A stretch of 31,092 bases of DNA, taken from positions 1 through 31,092 of the IMG/VR virus record IMGVR_UViG_3300017767_000068. The stretch is one strand, 5' to 3'. Within the stretch, counting starts at the first letter, position 1; every line of letters begins with the position of its first letter. Shown here one piece after another: positions 1-31,092 of the stretch. The DNA comes from a virus. Position numbers and translations under genes: made by a program. The notes under the pieces are model-generated. The model had not been told where the DNA came from. It did no database searches and saw only the letters and a list, made by a program, of their open reading frames with translations.

Positions 1-381
1 GCAAAACTTTATAAGGATGATGAGACTGGACAATCCCTATTTGAATTGCATAAGAATCAAGCTGGGACTGGGATTCGTAAGCCATATAATATTAAGAAAG
101 GCAAGTATGCGTTGGAAGATATATTGGAAGGTCAGTATCCTGAGTATCCTATATCTAATCTGAAGAAGCGGATCATCACCAATGCTATCCTAGAAGAAAA
201 GTGTGACAACTGTGGCTTCTGTGAACGTAGGGTTACCGACTATACGGTCCCATTATTAATAGAGCATATTGATGGTGATCGTACCAACCATTATGTTGAC
301 AATCTCAGACTCCTATGTTATAATTGTTACTACCTTATGGTGGGTAATGTCACTGGTCGTAATACAGGGTTAGACCTTTGA
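1..381 (+). CDS. HNH endonuclease, 5'-truncated by the window edge
   Basis: The frame is open from base 1 to the TGA at 381, so the gene starts outside the window; the TTG at 46 is probably internal. The C-terminal half carries a zinc-stabilised HNH layout: a CDNC pair, then an HIDGD segment with NH soon after, then NLRLLCYNC. This matches small phage HNH nucleases whose second CxxC pair follows the conserved NLRLLC. A basic stretch (SNLKKRI) precedes the first Cys pair, as is usual in this group. Such proteins are homing-type or nicking endonucleases in T4-like genomes. The family is fairly sure; whether it is a free-standing homing enzyme cannot be told from the fragment. Confidence 0.8.
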   Translation, partial: AKLYKDDETGQSLFELHKNQAGTGIRKPYNIKKGKYALEDILEGQYPEYPISNLKKRIITNAILEEKCDNCGFCERRVTDYTVPLLIEHIDGDRTNHYVDNLRLLCYNCYYLMVGNVTGRNTGLDL

Positions 382-398
382 TTATCAACTAGTTAAAA

Positions 399-464
399 GT
401 TCATAACTTTTCATAACTTTTTTTAGTTATGATTATTTCCGAGCAATCCTATTGTTCATAACTT
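399..464 (+). repeat. GTTCATAACTT elements (three copies)
   Basis: GTTCATAACTT occurs at 399-409 and 454-464, with a 10-base version (TTCATAACTT) at 410-419. The stretch lies between the HNH gene and the promoter at 497-529. The same 11-mer recurs at 991, 8232 and 8348, and inverted at 2556, always within about 65 bp upstream of a promoter or in a gene-free stretch. An operator or activator site is inferred. Confidence 0.6.
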
Positions 465-496
465 TCTAAAAGTTTTTTGAAAATAAATGCCTTTTT

Positions 497-529
497 AGTA
501 GGATAAGTCATATATTTTTCGTATCTTTA
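497..529 (+). promoter_or_regulatory. Promoter, TATCTT subtype
   Basis: AGTAGG at 497-502 is followed, 25 nt from its first base, by TATCTTTA at 522-529 with TTTTTCG just before it. The match to the Bacteroidota -7 consensus (TAnnTTTG) is good, and the AGTAGG box sits where the -33 TTTG belongs. The downstream ATG at 547 leaves a very short leader. Confidence 0.7.
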
Positions 530-546
530 TATTATAAATAATAAAG

Positions 547-1005
547 ATGATTAACATGCCTAAAGAACTAGAAACAAAATACGGAATTAAAATTACTAAG
601 CCATTCTCGAAAGAGATGTATCAACACAATGATGAAGTGGCACATGCTATGAAGAGTAACATGGGACAAGCCTTATCTGAGAATTATGATAAAGCTATGA
701 ACGAAGATGGAGACCATGATGTGAAATTAGAAGCTATTGGTGAGAAACATTTAAGAGATATAGGTATGGCTATCGAAGGCGTGGGCTATGGTGATGGATA
801 TGAACTAGATGATGTATTACAGGGAGCCCTGAATCATCTTGATAATATGGCTAACTGGATGCTTCATGAAGAGTATAGTTACTTATGCTTCAAAGGCATT
901 GTTCCTAGAACACGATTTATGATGGTCGGGTTTGATTGGGAGAAACATGATTATAGTTTCTGCACAGAGGCTGATTTATCTAATTCAGCTGTTCATAACT
1001 TATAA
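547..1005 (+). CDS. Hypothetical phage protein, 152 aa
   Basis: I do not recognise a family. The protein is soluble and acidic, with no signal peptide or membrane segment. A central region around residues 70-110 (IGMAIEGVGYGDGYELDDVLQGALNHL is within it) looks helical, followed by an aromatic C-terminal part. A second ATG at 556 (MPKELE) could be the true start, since no Shine-Dalgarno sequence discriminates. It is the first gene behind the promoter at 497-529 and ends by reading through a GTTCATAACTT element, which encodes its last residues VHNL. Its promoter type and upstream element are shared with the AAA+ and VWA genes, so it may belong to the same regulon. Confidence 0.75.
   Translation: MINMPKELETKYGIKITKPFSKEMYQHNDEVAHAMKSNMGQALSENYDKAMNEDGDHDVKLEAIGEKHLRDIGMAIEGVGYGDGYELDDVLQGALNHLDNMANWMLHEEYSYLCFKGIVPRTRFMMVGFDWEKHDYSFCTEADLSNSAVHNL
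991..1001 (+). repeat. GTTCATAACTT element
   Basis: An exact copy of the 11-mer lies over the final codons of the preceding gene, 22 nt before the promoter box at 1023. Its use as coding sequence and as the conserved element coincide here. Confidence 0.55.
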
Positions 1006-1022
1006 AAAATAACTCAGAAAAG

Positions 1023-1055
1023 AGTAGGAAAATCGCAAAAAAGTTTGTATATTTA
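1023..1055 (+). promoter_or_regulatory. Promoter of the AAA+ ATPase gene
   Basis: AGTAGG at 1023-1028 lies 25 nt (first base to first base) before TATATTTA at 1048-1055, with GTTTG directly upstream of the latter. It has the same geometry as the other promoters in the window. A 51-nt leader separates it from the ATG at 1107. Confidence 0.7.
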
Positions 1056-1106
1056 TATATAAATAATTAAGAGTGCTAACCTCGAATAATAATTAAAAAT
1101 TAAAAT

Positions 1107-2276
1107 ATGATCGGATATTACAAGGTAGAAAAATTCTCGACAACAAAGTCGATAGTAAAGGATGTTAATGGTAACGTAGTAACAAAGGTACCAGGAACAT
1201 TGTATAGCCAAATGAAGGCTAAAGTATTAAACAACGGTAATGCGTTATGGTTTGATGGTGGTAAGTGGAAGCAGGTTCCTATGAAGGAATATGAAGCTGA
1301 AGCTAATAAGGTGGCTACGCCTACACCAGATTCAGAAATGCCAGAAGAACATTTAGCTGTTATGAATATGATTCATAGTAGTTATGATCTTAAGCCTAAA
1401 GGCTTGAAAATGAATGAGTTAAAATGGAAGTATCTTATTCGCTCAGGGGTGAGAGGTAAGAATATAATGATGACAGGACCAGCTGGTTGTGGTAAGACCA
1501 TGGCTGCGAAGGCATTAGTCAATGCTTTAGATAGACCTGATTATTATTTCAATCTTGGAGCTACACAAGATCCAAGGGCTACCTTAATAGGTAATGTTAC
1601 ATTTGATAAGGAGACGGGAACGTCTTTCTCTGAAGCTCTGTTTGTAAAGGCTATACAACAAGAGAATGCTGTAATATTGCTAGATGAGTTATCTAGAGCA
1701 CACCCCGATGCCTGGAATATACTAATGACTGTATTAGATAGTGGTCAAAGATACTTAAGATTAGATGAAGCGGAAGATCAAGCTACAATCAAGGTAGCTG
1801 ATGGTGTTACATTCATAGCTACGGCTAATATAGGGAATGAATACACATCTACACGTACAATGGATAAAGCCTTGATGGATAGGTTCACAATCATTGAAAT
1901 GGATCTATTATCTTCAACGGAAGAGAGTGATCTATTACAATACATGTTTCCGCTGGTTAATAAGAAGGCATTAGATAATGTGGCTCAGATCACGGCAATG
2001 ACAAGACAGGAATGTAATAAAGAAGAATCTCGATTGTCATCACCTGTGAGCACAAGAACATCGGTTGAAGTAGCGGGCTTATTATTCGATGGATTTAAGT
2101 TGGAAGAAGCCGCTGAGATAACGATGTATCCACAGTATAGTAATGACGGTGGGATAGATAGTGAAAGAACATTCGTTAAGCAAATCGTACAGAAGTTCTG
2201 TGATGATGGTACAGAAGAGGATCTATTCAATGTGGAAGAAAATGATGATTCAATGGAGTACACAAAAGCCAGCTAA
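1107..2276 (+). CDS. CobS/MoxR-like AAA+ ATPase
   Basis: A 389-residue AAA+ protein. Residues 1-100 form a phage-specific N-terminal region. Walker A is GPAGCGKT at 124-131, and Walker B ends in LLDEL with D193-E194. A sensor-1 segment (FIATANIG) follows near 235, and an arginine-finger-like MDRF sits near 259. The layout matches the AAA_5/CobS-MoxR branch, whose members remodel client proteins with a VWA-domain partner. The likely partner is the HExxH-VWA protein at 8439-10535, about 6 kb downstream, which has the same type of promoter and the same GTTCATAACTT upstream element. The family is sure; the client is unknown. Confidence 0.9.
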   Translation: MIGYYKVEKFSTTKSIVKDVNGNVVTKVPGTLYSQMKAKVLNNGNALWFDGGKWKQVPMKEYEAEANKVATPTPDSEMPEEHLAVMNMIHSSYDLKPKGLKMNELKWKYLIRSGVRGKNIMMTGPAGCGKTMAAKALVNALDRPDYYFNLGATQDPRATLIGNVTFDKETGTSFSEALFVKAIQQENAVILLDELSRAHPDAWNILMTVLDSGQRYLRLDEAEDQATIKVADGVTFIATANIGNEYTSTRTMDKALMDRFTIIEMDLLSSTEESDLLQYMFPLVNKKALDNVAQITAMTRQECNKEESRLSSPVSTRTSVEVAGLLFDGFKLEEAAEITMYPQYSNDGGIDSERTFVKQIVQKFCDDGTEEDLFNVEENDDSMEYTKAS

Positions 2277-2537
2277 ATGAATGGAAACAATAGATATATG
2301 ACAGACACGTATATATACAACACAATAGGTATCCGATATGACGTTAGCACTCGTATCAATGGTCAAGGGGGAGAGTTCTTCTCCCCTACACGACCTACCT
2401 CTGTATATATGGCTATAGTCTATGGTATACTACGGTATATAGGCATAGACATGCGTGTTTTCTATACAAATCATGCTATAGGCAGTGTTTTCTATAGAAA
2501 TGAACACCTAATGAAGAAAGAAATGAACAATCAATAA
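2277..2537 (+). CDS. Hypothetical small protein, 86 aa (uncertain)
   Basis: The ATG directly abuts the TAA of the AAA+ gene, which suggests translational coupling, but there is no ribosome-binding site. No family is recognised. The protein is rich in Tyr, Ile and Arg. It contains two VFYxN units ten codons apart, encoded by near-identical 17-base repeats at 2455-2471 and 2485-2501. Composition differs from its neighbours (many CTATAG-like hexamers), so the stretch may be regulatory DNA that happens to be open. An internal ATG at 2298 is an alternative start. Confidence 0.4.
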   Translation: MNGNNRYMTDTYIYNTIGIRYDVSTRINGQGGEFFSPTRPTSVYMAIVYGILRYIGIDMRVFYTNHAIGSVFYRNEHLMKKEMNNQ

Positions 2538-2555
2538 TTTACGAACAATAGCATA

Positions 2556-2566
2556 AAGTTATGAAC
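2556..2566 (-). repeat. GTTCATAACTT element, inverted
   Basis: AAGTTATGAAC is the reverse complement of the 11-mer found upstream of several promoters; this is the only inverted copy seen. Confidence 0.45.
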
Positions 2567-2580
2567 AGGAATAAAATAGC

Positions 2581-2649
2581 CTATAGGCACTTTTTTGATT
2601 TAATCGGCCACACAGTGCTTTTTATAGCGAGCTCATTTTTTTTGCTATA
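2581..2649 (+). promoter_or_regulatory. Competing hairpins upstream of the zinc-finger gene
   Basis: Two pairings compete for one segment. CTATA (2581-2585) plus GCAC (2587-2590) can pair with GTGC (2615-2618) plus TATAG (2623-2627). Alternatively TATAGC (2623-2628) pairs with GCTATA (2644-2649) around a T-rich loop. Mutually exclusive stems of this kind occur in attenuators. No canonical promoter of the window's main class was found between here and the ATG at 2709, although TATAATGTATATAAA at about 2681 is promoter-like. Confidence 0.35.
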
Positions 2650-2708
2650 GGGGGTTCATACATAGCTCTACGTTAAACGTATAATGTATATAAAAATAAT
2701 TAATAAGA

Positions 2709-2960
2709 ATGAATATGAGAAATTGTAACAAATGTCAAGGACCTATCCAAGAGGGTAGAATAAAAGCTATACCTGATGCTACTACTTGTGTAGCATGCTC
2801 GACTACGAGCCAGTGGTATTTAAGGAATATAGTATCTGGTAAGACAGAGTATATGGAGACCGAGATTATTAAGGATCCTAAGCAAGCAGCAATGCTCAAG
2901 GAGATGGATAAGAAAGTTGGATGGGCTTCTAATCTTGTAAAGGACTCTGGAGCACAATAG
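2709..2960 (+). CDS. DksA/TraR-type C4 zinc-finger protein
   Basis: An 83-residue protein with a C4 zinc finger at the N-terminus: C6-x2-C9 and C27-x2-C30, separated by the GxIxxGRIxAxPDATxC segment typical of the DksA/TraR finger. It lacks the long coiled coil through which full DksA enters the RNA polymerase secondary channel, so it resembles the short phage and plasmid TraR forms, but with the finger first. Residues 31-83 are unassigned. A role in modulating host RNA polymerase is known for family members and only inferred here. One base separates it from the next gene. Confidence 0.8.
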   Translation: MNMRNCNKCQGPIQEGRIKAIPDATTCVACSTTSQWYLRNIVSGKTEYMETEIIKDPKQAAMLKEMDKKVGWASNLVKDSGAQ

Positions 2961-2961
2961 T

Positions 2962-3582
2962 ATGGGAGATGCTTACTTTCATAATATGAGTGGTCGCTGG
3001 GCTATAGGTCCTCACATCTCAATGTATCATATGAATGATGATTTACAGTATCTAGATATTGATCATGATATTTTATTATCAGATGCAAGTACTATTCGTA
3101 GACAGTATTGGTTTGATACTACTAACGCAACGTATATATCTAAGTCTTATGAATATGAAGGTAGGTTGGTTGATAAGCCTCTATCTGAAGATCCTCGTTA
3201 TACAGATGTTTTAGTTAATGGTGATTTAGATCTTAGAGAGTTTTCAGGTCATGCTATACCTATGAAAGATCATCTATATAAATTTAATACAGTAATGCCC
3301 AAATTAATTAAATGTTATAATAGAGTATACAGGTATGTTAATTCAGGTGATCCTCTTACATCTAAAACCTCGTATGATATTGCAGCAAGAAATCTATCTA
3401 ATATAGCTTCTATGTTAGAGCCAGAGAATCACACATATATTAAACAACAATTAGCTAGGGATATGTATTTCATTGATAATGATATGATGCATTATCTTAA
3501 TAATACATATAGGAAATATAGGCTCAAGAATCGAGATGAAAGTAGTATGAAAACATTAGATGGTAAGTATACAAATATATAA
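2962..3582 (+). CDS. Hypothetical phage protein, 206 aa
   Basis: I recognise no family. The protein is soluble, rich in Tyr, Asp, Asn and His, with no signal peptide. The second half (from about residue 95) looks helical, with a run around CYNRVYRYVNSGD and a C-terminal helix ending in basic residues. It follows the zinc-finger gene with a one-base gap and so is probably co-transcribed. Its stop codon is followed at once by the GC-rich structured island. Confidence 0.8.
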   Translation: MGDAYFHNMSGRWAIGPHISMYHMNDDLQYLDIDHDILLSDASTIRRQYWFDTTNATYISKSYEYEGRLVDKPLSEDPRYTDVLVNGDLDLREFSGHAIPMKDHLYKFNTVMPKLIKCYNRVYRYVNSGDPLTSKTSYDIAARNLSNIASMLEPENHTYIKQQLARDMYFIDNDMMHYLNNTYRKYRLKNRDESSMKTLDGKYTNI

Positions 3583-3650
3583 GCCCCAATGGTTGACGTC
3601 GGCTTGCCGGCGCTTACGGTTGTCGAGTGTGGCGCGAACGGCTATCGGGG
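3583..3650 (+). ncRNA. GC-rich structured RNA or repetitive element
   Basis: About two thirds of the bases are G or C, in a genome near 30%. CCCC (3584-3587) pairs with GGGG (3647-3650). After one A-C mismatch, ATGGTTG (3589-3595) pairs with CGGCTAT (3639-3645), including G-U pairs. Inside, CGTCGG (3597-3602) and CCGGCG (3607-3612) form a 6-bp stem closed by a CTTG tetraloop, a known stable loop. The remaining arm (3613-3638) has no clear helix. It begins one base after a stop codon, has no T-run for intrinsic termination, and does not fold as a tRNA. Function unknown. Confidence 0.55.
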
Positions 3651-3698
3651 ATTCCGCACAAAAGAGTAAAGTAATTAATATGAATAAAGGAAAATAAT

Positions 3699-3845
3699 AT
3701 GATACAGATAATAGGAATAGTATTCGTCGTGGCTTGTACCTCAATAGCATTAATCTCAATAATAGGTTATGCATTAGGATCTAGCTTTGATCAGAATAAG
3801 GAGTTAATGGATAATATGAATAAATTTGATAAGAAGAACAAATGA
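3699..3845 (+). CDS. Small membrane protein, 48 aa
   Basis: A short gene encoding one hydrophobic segment at residues 2-27 followed by a charged, Asn- and Lys-rich tail (KNK at the end). AAAGG lies about 10 nt before the ATG. The stop TGA overlaps the next start in ATGATAG (ATGA-type overlap at 3842), which supports translational coupling. It opens a run of four overlapping or abutting mini-genes, two of them membrane proteins. Confidence 0.6.
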   Translation: MIQIIGIVFVVACTSIALISIIGYALGSSFDQNKELMDNMNKFDKKNK

Positions 3846-3973
3846 TAGAATTTTTGAAACATGCAACAGGATTATGTGGTGAGCCTCATCCTAGTTTGTT
3901 AACAATGTTATATGGCACACCAGTATTAGGTTATGTATTATATAGAATAAAAAATTATGGTAAAGAAAAGTAA
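3842..3973 (+). CDS. Small conserved-looking phage protein, 43 aa
   Basis: The frame starts in the ATGA overlap with the previous gene and ends 17 nt inside the next one. It begins MIEFLKHATGLCGEPHPSLL and then has a hydrophobic stretch with GTPVLGYVLY near the C-terminus. The CGEPHPS core looks familiar from small phage and Bacteroidota proteins, but I cannot name a family. Overlap on both sides and the absence of frame decay support a real gene. Its topology could be a single re-entrant or membrane helix at residues 19-36. Confidence 0.6.
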   Translation: MIEFLKHATGLCGEPHPSLLTMLYGTPVLGYVLYRIKNYGKEK

Positions 3974-4340
3974 ATACAATAGACGTAGGGCTATTGATTG
4001 TAAGTTGGTATCAAGGAGCAAAGCTAATCCAGGGTACTGTAAGTATATGGTTACCATCGCTGAGTTAGATGGTACTGTTCATACACAACCAGCATATGGT
4101 AAAGATATGCAAGGAGCATTAGCTAGATTAATGCATACAGAAAGAACCGTAAAGGTTGAAAGGAAATTAGAAACCAATGTAGGATTGATATTCATATTAT
4201 GGCTACTCATAATGGGAACACCAGCTATATTATTTGGTGCAGAGAAGACACCATGGGTTTTGGTATATACATTTGGTTCCATTATAACAATAATGGGAAT
4301 AGCCGGGTGGTGGTATAGTTATATAAAAAAAGGAGAATAA
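3957..4340 (+). CDS. Membrane protein, two C-terminal TM segments
   Basis: A 127-residue protein with a basic N-terminus (KKSKYNRRR), a soluble region to about residue 72, then two predicted membrane helices at about 75-94 and 98-119, ending KKGE. The N-terminal domain probably faces the cytoplasm. No family is recognised. It overlaps the previous gene by 17 bp and is followed by AAAGGAG and the next ATG one base after its stop. Confidence 0.75.
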   Translation: MVKKSKYNRRRAIDCKLVSRSKANPGYCKYMVTIAELDGTVHTQPAYGKDMQGALARLMHTERTVKVERKLETNVGLIFILWLLIMGTPAILFGAEKTPWVLVYTFGSIITIMGIAGWWYSYIKKGE

Positions 4341-4341
4341 T

Positions 4342-4563
4342 ATGTATAGAATTGTAAGAGAAGTAAATCATTTAACTGATAAGGTTCAGTATGTGATAGA
4401 GCGTAGGAAATCATTCCTATGGATGGTCAGTTGGACAAGAGATCTAGGATTGGATGTAGTCATGCGTGGTACTGTTGGTGCACCATCATTATCAGGTGCC
4501 CAATGGAAATTAGATCGTATCAAATCGAGAGATCGAATAATGATGGAAAGAGAAATAGTATAA
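4342..4563 (+). CDS. Hypothetical small protein, 73 aa
   Basis: An AAAGGAG ribosome-binding site lies immediately before the ATG. The protein is basic, soluble and of unknown family, with a W-rich middle (FLWMVSWTRD). Its TAA overlaps the next ATG (TAATG), pointing to coupled translation. Confidence 0.7.
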   Translation: MYRIVREVNHLTDKVQYVIERRKSFLWMVSWTRDLGLDVVMRGTVGAPSLSGAQWKLDRIKSRDRIMMEREIV

Positions 4564-4721
4564 TGAATGATTTAGAAAAAAGAATTTGGGCTAAGGCTCA
4601 AACCATTAAAGGTGGTGAATGGCAAGCTTGGTATGAATCATTAACTGCTGCAGAGAGATCTGCATGGGCTTCTGCCAAATCAAAAATAGGTGATCCAAGA
4701 GATAATAAAAGATCTAAATAA
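4563..4721 (+). CDS. Hypothetical small protein, 52 aa
   Basis: I chose the ATG in the TAATG overlap at 4563 over a start 144 nt upstream, which would be buried in the previous gene. The protein is helical-looking and W-rich (EWQAWYESLTAAERSAW), a pattern that resembles small HMG-like or prophage helical proteins but fits no family I can name. It is the last gene before the promoter at 4721; the -33 box starts on the last base of its stop codon. Confidence 0.65.
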   Translation: MNDLEKRIWAKAQTIKGGEWQAWYESLTAAERSAWASAKSKIGDPRDNKRSK

Positions 4722-4753
4722 TTTGGATATGTCAAATATTTTTTGTATATTAA
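4721..4753 (+). promoter_or_regulatory. Promoter, TATATT subtype
   Basis: ATTTGG at 4721-4726 is followed 25 nt on by TATATTAA at 4746-4753, preceded by TTTTTTG. The first A of the -33 box is the last base of the upstream TAA stop. It is 21 nt before the ATG at 4775. Confidence 0.75.
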
Positions 4754-4774
4754 AGTAATAATAAAATTAATCGT

Positions 4775-5320
4775 ATGAGTGATGATAATCGCAAAGAAAA
4801 GTTATGGGAGCCGTTTGTTGGAGATGCTCTGTTTATACTTTTCAAGACAAGTGAGGATAAGATGGTATGGCATAGAGCATTGCCTGGAACCTTTAGATCT
4901 TGGAAAGGCAGAAGAAAAATTATAAAGCATACGACAGCTCATAGGCAGCCAGTAGTTAGTACAACGGAAGAGGAATATTTCGGGCCTGTATTTTATAGAG
5001 ATACAAATTTTTATTATGATGGTACCGATACATATGGTCTTGCAGAGAGATCGGATAAGCCTCGTCTACCTACAGTACCTAGACCTCATGAAGATGAAGC
5101 TTGGATGAATGGACCTAGTATGTTAGATGGTGAAGTAGTAGATAATTTTTCAGGTCTCAAGGAGACTAATTATCAGGATTGGGATTCAAGTATTAAGATG
5201 GATGATCTAATGGTTAAGAGTACAAAGGAAGAAGTATTAGGTTTATCAAATGATGAGGTTAATGAATTAGATAAAGCTATTGATAATCAAAAAGAATTTT
5301 TGAATGGCAAATATAAATAA
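4775..5320 (+). CDS. Hypothetical phage protein, 181 aa
   Basis: First gene of the unit behind the promoter at 4721-4753. It is soluble, with an N-terminal half rich in aromatic residues (KMVWHRALPGTFRSW) and an acidic C-terminal third that looks helical (SNDEVNELDKAIDNQ). No motif or family is recognised. It overlaps the next gene by 17 bp. Confidence 0.75.
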   Translation: MSDDNRKEKLWEPFVGDALFILFKTSEDKMVWHRALPGTFRSWKGRRKIIKHTTAHRQPVVSTTEEEYFGPVFYRDTNFYYDGTDTYGLAERSDKPRLPTVPRPHEDEAWMNGPSMLDGEVVDNFSGLKETNYQDWDSSIKMDDLMVKSTKEEVLGLSNDEVNELDKAIDNQKEFLNGKYK

Positions 5321-5810
5321 GATACCAGCAAAGCCTACAGGTAGGAATAGATCAAGATTTACATGGTGGCGTAGGTTTAGGCCTCATAAATATCTTCCAA
5401 CTCGTAGGGGATTATTAGCTAGGATAAAGAATGGCGATTTTGAATATCCAGCTTTATTCGAACATGCTAAATGGGAATTGAAATGGATGGAAGATGATCA
5501 GAAGGAATTTGTATCAAAGTATCAAGGTAGAGATTATATGGGCGATTCATTATATCATGATATAGGAAGAAAGTATATTAAGAGATATAATAGACTTATG
5601 GAGGATGCTCATGAAATGGAATTGAGGCACCTTAATACATTAGTAGAAGATTTGTGTAATGAGTTTGATGTGCAAAAGGATTATGTAAGAGATATAATGG
5701 ATACTTGGGATGATACTACAGAGTCATTATATTATCATATAATAAAAGATCAAGGTATGAATGTTGATACATATCTTAAAATTAATAATAAAAAATTAAA
5801 AATTAAATAA
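5304..5810 (+). CDS. Hypothetical basic/helical protein, 168 aa
   Basis: The N-terminus (about residues 1-40) is strongly basic with many Arg and Trp, and the rest is helical and charged (for example MEDAHEMELRHLNTLVEDL). It may bind nucleic acid through its N-terminus, but no family is recognised. It overlaps the gene before it and abuts the gene after it, where its TAA is directly followed by ATG. Confidence 0.75.
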   Translation: MANINKIPAKPTGRNRSRFTWWRRFRPHKYLPTRRGLLARIKNGDFEYPALFEHAKWELKWMEDDQKEFVSKYQGRDYMGDSLYHDIGRKYIKRYNRLMEDAHEMELRHLNTLVEDLCNEFDVQKDYVRDIMDTWDDTTESLYYHIIKDQGMNVDTYLKINNKKLKIK

Positions 5811-6134
5811 ATGGATGAAATAGAAGAGATGGAAAATGATCAGCGTATGTTAAGATCCGCAATGGAGAATACATATAAGATCCTAACTGGTAAAGCTACA
5901 TGGGATAGTTTAATGGATAAAGTATCTATGCAACCAGGTAGTATAGATCAGCATAATGATACAGCGTTATTATTTAACCCTATGTCAGATGATTATAATC
6001 CAAAATTTCCACACTTGCATAATGATGTTAATGGTAATGATTTAATCGATTCAATGATTGATTTTTATGTAGAGACAGAAGAGTATGAGAAGTGTTCAGA
6101 ACTAGTAAAAATTAAAGAGAAAATAAATGGCTAA
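5811..6134 (+). CDS. Member of a three-copy small-protein family (107 aa)
   Basis: The C-terminal 30 residues follow the pattern LIDxMIxFYxxTEEYEKC, then a Leu-rich end with KIKE. Close versions of this module close the proteins at 11067-11303 and 14643-14894. The N-terminal part (LRSAMENTYKILTGK) also resembles the 14643 protein (LHLAVNNTFRFLNGK). The module looks like a short helical hairpin with one conserved Cys. Function unknown; the paralogy is visible directly. It overlaps the next gene by 8 bp. Confidence 0.75.
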   Translation: MDEIEEMENDQRMLRSAMENTYKILTGKATWDSLMDKVSMQPGSIDQHNDTALLFNPMSDDYNPKFPHLHNDVNGNDLIDSMIDFYVETEEYEKCSELVKIKEKING

Positions 6135-6333
6135 AAGAGGAAGACCTAAAAGTAAACCGATTCCAAAATGGAATCCAAGATATTCAAAGATATCAGTGAG
6201 AGTAGCATTACAGAATGCATTAACAGATGGCGGGTCGTATGATCCTACAAGAGAACATAAAAGAATTATAGATCAGGTATTAGCTGAATGTGATCAAAAG
6301 GTTATGGATGATAAAAGTATAATTGATGAATAG
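6127..6333 (+). CDS. Small basic protein with AT-hook-like N-terminus
   Basis: A 68-residue protein starting MAKRGRPKSKP, where GRP flanked by Lys/Arg is the core of an AT-hook minor-groove binding motif. The remainder is a short mixed helix. DNA binding is an inference from the motif alone. It overlaps both neighbours by 8 bp. Confidence 0.65.
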   Translation: MAKRGRPKSKPIPKWNPRYSKISVRVALQNALTDGGSYDPTREHKRIIDQVLAECDQKVMDDKSIIDE

Positions 6334-6436
6334 ATTAATACATCAGTTATATTATGATGGTAAGATAACCCAAGAGGTATGCCAACAACTATTAGATCAA
6401 TTAAGTAAGAGTAAAGAAAGAAGAAGATATTATTAA
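6326..6436 (+). CDS. Hypothetical mini-protein, 36 aa
   Basis: The ATG overlaps the end of the preceding gene and the frame runs to a TAA at 6434-6436, one base before the next gene. The product starts MNRLIHQLYYDGKITQEVC and ends in a basic SKERRRYY tail. It fills what would otherwise be a gap between overlapping genes, which is the main support. No family is recognised. Confidence 0.5.
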   Translation: MNRLIHQLYYDGKITQEVCQQLLDQLSKSKERRRYY

Positions 6437-6437
6437 T

Positions 6438-6704
6438 ATGGAGGAAATGCATAAAAGACAATATAGAGGTGCAGCTTTTTATTTGAAGAGTTCACAAGTA
6501 ACAAATGATGGCCTAATTAGACGATATCAAATACTTCTTGAGGATGCTGATGGCATCGATGTAAACTATATGGTTACTATTTTTGAAGCACATGAAAATA
6601 TAACAATCGTAACGGATATGAATACAGGTGCTGGAATAGAAAATAAGTATTTAATAAATAAGATAATAACATTTCTGAATAAACAATTAAAAATAATAAA
6701 ATGA
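6438..6704 (+). CDS. Hypothetical protein, 88 aa
   Basis: A small soluble protein, probably of mixed alpha/beta fold, with alternating hydrophobics (NYMVTIFEAHENITIVTD) and a C-terminal helix. No family is recognised. GGAGG occurs just inside the start and not upstream. It overlaps the next gene by 4 bp (ATGA), so the two are probably translationally coupled. Confidence 0.7.
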   Translation: MEEMHKRQYRGAAFYLKSSQVTNDGLIRRYQILLEDADGIDVNYMVTIFEAHENITIVTDMNTGAGIENKYLINKIITFLNKQLKIIK

Positions 6705-7225
6705 AAAAAGAATATTTAAGAGTAGCATTTTGGATGATAGCATCCACATGCCTTATAGGTGCAATTATAGGATTAAATAAATCCTTAGATGAAGATCGTA
6801 ATGATAAAGTAAATGAGCCTATTCAAATGAATGATACTATATGCCCAGTGGATACCATAGTACCAGATGATACTATTATGATTATTAATGATATAAATAA
6901 AATTGAGGTATTCGCAACCATGTATCATCCCGTAATAGGCCAATGTGATGATACTCCAGATATTACAGCTGATCAAACTAAGATACCTAATATTGATAGT
7001 TGCAGCCATCTTAATTGGATAGCAGTAAGTCAGGATCTATTATGGTTCAATGATGGTCCTATTCGATATGGAGATACCGTTTATGTAGAAGCTGGACATA
7101 AGACTGGATACTATATTGTTAGAGATGCTATGAATAAAAGATTTAGGAATAAGATAGATTTTCTAGAATCAGTAGGTACTGAAGCGTATAGATATACTGA
7201 TGCAAAGTTATATATTAATTCCTAA
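6701..7225 (+). CDS. Membrane-anchored 3D/double-psi-barrel domain protein
   Basis: A 174-residue protein with an uncleaved-looking N-terminal membrane anchor (about residues 9-26) and a Thr/Asp-rich linker. From about residue 70 a domain begins FATMYHPVIGQCDDTP, continues through WIAVSQDLLW, and has GDTVYVEAGHKTGYYIVRDA and a late ID. The three spaced Asp residues and the layout match the 3D domain (MltA/RlpA-like double-psi barrel) found in peptidoglycan-active or -binding proteins. It would sit in the periplasm on the inner membrane. A lysis or cell-wall role is inferred; catalysis cannot be shown. Confidence 0.7.
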   Translation: MKKEYLRVAFWMIASTCLIGAIIGLNKSLDEDRNDKVNEPIQMNDTICPVDTIVPDDTIMIINDINKIEVFATMYHPVIGQCDDTPDITADQTKIPNIDSCSHLNWIAVSQDLLWFNDGPIRYGDTVYVEAGHKTGYYIVRDAMNKRFRNKIDFLESVGTEAYRYTDAKLYINS

Positions 7226-7267
7226 TTAACGCCTAATGCAAATACCGTTATCATTAATATAATATAT

Positions 7268-7336
7268 ATGAAGGGGCTAATGTCTATCTTTGATTTCATG
7301 AAAATAAATAACATAAATAATGCTCAAAGTATATAA
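7268..7336 (+). CDS. Possible 22-aa peptide (weak)
   Basis: ATG AAG GGG to TAA, encoding a short hydrophobic start (MKGLMSIFDFMKINN) in the 157-nt gap between 7225 and 7383. There is no clear ribosome-binding site. It is listed because the gap is otherwise empty; it could be chance. Confidence 0.2.
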   Translation: MKGLMSIFDFMKINNINNAQSI

Positions 7337-7382
7337 TTATATATGAAGAGTTTATTACTAAATTATTAACAAAGGGTAAATT

Positions 7383-7685
7383 ATGGTTACAACAATTACA
7401 TCAACAGTAGCAATTATGGTATTAGGTTATATGATATATGACAATCATAAATTAAATAAAAGATTAGACTATCTAGATATTAAATTAATGGATCTTGATG
7501 ATGCCATTGAAAGGGAATCTAAACATCTAGATGATGCTGATGAACTTATTCATGTAAAGATTAACAAAACACATTTGGATAATAATACGCAGATGAAAAA
7601 CTTACAAAATATAATAAGAAACCAAGGAGATAAAATTACCCGCCTTGAAGGTTTATTGAACGACAGCAATTGGAAGAGTTATTAG
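7383..7685 (+). CDS. Membrane-anchored coiled-coil protein, 100 aa
   Basis: One N-terminal membrane segment (about residues 3-19), then a long charged helix (residues 22-95) with heptad-like Leu/Ile spacing (KLNKRLDYLDIKLMDLDDAI). It resembles spanin- or Rz-like small proteins in layout only, with no sequence evidence for that role. Its topology is inner-membrane with the coil on one side. Confidence 0.7.
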   Translation: MVTTITSTVAIMVLGYMIYDNHKLNKRLDYLDIKLMDLDDAIERESKHLDDADELIHVKINKTHLDNNTQMKNLQNIIRNQGDKITRLEGLLNDSNWKSY

Positions 7686-7687
7686 CG

Positions 7688-7885
7688 ATGAGCAATGTCG
7701 AAGATATATTATATCAGGCATATGATGAAGGCATCTATGATGAGGTGATGAGAGTATCTAAAAGCCTATCAACACAAGATAAATATAAATGGATGGAAGT
7801 ATGTGATAGAATGGATGCAGCATATCAAATAGTTAAGGACAATAAGGGAAAGAAAAGTGGAACACATAGAAAAGGATCCAAGTAA
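7688..7885 (+). CDS. Hypothetical protein, 65 aa
   Basis: I take the ATG at 7688 over an in-frame TTG 18 nt upstream that lies inside the previous gene. The protein is acidic and helical first (VEDILYQAYDEGIYDEVM), with a strongly basic tail (KKSGTHRKGSK). No family is recognised. Confidence 0.65.
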   Translation: MSNVEDILYQAYDEGIYDEVMRVSKSLSTQDKYKWMEVCDRMDAAYQIVKDNKGKKSGTHRKGSK

Positions 7886-7889
7886 GCGA

Positions 7890-8018
7890 ATGGCAATATG
7901 TAAGGCATGTTCTAACTTCTGGAAGATAACCAGACAGTGTAGTATATGTAAATGTTTTATGATAGTTAAAACAAAGGTTCCAGGAGCTAAATGTCCGGAT
8001 AAACCAAGACAATGGTAA
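7890..8018 (+). CDS. Small Cys-rich protein, DUF6171-like
   Basis: A 42-residue protein with CxxC near the N-terminus (CKAC), a second group CSICKCF, and CP close to a terminal W. This is the spacing of the small Cys-rich phage proteins of the DUF6171 type, which presumably bind zinc. An in-frame GTG at 7857 would add MEHIEKDPSKR, which looks like authentic protein and would overlap the previous gene by 29 nt; I report the ATG start as the conservative choice. Last gene before the gene-free stretch. Confidence 0.65.
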   Translation: MAICKACSNFWKITRQCSICKCFMIVKTKVPGAKCPDKPRQW

Positions 8019-8040
8019 TCAATAAAATAAATGAAGAAAC

Positions 8041-8073
8041 ATTTGGTTATTAAATATATTTTTTGTATATTAT
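8041..8073 (+). promoter_or_regulatory. Promoter, TATATT subtype, driving a noncoding RNA
   Basis: ATTTGG at 8041-8046 lies 25 nt before TATATTAT at 8066-8073, preceded by TTTTTTG. No gene follows for 365 nt; instead a highly structured stretch ending in a T-run begins directly after it. Confidence 0.75.
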
Positions 8074-8079
8074 ATATAA

Positions 8080-8225
8080 TATAGTTACGTTATATGGAAG
8101 TCAATGGGTTCCTCTATACTTCCATAGCTTTACGAATAAAGGCCACCTTCACGTGGTGTAGAGTGTTAAGATTATAGTTGCTCACTTATATATCCAACTG
8201 ATAATCGACCGAGAGCCTTTTTTTT
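8080..8225 (+). ncRNA. Candidate structured phage noncoding RNA
   Basis: Downstream of a promoter, four helices can be drawn. P1 is TATGGAAGT (8093-8101) with ACTTCCATA (8118-8126), 9 bp. P2 is AAAGGC (8138-8143) with GCCTTT (8215-8220), 6 bp, enclosing P3 and P4 and followed by TTTTT to 8225 like an intrinsic terminator. P3 is CACC (8144-8147) with GGTG (8155-8158). P4 is GATTATAGTTG (8170-8180) with CAACT-G-ATAATC (8195-8206), 11 bp with one bulged G. There is no open frame of useful length. The start at about 8080 is inferred from the promoter. It is not a tRNA or any RNA family I recognise. Confidence 0.65.
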
Positions 8226-8231
8226 ATTTTT

Positions 8232-8358
8232 GTTCATAACTTATAAAAATAAATGCCAAAAAGCGTGTATATGTCAATTATTTTTCGTATCTTTATATTA
8301 TAAAGATGAGAGATGATTAAAAGCGATAGCTATATTAAATGTAAATTGTTCATAACTT
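8232..8358 (+). repeat. Two GTTCATAACTT elements
   Basis: Exact copies lie at 8232-8242 and 8348-8358, each about 45-55 nt upstream of a TATCTTTA box (8288 and 8395). They flank a short leader with no gene in it. Confidence 0.55.
8263..8295 (+). promoter_or_regulatory. Promoter, TATCTT subtype, weak -33
   Basis: TATCTTTA at 8288-8295 is preceded by TTTTTCG and followed by TATTATAAAG as at 519. The expected -33 position carries GCGTGT, a poor match. With the stronger promoter at 8370 it forms a tandem pair before the VWA gene. Confidence 0.5.
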
Positions 8359-8369
8359 TTTATGATTTC

Positions 8370-8402
8370 AGTAGGTTATCTCATTTATTCTTCGTATCTT
8401 TA
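8370..8402 (+). promoter_or_regulatory. Promoter of the VWA gene, TATCTT subtype
   Basis: AGTAGG at 8370-8375 lies 25 nt before TATCTTTA at 8395-8402, with CTTCG immediately upstream. It is nearly identical to the promoter at 497-529. A 36-nt leader precedes the ATG at 8439. Confidence 0.75.
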
Positions 8403-8438
8403 TCATAGATAAAGAGAGATAATAAAACAATAAATTAT

Positions 8439-10535
8439 ATGCAATACAATAACAATTCAAATTCATCATGGTGGCTAGGAGATAGCCTATTCGATAATAA
8501 TAATGTAGATATCCTTACTGGTTTAGAGGTAAAGGATAAGACACAAGATTTAATTAAGCTTGCTGGTTATCGAAGAGCAATAGCTAATTTCGTTAATATA
8601 GTTACAGGTAAAAATGTTCCTGTATATTTTAGTGGTTCAGATTCTTATACGGATGGTAAAGCGGTTAATATATCTGCTTCATTAAAAGATAAAGATTTTG
8701 ATGCTGCTGTTGGTTTAGCTTTACATGAGGGATCTCATATTAAGTTAACAGATTTTCAAGTGTTAAAGGATTTTCTTAGGAAGGATGATATTCTTAATGA
8801 TGAAATCGAATTGGTAAATAATATTGCTAAAAAGTATTTTGATCATTTAAGAAATGATCATCAATATCAAACGGATAAAACATTTAGATATATTAGAGAT
8901 CATGTTAAGCCATTATTAAATATAGTAGAGGATAGAAGAATTGATAATTTTATTTTTAAGTCTGCTCCTGGTTATAAAGGTTATTATCATGCATTATATG
9001 AAAAGTATTTTAATGCTAAGATAATTGATAAAGGTCTTATGTCTTCGGAGAAGAGAGATCTTGATTGGGATTCTTATATGTTTAGAATTTGTAATATTAC
9101 AAATGAGAATAGAGATCTTGATGCATTACCTGGATTAAGAAAGATTTGGAAAATAATGGATCTTAAAAATATTGGTAAGATAAAAAATACAGAAGATGCT
9201 CTTAAGATTGCATTGGAAATATTTTATGAAGTAGAGGAAAATATACCTGCACCTGATTTATTTCAGAAAGATGATAATACAGGGGATGAAGAATCCAATG
9301 ATGATAATAGAGGAGAAGATTCGGATTGTCAAGGTGATAATTTAGGATGTTCAAGTCCTAAAGGATCTATTGAAGGCGATAGTGATGATGATGGTTCGAA
9401 GGCTGAAGGAGAAGAAGCTAAGAAGTCTGGTGGTTCAAGTTCGGTTGGTAATGGTCCTATGTCTCCTCCTCAGAATAGAAAATTAGCTAATGCTATTAAG
9501 AAGCAGGAAGATTTTATTCGTGGTGAGATAAAGAAAACAAAAATGAATAAAACGGATCAAAAGAAAATGAAGGCTTTAGAAGAGTCGGGTTCGGAAATTA
9601 AAAAGGTAGGATCCACGTATTTTAATAGATGGGTGAGTAAAAATAAAAAGCCTGATACAGAATGTATTGTTATTAATAAATTAACAAAAGGGTTAATTGA
9701 TAGTGGTGGTTATGATTTTTTGATTAGTCATGAATATCATAGATGGAGAAAGGAAGCAAATGCGGAAGCCATAGTAAAGGGTATTAGATTAGGTACGATG
9801 CTCGGTAAGAAATTAAAATTAAGAAGTGAAGAAAGAAATACTAAATTTTCTAGATTAGATTCTGGTAAGATTGATAAGAGATTAATCGCTTCATTAGGTT
9901 ATGGTGCGGAGAGAGTATTTCAGCAGGTAATGAATGATAAATATACTCCTGCTAATGTTCATATTAGTATTGATGCTAGTGGTTCGATGAGTGGAGATAA
10001 ATGGTATTCTAGTCAGACAGCAGTGGTTGCTATTGCTAAGGCAGCTTCGATGGTGGATAATTTAGATATACAATTATCATATAGAACAACAACAGGTAAG
10101 GAAGGAATACCTTGTGTGATGATTGCTTATGATTCTAGAGTAGATAAATTTAATAAGATTAGAAGTTTGTTTAAGTATATTACACCTTCTTCTTTAACAC
10201 CTGAAGGTTTAACATTCGAAGCTATTCAAAATCATTTAGTAAAAGCTTCTGGGGATAGAGAAAGTTATTTTATTAATTTCTCTGATGGAGAACCTTATTG
10301 TAATCCTAAAGGATTTTATTATGCAGGTGATGAAGCTGCAGCTCATACGAAAGGTGAGATTGATAAAATGAGAAAGAAAGGTATTAAGGTTCTTAGTTAT
10401 TTCATTTCAGGATATAAGAGAGATGAGGTAGGTAGTACATTTAGAAAGATGTATGGTAAGTCATCAGCTAATGTTGATGTATCTTCATTAGTGCCATTAG
10501 CAAAGACATTAAATAATTTATTTCTAACTAAATAA
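8439..10535 (+). CDS. CobT-like VWA protein with HExxH metallopeptidase-like domain
   Basis: A 698-residue protein in three parts. The N-terminal domain has HEGSH at 96-100 and an ED-RRID segment at 164-169, the arrangement of zinc-metallopeptidase-like domains fused to VWA modules, where the later Glu can be the third ligand. A disordered acidic linker (about 280-345) rich in Asp, Ser and Gly follows. The C-terminal VWA domain carries the MIDAS motif DASGS at 512-516 and a further Asp at 616 (FSDGE). It is the natural partner of the AAA+ ATPase at 1107-2276, as in CobS/CobT and MoxR/VWA pairs. Whether the HExxH is catalytic is unknown. It has tandem promoters of its own. Confidence 0.85.
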   Translation: MQYNNNSNSSWWLGDSLFDNNNVDILTGLEVKDKTQDLIKLAGYRRAIANFVNIVTGKNVPVYFSGSDSYTDGKAVNISASLKDKDFDAAVGLALHEGSHIKLTDFQVLKDFLRKDDILNDEIELVNNIAKKYFDHLRNDHQYQTDKTFRYIRDHVKPLLNIVEDRRIDNFIFKSAPGYKGYYHALYEKYFNAKIIDKGLMSSEKRDLDWDSYMFRICNITNENRDLDALPGLRKIWKIMDLKNIGKIKNTEDALKIALEIFYEVEENIPAPDLFQKDDNTGDEESNDDNRGEDSDCQGDNLGCSSPKGSIEGDSDDDGSKAEGEEAKKSGGSSSVGNGPMSPPQNRKLANAIKKQEDFIRGEIKKTKMNKTDQKKMKALEESGSEIKKVGSTYFNRWVSKNKKPDTECIVINKLTKGLIDSGGYDFLISHEYHRWRKEANAEAIVKGIRLGTMLGKKLKLRSEERNTKFSRLDSGKIDKRLIASLGYGAERVFQQVMNDKYTPANVHISIDASGSMSGDKWYSSQTAVVAIAKAASMVDNLDIQLSYRTTTGKEGIPCVMIAYDSRVDKFNKIRSLFKYITPSSLTPEGLTFEAIQNHLVKASGDRESYFINFSDGEPYCNPKGFYYAGDEAAAHTKGEIDKMRKKGIKVLSYFISGYKRDEVGSTFRKMYGKSSANVDVSSLVPLAKTLNNLFLTK

Positions 10536-10542
10536 TAATAAT

Positions 10543-10989
10543 ATGAAAAAGAAAATTTGTTACATTGATATGGATGGAGTCTTATGTGATTTTTATGGAG
10601 CCATCCAAAAGCATCCTGATAAGGATAAGTATAGTAAAAGTACATATGATATGATGCCTGGTATATTTGATAATTTGGATCCTATGCCTGGCGCTATAGA
10701 TGCATTTGAAAAATTGTTTGAAATGTTTGATGTATATATTTTATCTACTCCACCGTGGAGAAATCCTGATGCATGGATACATAAAAAGAATTGGATTGAA
10801 AAGTATATTCCTAAAGCTAAAAGAAGATTAATATTAAGTCATCATAAAAATTTAGCAAAGGGTGATTATCTTATTGATGATACCTTTTATAGAGGTCAAA
10901 AGGATTTTGAAGGCGAATGGTTACATTTCGGATCTAAAAAATATCCAGGATGGGATAGTGTAATGGAATATATGAACAAGCAGGTATAA
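10543..10989 (+). CDS. 5'(3')-deoxyribonucleotidase, HAD superfamily
   Basis: A 148-residue NT5C-type HAD hydrolase. Motif I is DMDGV at 9-13 with the nucleophile D9 and acid/base D11. Motif II is the Ser-Thr in YILSTPPW, followed by the family hallmark NPxAWxxKxxW. A LILSHHKNL segment supplies the Lys, and LIDD is motif IV. It removes phosphate from deoxynucleoside monophosphates in the cytoplasm and is common in phages that manage dNTP pools. It follows the VWA gene by 7 nt. The family is confident. Confidence 0.88.
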   Translation: MKKKICYIDMDGVLCDFYGAIQKHPDKDKYSKSTYDMMPGIFDNLDPMPGAIDAFEKLFEMFDVYILSTPPWRNPDAWIHKKNWIEKYIPKAKRRLILSHHKNLAKGDYLIDDTFYRGQKDFEGEWLHFGSKKYPGWDSVMEYMNKQV

Positions 10990-11066
10990 TATGGTTACAG
11001 TGGCTCCCTACTTACATATGTGTGTGAGTTAGAGATCTCTTGTTAAATCAACTAAAAATAGCAAAT

Positions 11067-11303
11067 ATGGATATAAATCCAGACGATATAACAGCACAAG
11101 ATTTAATAGATAAGTTAAATGAATTAAGTAGTTCATGGTATAATATGATGTATAAAGTTATACTAGAAGATATCACTATGTGGAATGAATGGCCTGGTTC
11201 AAAATATAAGAAAAGAAGGCTTCTTGATGAGATTATAGAGTATTATATTACAACCGAGGAGTATGAAAAATGTGCTAAATTAACGAAGTTGAAAGAATGG
11301 TAG
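11067..11303 (+). CDS. Member of a three-copy small-protein family (78 aa)
   Basis: I chose the ATG at 11067 over an in-frame TTG at 11040. The C-terminus (LLDEIIEYYITTEEYEKCAK, then KLKEW) is the same module seen at 5811-6134 and 14643-14894. The N-terminal part differs from both and contains a Trp/Met-rich stretch. The 3' end overlaps the next gene by 7 bp. Function unknown. Confidence 0.75.
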   Translation: MDINPDDITAQDLIDKLNELSSSWYNMMYKVILEDITMWNEWPGSKYKKRRLLDEIIEYYITTEEYEKCAKLTKLKEW

Positions 11304-11545
11304 GCACTATTTATATACCTATGGCAACTAACAGAAAGGTTGAGATTCTTCTCACCAGGAAACGTGATGTCGAGCGAGAGCTAAAAGTTATAAGAGATAA
11401 ATGTAAACACGAAATTAAAGTGATTCGTTTGATCCCAAAAAATCTTTCACCCTCGCAGGTTGATATAAGATGGGTTTGTGAGGGCTGTGATACAACTCTT
11501 GGCTACCCAACAGAAATGGAAGTAAAGAATTATATAAGCAATTAA
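11297..11545 (+). CDS. Small zinc-binding protein, 82 aa
   Basis: The central part is a charged helix (VERELKVIRDKC). It is followed by a probable zinc site: C-x-H (CKH) and, about 28 residues later, CEGC with the ending LGYPT. The C-H plus CxxC set fits a single zinc knuckle or ribbon. The start is either the ATG at 11297, inside the previous gene's end, or the ATG at 11321. No named family; the zinc site is inferred from spacing. Confidence 0.7.
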   Translation: MVGTIYIPMATNRKVEILLTRKRDVERELKVIRDKCKHEIKVIRLIPKNLSPSQVDIRWVCEGCDTTLGYPTEMEVKNYISN

Positions 11546-11551
11546 GGAGTT

Positions 11552-12031
11552 ATGAATATGAAAACAGAAACACATGAAATCCAAGATTTAGAAGTATGTC
11601 CAAGATGTGGATATGCTCATGCAATCAAAACCACCTCACCAGAAACCTTAGCAGAAACATTATTATGTACAAGATGTGGAACCCAGGTTAGATCTGAAGT
11701 AGAAAATTTAGAAGATAGATTATATAAAAGAGGTCCTAAGAAAGGAACAGAGAAAGCTAAGTGGAAAGCGAAGTATAATCATTACACAATTAATCCTATA
11801 GCACAATTCAAATTAAAAGAAAAAGATATGATAGGTTATCAGATGGGTCCTGTTCCTACTGATAATGATCTTGTTAATTTTCGTACCAATGTAAAAGATA
11901 ATTTGGATAAATTAGTATATGCTAGGGTTACCTATTTAGCTAGTGAATCCGAATTGATAGGAAAGTGGGTAGAAGAGGATTTAATAACAGGAGACATAAA
12001 GGAATTTAGTAAAGAACCAAAAATAATATAA
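11552..12031 (+). CDS. Zinc-ribbon protein, 159 aa
   Basis: AAGGAG lies 3-8 nt before the ATG. CPRCGY at 16-21 and CTRCGT at about 39-44 form a classical C4 zinc ribbon. A basic linker (RGPKKGTEKAKWK) and a 75-residue C-terminal domain of unknown fold follow. The ribbon suggests nucleic-acid or protein binding; no enzyme motif is seen. The next gene begins at the base after its stop. Confidence 0.75.
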   Translation: MNMKTETHEIQDLEVCPRCGYAHAIKTTSPETLAETLLCTRCGTQVRSEVENLEDRLYKRGPKKGTEKAKWKAKYNHYTINPIAQFKLKEKDMIGYQMGPVPTDNDLVNFRTNVKDNLDKLVYARVTYLASESELIGKWVEEDLITGDIKEFSKEPKII

Positions 12032-12370
12032 ATGAATATAAATGAGTTACGTGAATTTCCTACAGAAAAGAAAAGGAAATTATTCACAAAATTGAAAAAG
12101 AAGGTTACAAAGGTATATCCAAGAGCAACTACAAGCAGACAATTAGATGGTAGATATTTTGTATCAAATGGTATAGGAGGAGTATTGGGTGATGATCTAA
12201 TGATTCCACCATCTAAGACTATATGGGAAGCATGGTATAATGCTGCTGAGTATGGAGTTAAATTATCCAGGAATATAAGACGAACACATCCTGATAAATT
12301 TACAGGAGAAATGGTAGAAGCTAAAATTAACCGTATAAATAAAAGACGCGGTAATAGATATAAATCATAA
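12032..12370 (+). CDS. Hypothetical basic protein, 112 aa
   Basis: A strongly basic protein with an N-terminal Lys-rich helix (TEKKRKLFTKLKKKVTK). A middle segment (GRYFVSNGIGGVLGDDLMIP) and WEAWYNAAEYG follow, with an Arg/Lys-rich C-terminus. No family is recognised. The WxAWxxA signature is reminiscent of other short phage proteins. It is the last gene before the promoter at 12374. Confidence 0.7.
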   Translation: MNINELREFPTEKKRKLFTKLKKKVTKVYPRATTSRQLDGRYFVSNGIGGVLGDDLMIPPSKTIWEAWYNAAEYGVKLSRNIRRTHPDKFTGEMVEAKINRINKRRGNRYKS

Positions 12371-12373
12371 AAC

Positions 12374-12406
12374 AGTAGGATATTACAAATAAATTTTGTA
12401 TATTAT
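12374..12406 (+). promoter_or_regulatory. Promoter, TATATT subtype
   Basis: AGTAGG at 12374-12379 lies 25 nt before TATATTAT at 12399-12406, preceded by ATTTTG. It is 28 nt upstream of the ATG at 12435 and four bases after a stop codon. Confidence 0.75.
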
Positions 12407-12434
12407 ATATAATTAATCAATAAATAATAAAAAG

Positions 12435-12710
12435 ATGAATCAGAAGTTTAGAGGCAGTGTTGCCCAAGCGGGATTGCATACGCACCCAAGAGAAAAAAAG
12501 TATGGAAATTTATGGAACCAAATCGATTTCGAAATTAAAGAAGGAATGAGAGGAGATGGTAAGGATGGATACAATAATACTACAATCGGAGAATTAGTGA
12601 TTGGAGATATTAGAGTGCCACTAACGTTTACTGAATGTAGTAAGATAGGAGACGTATTAGAGGCAGGTAAACATTCTTATAAGGTTGCAAAAAGTTTAGG
12701 TACATTATAG
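12435..12710 (+). CDS. Hypothetical protein, 91 aa
   Basis: A soluble small protein with a beta-rich look in its second half (IGELVIGDIRVPLTFTECS) and a helical end. The HTHPREKK segment near residue 16 is basic. No family is recognised. It leads the unit behind the promoter at 12374-12406 and is followed by GGAGATAAT and the next gene. Confidence 0.75.
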   Translation: MNQKFRGSVAQAGLHTHPREKKYGNLWNQIDFEIKEGMRGDGKDGYNNTTIGELVIGDIRVPLTFTECSKIGDVLEAGKHSYKVAKSLGTL

Positions 12711-12718
12711 GAGATAAT

Positions 12719-12925
12719 ATGGAATTAACAGGAATTATATTAGCAGTTGTCGGAGCCCTTGTCGGAGCTCTGGCTTCTTTTTGGTATTTTAGTAACAAAA
12801 TTAGTGAATTAAAAGATAGAATGCTAGATAAAGATTTAGTAATCAGTCTACTGAAAACTAATACTAATAAGACTAAAAAGAATGCATATAAGGCACCTAG
12901 AAAGGTGAAAGCCAAGGTGCAATAA
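12719..12925 (+). CDS. Small membrane protein with basic tail, 68 aa
   Basis: AGGAG lies 5-10 nt before the ATG. Residues 5-25 form one membrane helix rich in Gly, Ala and Val; the rest is a charged helix ending in a Lys-rich tail (KAPRKVKAKVQ). The protein at 13907-14158 has the same layout. A holin or holin-like role is possible on size and topology alone, but nothing specific supports it. Confidence 0.7.
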   Translation: MELTGIILAVVGALVGALASFWYFSNKISELKDRMLDKDLVISLLKTNTNKTKKNAYKAPRKVKAKVQ

Positions 12926-12930
12926 TTAAG

Positions 12931-13017
12931 TGTTCGTGTATAGAAGATTATATGACAATATATAAAAAACCTGCGGGTTATAATTATACTCAGTAAGATT
13001 CGGTGCACGAATATTTT
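12931..13017 (+). ncRNA. Structured leader or small RNA before the OMP gene
   Basis: TGTTCGTG (12931-12938) pairs with CACGAATA (13006-13013), 8 bp with one G-U, followed by TTTTATT. Inside, AACC (12968-12971) and GGTT (12976-12979) form a 4-bp hairpin with a TGCG loop, and TTATAT can pair with ATATAA around 12948-12964. There is no frame here. It could be a terminator-closed small RNA from the upstream unit or a structured leader of the outer-membrane protein gene. Confidence 0.4.
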
Positions 13018-13069
13018 ATTAACAATTAACTATGAAGGTAAATTTTAATTTATAAAGGAGAGAAAAAAT

Positions 13070-13504
13070 ATGAGAAATTTATTTTTAACACTAACATTAG
13101 CATGCGCTACAATGTTTGCTTCAGCTCAAAATTTTATGGTAGTGACTACCTATAATGCTGCAGAGGAAGGCGAATCATTTGAAGTTGCAAATTTAACAGA
13201 CAATATGGGTATCGGATATAAAATAGGTGATACTTATGTTGTTGGTCTAGTAAAGAATGGCGAAGACGCTGAAGGTAATACTAATTATGATCTTTGGGGT
13301 AGATACAATTGGAATGCAAATATGTATGTTGCAGTTCAAGCGCCAACCGAAGAGATGATGGACAATTTAACAATTGGCCTTGGTTACTCTTTCGCTGTGT
13401 GGAATGGTTTACATGTTGAACCAAATTACAGCATGGGTCTTAAAGAAGACGAAAACGGGGAACGAGAAGGTAGCTTCAACCTAGGGTTGGCATACCGATT
13501 CTAA
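13070..13504 (+). CDS. Phage-encoded outer-membrane beta-barrel protein
   Basis: A 144-residue protein with a clear Sec signal peptide (positively charged start, hydrophobic LFLTLTLACATMF, cleavage after FASA leaving Q at +1). The mature part is made of alternating, amphipathic aromatic and Gly-rich strands (YDLWGRYNWNANMYVAVQA) and ends AYRF; a terminal Phe is the classic barrel-assembly signal. The strong AAAGGAG implies high expression. At about 120 mature residues it would make a small barrel of perhaps 8 strands. It is probably inserted in the host outer membrane and may mask or exclude receptors; that function is inferred. A hairpin follows the gene. Confidence 0.8.
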   Translation: MRNLFLTLTLACATMFASAQNFMVVTTYNAAEEGESFEVANLTDNMGIGYKIGDTYVVGLVKNGEDAEGNTNYDLWGRYNWNANMYVAVQAPTEEMMDNLTIGLGYSFAVWNGLHVEPNYSMGLKEDENGEREGSFNLGLAYRF

Positions 13505-13537
13505 TAATCCCATAATGGGGACCCTTCATAGTTAATA

Positions 13538-13551
13538 GGACAATAGTGTCC
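13538..13551 (+). other. Small hairpin after the OMP gene
   Basis: GGACA and TGTCC pair around an ATAG loop. CCCA-TAA-TGGG just upstream forms another 4-bp hairpin. Neither is followed by a T-run, so they are not ordinary terminators; mRNA 3'-end stabilisation is possible. Confidence 0.35.
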
Positions 13552-13590
13552 AATAACAAGTAGGACGACAAAAATATAGGAGATTTTAAC

Positions 13591-13815
13591 ATGGATAATG
13601 TAATCAAATATGTAAGTGGATTCTTTACAGGATTAGGAACAGTCTTAATGGCAGTTCTTCCAGTAACAATCCTTTGGTACATCTTAACAGGTGGATCAGT
13701 TTTCGGAATGGATGTAGTAGCTAACTTAACAGCACTTATCACATCATTAGGTAATGGTGGATTTGTAGGGTTAATTGTATTAGTTTTACTAGCTTCTTTT
13801 TTCGTTAAGAAGTAA
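13591..13815 (+). CDS. Two-TM membrane protein, 74 aa
   Basis: AGGAGAT lies 9-15 nt before the ATG. Two membrane helices at about residues 14-34 and 52-71 are joined by a GGSVFGMDVVANL loop, with a short KK end. This has the look of a conserved phage inner-membrane protein, and two-TM proteins of this size include holins; no diagnostic motif is present. It lies between two RNA hairpins. Confidence 0.75.
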   Translation: MDNVIKYVSGFFTGLGTVLMAVLPVTILWYILTGGSVFGMDVVANLTALITSLGNGGFVGLIVLVLLASFFVKK

Positions 13816-13827
13816 TTGTATAATTTT

Positions 13828-13883
13828 GTAGAAGTGGTAGGCGGTATAATTTACATCCCGTATTTATATCGTCTACCTTCTAC
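13828..13883 (+). other. Long hairpin, about 20 base pairs
   Basis: GTAGAAG (13828-13834) pairs with CTTCTAC (13877-13883). After a TG bulge, GTAGGCG (13837-13843) pairs with CGTCTAC (13870-13876). GTATAA (13844-13849) then pairs with TTATAT (13864-13869). The loop is 14 nt. It fills the gap between two membrane-protein genes and is not followed by a T-run (TTAAAAAG). Confidence 0.65.
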
Positions 13884-13906
13884 TTAAAAAGAATAAAGGG
13901 AAAAAT

Positions 13907-14158
13907 ATGTTATATGCAATAGCAGGAGTACTAGGTTTATTAGCAGGAATAATATCGGCTAATTATGTAAACAATAAAAGAAAAGGTGAATTAGATAAAG
14001 TTATAGATGAGCTTAGAAGAAAGTTAACACTATCTAAGACTAGAAGACCTTCCAGAAACTATAAAAGAAATGGCAAAAAGAAAGCGGCAGTCATCGTCAG
14101 CAAAAAAGCTAACGTGGGTGGAAAAGGAAAAGCGAAAAAAGCTAAAGCAATTAGCTGA
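13907..14158 (+). CDS. Small membrane protein with long basic tail, 83 aa
   Basis: AAAGGG lies 7-12 nt upstream. One membrane helix at residues 2-20, a charged helix, then a tail of about 40 residues that is almost entirely Lys, Arg, Gly and Ala. The last 89 nt overlap the next gene in another frame; the tail may owe its composition to that overlap. The layout matches 12719-12925. The head of the protein is convincing, the tail less so. Confidence 0.55.
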   Translation: MLYAIAGVLGLLAGIISANYVNNKRKGELDKVIDELRRKLTLSKTRRPSRNYKRNGKKKAAVIVSKKANVGGKGKAKKAKAIS

Positions 14159-14534
14159 TCGAACTCTTAACCAATTAGAAATACAAGATGAATTAAAACG
14201 TATTGCTGAAAATGATCCTGTTCAGGGTGCTAGAATTAGAAATACTATTAGTGGAATCATTGATAACGTATCTAATGATTATATAGAAAGTACAAAGGGT
14301 GATAAATTTAGATCCAAGCTTCAATCTCTTAAAGACATAGTCTTAGAAAATATAGAGTTAAGTAAGGATCTAAATAATTTTGATACCGAATCATACATCA
14401 ATGATAAAAAATTTATTAATGATATGATTTTTAATTATGAAGCTATAGATAAAATTTATACAAAAGAAAAAATACGTATGAATGATATATATAAGGAACA
14501 TAAAAAAATAAATACATTTCTCAAGCCAAGTTAA
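14070..14534 (+). CDS. Hypothetical helical protein, 154 aa
   Basis: A soluble, highly charged, almost entirely helical protein with a basic N-terminus (AKRKRQSSSAKKLTW) and coiled-coil-like stretches later (KEKIRMNDIYKEHKK). No family is recognised. It starts within the preceding gene; both frames stay open across the 89-nt overlap. Confidence 0.7.
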   Translation: MAKRKRQSSSAKKLTWVEKEKRKKLKQLADRTLNQLEIQDELKRIAENDPVQGARIRNTISGIIDNVSNDYIESTKGDKFRSKLQSLKDIVLENIELSKDLNNFDTESYINDKKFINDMIFNYEAIDKIYTKEKIRMNDIYKEHKKINTFLKPS

Positions 14535-14578
14535 CACTTATTATATACTATTTATTATAAACAATAAGAGAGGATATT

Positions 14579-14635
14579 ATGATTACTATTAGATTTATGT
14601 TACCAAGAGTTGCGCACTGTCCAAAGGGTTGTTGA
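14579..14635 (+). CDS. Possible 18-aa leader peptide (weak)
   Basis: ATG to TGA with AGAGAGG about 10 nt upstream, encoding MITIRFMLPRVAHCPKGC. It ends eight bases before the ATG of the next gene, a leader-peptide position. Nothing else supports it. Confidence 0.25.
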   Translation: MITIRFMLPRVAHCPKGC

Positions 14636-14642
14636 CGGGTTT

Positions 14643-14894
14643 ATGAATATAGATCCTATACATAGCACTGATGACAAGCTTTTGCATTTAGCTGTTAACA
14701 ATACGTTTAGGTTTCTTAATGGCAAAAAAAAGATAGAAGATATTAAACCAGGTTCTTGGTTATTATCTAATGCAAACTCTATAGATACTATTGATACGAT
14801 GATTGAATATTATATTTCAATTGAAGCGTATGAAAGATGTGCAAGGTTGGTTCAGATTAAAGAATCAATACTTGATAAGGAAACGACTGTTTGA
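14643..14894 (+). CDS. Member of a three-copy small-protein family (83 aa)
   Basis: I use the ATG at 14643; an in-frame TTG at 14610 overlaps the possible leader peptide. The C-terminal module (IDTMIEYYISIEAYERCARL, then QIKES) matches the genes at 5811 and 11067, and the first half resembles the 5811 protein. Its TGA is immediately followed by the first paired base of the tmRNA acceptor piece, so gene and RNA are probably co-transcribed and then separated by processing. Confidence 0.7.
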   Translation: MNIDPIHSTDDKLLHLAVNNTFRFLNGKKKIEDIKPGSWLLSNANSIDTIDTMIEYYISIEAYERCARLVQIKESILDKETTV

Positions 14895-14943
14895 CTTATA
14901 TTAGCTGCATTGATGGACGAGGGTTCGATACCCTCCACCTCCA
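14895..14943 (+). ncRNA. ssrA: Permuted tmRNA, 3' (acceptor/T-arm) piece
   Basis: The T-arm is GAGGG (14919-14923), loop TTCGATA, CCCTC (14931-14935). Directly after it comes CACCTCC (14936-14942) and the discriminator A14943, which pairs fully with GGGGGTG at 14963-14969, including the G3-U wobble that AlaRS reads. Upstream, CATTG (14908-14912) and CTTAT (14895-14899) match CAATG and ATAAG of the other piece as a P2-like helix. CTA follows the discriminator, so CCA would have to be added after processing. This piece lies before the 5' piece, the order of circularly permuted genes. The exact 5' end is unknown. Confidence 0.85.
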
Positions 14944-14962
14944 CTAAATTATTTAACTTCAT
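14944..14962 (+). other. Intervening segment of the permuted tmRNA
   Basis: Nineteen AT-rich bases join the 3' end of the acceptor piece to the 5' GGGGG of the coding piece. In permuted tmRNAs such a segment is removed by tRNA-type processing (RNase P at the downstream piece, 3' trimming at the upstream one). No promoter is seen inside it. Confidence 0.7.
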
Positions 14963-15110
14963 GGGGGTGACTGGATTTGACACAATGATAAGGGTATAGG
15001 AAGGTCGACGCGTAACTGGCGAACAAGTTGAAATGGCGATGGCGGCTTAGGCACCCTGACCCAACGGCATTAATAGGGCAAGTCGTTAAAGCCCGGTGGT
15101 GGTTGGTTAT
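14963..15110 (+). ncRNA. ssrA: Permuted tmRNA, 5' (coding/tag) piece
   Basis: It starts GGGGGTGA followed by CTGGATTTGAC (14971-14981), the tmRNA D-loop consensus. The P2-like strands CAATG and ATAAG (14983-14992) come next. The tag frame is at 15018-15050. After it an H-type pseudoknot can be drawn: CCCT (15054-15057) with AGGG (15075-15078), and AACGGC (15063-15068) with GTCGTT (15082-15087), one G-U pair. AGGGT (14991-14995) can also pair with ACCCT (15053-15057) and close the tag loop, competing with the pseudoknot stem. I see no obvious PK1. The 3' end near 15110 is a guess. It is far smaller than host one-piece tmRNA. Confidence 0.85.
15018..15050 (+). other. tmRNA proteolysis tag, GEQVEMAMAA
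   Basis: The frame GGC GAA ... GCT TAG encodes ten residues ending in two Ala after a hydrophobic-Ala pair, the ending recognised by ClpXP-type proteases. It is preceded by TAACT, comparable to the bases that set the resume codon in known tmRNAs. The opening Gly-Glu matches Bacteroidota tags as I recall them (GE..YALAA type). The tag is not translated on its own; the Ala charged on the tmRNA would precede it. Confidence 0.8.
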
Positions 15111-15126
15111 TTTTATTAGGAATATT

Positions 15127-16014
15127 ATGAAGAAAATTGTTGCACCATATCTAAAGAAGCGTGTTAAGGTTGAAGGTAAAAAATACAACCTTGAATACTA
15201 TAATTGTGATGATGAATTAATGTTCAATTATTTAGATATGTTAGATGATGAAATTCGTAATAAAATATTATCAGATAGGAGTATTGATTTTCAACGACAG
15301 GAAATAATAAAACCTGAACCTCCTATAAGGAGAATAACACCAGAAGATTATAAAAAGGAATTAGATGATTCATTTCCAAGATTAGATGATATTACTAAGT
15401 CAGGACAATGGACGTCTCATTCAGATAAATTATTTGATCCGAGTGAACTAAAAAATGATAATTTTAATTTTGATGAATGGTTCGACTCATTGAATGATGA
15501 TCAGCAAATGCAGTACTCCCAAATGATTGGTGAAGCTAATGAAATAATAGCTACACTAGTATGGGAAAAATTAAGAGCGATAGATAAGGAAGAAATATTT
15601 ATGAATGATTATTCTAAATATGAAAAGTGGTTCGACACTCTTGATCCTGAAAATATTGATTTTTATATGGAACGACTTATCAATGGTAAAAGATTAATAC
15701 CTAAATTCAAACCATGGTCTCCAAACATTAATACATTAAAGGCATTTGGTGTAGTTCCAAATTCTGAATTGGATTATGAATTTGTACAGAACATGTTTAA
15801 TAGTGCATTGCTGGAAAACCTAAATGATGGAATGGTTAGATGTACTACGGTAGATGGTATGTTAATTATATGTTCTCTAAACAAATCACGATTAGATTAC
15901 CTTAAGGAAAAAATAGTAAATAAATCAAACGTAGGCAATTGCGAATATCGTAAGAAAGTAAATCAGGCAGGCAATCTGGTTCATACTTATATATTCGAAA
16001 TGCCAAATAAATAA
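15127..16014 (+). CDS. Hypothetical phage protein, 295 aa
   Basis: I start the gene at the ATG at 15127; an in-frame start at 15028 would lie inside the tmRNA and encode an unlikely Arg/Trp-rich leader. The protein is acidic and soluble. Two segments resemble each other: FDEWFDSLNDDQQMQY near residue 117 and YEKWFDTLDPENIDFY near residue 162. This suggests an internal repeat of a short W-F-D-x-L helical motif. No family is recognised. AAAGGAG of the next gene begins right after its stop. Confidence 0.75.
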   Translation: MKKIVAPYLKKRVKVEGKKYNLEYYNCDDELMFNYLDMLDDEIRNKILSDRSIDFQRQEIIKPEPPIRRITPEDYKKELDDSFPRLDDITKSGQWTSHSDKLFDPSELKNDNFNFDEWFDSLNDDQQMQYSQMIGEANEIIATLVWEKLRAIDKEEIFMNDYSKYEKWFDTLDPENIDFYMERLINGKRLIPKFKPWSPNINTLKAFGVVPNSELDYEFVQNMFNSALLENLNDGMVRCTTVDGMLIICSLNKSRLDYLKEKIVNKSNVGNCEYRKKVNQAGNLVHTYIFEMPNK

Positions 16015-16026
16015 AGGAGATGTATT

Positions 16027-16566
16027 ATGAAAAAATTTCTAACAATCTTGTTGGTATCATTATCGATATCTGCAATATCACAAACAACAATTAACCCAGA
16101 CACAGTATGTGTTAATGCAACAGGAGAACAATATTATGTTGCTGTCACACCTACATCAACCTATCAATGGACAATAACAGGTGGTGGTGGTATTTTACAA
16201 ACAGGCCAAACCACAAGTTCTATTACAGTAGATTGGGGAGGTGTATCTGGTCTTTATCCTAATGCAGTAGAAGTAATAGAATCTAATGCGACTGGTTGTC
16301 CTGGCACACCACAACTCTTAGATGTATTTATTTTAGATCTATCAGGTAATACCATAGGACCATTTTGTCCTGGTGATCCAACAACACCATTAGTAGGTAG
16401 CCCTGCAGGAGGGACTTGGTCTGGTACAGGTGTAGTAGGTAATAATTTTCAACCATCAACTGGAGTTGGTAATTATGTATTAACCTATTCTATGGCTGGA
16501 TGTAATACTACAATAAATGTAACCGTAAATAATGGACCTATCACTGGTCCGATCCAACATTTTTAA
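16027..16566 (+). CDS. Secreted PKD/Ig-like protein
   Basis: A strong AAAGGAG leads a 179-residue protein with a Sec signal peptide (KKFLTILLVSLSISAIS, then Q at +1). The mature part begins with a PKD/Ig-like domain: YQWTITGGGG, an SSITVDWGG strand, then a GCPG turn. A second Gly/Thr-rich segment (GPFCPGDPTTPLVGSPAGG) follows, and the protein ends ITGPIQHF. The next protein's domain has the same Y-W-I, ITVxW, GCxG landmarks. It is the first of three secreted proteins in a row. Surface exposure or a virion role cannot be decided here; the signal peptide favours export. Confidence 0.75.
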   Translation: MKKFLTILLVSLSISAISQTTINPDTVCVNATGEQYYVAVTPTSTYQWTITGGGGILQTGQTTSSITVDWGGVSGLYPNAVEVIESNATGCPGTPQLLDVFILDLSGNTIGPFCPGDPTTPLVGSPAGGTWSGTGVVGNNFQPSTGVGNYVLTYSMAGCNTTINVTVNNGPITGPIQHF

Positions 16567-16567
16567 T

Positions 16568-17098
16568 ATGAGATGGTGGGTATTAATATTACTACCCCTT
16601 CATTTATTAGCTCAAGAAACCTATAACGATTGTTCAATTATACAACCACAATCCTATCAGGTTGATTATGAAGCTGATAAAATATACTATTGGTCAATCT
16701 CGCACGGAGACATCATTTCCGCATCATCTAACACTATCACCGTGCAATGGCCAGATAGTGCAGGAGACTACCTTATATCAGTTTATACGACTAGGTTTGG
16801 GTGCGATGGAGATACATCAGAATATCAGGTCTCTATATCTCCTTGTCCTTATGCAACTTTATTCTTTCCTAGTTCTTTTACTCCTAATGGTGATGGTATT
16901 AATGAACAGTATAATGTAGGTGGTAGATCGGTTAATGATATAGAATATATTGCAATCTATAATAGATGGGGACAACGAATATTTGAAGCCAATAGTAATA
17001 TGCCATGGGATGGAAAGGATAATCCTATAGGCGTTTATACCATAAATGTTTTTATAAAAAATAATAGATTTGTAAGACCTATAACATTAGTAAGATGA
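16568..17098 (+). CDS. Secreted protein with T9SS type-B (gliding-type) C-terminal domain
   Basis: I start at the ATG at 16568, which gives a signal peptide (MRWWVLILLPLHLLA, then Q at +1). A PKD/Ig-like domain (YYWSISHGD, NTITVQWPDS, FGCDGD) is followed from about residue 95 by SSFTPNGDGINEQYNV, YIAIYNRWGQRIFE, a WDGKD turn and GVYTINVFIKN. That order is the gliding-motility-associated C-terminal (CHU_C/TIGR04131-type) domain, a type-B sorting signal of type IX secretion. The product should cross the inner membrane by Sec and reach the surface by the host's T9SS. It ends 4 bp inside the next gene (ATGA). The domain call is confident; the function is unknown. Confidence 0.85.
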   Translation: MRWWVLILLPLHLLAQETYNDCSIIQPQSYQVDYEADKIYYWSISHGDIISASSNTITVQWPDSAGDYLISVYTTRFGCDGDTSEYQVSISPCPYATLFFPSSFTPNGDGINEQYNVGGRSVNDIEYIAIYNRWGQRIFEANSNMPWDGKDNPIGVYTINVFIKNNRFVRPITLVR

Positions 17099-17679
17099 AA
17101 AAAATAATAATTATAATATGTATCCTATTTAGTTTTAATGCTGTTGCACAACCATGCCTTGGAACTCAAACCCATTCATATTCACCAATCTCATCACCCA
17201 CACTACCTATTGGGACTTTTATACCTGGCCAGGTAATTACACTTACATATACCCTTCAATCATTTAATGGAATTAATATAAATTGGATCCATGCATTTCA
17301 AATTATCCTAGGACCAGGGTTTACAAATTTAACACCTATTACTGCACCTGGTAATCCTGCAGGAGCTATTGGTAATTGGGTATGGGATTTACAACATACT
17401 TATCCTGGTGGATATAATTTTGGTCCAGGATGGAGATTCATAAACTCAGGAACAGCTGGATGGGGAACAAGTTCCACTGGACCATTTACCATGAGCTTTC
17501 AGGTAACAGTCGGTCCTACTTGCACACCAGATCAGTTATCTATATCTATGGAAGTGTTGGATGATTGTACTACAGGAGGTTGGGCTAATGGAACATGTTG
17601 TACTGATCCACCTATTCTTATGCTTTTAGGATCCGTATCGGTTCCTGGTGTATTTACTACTCCAATAATTCACTATTAA
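17095..17679 (+). CDS. Secreted protein, third of the operon
   Basis: A 194-residue protein with a Sec signal peptide (KKIIIIICILFSFNAVA, then Q at +1). The mature chain is beta-rich and Gly/Thr/Pro-rich with many Trp (NWVWDLQHTYPGGYNF) and six Cys, the last pair adjacent (GTCCTD); disulfides are likely after export. It ends FTTPIIHY, similar to TGPIQHF of the first gene in the operon. No family is recognised. Coupled to the previous gene by an ATGA overlap. Confidence 0.75.
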   Translation: MKKIIIIICILFSFNAVAQPCLGTQTHSYSPISSPTLPIGTFIPGQVITLTYTLQSFNGININWIHAFQIILGPGFTNLTPITAPGNPAGAIGNWVWDLQHTYPGGYNFGPGWRFINSGTAGWGTSSTGPFTMSFQVTVGPTCTPDQLSISMEVLDDCTTGGWANGTCCTDPPILMLLGSVSVPGVFTTPIIHY

Positions 17680-17711
17680 TTTGGTAGTTAAAGAAATTTT
17701 TTGTATATTTA
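17679..17711 (+). promoter_or_regulatory. Promoter of the hsp20 unit
   Basis: ATTTGG at 17679-17684 lies 25 nt before TATATTTA at 17704-17711, preceded by TTTTTTG. The -33 box starts on the last base of the upstream TAA. The leader to the ATG at 17800 is about 80 nt and holds one arm of an inverted repeat. Confidence 0.75.
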
Positions 17712-17724
17712 TATTAAAGTAACT

Positions 17725-17744
17725 TATTGATACTGCGGGTCAGC
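17725..17744 (+). repeat. Left arm of inverted repeat around hsp20-DUF2061
   Basis: TATTGA, three bases, then TGCGGGTCAGC. The 11-base part is the exact reverse complement of 18461-18471, and TATTGA that of 18474-18479. The arm is GC-rich in an AT-rich context. Confidence 0.7.
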
Positions 17745-17799
17745 AAGTTATGTTAAAACAATAATGTTTAATAATTAAAATTATCTAAGGAGATTTATT

Positions 17800-18213
17800 A
17801 TGGGAGAATTAACACCATTCGGCACTTCGCCATTCGACGTCCTATTTAAGGACTTTTTCAAAACAGATGTAGACTATCAGTTTGCAGATGCAACTAAACT
17901 AAACCATCCAGTAGACATATATGAGGCCAATGAAGGTCTTAATATTGATATAGCTTGTGTTGGATTAACAAAGAAAGATATTGATCTTACTATTGAGGGA
18001 GATATACTTCGAGTAGAATACAAGAAGGAACCTGGTTCTACTTCGGCAGAATACATTCAGAGAAATATAGCTAAGCGGGCATTTAACTTTGGATGGAGAA
18101 TCAGTGGAAGATTTGATTTATCAAAATTAGAAGCTAAATTAGAAAATGGTTTATTAACTTTATTTGCACCACTCGCAGATGAAGCTAAACCTAAACAGGT
18201 TACGATTAAGTAG
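17800..18213 (+). CDS. hsp20: Small heat-shock protein Hsp20 (alpha-crystallin)
   Basis: A 137-residue sHsp with an AAGGAG site 9-14 nt upstream. A short N-terminal arm (PFGTSPFDVLFKDFF) precedes the alpha-crystallin domain, which starts PVDIYEANEGLNIDI, has DIDLTIEGDILRVEY, an arginine-rich strand (RNIAKRAF) and ends with the conserved LENGLLTL followed by a short tail ending KQVTIK. It is an ATP-independent holdase that oligomerises in the cytoplasm. Hsp20 genes recur in T4-like phages. First gene of the inverted-repeat-flanked unit. Confidence 0.92.
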   Translation: MGELTPFGTSPFDVLFKDFFKTDVDYQFADATKLNHPVDIYEANEGLNIDIACVGLTKKDIDLTIEGDILRVEYKKEPGSTSAEYIQRNIAKRAFNFGWRISGRFDLSKLEAKLENGLLTLFAPLADEAKPKQVTIK

Positions 18214-18221
18214 AGTCTATT

Positions 18222-18458
18222 ATGATGTTTGCAAGTAAGAGAAGAAGTTTATTAAAGACCCTAAGTTGGAGAACTATTGCCAGCTTGGATACTCTTTTAT
18301 TGACTTGGTTAGTCACTGGCAGTATTACTGCAGGATTAACTGTTAGCGGATTAGAGATAATTACAAAAATGGTTTTGTATTATTTTCATGAACGTACTTG
18401 GATTAAATGTAAATATGGTATAGACAAGAACGTAAAAAAGGTTATAGAAAAAAAATAA
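18222..18458 (+). CDS. DUF2061 membrane protein, 78 aa
   Basis: The sequence follows the DUF2061 pattern: KRRSLLKTLSWRTIASLDT near the start, a membrane segment with TGSITAGL, then E-x-x-x-K-x-x-x-YYFHERTWIKCKYG. It probably has two short membrane helices. In bacteria the family is often found near sulfate-assimilation genes; its function is unknown. It follows hsp20 by 8 nt within the inverted repeat. ATGATG at the start leaves two options three bases apart. Confidence 0.85.
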   Translation: MMFASKRRSLLKTLSWRTIASLDTLLLTWLVTGSITAGLTVSGLEIITKMVLYYFHERTWIKCKYGIDKNVKKVIEKK

Positions 18459-18460
18459 AG

Positions 18461-18479
18461 GCTGACCCGCACGTCAATA
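18461..18479 (+). repeat. Right arm of inverted repeat around hsp20-DUF2061
   Basis: GCTGACCCGCA, two bases, then TCAATA: the reverse complement of the left arm at 17725-17744. It lies between the stop at 18458 and the ATG at 18484. ACGT-CAAT-ACGT partly overlaps it as a small local hairpin. Confidence 0.7.
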
Positions 18480-18483
18480 CGTT

Positions 18484-18735
18484 ATGAATATCAAACATAA
18501 AATATGGAACCATAAAGGTTCATTATATATAATACACAGAGCTATTCCTGAAACTCAAATGCATCCTAATCATTATGGTATTAATTCTAATGATGTAAAT
18601 AAGATCGTAAGGGTTTGGGCTGAATGGTTAAAAGACAATCATAAATCTATAAATAAAGTATTTCAGAAGAATGGGAACTTCCTATTCTGCGAAAGAATAG
18701 AAGATATAGAATATGAGGAAAATAAAAAATATTAA
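18484..18735 (+). CDS. Hypothetical protein, 83 aa
   Basis: A small soluble protein rich in His, Asn and Lys, with a W-rich beginning (KHKIWNHKGSLYIIHRA) and an acidic end. No family is recognised and there is no strong ribosome-binding site. It lies just outside the inverted repeat that encloses the hsp20 unit. Confidence 0.65.
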   Translation: MNIKHKIWNHKGSLYIIHRAIPETQMHPNHYGINSNDVNKIVRVWAEWLKDNHKSINKVFQKNGNFLFCERIEDIEYEENKKY

Positions 18736-18751
18736 AAATAATCTGTAAATC

Positions 18752-18784
18752 ATTAGGATCGTATTGATATTTTTTGTATATTTT
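18752..18784 (+). promoter_or_regulatory. Promoter, TATATT subtype
   Basis: ATTAGG at 18752-18757 lies 25 nt before TATATTTT at 18777-18784, preceded by TTTTTTG. A 78-nt, almost purely A/T leader precedes the AAAGGAG and ATG at 18863. Confidence 0.75.
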
Positions 18785-18862
18785 CTATTAACGAATGGAA
18801 AAAAAGTATAATATTAATAATATTATAATATTTATATATATAATATAATAAAGGAGAACACT

Positions 18863-19036
18863 ATGAAATATAAACAACAACTATTAAATCAGCTAGAAGC
18901 ACTTGAGAATTTAGCATCACACATTTCTAAACAATTAGAAGGTGGCCAAATTACTGCAGCCGAAACCGTTGCAGCATTATCTACATTAACTAAAAAAATT
19001 GAGTCAACAAGAGAACTACTAGAACTTGAAGATTAA
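18863..19036 (+). CDS. Small coiled-coil protein, 57 aa
   Basis: AAAGGAG precedes the ATG by 6 nt. The product is one long amphipathic helix with a Gly-Gly break in the middle (QLEGGQIT) and Leu/Ile repeats on either side, suggesting a helical hairpin or dimer. It ends three bases before the large membrane protein, with which it is surely co-transcribed. No family is recognised. Confidence 0.75.
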   Translation: MKYKQQLLNQLEALENLASHISKQLEGGQITAAETVAALSTLTKKIESTRELLELED

Positions 19037-19038
19037 GT

Positions 19039-20301
19039 ATGAAAAAACGATTATTTCCATTTCTAATAGCATTGTCAGCATTAGCAGTATCGGGTTCTGC
19101 AGCATTCTATTCAGTATTTGGATTAAGTAAATTATTTGCAGGAGCATCTACAGAGGTAATTATAATGGCCGGCTCTTTAGAATTTGCTAAATTAGTCGTA
19201 GCATCTTTATTATATCAATACTGGGATACTATAAATAAGTTCCTAAGATTTTATTTAGGTATAGCTTGTTTTATATTGATACTAATAACCTCAGGAGGTA
19301 TATATGGATTCCTATCAGGAGCATATCAATCTACTGCAACCCAATCCGAATTATTAGATAAATCATTATCCATTCTCAATCAAAAACAAATTAGGTTCGA
19401 AGAACAAAAGGAAGATCTTAAAATAGAAAAAAATGGTTTAACTAAATCCATATCTGATTTACGTATAGCATTATCTAATCCAGCACAGGTTCAATATATA
19501 GATAAGGAATCGGGTCAATTAATTACAACATCATCATCTTCAGCACGTAGAGCTTTACAAAACGAATTAACTATTGCTACAGATAATAGAGATAATATTA
19601 ATATTAGAATCGAGGCTGTAATGGATTCTATTAACAAGACCGACATAGCTTTATTAGATAAGGAATATTCCAATGAAGCGGAAAGTGAATTAGGTCCATT
19701 AAAATATCTGGCAGAAACAACAGGACAAGATATGGGAATAGTAGTTAACTGGTTCCTATTACTTATTATATTTGTATTCGATCCATTAGCTATAGCATTA
19801 GTAGTAGCGGCTAATATGGCATTTGCCCAAATAAAAAAGAATACACCTGTTGTTAAAATGTCAGTACCTAAAGGTATGGAATTTAATAAACCATATCCTA
19901 TACCGGAAGAGTGGAAGGAACCTTCTCCTGCATTAAAACAAAGAGTAAAAGATAATCAAGATAAATTAAAGTCTAGTATAACCGAAAGTATAGAAATAGA
20001 AAAGAAAGATATCGTAATGGATGATCTTGAAGAATTACCCTTTGAAGAAGAAAAATGGTTACCTGATCAAGATATGAATGAACCTAAGGAGACTGGATTA
20101 GATGCTTTAATAGAAATATTAGAAGAGGAAGAAGAACAGCAGGAATCTAAAGACGGTGAACACGAATTATATCATGGAAAGGAGAAAGGTGTTACTAGAA
20201 GAGGTGATTCTAAAAAAAGAACCAGAAAAAAGGTAGGTAATAAAAAGCGTCTTAAAGGCGATAAACCACCGGGTTATACAAAAAATTATACAAATATATA
20301 G
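19039..20301 (+). CDS. Phage membrane protein, four TM and coiled coil, 420 aa
   Basis: Predicted membrane segments lie at about residues 6-27, 40-60, 70-92 and 236-262. Residues 95-215 form a charged coiled-coil region between TM3 and TM4, probably on the periplasmic side. The tail after 265 is cytoplasmic: acidic first (a run of Glu around 355), then strongly basic (KKRTRKKVGNKKRLK). I recognise no named family, though the layout resembles large phage membrane proteins of unknown role. It shares a promoter with the 57-aa coiled-coil gene. Confidence 0.75.
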   Translation: MKKRLFPFLIALSALAVSGSAAFYSVFGLSKLFAGASTEVIIMAGSLEFAKLVVASLLYQYWDTINKFLRFYLGIACFILILITSGGIYGFLSGAYQSTATQSELLDKSLSILNQKQIRFEEQKEDLKIEKNGLTKSISDLRIALSNPAQVQYIDKESGQLITTSSSSARRALQNELTIATDNRDNINIRIEAVMDSINKTDIALLDKEYSNEAESELGPLKYLAETTGQDMGIVVNWFLLLIIFVFDPLAIALVVAANMAFAQIKKNTPVVKMSVPKGMEFNKPYPIPEEWKEPSPALKQRVKDNQDKLKSSITESIEIEKKDIVMDDLEELPFEEEKWLPDQDMNEPKETGLDALIEILEEEEEQQESKDGEHELYHGKEKGVTRRGDSKKRTRKKVGNKKRLKGDKPPGYTKNYTNI

Positions 20302-20305
20302 TAAA

Positions 20306-20338
20306 AGTTGGTTATTTAATTTATTTTTTGTATATTTA
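20306..20338 (+). promoter_or_regulatory. Promoter, TATATT subtype
   Basis: AGTTGG at 20306-20311 lies 25 nt before TATATTTA at 20331-20338, preceded by TTTTTTG. It is 21 nt upstream of the ATG at 20360. Confidence 0.75.
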
Positions 20339-20359
20339 ATATAAACACATAATAATGTT

Positions 20360-20923
20360 ATGGCAAAGAAAAAGAAATCCAAAATAGAATTTAAGACCTA
20401 CACTGAGAAAGGTCAGCGCTATATGATCTGTAGAAATAGCGTTGAAGATACATCTTATTGGGGTTGGAATTTATTAAAGGATATTCCTAGATGTTTTAAT
20501 TGGGACAAAGTAGGATCTGAGGTAACTGGAGTATTATGCCATAAATGTGTTAATAAAATTACTGAGCCACCAAAGATTTCTGCAAGATATAAACCTACAG
20601 GTCGACCACCAGGTTGGCAATGGATGAAGGAATTTGTAGATGCAGATGGAACGGTATATCACAAGGGTAAGGAACAACCTAAATTAAAAGGCACATTAAA
20701 ACCAACCAAGATAGTATCTAAAAAGAAAAAGAAAAGACCTACCAAGAGGGAACGGGAAAAGACTAAAGCGACAGATATGTCTTATTTATATGATCTTAAA
20801 AAGAAATTAGCAAAAGCTAAATTAAAGAAAGATAAAAAACCAATTCAAACCGCTATCAATAAAATTCAAAGAAAATATTTTCCGGTCAAGAGAACCAAGA
20901 AGGTAAAGAAAGTTACGAAATAA
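20360..20923 (+). CDS. Basic protein with Cys pair and AT-hook-like core, 187 aa
   Basis: The N-terminus is Lys-rich. A middle domain has C-x-n GWNLLKDIPRC, then VLCHKC, which could supply four Cys for zinc. TGRPPGW followed by DGTVYHKGKEQP completes a conserved-looking core. The C-terminal 75 residues are mostly Lys (KKKKKRPTKRERE). The protein should bind nucleic acid strongly; a DNA-compaction or transcription role is inference. Its stop overlaps the next promoter's -33 box. Confidence 0.7.
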   Translation: MAKKKKSKIEFKTYTEKGQRYMICRNSVEDTSYWGWNLLKDIPRCFNWDKVGSEVTGVLCHKCVNKITEPPKISARYKPTGRPPGWQWMKEFVDADGTVYHKGKEQPKLKGTLKPTKIVSKKKKKRPTKREREKTKATDMSYLYDLKKKLAKAKLKKDKKPIQTAINKIQRKYFPVKRTKKVKKVTK

Positions 20924-20955
20924 TTAGGTTAATTAAAATAATTTTTGTATATTAT
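20923..20955 (+). promoter_or_regulatory. Promoter close to its start codon
   Basis: ATTAGG at 20923-20928 begins on the last base of the preceding TAA. TATATTAT at 20948-20955 lies 25 nt on, preceded by TTTTTG. The ATG at 20963 is only seven bases after the -7 box, so the leader would be nearly absent. Confidence 0.75.
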
Positions 20956-20962
20956 ATATAAT

Positions 20963-21202
20963 ATGAAGGATTTTATAACTCTAGCAATTTCGTTAACAAT
21001 AGTATCAGCATTAGTAATAATGTTTTGGTTCTTTTACACATTACCATTATACATTGTTTGGAATTTTGTAATAAGTCCAATAATAGGATATGATGAATTA
21101 TCATTCTTCAATTCATTCATGATGATGTTAGGATTAAATATAATGTATATAATAATAGCATATGCGAGGGCACCGTATATTAATGAGGATAAGAATGGAT
21201 AA
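20963..21202 (+). CDS. Membrane protein, 79 aa
   Basis: I take the ATG at 20963, since an in-frame TTG at 20945 lies inside the promoter. Two membrane segments (about residues 5-30 and 44-70) are joined by a loop with SPIIGYDEL. No family is recognised. It overlaps the next gene by 8 bp. The mRNA may be almost leaderless. Confidence 0.7.
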   Translation: MKDFITLAISLTIVSALVIMFWFFYTLPLYIVWNFVISPIIGYDELSFFNSFMMMLGLNIMYIIIAYARAPYINEDKNG

Positions 21203-21413
21203 AATAATTTATACAAGAGGAACATATTCTAAAGAAGTTCAGAAGATAGAATTGGATGTAACAGAAAATTTGGATGTACATGAATTCAAATTAATATGTA
21301 AAAGATTAGCTTGTGCATTAGGTTATAGTAGTAAAAGCGTAGAGGAAGCCTTTGGTAATAATTATGGAAATGAATCTACGTCAAAGAATATTAAACAAAT
21401 ACTTAAAGGGTAG
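21195..21413 (+). CDS. Hypothetical protein, 72 aa
   Basis: I prefer the ATG at 21195 (MDKIIYTRGTYS) over in-frame starts further inside the previous gene. The protein is small, with an N-terminal beta part and a helical middle (FKLICKRLACALGYSSKS). No family is recognised. Two bases separate it from the ClpP-like gene. Confidence 0.65.
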   Translation: MDKIIYTRGTYSKEVQKIELDVTENLDVHEFKLICKRLACALGYSSKSVEEAFGNNYGNESTSKNIKQILKG

Positions 21414-21415
21414 TT

Positions 21416-22093
21416 ATGGCAGATAATTTATATGGAGAAGAATATGAATCTCCAAGAATTGAAACATTAGAAGAAGGTACATTTGAAAAGCCTACAAATG
21501 AAATTAAAAAAAAGATAATGGATTATAAAAAATATCTTTATCGAGAAATAGAATTTGCAGTTGATGTAGAGGATAGAGTAATATATCTTTGTGGAGAAAT
21601 AGAAGATTATGCTTTATATGATTTTATGTCAAGATGTAGAACAATAATGAAATACCATGCAGGCACTGATAAAGAAAGTGATCCTATTAATTTGGTTATT
21701 GATAGTAACGGCGGTGATGTTTTTGAAATGTTTGGTATGATAGATTATATGGAAAGCTTGGATAAGAATCTAGGTATAAAAATTAATACAATGTGTAGAG
21801 GTAAAGCATTGTCAGCAGCAGCAGTAATATTAGCAGCAGGGACTGGTAAGAGAATGGCTAGTAAGAGAAGTACTATTATGTTACATGAAGGATCATCAAT
21901 GGCTTCAGGTAAACAATCAGATGTAAAGGCAGCAGGAAAGTATTTTGATTATCTTAATAATATGGCCAATGATTTATTAGAACAAAAAACCCATAAGGAT
22001 AAGAAATTTTGGGATGCAAATATAAAAACCGATATGTATCTTAATTCTAAGGATGCATTAAAATTAGGTGTAATAGATATAATAATAACATAA
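21416..22093 (+). CDS. clpP: ClpP-like serine protease
   Basis: A 225-residue S14-family protein with the complete catalytic triad by alignment to ClpP: S133 in KALSAAAVILAAG, H157 in MLHEGSS, and D206 in KTDMYLNSKDALKLGVID. The NGGDVFEMFGMIDYM segment is the ClpP helix after the first Gly pair. The N-terminal 50 residues are an extension beyond bacterial ClpP. In phages this family serves as head-maturation protease or as a free peptidase; the neighbours here (HD protein, sigma factor, baseplate genes) do not decide. Whether it works with host ClpX and takes tmRNA-tagged substrates is open. Confidence 0.88.
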   Translation: MADNLYGEEYESPRIETLEEGTFEKPTNEIKKKIMDYKKYLYREIEFAVDVEDRVIYLCGEIEDYALYDFMSRCRTIMKYHAGTDKESDPINLVIDSNGGDVFEMFGMIDYMESLDKNLGIKINTMCRGKALSAAAVILAAGTGKRMASKRSTIMLHEGSSMASGKQSDVKAAGKYFDYLNNMANDLLEQKTHKDKKFWDANIKTDMYLNSKDALKLGVIDIIIT

Positions 22094-22094
22094 T

Positions 22095-22940
22095 ATGAAA
22101 TTAGACGAAAAACAAATTAAAGAAAATTGGAAGGACCTTATGGGTCGAATTGATCATCAGTTTGAAGGTGAGCGTAAAGAAAAGCTTTTAGAAATGTATT
22201 CCTATTTTGAGGAAAGAATGATGTTTGCTCCAGCAAGCTCAAGAGAACATTTTCATAATTGTTTCGTAGGCGGATATGTAGATCATGTATTAAGAGTAAT
22301 GGATTGTGCATTTGAGGTTTACAATAGTTGGGTAAGTACTGGAGGATATACGGATAATTATACAATAGAGGAATTATTGTTTAGTGCCCTTAATCATGAT
22401 CTTGGTAAGGTTGGTGACATGAATACAGATGCATATATTCCTAATCCTAGTGAATGGCATAGAAAGAATCAAGGTCAACTTTATAAAGCAAATTCAGAAA
22501 CACCATTTGCATTGGTTCCGGATCGTAGTTTATTTTTATTAAATCAATTTGGTATTAAATATAGTTGGAATGAATTTCTAGGAATAAAATTACATGATGG
22601 AATGTATGATGATTCTAATAAACCATATCTAATGGGATATAATCCTGATACAAGAATACAGGTTAATCTTCCATATGTATTACATCAAGCGGATATGATG
22701 GCTTCCCGAATTGAATATGAAAGATGGAAATTTGGAGAGAACGGGTTACAAAATGTTAGAACATTAAAGGATGCTCCTATGGATAAAATTAAGGAACACA
22801 TTCCTACCCAATCCAATATATATAATCCACCAGTACCGAAAAAGGAAAAAGCTGTTAAACAGGTGACACCTAATTCAAGACAATCCGCATTGAATTCGGG
22901 ATCTGATGCAAGTAAATTATTTGATGAGTTATTCGGATGA
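22095..22940 (+). CDS. HD-domain phosphohydrolase
   Basis: A 281-residue protein with an HD-type metal site: H64 (GYVDHVLRV), HD at 101-102 in NHDLGK, a later KLHDGMY and QADMMASR. FHNCFVGGYVDHVLRV resembles the start of the HD domain of YhaM-like proteins. It probably hydrolyses a nucleotide or nucleic-acid phosphoester; the substrate is unknown. The C-terminal 40 residues are a flexible Lys/Pro/Ser tail ending in KLFDELFG, possibly a peptide ligand. Its TGA overlaps the next gene's ATG. Confidence 0.82.
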   Translation: MKLDEKQIKENWKDLMGRIDHQFEGERKEKLLEMYSYFEERMMFAPASSREHFHNCFVGGYVDHVLRVMDCAFEVYNSWVSTGGYTDNYTIEELLFSALNHDLGKVGDMNTDAYIPNPSEWHRKNQGQLYKANSETPFALVPDRSLFLLNQFGIKYSWNEFLGIKLHDGMYDDSNKPYLMGYNPDTRIQVNLPYVLHQADMMASRIEYERWKFGENGLQNVRTLKDAPMDKIKEHIPTQSNIYNPPVPKKEKAVKQVTPNSRQSALNSGSDASKLFDELFG

Positions 22941-23224
22941 TAATAACAATTATAATATTATCGTTATTGCTTATATCATCTTTGTTTGTAATTTATAATC
23001 TATTAAGAAATTATGAACAGAGTGAAGAGTATGTAGAAAATTTGGAAAGCTGGTTACAAAGATTTGCAAAATCTATTACCGATATGCAATCGCGTATGAA
23101 CGACATAGATAAAAAAGGATCTTTCGAAGCTGATGATGAGGTTGGTTATTTTTTCAAAGAATTAAAATCTATTATGAATCAATTAAATACATTGGGAAAA
23201 GAAGATGATGGAAAAAATATTTGA
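22937..23224 (+). CDS. Small single-TM protein with helical tail, 95 aa
   Basis: A membrane helix at residues 2-22 is followed by a charged helix (YVENLESWLQRFAKSITDMQ) and an acidic end. Topology resembles other small phage membrane proteins of this window. It overlaps both neighbours (4 bp upstream, 20 bp downstream). Function unknown. Confidence 0.7.
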   Translation: MIITIIILSLLLISSLFVIYNLLRNYEQSEEYVENLESWLQRFAKSITDMQSRMNDIDKKGSFEADDEVGYFFKELKSIMNQLNTLGKEDDGKNI

Positions 23225-24002
23225 TGCTAAAGCTTTTGATAAATGGCTTATAGAGTATGAAGAAGAATTAAAAAACCCTAAACCTAAAAGGGGCCGTAAA
23301 GCTACTAAAAATTATTATTTTAATATTGTAACGGAACAAGCTGTTATAGCTTATAATAATGAGGAATGTAGAATACAAAGAGATAGGTTATATACAAAAT
23401 ATGTACATAAAGCATTTCTTAAATTAGCGGAAAATATAATCCACACATTTAAGTTTTATAATCTTCCAGGAGGATACTCAGATGTTCAGAATGAGGTTAT
23501 AGCATACCTTATAGAGAAGATCGATAAATATACACCGGATAAGGGTAGAGCATTTTCATACTTCAGTATAGTGGCTAAAAATTATTTAATTTTTAACAGC
23601 CAGGAAAATTATAAGAAGATGATTAAGAGAGCTACATTAGATGTAGTGGATATCAAAAGGGATATAGTTGGTGAGGTAGTAAGACAGGAGGTAAAGGATT
23701 CACAAAAAGACTTTATGGATTTAATGGTTGATTATTGGGATGTACATCTACCAACCAAATTTACGCGTAAGAAAGATCTTTCAGTTGCAGCCGCAATAGT
23801 AGAATTATTTAGAAGAAGAGAAAATATAGAGATCTTTAATAAGAAGGCATTGTATATAATGATTCGAGAAATGACTGGAATAAAAACTCAATACATTACT
23901 AAGGTAGTAAAGGAAATGAAAAAGGAATATGCTGAAATGTATTTAAGATATAAAACCAACAAGCCATTGAAACAAACCGTAAGTAAATCTAGACATTTCT
24001 AA
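23205..24002 (+). CDS. gp55-like phage sigma factor
   Basis: A 265-residue protein whose middle (about residues 85-135) follows sigma-70 region 2: DVQNEVIAYLIEKIDKYTPD, then KGRAFSYFSIVAKNYLI and a basic QENYKKMIKR. This is the DLxQE ... FDp..G..FsTY pattern and the layout of T4 gp55, the late sigma. The C-terminal part (EIFNKKALYIMIREMTG) may be a region-4-like helix-turn-helix. It would redirect host RNA polymerase to late phage promoters and sits just before the structural genes. Which promoter subtype it reads is not shown. The start is ATGATG, with two options. Confidence 0.75.
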   Translation: MMEKIFDAKAFDKWLIEYEEELKNPKPKRGRKATKNYYFNIVTEQAVIAYNNEECRIQRDRLYTKYVHKAFLKLAENIIHTFKFYNLPGGYSDVQNEVIAYLIEKIDKYTPDKGRAFSYFSIVAKNYLIFNSQENYKKMIKRATLDVVDIKRDIVGEVVRQEVKDSQKDFMDLMVDYWDVHLPTKFTRKKDLSVAAAIVELFRRRENIEIFNKKALYIMIREMTGIKTQYITKVVKEMKKEYAEMYLRYKTNKPLKQTVSKSRHF

Positions 24003-24014
24003 TATTTATATTAT

Positions 24015-24419
24015 ATGGATAAGGATACTGAAATATTTAAGGGCAAATCTTTTGCAAATTTAGCTGAGGACATTTATTCTACATCTAAAAAGAAAGAAAC
24101 CCAAATTAATTTACTTATTGCTGAATTAAAACCATTAATTAGTAATATAGGCGATGCTACTATTATAGTACCGTTAATTAAAGACTATTTAGAAATTGGT
24201 GTAAAGAATGATGAATTGATAGTTAAACTTTCTTCATTAATTCAACGAATGATAGCTAATAATGGATCAGGCAATGACGCTGATTTCGGTATCTCTGAAG
24301 AAGAGAAAAAACAATTATTAGATACATTAGGTGAAATAGAAGACTTAGATAAATCGGTAAAGGAAACTAAAGTAAAAACATCGGAGTCAATAGATGGCAT
24401 TCAAACGCAAAACAAGTAG
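24015..24419 (+). CDS. Hypothetical helical protein before the hub gene, 134 aa
   Basis: A soluble, acidic and almost wholly helical protein; a Gly/Asn linker near residue 92 (NNGSGNDADFG) separates two helical parts. It overlaps the hub/spike gene by 26 bp, so it may be an assembly partner or chaperone of that protein. No family is recognised. AATATTTATATTATATGG precedes it, a possible late-promoter-like TATTTATA. Confidence 0.7.
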   Translation: MDKDTEIFKGKSFANLAEDIYSTSKKKETQINLLIAELKPLISNIGDATIIVPLIKDYLEIGVKNDELIVKLSSLIQRMIANNGSGNDADFGISEEEKKQLLDTLGEIEDLDKSVKETKVKTSESIDGIQTQNK

Positions 24420-25842
24420 AAGAGCAAATGCTGGTAAGGATTCACCATTATCAATTGATAGAGGTGTACAAACAGTAAATGATGCTAATGTAAGAGGATC
24501 ATCAGAAGAATTCTTTCAAGTAGAACCTGCAGAGGTTGTAGATATCATATTAAATGATTCACATGATTTATATGATTCCGAGATAGAGGATCCATCTGAA
24601 CAAATAGGTATGATAAAGGTTCGTAGAGTATTTTCGGATCAGGATGTAGCTGACCTTACAAGATTACCATTTGCAGTTCCTCTAGATACTCATATAAAAC
24701 ACTACCCAATAAAACATGAAATAGTTCTAGTAACTAATTACATAAATAAGGGAGCTGTAGAATCATCAGAATCAGAAGTATTATATTATTCGAATAGAAT
24801 TAATATGTGGGGATCTGTTCACCATAATGCTTTACCATTTGTAAGTGTTCCAAATCCTAATACAGATGATTCTCTTGATAAGGCATTAATTGAAAAATAT
24901 AAAGATGTTGGATTTGGTAATCCAAATAAAACAGGAGATGAAGATGGTCTTGAATTTGGAGATACATTTAAGGAACAAGCTAAGATAAGACCATTACAAC
25001 CATATGAGGGTGATATAACATTTGAGGGTAGGTTTGGCCAATCAATAAGATTTGGTTCTGCAGTAAAAGGAGAACCTGCTAATGTATGGTCTGATCCTTC
25101 TACCGATGATCCAACTGAACCAATTTTAATTATACGAAACGGACAAGATCAAGATTTAGAAGATGGTGGAGAACATGTAATAGAGACTCCTGATTTAGAA
25201 GCTTCTACTATTTGGATGACGAGAGGACAGACAGTACCATTAACATTTGGTTCTACCAAATATGATGCACTATCTTTTGAAGCTGGAACAAATACAGTCG
25301 GCGAAGATCTTACAGCACCTACTACAGATGATTTAATTGATGGAGAAGGTGAAAGACAGGGTCAAATATTATTAACATCTAATCGATTAGTTCTTAATAG
25401 CAGGGAAGCTGGAACATATATATTTGGTGGTGGTGGAATAGGATTAACTACTGAAACGGATTTAACATTAGATGCAGGAAGCGAGTTACTGGTAGATACT
25501 CCATCAGTATATCTTAATGCAACTGAAAAATTTGAATTAGAATGCCCTTTAATTTATTTAGGTGTCGAACAAGATTCAGCTGAAGGTGGTGCACCAACAG
25601 TTGGAAGTACGGCAGGCCATCCATTAGTAATGGGTGATGTTGATGATTCATGGAAGGCAAGATTTTGTGATATAGTTGATGCAATGTTAACAACATTACA
25701 ATCTGAAATACATCCGACACCTTGTGGTCCATCTGGTCCTCCAGTACAAGCGCCACAATATGGAAGTCAACAATCAGATCTAGCAGCACTTAAAGCAGAT
25801 ATACCTACACAGTATAGTCAAACGGTATACGTTCAACCTTAG
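24394..25842 (+). CDS. Baseplate hub/spike OB-fold protein (gp5-like)
   Basis: A 482-residue protein. The first part has the OB-fold landmarks of T4-like hub proteins (GMIKVRRVFSD, FAVPLDTHIKHYPIKHEIVL). A later GDITFEGRFGQSIRFGS precedes a beta-rich C-terminal region of short repeats (LILNSREAGTYIFGGGGIGL and similar), expected of a trimeric beta-helix spike. No lysozyme catalytic domain is seen, unlike T4 gp5. It would form the cell-puncturing centre of the baseplate. The C-terminus is Pro- and Gln-rich. Confidence 0.78.
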   Translation: MAFKRKTSRRANAGKDSPLSIDRGVQTVNDANVRGSSEEFFQVEPAEVVDIILNDSHDLYDSEIEDPSEQIGMIKVRRVFSDQDVADLTRLPFAVPLDTHIKHYPIKHEIVLVTNYINKGAVESSESEVLYYSNRINMWGSVHHNALPFVSVPNPNTDDSLDKALIEKYKDVGFGNPNKTGDEDGLEFGDTFKEQAKIRPLQPYEGDITFEGRFGQSIRFGSAVKGEPANVWSDPSTDDPTEPILIIRNGQDQDLEDGGEHVIETPDLEASTIWMTRGQTVPLTFGSTKYDALSFEAGTNTVGEDLTAPTTDDLIDGEGERQGQILLTSNRLVLNSREAGTYIFGGGGIGLTTETDLTLDAGSELLVDTPSVYLNATEKFELECPLIYLGVEQDSAEGGAPTVGSTAGHPLVMGDVDDSWKARFCDIVDAMLTTLQSEIHPTPCGPSGPPVQAPQYGSQQSDLAALKADIPTQYSQTVYVQP

Positions 25843-25853
25843 GAGAAATTAAT

Positions 25854-26420
25854 ATGCCAGCAATGTGGCCAGTAGCAGAATCTATATTAAATCAATGGTT
25901 CGAGGGATTTGGTGAAGGTGGAGATCAACAAAGCTTTGGAGCAGATACAGCATCTCAAATTGCTAGCGCATATGATACTGCAATTAAAACAGCATCAATA
26001 GTTGGTAAGGGTAATATAGTATCTGGCGGTGTTATTATTCCAAGTATAGAAAGTGGCTTTGCAGCATGCTTTGCTCAAATGGCTTCAACACCAGTAAATC
26101 TTTCAATAGCACCTTATATGTTAGCTGCTACAGGAGTAGTATCAGCCTGGGCTGCACCTGTATATATTCCACTTCCACCACACCCTCCATGTATAGCACC
26201 AACAGTTGGAGTACAACAATTATTTCCAGGAGCACCTATGCCACTTGGGGTTGAAATTATGGATGCGTTCACCCAAGAGGATGCAAGTAGAATAGCTCCT
26301 TTATTAATAAAGGCATTCAAAAATCATTTGAAACAAATAACGGGTATCTATTTAGGACTGATACCAGCAGCACCAAGCCCAGTGCCTAGTCCACCACTGC
26401 CGTGGGTAGGTGTAGAATAA
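25854..26420 (+). CDS. Probable baseplate-associated protein, 188 aa
   Basis: AGGAGAAAT precedes the ATG. The protein is rich in Ala, Gly and Pro, with a run of Pro near residue 106 (YIPLPPHPPCI) and a Pro-rich end. It lacks a signal peptide, so its hydrophobic stretches are more likely buried. By its place between the hub and gp25 genes it is probably structural. It is not a PAAR protein: the repeat layout is absent. Family unknown. Confidence 0.65.
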   Translation: MPAMWPVAESILNQWFEGFGEGGDQQSFGADTASQIASAYDTAIKTASIVGKGNIVSGGVIIPSIESGFAACFAQMASTPVNLSIAPYMLAATGVVSAWAAPVYIPLPPHPPCIAPTVGVQQLFPGAPMPLGVEIMDAFTQEDASRIAPLLIKAFKNHLKQITGIYLGLIPAAPSPVPSPPLPWVGVE

Positions 26421-26496
26421 ATGAAATGTGTGAATTAAGATTAATATTTTCACATAATTGATATTTATATTAGACAAACTATAAAGAGGAATTAAC

Positions 26497-27033
26497 ATGG
26501 ACACAACAAACAAATTAGCAAAAGTTATTCGTAAAATTGTAAAAGAAGAGGTTCGTAAAGAAGTTAAACAGGTTATAAATGAAATGGTAAATAGAAAACC
26601 TGCTAAGAAGTCCGATTTTACTGACGGGATTAGTAGAGGTGTATCTTTAATGGATAGTATTAAACCTAGAGTTAAGCCTGCACAACAAAAAAAGAATTAT
26701 ACGAAGAATCAACAACTTAATGATATTCTTAATGAAACAGCTCAGACAATGGTACCTGCTCAAGAAGAATATCCAGATATGAATAACCAGACCTTTACGT
26801 CTACACAAGCCCAAGCAGGATTACCTGACAGAAACAAACTAGCAAATATGTTGGGTTATGGTGATATGACACAACAGGTTACTAATGCAGCACCTACCTT
26901 AGAGGAAATGATGCCTAAAACAAATGTATCTGGAGCTCCGCAAAGAGCAACAGAGGTAGCACCAGAGGTAGCAAATGCATTGACTAGAGACTATAGCGGA
27001 TTAATGAAAGCTATTAATAAGAAAAAAGGATAA
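26497..27033 (+). CDS. Probable virion structural protein, 178 aa
   Basis: AGAGGA lies 8-13 nt upstream. A basic N-terminal coiled helix (VIRKIVKEEVRKEVKQVI) is followed by a long, polar, low-complexity region rich in Gln, Asn, Pro and Thr, and a basic end. It lies between baseplate genes and is presumably a linker or capsid/tail accessory protein. No family is recognised. A 76-nt gap before it contains GATATTTATATT. Confidence 0.6.
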   Translation: MDTTNKLAKVIRKIVKEEVRKEVKQVINEMVNRKPAKKSDFTDGISRGVSLMDSIKPRVKPAQQKKNYTKNQQLNDILNETAQTMVPAQEEYPDMNNQTFTSTQAQAGLPDRNKLANMLGYGDMTQQVTNAAPTLEEMMPKTNVSGAPQRATEVAPEVANALTRDYSGLMKAINKKKG

Positions 27034-27037
27034 ATAG

Positions 27038-27466
27038 ATGCCATCAGCATTAGATAATAACCCGGACTTAGCAGTAGGATTGAGATTACCTTTCGGTCCT
27101 GGTCAATCTAATTTTGCGTTAAATTATACTACAATAGATCAGACAAGAACTAATTTAATGAATCTATTATTAACACAAAAAGGCGAAAGATTTATGCAAC
27201 CACATTTTGGAACTAATTTAAGAAGAATTATATTTGAACCTAATGTAGATGGAATTGAAAGAAGTATTAAGGAGGAAATAGTGGATGCGGTTAATTATTG
27301 GTTGCCGTATATTAAACTTAATAGGATTGAAACAACTAGAGAAGACAAACAAATAAATGAATATAGAATTAATGTCGATATAGCATTTTCATTAAAGGCA
27401 GATGCCTTTTCGGATTCTACTATAACATTCGCATTCGGTTCAGATTCATCGATTGAAGTAACATAG
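27038..27466 (+). CDS. gp25: Baseplate wedge protein gp25
   Basis: A 142-residue protein with the GPW/gp25 signature: TRTNLMNLLLTQKGERFMQP followed by HFGTNLRRIIFEP, then EEIVDAVNYWLPYI. This family includes T4 gp25 and the T6SS TssE lysozyme-like wedge component. It joins gp6 in each wedge of the contractile-tail baseplate and helps start sheath assembly. It is followed after 8 nt by the gp6-like gene, the usual pairing. Confidence 0.92.
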   Translation: MPSALDNNPDLAVGLRLPFGPGQSNFALNYTTIDQTRTNLMNLLLTQKGERFMQPHFGTNLRRIIFEPNVDGIERSIKEEIVDAVNYWLPYIKLNRIETTREDKQINEYRINVDIAFSLKADAFSDSTITFAFGSDSSIEVT

Positions 27467-27474
27467 GATAAATT

Positions 27475-29361
27475 ATGCCAGATATTAATAATAAAATAGT
27501 AAAGGATATCAATTATTTAGGTAAGGACTTTAATAGTCTTCGTGAAAATTTAATTGAATTTGCAAAAACATATTATCCTAATACCGTAAATGATTTTAAT
27601 GAATCATCACCAGGAATGATGTTTTTGGAAACATCCGCTTATGTAGGTGACTTATTAAGTTACTATATAGATAACCAATTTAAGGAATCGATGTTACCTT
27701 ATGCTACTGAAAAGCGAAACGTAACAGCAATGGCTCAAGCATTGGGATATATACCTAGACAGACTACTGCTGCAGCAGTAAATGTAGATGTATTTCAAAC
27801 CGTACCAGCTATAGGAGCAGGTAATACTAATAGACCGGATTATAGATATTCAATGGCTATAGATTCAGGAGCTACAGTAATAGCAGAAAATGGATCCGTA
27901 TTTAGAAATAAACAACCTATTGATTTTAGTTATTCAGGATCTAATGATTTAACGGACACTTCAATCTTTACGACGGATGATACTACTGGAGAAGCTACAT
28001 ATTATTTATTAAAGAAAAATATTAAATTTGAATCTGGAAAGGTAGCTAGTGAAACATTTAGTGTAGGTACGGCTAAGCCATTTTTACAATTAGCTTTGGG
28101 TAGAAAAAATATAATTGAAATAATTAAAGTTACTGATGCCAATGATAATGAATATCATTCAGTACCTTATTTAGCTCAGGATACGATATATAAAGAAATA
28201 ACTAATAATCAATTTAATGATCCGTCTTTAACCCAATACAATCATGAGACTCCTTATTTATTAAAACAAAAAAGAACATCTAAAAGATATATTACTAGAG
28301 TAAGAGAAGACGGAGCTATGATTATAGAATTTGGAGCTGGTGGTAATATACAAGCGGATGAAGAGATAATACCAAATCCAAATAATGTAGGTTCTATATT
28401 ACCAGGTGTAGCAGGACAATTAGATAAAGCTATCGATCCAACTAATTTCATGCATACAAGAACATATGGCCAGGCTCCTGGCAATACAACGATTACTGTT
28501 CATTATACTTATGGAGGTGGAATAGAAGATAATGTTTCTTCTCAAACTATTACTAAAATAGATACTCTTAATATATCATCTACAGGAAATGGATTAGATG
28601 AAACCTTATTTAATAATACCAAAAGTTCTATAGCATTAATAAATCCTGGTGCTGCTCAAGGGGGTAGACAAGGAGAAACTGTTGAGGAGATTCGAAGAAA
28701 TGCATTAGCATATTTCAATGCTCAAAATAGATGTGTAACTCGTGATGATTATATGATTAGGGTAATGACAATGCCATCTAGGTTTGGCTCGGTAGCAAAG
28801 GCATATGTAGCTCAAGATGAACAATTAAATAATCATACTAAATTACATAAACTAAATAACCCATTAGCAATTAATATGTATACATTAGGATATGATGCTA
28901 ATAAAAAACTTATTACCAATAATGAAGCAACCAAGGAAAATATAAAAAATTATCTTACTCCATTTAGAATATTAACAGATTCTGTCACATTAAAAGATGC
29001 TTTCATTATTAATATAGGATTAGATTTTGAAATAGTAACCTTACCAGGTTTTAATTCAAATGATGTATTATTAAAATGTATTGATGAAATGGTTGATCAT
29101 TTTAATATTGATAGATGGCAAATAAATGAACCGGTTATATTATCAGATATATTAAGTTTATTAATAAGTGTTAAAGGAGTACAATCCGTTCCAACAGCTA
29201 ATATTATTAATTTCTTTGATAAGGAGCAAGGGTATTCTGGTAATGTATATGATATAAAAACAGCAACTCGAGATGGCGTAGTATATCCTGCACTTGATCC
29301 AAGTATCTTTGAAGTAAAATATCCTAAATCGGATATCAAGGGTAGAGTAACAAATATATAG
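27475..29361 (+). CDS. gp6: Baseplate wedge protein gp6 (baseplate J family)
   Basis: A 628-residue protein beginning NYLGKDFNSLRENLIEFAKT and SPGMMFLETSAYVGDLLSYY, the hallmark start of T4-like gp6. The centre carries the baseplate-J segment with GETVEEIRRNALAYFNAQNR followed by CVTRDDYM, and later SDILSLLISVKGV. It dimerises to make the continuous ring of the inner baseplate and docks on gp25. Size is close to T4 gp6. Confidence 0.92.
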   Translation: MPDINNKIVKDINYLGKDFNSLRENLIEFAKTYYPNTVNDFNESSPGMMFLETSAYVGDLLSYYIDNQFKESMLPYATEKRNVTAMAQALGYIPRQTTAAAVNVDVFQTVPAIGAGNTNRPDYRYSMAIDSGATVIAENGSVFRNKQPIDFSYSGSNDLTDTSIFTTDDTTGEATYYLLKKNIKFESGKVASETFSVGTAKPFLQLALGRKNIIEIIKVTDANDNEYHSVPYLAQDTIYKEITNNQFNDPSLTQYNHETPYLLKQKRTSKRYITRVREDGAMIIEFGAGGNIQADEEIIPNPNNVGSILPGVAGQLDKAIDPTNFMHTRTYGQAPGNTTITVHYTYGGGIEDNVSSQTITKIDTLNISSTGNGLDETLFNNTKSSIALINPGAAQGGRQGETVEEIRRNALAYFNAQNRCVTRDDYMIRVMTMPSRFGSVAKAYVAQDEQLNNHTKLHKLNNPLAINMYTLGYDANKKLITNNEATKENIKNYLTPFRILTDSVTLKDAFIINIGLDFEIVTLPGFNSNDVLLKCIDEMVDHFNIDRWQINEPVILSDILSLLISVKGVQSVPTANIINFFDKEQGYSGNVYDIKTATRDGVVYPALDPSIFEVKYPKSDIKGRVTNI

Positions 29362-29369
29362 GAATTATT

Positions 29370-30545
29370 ATGATTAGATCACTATACGTAGAAAAGGATA
29401 CAACAATATACGAACTTTCAAAAAGTTTGAATACTGGAGTTGATGAATTTGTTCAATTGAATAAAGCTTCCTCATCTGCAGGAATATATACTTCTAGAAT
29501 ACTTACTCAATTTGATTTTAGCGCTATATCAAAATCAGTAGTATCAGGTGATATTGTAAATCCTAAATATTATCTTAATTTATATATTGCAGAAGCTGAA
29601 GAATTAATGGATAAATATAATTTAGTAGCGTATGCGGTTTCTCAATCATGGGAAATGGGAACGGGTAAATTACAAGAACCAGTAGCAAATAGATTTTCAG
29701 GCAGAGGCACTAATAATCAAACGAGAGGAGCAAGTTGGTTATATAGAAATAAAATATATGATGAACAAAATTCATCTGGAGATATAAAATGGACATCAGC
29801 ATCTTATGATTTAACTGGAACTGATTTAGCTCCATCTACTTCAAGGGTATTATATAATAATGTTTCTGGAGGTGGATCATGGTGGCATGAATATTATGGT
29901 ACTCAAAGTTTTGATTATGAATCAGCTGATGTAAGAATGAATGTAACTCCTATAGTAAATAGATGGATAGGAACGGGATCAAATTATGCTAATACATTAC
30001 CTGTAGCCAATGAAGGATTTATATTAATGAGATCAGGCTCGGAAGAAACTAATGCTGTTCAATATGGTAATCTCAATTTCTTCTCTAGAGAAACTAATAC
30101 TATATATCAACCAAGAATGGAGGTTGTATATGATGACACAAAATTTGATACAGGTACTTTATCTGCATTAGGAAATACAGATAATATAATTCATCTTAAA
30201 AATCTAAAAAATGAATATACGGTTAGAGAGACTCCTAAGATAAGAGTAGCAGCAAGAGAAAGATATCCTACTAGAACATTTCAAACATCCTCTAATTATA
30301 AGACTACTAAATATTTACCAAGCCATTCATACTATTCAGTAACGGATGCTTTAACGGAAGATATAATTGTACCTTATGATCCAACTGGTTCAAAATTAAG
30401 TTGTGATAGTGATGGTTCATTTTTTAATTTAAGGATGGATACCTTCCTACCAAAAAGATATTATAAATTAAGATTTCATGTAACACAATCCGATGGAACT
30501 TACGTAGAGTATGATGACGGATATTATTTTAAGGTGAATAGATAA
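29370..30545 (+). CDS. Virion structural protein, probably tail/baseplate, 391 aa
   Basis: No signal peptide, beta-rich, with many Tyr, Ser and Asn. The N-terminal third (SRILTQFDFSAIS, then YLNLYIAEAEE and WEMGTGK) resembles the DNRLRE/TNF-like beta modules that phage structural proteins use, but I cannot name a family. FRLRF-type strands (YYKLRFHVTQSDG) occur near the end. It follows gp6 by 8 nt and overlaps the next gene by one base (TAATG). A role as wedge or fibre-attachment protein is inferred from place. Confidence 0.65.
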   Translation: MIRSLYVEKDTTIYELSKSLNTGVDEFVQLNKASSSAGIYTSRILTQFDFSAISKSVVSGDIVNPKYYLNLYIAEAEELMDKYNLVAYAVSQSWEMGTGKLQEPVANRFSGRGTNNQTRGASWLYRNKIYDEQNSSGDIKWTSASYDLTGTDLAPSTSRVLYNNVSGGGSWWHEYYGTQSFDYESADVRMNVTPIVNRWIGTGSNYANTLPVANEGFILMRSGSEETNAVQYGNLNFFSRETNTIYQPRMEVVYDDTKFDTGTLSALGNTDNIIHLKNLKNEYTVRETPKIRVAARERYPTRTFQTSSNYKTTKYLPSHSYYSVTDALTEDIIVPYDPTGSKLSCDSDGSFFNLRMDTFLPKRYYKLRFHVTQSDGTYVEYDDGYYFKVNR

Positions 30546-31092
30546 TGGCAGTAAACAGAAGTAATAGAAGACCGCTAAGAGCAAATAGAGGAAGATCCAA
30601 TAGTCTACCTGCATCACCTGTTGCTAGACCAACAGGAAGACCAACTCCATCTACATTACCACCAGCAGGTCCTATAAGACAAGCTTCTCCATCAAGAGCT
30701 TCGGTATCACCAATTAGAAGACCTCAAGGAGAAAGTCCTGTTATAAGGCCTTCAAGAGAGACTGGCGGAAATACACCTCCTCCAAGAACGGTAGTGGATA
30801 AAATAATAAAAAATTCTGAAAGTGCGATAGTATCAATAGATACCAAAAAAGAAATCCCTACTCCAGCTCCAGTAAGGCCTCCAAAAATATTTGCAGATAA
30901 TCCAACTGCAACCACTATTTTAGGAACGGTAGATCCAGGAGCTATATTAGCTTCCAATCAAAAGGTTTGTGATCCACAAGAGGATATTCTACCTCCAATA
31001 AATTTTCCAGATATTATTAAAACACTTAATGATATTAATGACTCTATTAATGATATAGAAATTCCTATTATAGGATGTACAGATCCTAACGC
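30545..31092 (+). CDS. Proline/arginine-rich structural protein, 3'-truncated
   Basis: The frame starts in a TAATG overlap and is open to the window end (182 full codons). Residues 1-75 are disordered and rich in Pro, Arg and Ser (RPTGRPTPSTLPPAGP). A helical patch with DKIIKNSESAI follows, then further Pro-rich linkers and a DIIKTLNDINDSINDI segment with a repeated IND unit that may form a coiled coil. By position it is a virion protein; function cannot be assigned. Confidence 0.7.
   Translation, partial: MAVNRSNRRPLRANRGRSNSLPASPVARPTGRPTPSTLPPAGPIRQASPSRASVSPIRRPQGESPVIRPSRETGGNTPPPRTVVDKIIKNSESAIVSIDTKKEIPTPAPVRPPKIFADNPTATTILGTVDPGAILASNQKVCDPQEDILPPINFPDIIKTLNDINDSINDIEIPIIGCTDPN

Follow-up and report, generated by a model that had tools for sequence, protein, structure and literature searches.

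Features of the locus

The window, which is the whole of the viral record IMGVR_UViG_3300017767_000068 (31,092 bases), carries on one strand a compact succession of features (Table 1): a likely promoter, a 9-bp hairpin, a very probable HDV-like self-cleaving ribozyme and a run of T. No gene lies within 218 nt downstream of the ribozyme, no tRNA was found in the window, and the VWA gene, the protein of which has its only named relative in a Microcystis phage (36% identity), is preceded by promoter-like sites of its own. The original prediction had proposed a structured RNA here with its own promoter and terminator, comprising the 9-bp hairpin, a closed structure (AAAGGC/GCCTTT) around a short hairpin, an 11-bp stem with one bulge, and a closing T-run, all of which are present. 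It thus captured P2, the P3 hairpin and P4 and missed the pseudoknotted P1, to which an Rfam lead, HDV-F-prausnitzii, later pointed.

Table 1. Features of the ribozyme locus, in coordinates of the window
Feature	Position	Strand	Basis
Likely promoter: TTG (8043-8045), 20-nt spacer, TATATTAT (8066-8073)	8043-8073	+	Repeated phage motif
9-bp hairpin (8093-8101/8118-8126), flush with the predicted cut	8093-8126	+	z -2.98
Predicted self-cleavage site, A8126/G8127	8126-8127	+	Conservation begins at G8127; position follows from the HDV-like fold
Very probable HDV-like ribozyme, whole	8127-8220	+	Family model R1, 98.6 bits (training member); covariation; descriptor; sub-threshold RF02682
P1 5' strand, GCUUUAC	8127-8133	+	Pairs with 8158-8164; 4/7 pairs change on both sides, 99.2% of cells paired
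P2 5' strand, AAAGGC	8138-8143	+	Pairs with 8215-8220; 98.1% of cells paired, 2/6 pairs with two-sided change
P3 (8145-8147/8155-8157, ACC/GGU) and loop L3 UUCACGU (8148-8154)	8145-8157	+	Matches P3/L3 of RF02682
P1 3' strand, GUAGAGU	8158-8164	+	Covariation; RNAalifold
P4, 11 bp (8170-8180/8195-8206), bulged G8200, 14-nt loop	8170-8206	+	8/10 tested pairs change on both sides
J4/2 CCGAGA, C8209 the predicted catalytic cytosine	8209-8214	+	C in 24/24 distinct family sequences (23 scripted, L081 by eye)
P2 3' strand, GCCUUU	8215-8220	+	Covariation
Eight-T run overlapping the end of P2	8218-8225	+	Candidate weak terminator

The promoter is borne out as a repeated phage motif. Specifically, the window has 10 copies of TTG-N20-TATNTTW where 3.68 would be expected, a count that none of 100 shuffles attained, and the copy at 8043 is kept, at the same spacing (judged by eye), in the relatives L044, L002 and L003. 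It resembles the Bacteroidota -33/-7 type. Closely similar TTGG...ATTTTTTGTATATTW motifs stand at 4723, 17681 and 20308, the last nearly identical to the 8043 copy, and likely constitute a phage promoter class. A second promoter-like motif, TTTCGTATCTTTATAT, occurs exactly at 8283-8298 and 517-532, with one copy preceding the VWA gene. The predicted terminator fared less well: the T-run exists, and a simple terminator scan found no terminator-like site. T-rich DNA follows P2 in relatives as well (by eye), so transcription may terminate weakly here.

Fold, conservation and very probable ribozyme identity

About 94 of the roughly 145 nt at issue very probably form an HDV-like self-cleaving ribozyme, an assignment that concerns identity and not role, and one that leaves the original reading of a regulatory or host-targeting RNA without support. 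The nested double pseudoknot of P1 and P2, together with P3 and P4, is present according to covariation and RNAalifold, and each helix of the HDV plan, apart from the weak P1.1, is matched in the window. P1 comprises seven pairs, with a G8127-U8164 wobble at the predicted cut, while P1.1 is weak (one pair, C8150-G8165, plus a U-U, by eye), its columns being invariant in our alignment A1. The genomic and antigenomic HDV ribozymes and the CPEB3 ribozyme follow the same fold plan, with a G-U at the cut, but differ in sequence and P4 and belong to a eukaryotic setting. A descriptor of the HDV plan has a single match in the window, at this site, and matches 1 of 60 shuffled windows, a figure that measures rarity and is not a blind test, the descriptor having been composed after the site was known.

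Folding energy, the first check proposed with the prediction, would not by itself carry the claim of a structured RNA, because the region is not unusually stable: 8080-8225 folds at -30.8 kcal/mol (z -1.13), and 23 of 200 shuffles do equally well. The reading as a simple stable RNA on the strength of energy was therefore rejected. The second proposed check, covariation, was decisive. Relatives were collected through the VWA protein (5 loci) and by searching viral contigs with three DNA patterns of the ribozyme, which returned overlapping sets of 12, 58 and 26 stretches; a pattern for an upstream RNA domain (domain D, below) added more. By our own assignment, the 58 stretches divide into 20 members of this ribozyme family, 3 sites that resemble other HDV-like ribozymes (L038, L039 and L043, with L039 placed by eye only, since R1 gives it no score) and 35 chance carriers. 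A1 holds 18 distinct phage sequences, and their stems are kept by two-sided changes: 99.1% of 467 pair cells are standard (shuffles, 90.0%), both partners change in 14 of 26 pairs (shuffles, 5.9), and the covariation score of 0.305 exceeds the shuffled value of 0.119, with 0 of 500 shuffles reaching it. Structures slid out of register score at most 0.050. Less striking is the number of further pair types (20 against 17.1, equalled in 31 of 500 shuffles), and P3 falls outside the test because it never varies in A1. RNAalifold, supplied with no structure, recovers P1 and P4. The structured RNA first claimed is thus supported, and it is conserved.

With later matches, the family comprises 27 records and 24 distinct sequences, excluding L062, which is truncated. 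Each family record has one ribozyme copy, and two weak matches occur in G023, from which L038 comes. The G-U at the predicted cut is found in 23 of the 24 sequences, the window included, with L041/L058 having G-C, and L044 shows one C-A mismatch in P1. Conservation among homologues begins exactly at G8127, as expected of a ribozyme cutting at its own 5' end; the sequence upstream differs among gene contexts, with nothing fixed across them, although stems recur there. From the fold, the catalytic C and conservation starting at G1, we infer with high confidence that the RNA self-cleaves.

The best match in all of Rfam, in a permissive scan, was HDV-F-prausnitzii (RF02682) at 8127-8178 (24 bits, E 0.015), short of its gathering cut-off of 44 bits; L003 has the same match at 20.5 bits. 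The ribozyme resembles that family in its P1 and P3 lengths and in an L3 ending ACGU, and differs from it in P4, which is left unmatched. R1, a model built solely from this ribozyme family, also recognizes other HDV-like sites, with scores somewhat inflated by shared search patterns (and, for L066, by its retrieval query as well): L038 249-318 at 32.9 bits, where HDV-F-prausnitzii itself reaches 48.9 bits, above cut-off, and which adjoins a tRNA-His; the crAssphage cr4_1 site (L066) at 32.9 bits; L043 at 27.8 bits; and L071/L072 at 25.8 bits, where the predicted cut falls directly 3' of a tRNA-Thr end, the arrangement of theta ribozymes. R1 gives E<=1 to 0 of the 35 stretches that carry the 18-nt search pattern by chance. 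Mel-JY01 has a weak site only (21.1 bits, E 0.04), the R1 search of LR756508 gave no match, and the window DNA matched none of the named phages. A bacterial occurrence was considered and rejected: a 20-nt pattern led to one genome-contig stretch, in Kribbella, a match we attribute to chance because R1 covers only positions 7-32 there, at 18.2 bits.

Upstream stems, domain D and gene neighbourhoods

The 9-bp hairpin is outside the ribozyme, immediately 5' to where cleavage is predicted. Taken alone it is unusually stable: 0 of 200 shuffles equal it, and 0.9% of 4,382 window positions match it. L044, L002 and L003 preserve its stem with paired changes (by eye), and an exact 18-nt piece of it was found in no other viral contig. 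A test for upstream stems at 23 loci gave a clear stem in 8 (at most 2.1% of background; the window, L044, L002, L003, L067, L014, L016 and L066), a moderate one in 9 (5-15%) and none in 6 (L010, L069, L012, L013, L015 and L037). In many relatives the stem ends 0-3 nt before the predicted cut, and the loop sequence of these hairpins is not conserved.

L010 and L069 nonetheless carry domain D, a structured RNA domain common to L003 (5375-5460) and L010 that lies upstream of the ribozyme and has an invariant UAAGACCGGCAUCA...GAA (alignment A2: L003, L010, L067, L069, L078-L090 and others). A search for its signature returned 22 viral stretches, a scope for which no chance expectation was available, and the domain was not found in the window. 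Nothing convincing in Rfam 15 identifies the domain, and its structure is partly supported, with RNAalifold returning a small covarying hairpin only. Six of the 18 distinct copies are linked to the ribozyme (L003, L010, L067, L069, L080 and L081); in these, 0-1 nt separate the closing stem from G1 (4 scripted; L080 and L081 judged by eye because the script picked different stems). Among the 12 copies without a ribozyme, 8 have 6 or more T within a 10-nt interval about the end of the stem (L074, L076, L078, L079, L085, L088, L089 and L090) and 4 do not (L073, L083, L086 and L087). L081, which has a ribozyme, likewise reaches 6 T.

Gene neighbourhoods vary. In L008, L011, L018, L022, L026 and L027, a gene of about 65 amino acids ends 8-10 nt before G1, its stop codon within the hairpin, while L013, L015 and L037 have a TATAAT-like box just before G1 (by eye). 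In L012 (9888-10060), a tRNA-Gln follows the ribozyme after 6 nt, the opposite of the order seen with theta ribozymes. A connection with the VWA gene, suggested by position, was rejected, most homologues lying elsewhere, for example between the ~65-aa gene and other small genes.

Other RNA elements were recorded in the same genomes. The crAssphage cr4_1 record (L066) holds, within about 3.3 kb (1439-4677), a RAGATH-7 element, three hatchet ribozymes and its HDV-like site (2495-2585), which has a 12-bp upstream stem. The hatchet ribozymes are also self-cleaving RNAs in phage DNA but belong to another ribozyme class. The window contains a permuted (two-piece) tmRNA gene at 14883-15050 (RF04321, 58 bits), the tag of which, read by eye, ends in ...EMAMAA, and ARAGORN reads the tag GEHVEMAMAA in L002 and L003. 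A tmRNA link to the ribozyme was rejected, with the permuted gene in 7 of 7 VWA-phage records and in none of 17 further ribozyme or crAss records; such phage-borne tmRNA merits separate study.

Possible role and relation to known ribozymes

We propose that the ribozyme makes a 3' end. The transcript would begin near 8080, the probable start, or arrive from upstream genes; the ribozyme would fold during transcription and cleave the bond joining A8126 to G8127, C8209 acting as the catalytic base. Of the products, the 5' fragment, some 47 nt long, would terminate in a 3' hairpin carrying a 2',3'-cyclic phosphate, and the 3' product would be the folded ribozyme with a 5'-OH. The net effect would be to create a 3' end for a small RNA or an upstream mRNA. 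A hairpin-capped, cyclic-phosphate 3' end should resist 3' exonucleases. To such hairpin-capped 3'-end formation for the upstream RNA we give about an even chance, because stems end so close before the cut in many relatives, and because domain D ends either at the ribozyme or, in most copies without one, near T-rich stretches. Against this explanation, upstream stems are clear at only 8 of the 23 loci, and a stem abutting the cleavage site might interfere with cleavage geometry. More tentatively, a self-cleaving ribozyme and an intrinsic terminator may be interchangeable means by which some phages complete small structured RNAs, since domain D ends either in a terminator-like stem with a T-run or in one that directly adjoins an HDV-like ribozyme; the ~47-nt product of the window would be one such ribozyme-finished RNA. 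Re-ligation by phage RNA ligases was rejected, PF09414 being found in 2 of 20 records (1 above cut-off) and RtcB in 0 of 20, records that are often fragments.

The same hairpins might instead merely aid folding, keeping the 5' flank from mispairing, with a cut product that has no role of its own. An upstream hairpin of genomic HDV is reported to act in this manner on its ribozyme, and the position of the hairpins directly before the cut, with their unconserved loops, agrees with it. We consider this somewhat unlikely, given that the window and its relatives have a promoter dedicated to this RNA and that a conserved RNA domain, D, ends at the same place. Unlikely, too, is a service to the downstream RNA, in which removal of the 5' leader and its triphosphate would leave a compact 5'-OH start that stabilizes the next gene or frees a tRNA. 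Some contexts favour it: L013, L015 and L037 combine the TATAAT-like box with the lack of an upstream stem, a small gene begins 18-20 nt after P2 in L015 and L037, and tRNA-Gln closely follows P2 in L012. The window itself, in contrast, has its gene-free stretch after the ribozyme and a VWA gene with separate promoter-like sites. Each of these two alternatives may apply in different contexts.

The original prediction, adapted, would make this a non-cleaving small regulatory RNA with a borrowed HDV-like fold, which its own promoter, its T-run and the single copy per record would suit; the invariant catalytic C and G1, homology that begins at the cleavage site and the diverse gene contexts make it very improbable. 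Chance structure in AT-rich DNA, with which the ordinary energy of the whole region would agree, is refuted by the covariation and by the rarity of descriptor matches in shuffles, and its probability is negligible.

Whether the ribozyme is undescribed has two answers: no Rfam 15 family matches it at threshold, but HDV-like ribozymes of phages have already been published (PMC10879173). A search of titles and the openings of abstracts on such ribozymes, taking in few subscription papers and no preprints, returned only that paper, on theta ribozymes, which are HDV-like, occur in gut Caudoviricetes and, according to its authors, form a subgroup of minimal ribozymes without a P4 domain, most of them abutting a tRNA 3' end. 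It lists 526 non-tRNA phage matches, the function of which it leaves open (PMC10879173). As characterized there, theta ribozymes are the closest known relatives, being likewise phage-encoded double pseudoknots of the HDV type with the catalytic C first in J4/2. Unlike these minimal, P4-less RNAs, the window ribozyme has a covarying 11-bp P4 with a 14-nt loop; and unlike the tRNA-associated theta ribozymes, whose cleavage site is at most 5 nt from the 3' end of a tRNA, it has no tRNA beside it, and in L012 the tRNA lies downstream.

Few HDV-like ribozymes have a known job. The family described here, with its covarying P4 and 24 distinct sequences, places its predicted cuts beside either stable stems or an RNA domain that is conserved, and with it the making of 3' ends without nuclease or terminator becomes directly testable by in vitro transcription.

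Follow-up and report, generated by a model that had tools for sequence, protein, structure and literature searches.

A compact, circularly permuted tmRNA gene in a tailed phage that probably infects Bacteroidota

Does a short stretch in which the tRNA-like ends of a tmRNA appear in reversed order encode a functional two-piece tmRNA, and what kind of phage carries it? The window, by which we mean the whole 31,092-nucleotide stretch of DNA analysed, comes from a 31-kb virus record of the IMG/VR type. An earlier note, made from the letters alone, had proposed a permuted, two-piece tmRNA gene on a phage here, and had suggested a covariance-model search as a check. In that search, RF04321 (tmRNA_permuted), the merged Rfam model of permuted tmRNA, matched at window 14883-15050 with 58 bits, above its cut-off of 47 (E = 5.5e-9), while the standard tmRNA model gave no match in the window at its cut-off. 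RF01849 (alpha) and RF01851 (cyano) likewise gave no match in the window at the gathering threshold, and RF01850 (beta_tmRNA) scored the window copy weakly, at 44.8 bits, below its cut-off of 84. ARAGORN made no call for the window copy; it did call a permuted tmRNA with the tag GEHVEMAMAA in two contigs that share 94% identity with the window in the baseplate gene. Our family model R1, whose seed includes the window, gives its coding piece 137 bits.

To gather copies of the gene, viral contigs were scanned for patterns in the tag region, and a hit was kept if parsing showed at least six of the seven acceptor pairs together with a T-loop and a discriminator A. This yielded 60 distinct full copies including that of the window, and the acceptor strand lies upstream of the coding piece in every one, so that the arrangement sought in related phages was found to be permuted throughout. 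All 60 also have a GE-tag in an intact frame with an Ala-Ala end, following the pattern GE[Q/H/S/T]VE[M/L/Y]AMAA. Most spacers (49) measure 18-23 nt; ten are 68-70 nt long and one is 90 nt. Only 7 of the 60 copies encode CCA; in the window copy the discriminator A is followed by CTA. A search of phage-record DNA with 3.6 kb around the gene gave no match, and a scan of bacterial genomes was near-empty with a D-loop pattern that demanded three bases before TGG, where the window has two, so that the pattern is blind to window-like copies and the result carries no weight here. An AT-rich conserved stretch, GATATTTATATATGA, occupies columns 1-12 of the alignment described below, before or at the start of the acceptor piece, in many relatives and not in the window; it may be a promoter or a processing signal.

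A structure of 50 pairs was counted on an alignment of 46 copies. It comprises the acceptor stem and T-stem, P2 in three segments that join the pieces, a hairpin around the resume codon, a small stop-codon helix and an enclosed pseudoknot. The cells of the proposed pairs are paired in 92.2% of cases, compared with 33-48% after a shift of the partners by 1-3 columns; because one of the aligned sequences served to draw the structure, the paired percentage is inflated, the double changes less so. There are 194 double-changed cells against a shuffled mean of 64, and both sides have changed at 21 pairs, some of which link the two pieces across the spacer. The fifth acceptor pair, with its partners on opposite sides of the spacer, is C-G in 28 copies, U-A in 14, G-C in 2 and U-G in 2. 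Given the E value of the RF04321 match, the 60 copies and the covariation between the pieces across the spacer, we take this to be a real tmRNA. We are confident in reading the element as a circularly permuted ssrA gene, for a tmRNA, that belongs to a tailed phage of Bacteroidota, with its function assigned by analogy.

The anatomy of the window copy is given in Table 1. The positions that the earlier note had assigned to the individual elements were each confirmed on the sequence, and all the parts it named are in place; the gene itself reaches further than the extent given there. The 46-copy alignment adds a third helix between the pieces (the distal P2), the resume-codon hairpin and the enclosed pseudoknot. 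The alanine identity pair G3-U70, formed by 14965 with 14940 inside the 7-bp acceptor helix, is G-U in 45 of the 46 copies. Within P2, both sides have changed in 11 cells at one pair of the distal segment, and at four of the five pairs of the lower segment. Both stems of the pseudoknot downstream of the tag, S1 and S2, show double changes.

Table 1. Features of the tmRNA gene and of the genes discussed with it (window coordinates).
Feature	Position	Strand	Basis
Small upstream reading frame, last codons overlapping the acceptor piece	14610-14894	+	ORF list
tmRNA gene	about 14883-15104	+	RF04321 and 46-copy alignment
Acceptor piece: P2 strands, T-arm, acceptor 3' strand, discriminator A	14883-14943	+	RF04321; helices counted in 46 copies
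Distal P2 strand, partner 15003-15007	14884-14888	+	96% of cells paired
Upper P2 strand CTTAT, partner ATAAG 14988-14992	14895-14899	+	93% of cells paired
Lower P2 strand CATTG, partner CAATG 14983-14987	14908-14912	+	77% of cells paired, partly reflecting an alignment shift
T-stem and T-loop	14919-14935	+	100% of cells paired, 40 double-changed cells
Acceptor 3' strand CACCTCC	14936-14942	+	99% of cells paired
Discriminator A	14943	+	Sequence
Intervening spacer, 19 nt, presumed removed	14944-14962	+	Sequence; spacers of other copies
Coding piece: acceptor 5' strand, D-loop, P2 strands, tag, downstream pseudoknot	14963-15104	+	R1, RF04321
Acceptor 5' strand GGGGGTG	14963-14969	+	Sequence
D-loop region	to 14981	+	Sequence
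Resume-codon hairpin AACT-GGCGAACA-AGTT, 15014-15017 / 15026-15029	15014-15029	+	Covariation in 46 copies
Tag reading frame GEQVEMAMAA, stop TAG	15018-15050	+	Sequence; tag type in 60 of 60 copies
Helix CACC/GGTG around the pseudoknot, 15052-15055 / 15095-15098	15052-15098	+	46-copy alignment
H-type pseudoknot, 15063-15068/15082-15087 and 15076-15079/15091-15094	15063-15094	+	S1 92%, S2 84% of cells paired
Protein with CHU_C type IX secretion signal domain (host clue)	16532-17098	+	Pfam PF13585, E 2.3e-10
Baseplate wedge protein (myophage lineage marker)	27475-29361	+	PHROG 219, E 8.8e-21

How compact is this RNA? The leader, counted from where the coding piece begins up to the resume codon, is 55 nt long in the window and 54-61 nt in the window-type copies, versus 63-164 nt in the other permuted copies on viral contigs outside the Bacteroidota-phage type. 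The description 'miniaturised' in the earlier note thus holds for the leader in this comparison. Pseudoknot 1, which is present in most tmRNAs, is absent upstream of the tag; the leader gives it no room, with about a dozen nucleotides between P2 and the resume codon. In the window type the resume codon is glycine and is set inside a covarying hairpin, the fourth pair of which is UA in 39 copies, AU in 6 and another combination in 1 of the 46. Across the 60 copies, AACT is followed by CAA in 39 and by ACA or TCA in 6, and AACA is followed by CAT in 14, with one exception; thus, tag residue three and the base ahead of the resume codon change together. In single sequences the hairpin is often no better than in shuffles, and it is the covariation in the main family that carries the case. 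Several other permuted copies have hairpins like it, and the idea that the hairpin is unique to the window type was dropped. It has been reported that a hairpin can stand in for pseudoknot 1, with tagging tolerated (PMC3968760). The natural absence of pseudoknot 1 together with a covarying hairpin would be the counterpart of such laboratory replacements.

What is the phage, and what is its host? The gene for the CHU_C protein lies 1.4 kb downstream of the tmRNA gene, and to our knowledge the type IX secretion system is confined to Bacteroidota and their close kin. CHU_C was found in 8 of the 50 contigs with a window-type tmRNA and in none of the 24 with other permuted tmRNAs. Shine-Dalgarno usage in the window is weak (16 of 46 genes). 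Together with the hosts of phage isolates that have similar genes, these observations agree with the Bacteroidota host that had been proposed, and the host is probably a member of that phylum. The companion claim that Bacteroidota hosts have the one-piece tmRNA is borne out for the single genome covered, that of Bacteroides ihuae, which matches RF00023 and not RF04321; its support extends as far as that genome. Among 37 tmRNA-bearing contigs tested, two of them with other permuted types, 33 have a homologue of the baseplate wedge protein, with 43-94% identity, so the tmRNA gene is characteristic of a single broad lineage of myophages. Among isolates, the closest by baseplate are Flavobacterium phage immuto and Microcystis phage Mel-JY01, and neither matched RF04321. 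A PKD-like protein at 16027-16566 overlaps the CHU_C protein by 35 nt in a different frame, and the two may be parts of a single secreted protein, separated by a frameshift. Elsewhere in the window, 1107-2276 encodes an AAA ATPase (AAA_5, MoxR/CobS-like), and 8439-10535 encodes a large protein whose VWA domain is weak and whose PHROG match is cobalamin-biosynthesis-like.

The proposed course of events, from processing, CCA addition and charging to tagging and the benefit to the phage, is drawn by analogy with other two-piece tmRNAs. One transcript would be made from the permuted gene, host RNase P would cut it at 14963, and 3' processing enzymes would trim it to 14943. Since CCA is not encoded, we propose that it would be added to the acceptor piece. 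The two RNAs would be held together by the acceptor stem and P2, and alanyl-tRNA synthetase would charge the tmRNA by way of G3-U70. With host SmpB, the charged tmRNA would enter ribosomes stalled at the ends of broken messages and add GEQVEMAMAA to the product, whereupon the ribosome would be released and the product broken down. A search for SmpB in 35 phage records, many of which are fragmentary, gave none, so the host protein is probably used. Degradation of the tagged product by ClpXP is plausible. It is less certain than rescue, because the window tag ends in MAA instead of LAA, and the LAA end of the usual tag is bound by ClpX (PMC3968760). The phage's own copy would probably keep rescue going during the cutting of host and phage messages.

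Relatives of the gene vary in both tag and spacer. Tags of 37 residues with the same AMAA end occur in the same myophage lineage, in contigs L287, L291, L297, L298, L299 and L305; the tag of L291, for example, is GTQIKSVKAGIFASLAAIRLLATETVATEESVYAMAA. The five complete long tags are each exactly 37 residues, and the carriers tested are RF04321-positive. ARAGORN misreads these tags. The L305 copy, at 2280-2440, is without the 5' part of its coding piece, from either a deletion or an assembly error. The 90-nt spacer of L262 holds a complete tRNA-Ala (3674-3748), and a complete tRNA-His (L137, 640-712) lies in the spacer of crAss-like phage cr114_1. One case of a tRNA gene in such a spacer has been reported, and was called unique (PMC11915505). 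In crAss-like phages, the permuted tmRNA is preceded, at a distance of a few hundred bases, by RAGATH-9 and RAGATH-20 RNAs (L137 116-283, L149 384-552 and L157 228-329).

Could the gene be a decayed one, or its RNA a decoy that merely binds SmpB or blocks the host tmRNA? The tag-less tmRNA-like RNA of mycobacteriophage DS6A is a precedent (PMC4131195; PMC11915505), and a missing pseudoknot 1 and the silence of ARAGORN on the window copy would fit. However, the tag frame is intact in all 60 copies, the AMAA end is conserved, the helices covary, and five relatives keep a 37-residue tag open, which makes such a decoy quite unlikely. We give still less credence to a single uncut RNA, folded back on itself with the spacer as a mere loop. 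A 19-nt spacer is long enough to bridge the acceptor end, but an acceptor end left uncut could not receive alanine, and the spacer tRNAs (tRNA-Ala in one relative, tRNA-His in a crAss-like phage) would be excised. Furthermore, permuted genes mature into two pieces elsewhere (PMC11915505). As for a chance likeness to a tRNA T-arm beside a G-rich run, several BLAST matches of the acceptor region are indeed ordinary tRNA genes; an E value of 5.5e-9, 60 copies and, above all, the covariation between the pieces refute it, and we consider its probability negligible.

The origin of the gene is a separate matter, and one proposal for it, capture from an alphaproteobacterial, betaproteobacterial or cyanobacterial host gene followed by shortening, is compatible with a permuted phage tmRNA. 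The gene order is identical, and RF01850 does match weakly. That match, however, is far under the model's cut-off, the leader is shorter than in the alpha-, beta- and cyano-like viral copies compared, and the resume codon is glycine. The RNA is too short and its copies have diverged too far to support a tree, so the separate derivation proposed in the earlier note stands as a hypothesis. We regard capture as a serious possibility that falls short of being likely.

How does the permuted tmRNA of the window compare with known systems? In a survey of phage tmRNAs, 53 of 133 distinct structures were called two-piece, and those of Melnitz, Mosig and further aquatic phages were traced back to lineages that are alphaproteobacterial, gammaproteobacterial or cyanobacterial (PMC9004378). 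Like the Melnitz and Mosig tmRNAs, ours is phage-borne and permuted, with the acceptor piece first and host SmpB presumably used, whereas the Mosig leader is 79 nt and its tag GEDNFALAA. It shares gene order, tRNA-like domain and a P2 between the pieces with the RF04321, RF01849, RF01850 and RF01851 families and, unlike them, is without pseudoknot 1 between P2 and the tag. Closer in form are the permuted tmRNAs of crAss-like phages, Maribacter phage Panino and Chryseobacterium phage MA9V-3, with leaders of 59-62 nt, a glycine resume codon and hosts known or thought to be Bacteroidota; they differ in their tags, mostly longer spacers and phage families. R1 gives these copies 15-23 bits, and it sets the crAss-like ones apart from other permuted tmRNAs weakly. 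The Cellulophaga phages (Calle_1) also carry a tmRNA and have a Bacteroidota host, but theirs is a standard tmRNA with the one-piece order (RF00023, 86.6 bits).

In the open-access literature on permuted or two-piece tmRNA and phages, we found nothing on Bacteroidota phages. Two-piece phage tmRNAs have been published, and permuted ones are already annotated in public records of crAss-like, Maribacter and Chryseobacterium phages, so the novelty was overstated in the earlier note. The less expected part is the compact form: the leader measures 54-61 nt and leaves pseudoknot 1 no space, and the resume codon, which encodes glycine, sits in a hairpin that covaries. It is conceivable, though on balance doubtful, that these genes are a further permuted lineage in Bacteroidota phages, independent of the alpha, beta and cyano forms, which lost pseudoknot 1 and set its resume codon in a hairpin while its hosts have the one-piece form, and that the conserved 37-residue tags of one branch may do more than mark proteins for degradation. 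What the window adds is that a lineage of marine phages, widespread and with presumed hosts that have the other form, carries a compact two-piece tmRNA. Within one cell, one can then ask why phages carry a ribosome-rescue RNA of their own.
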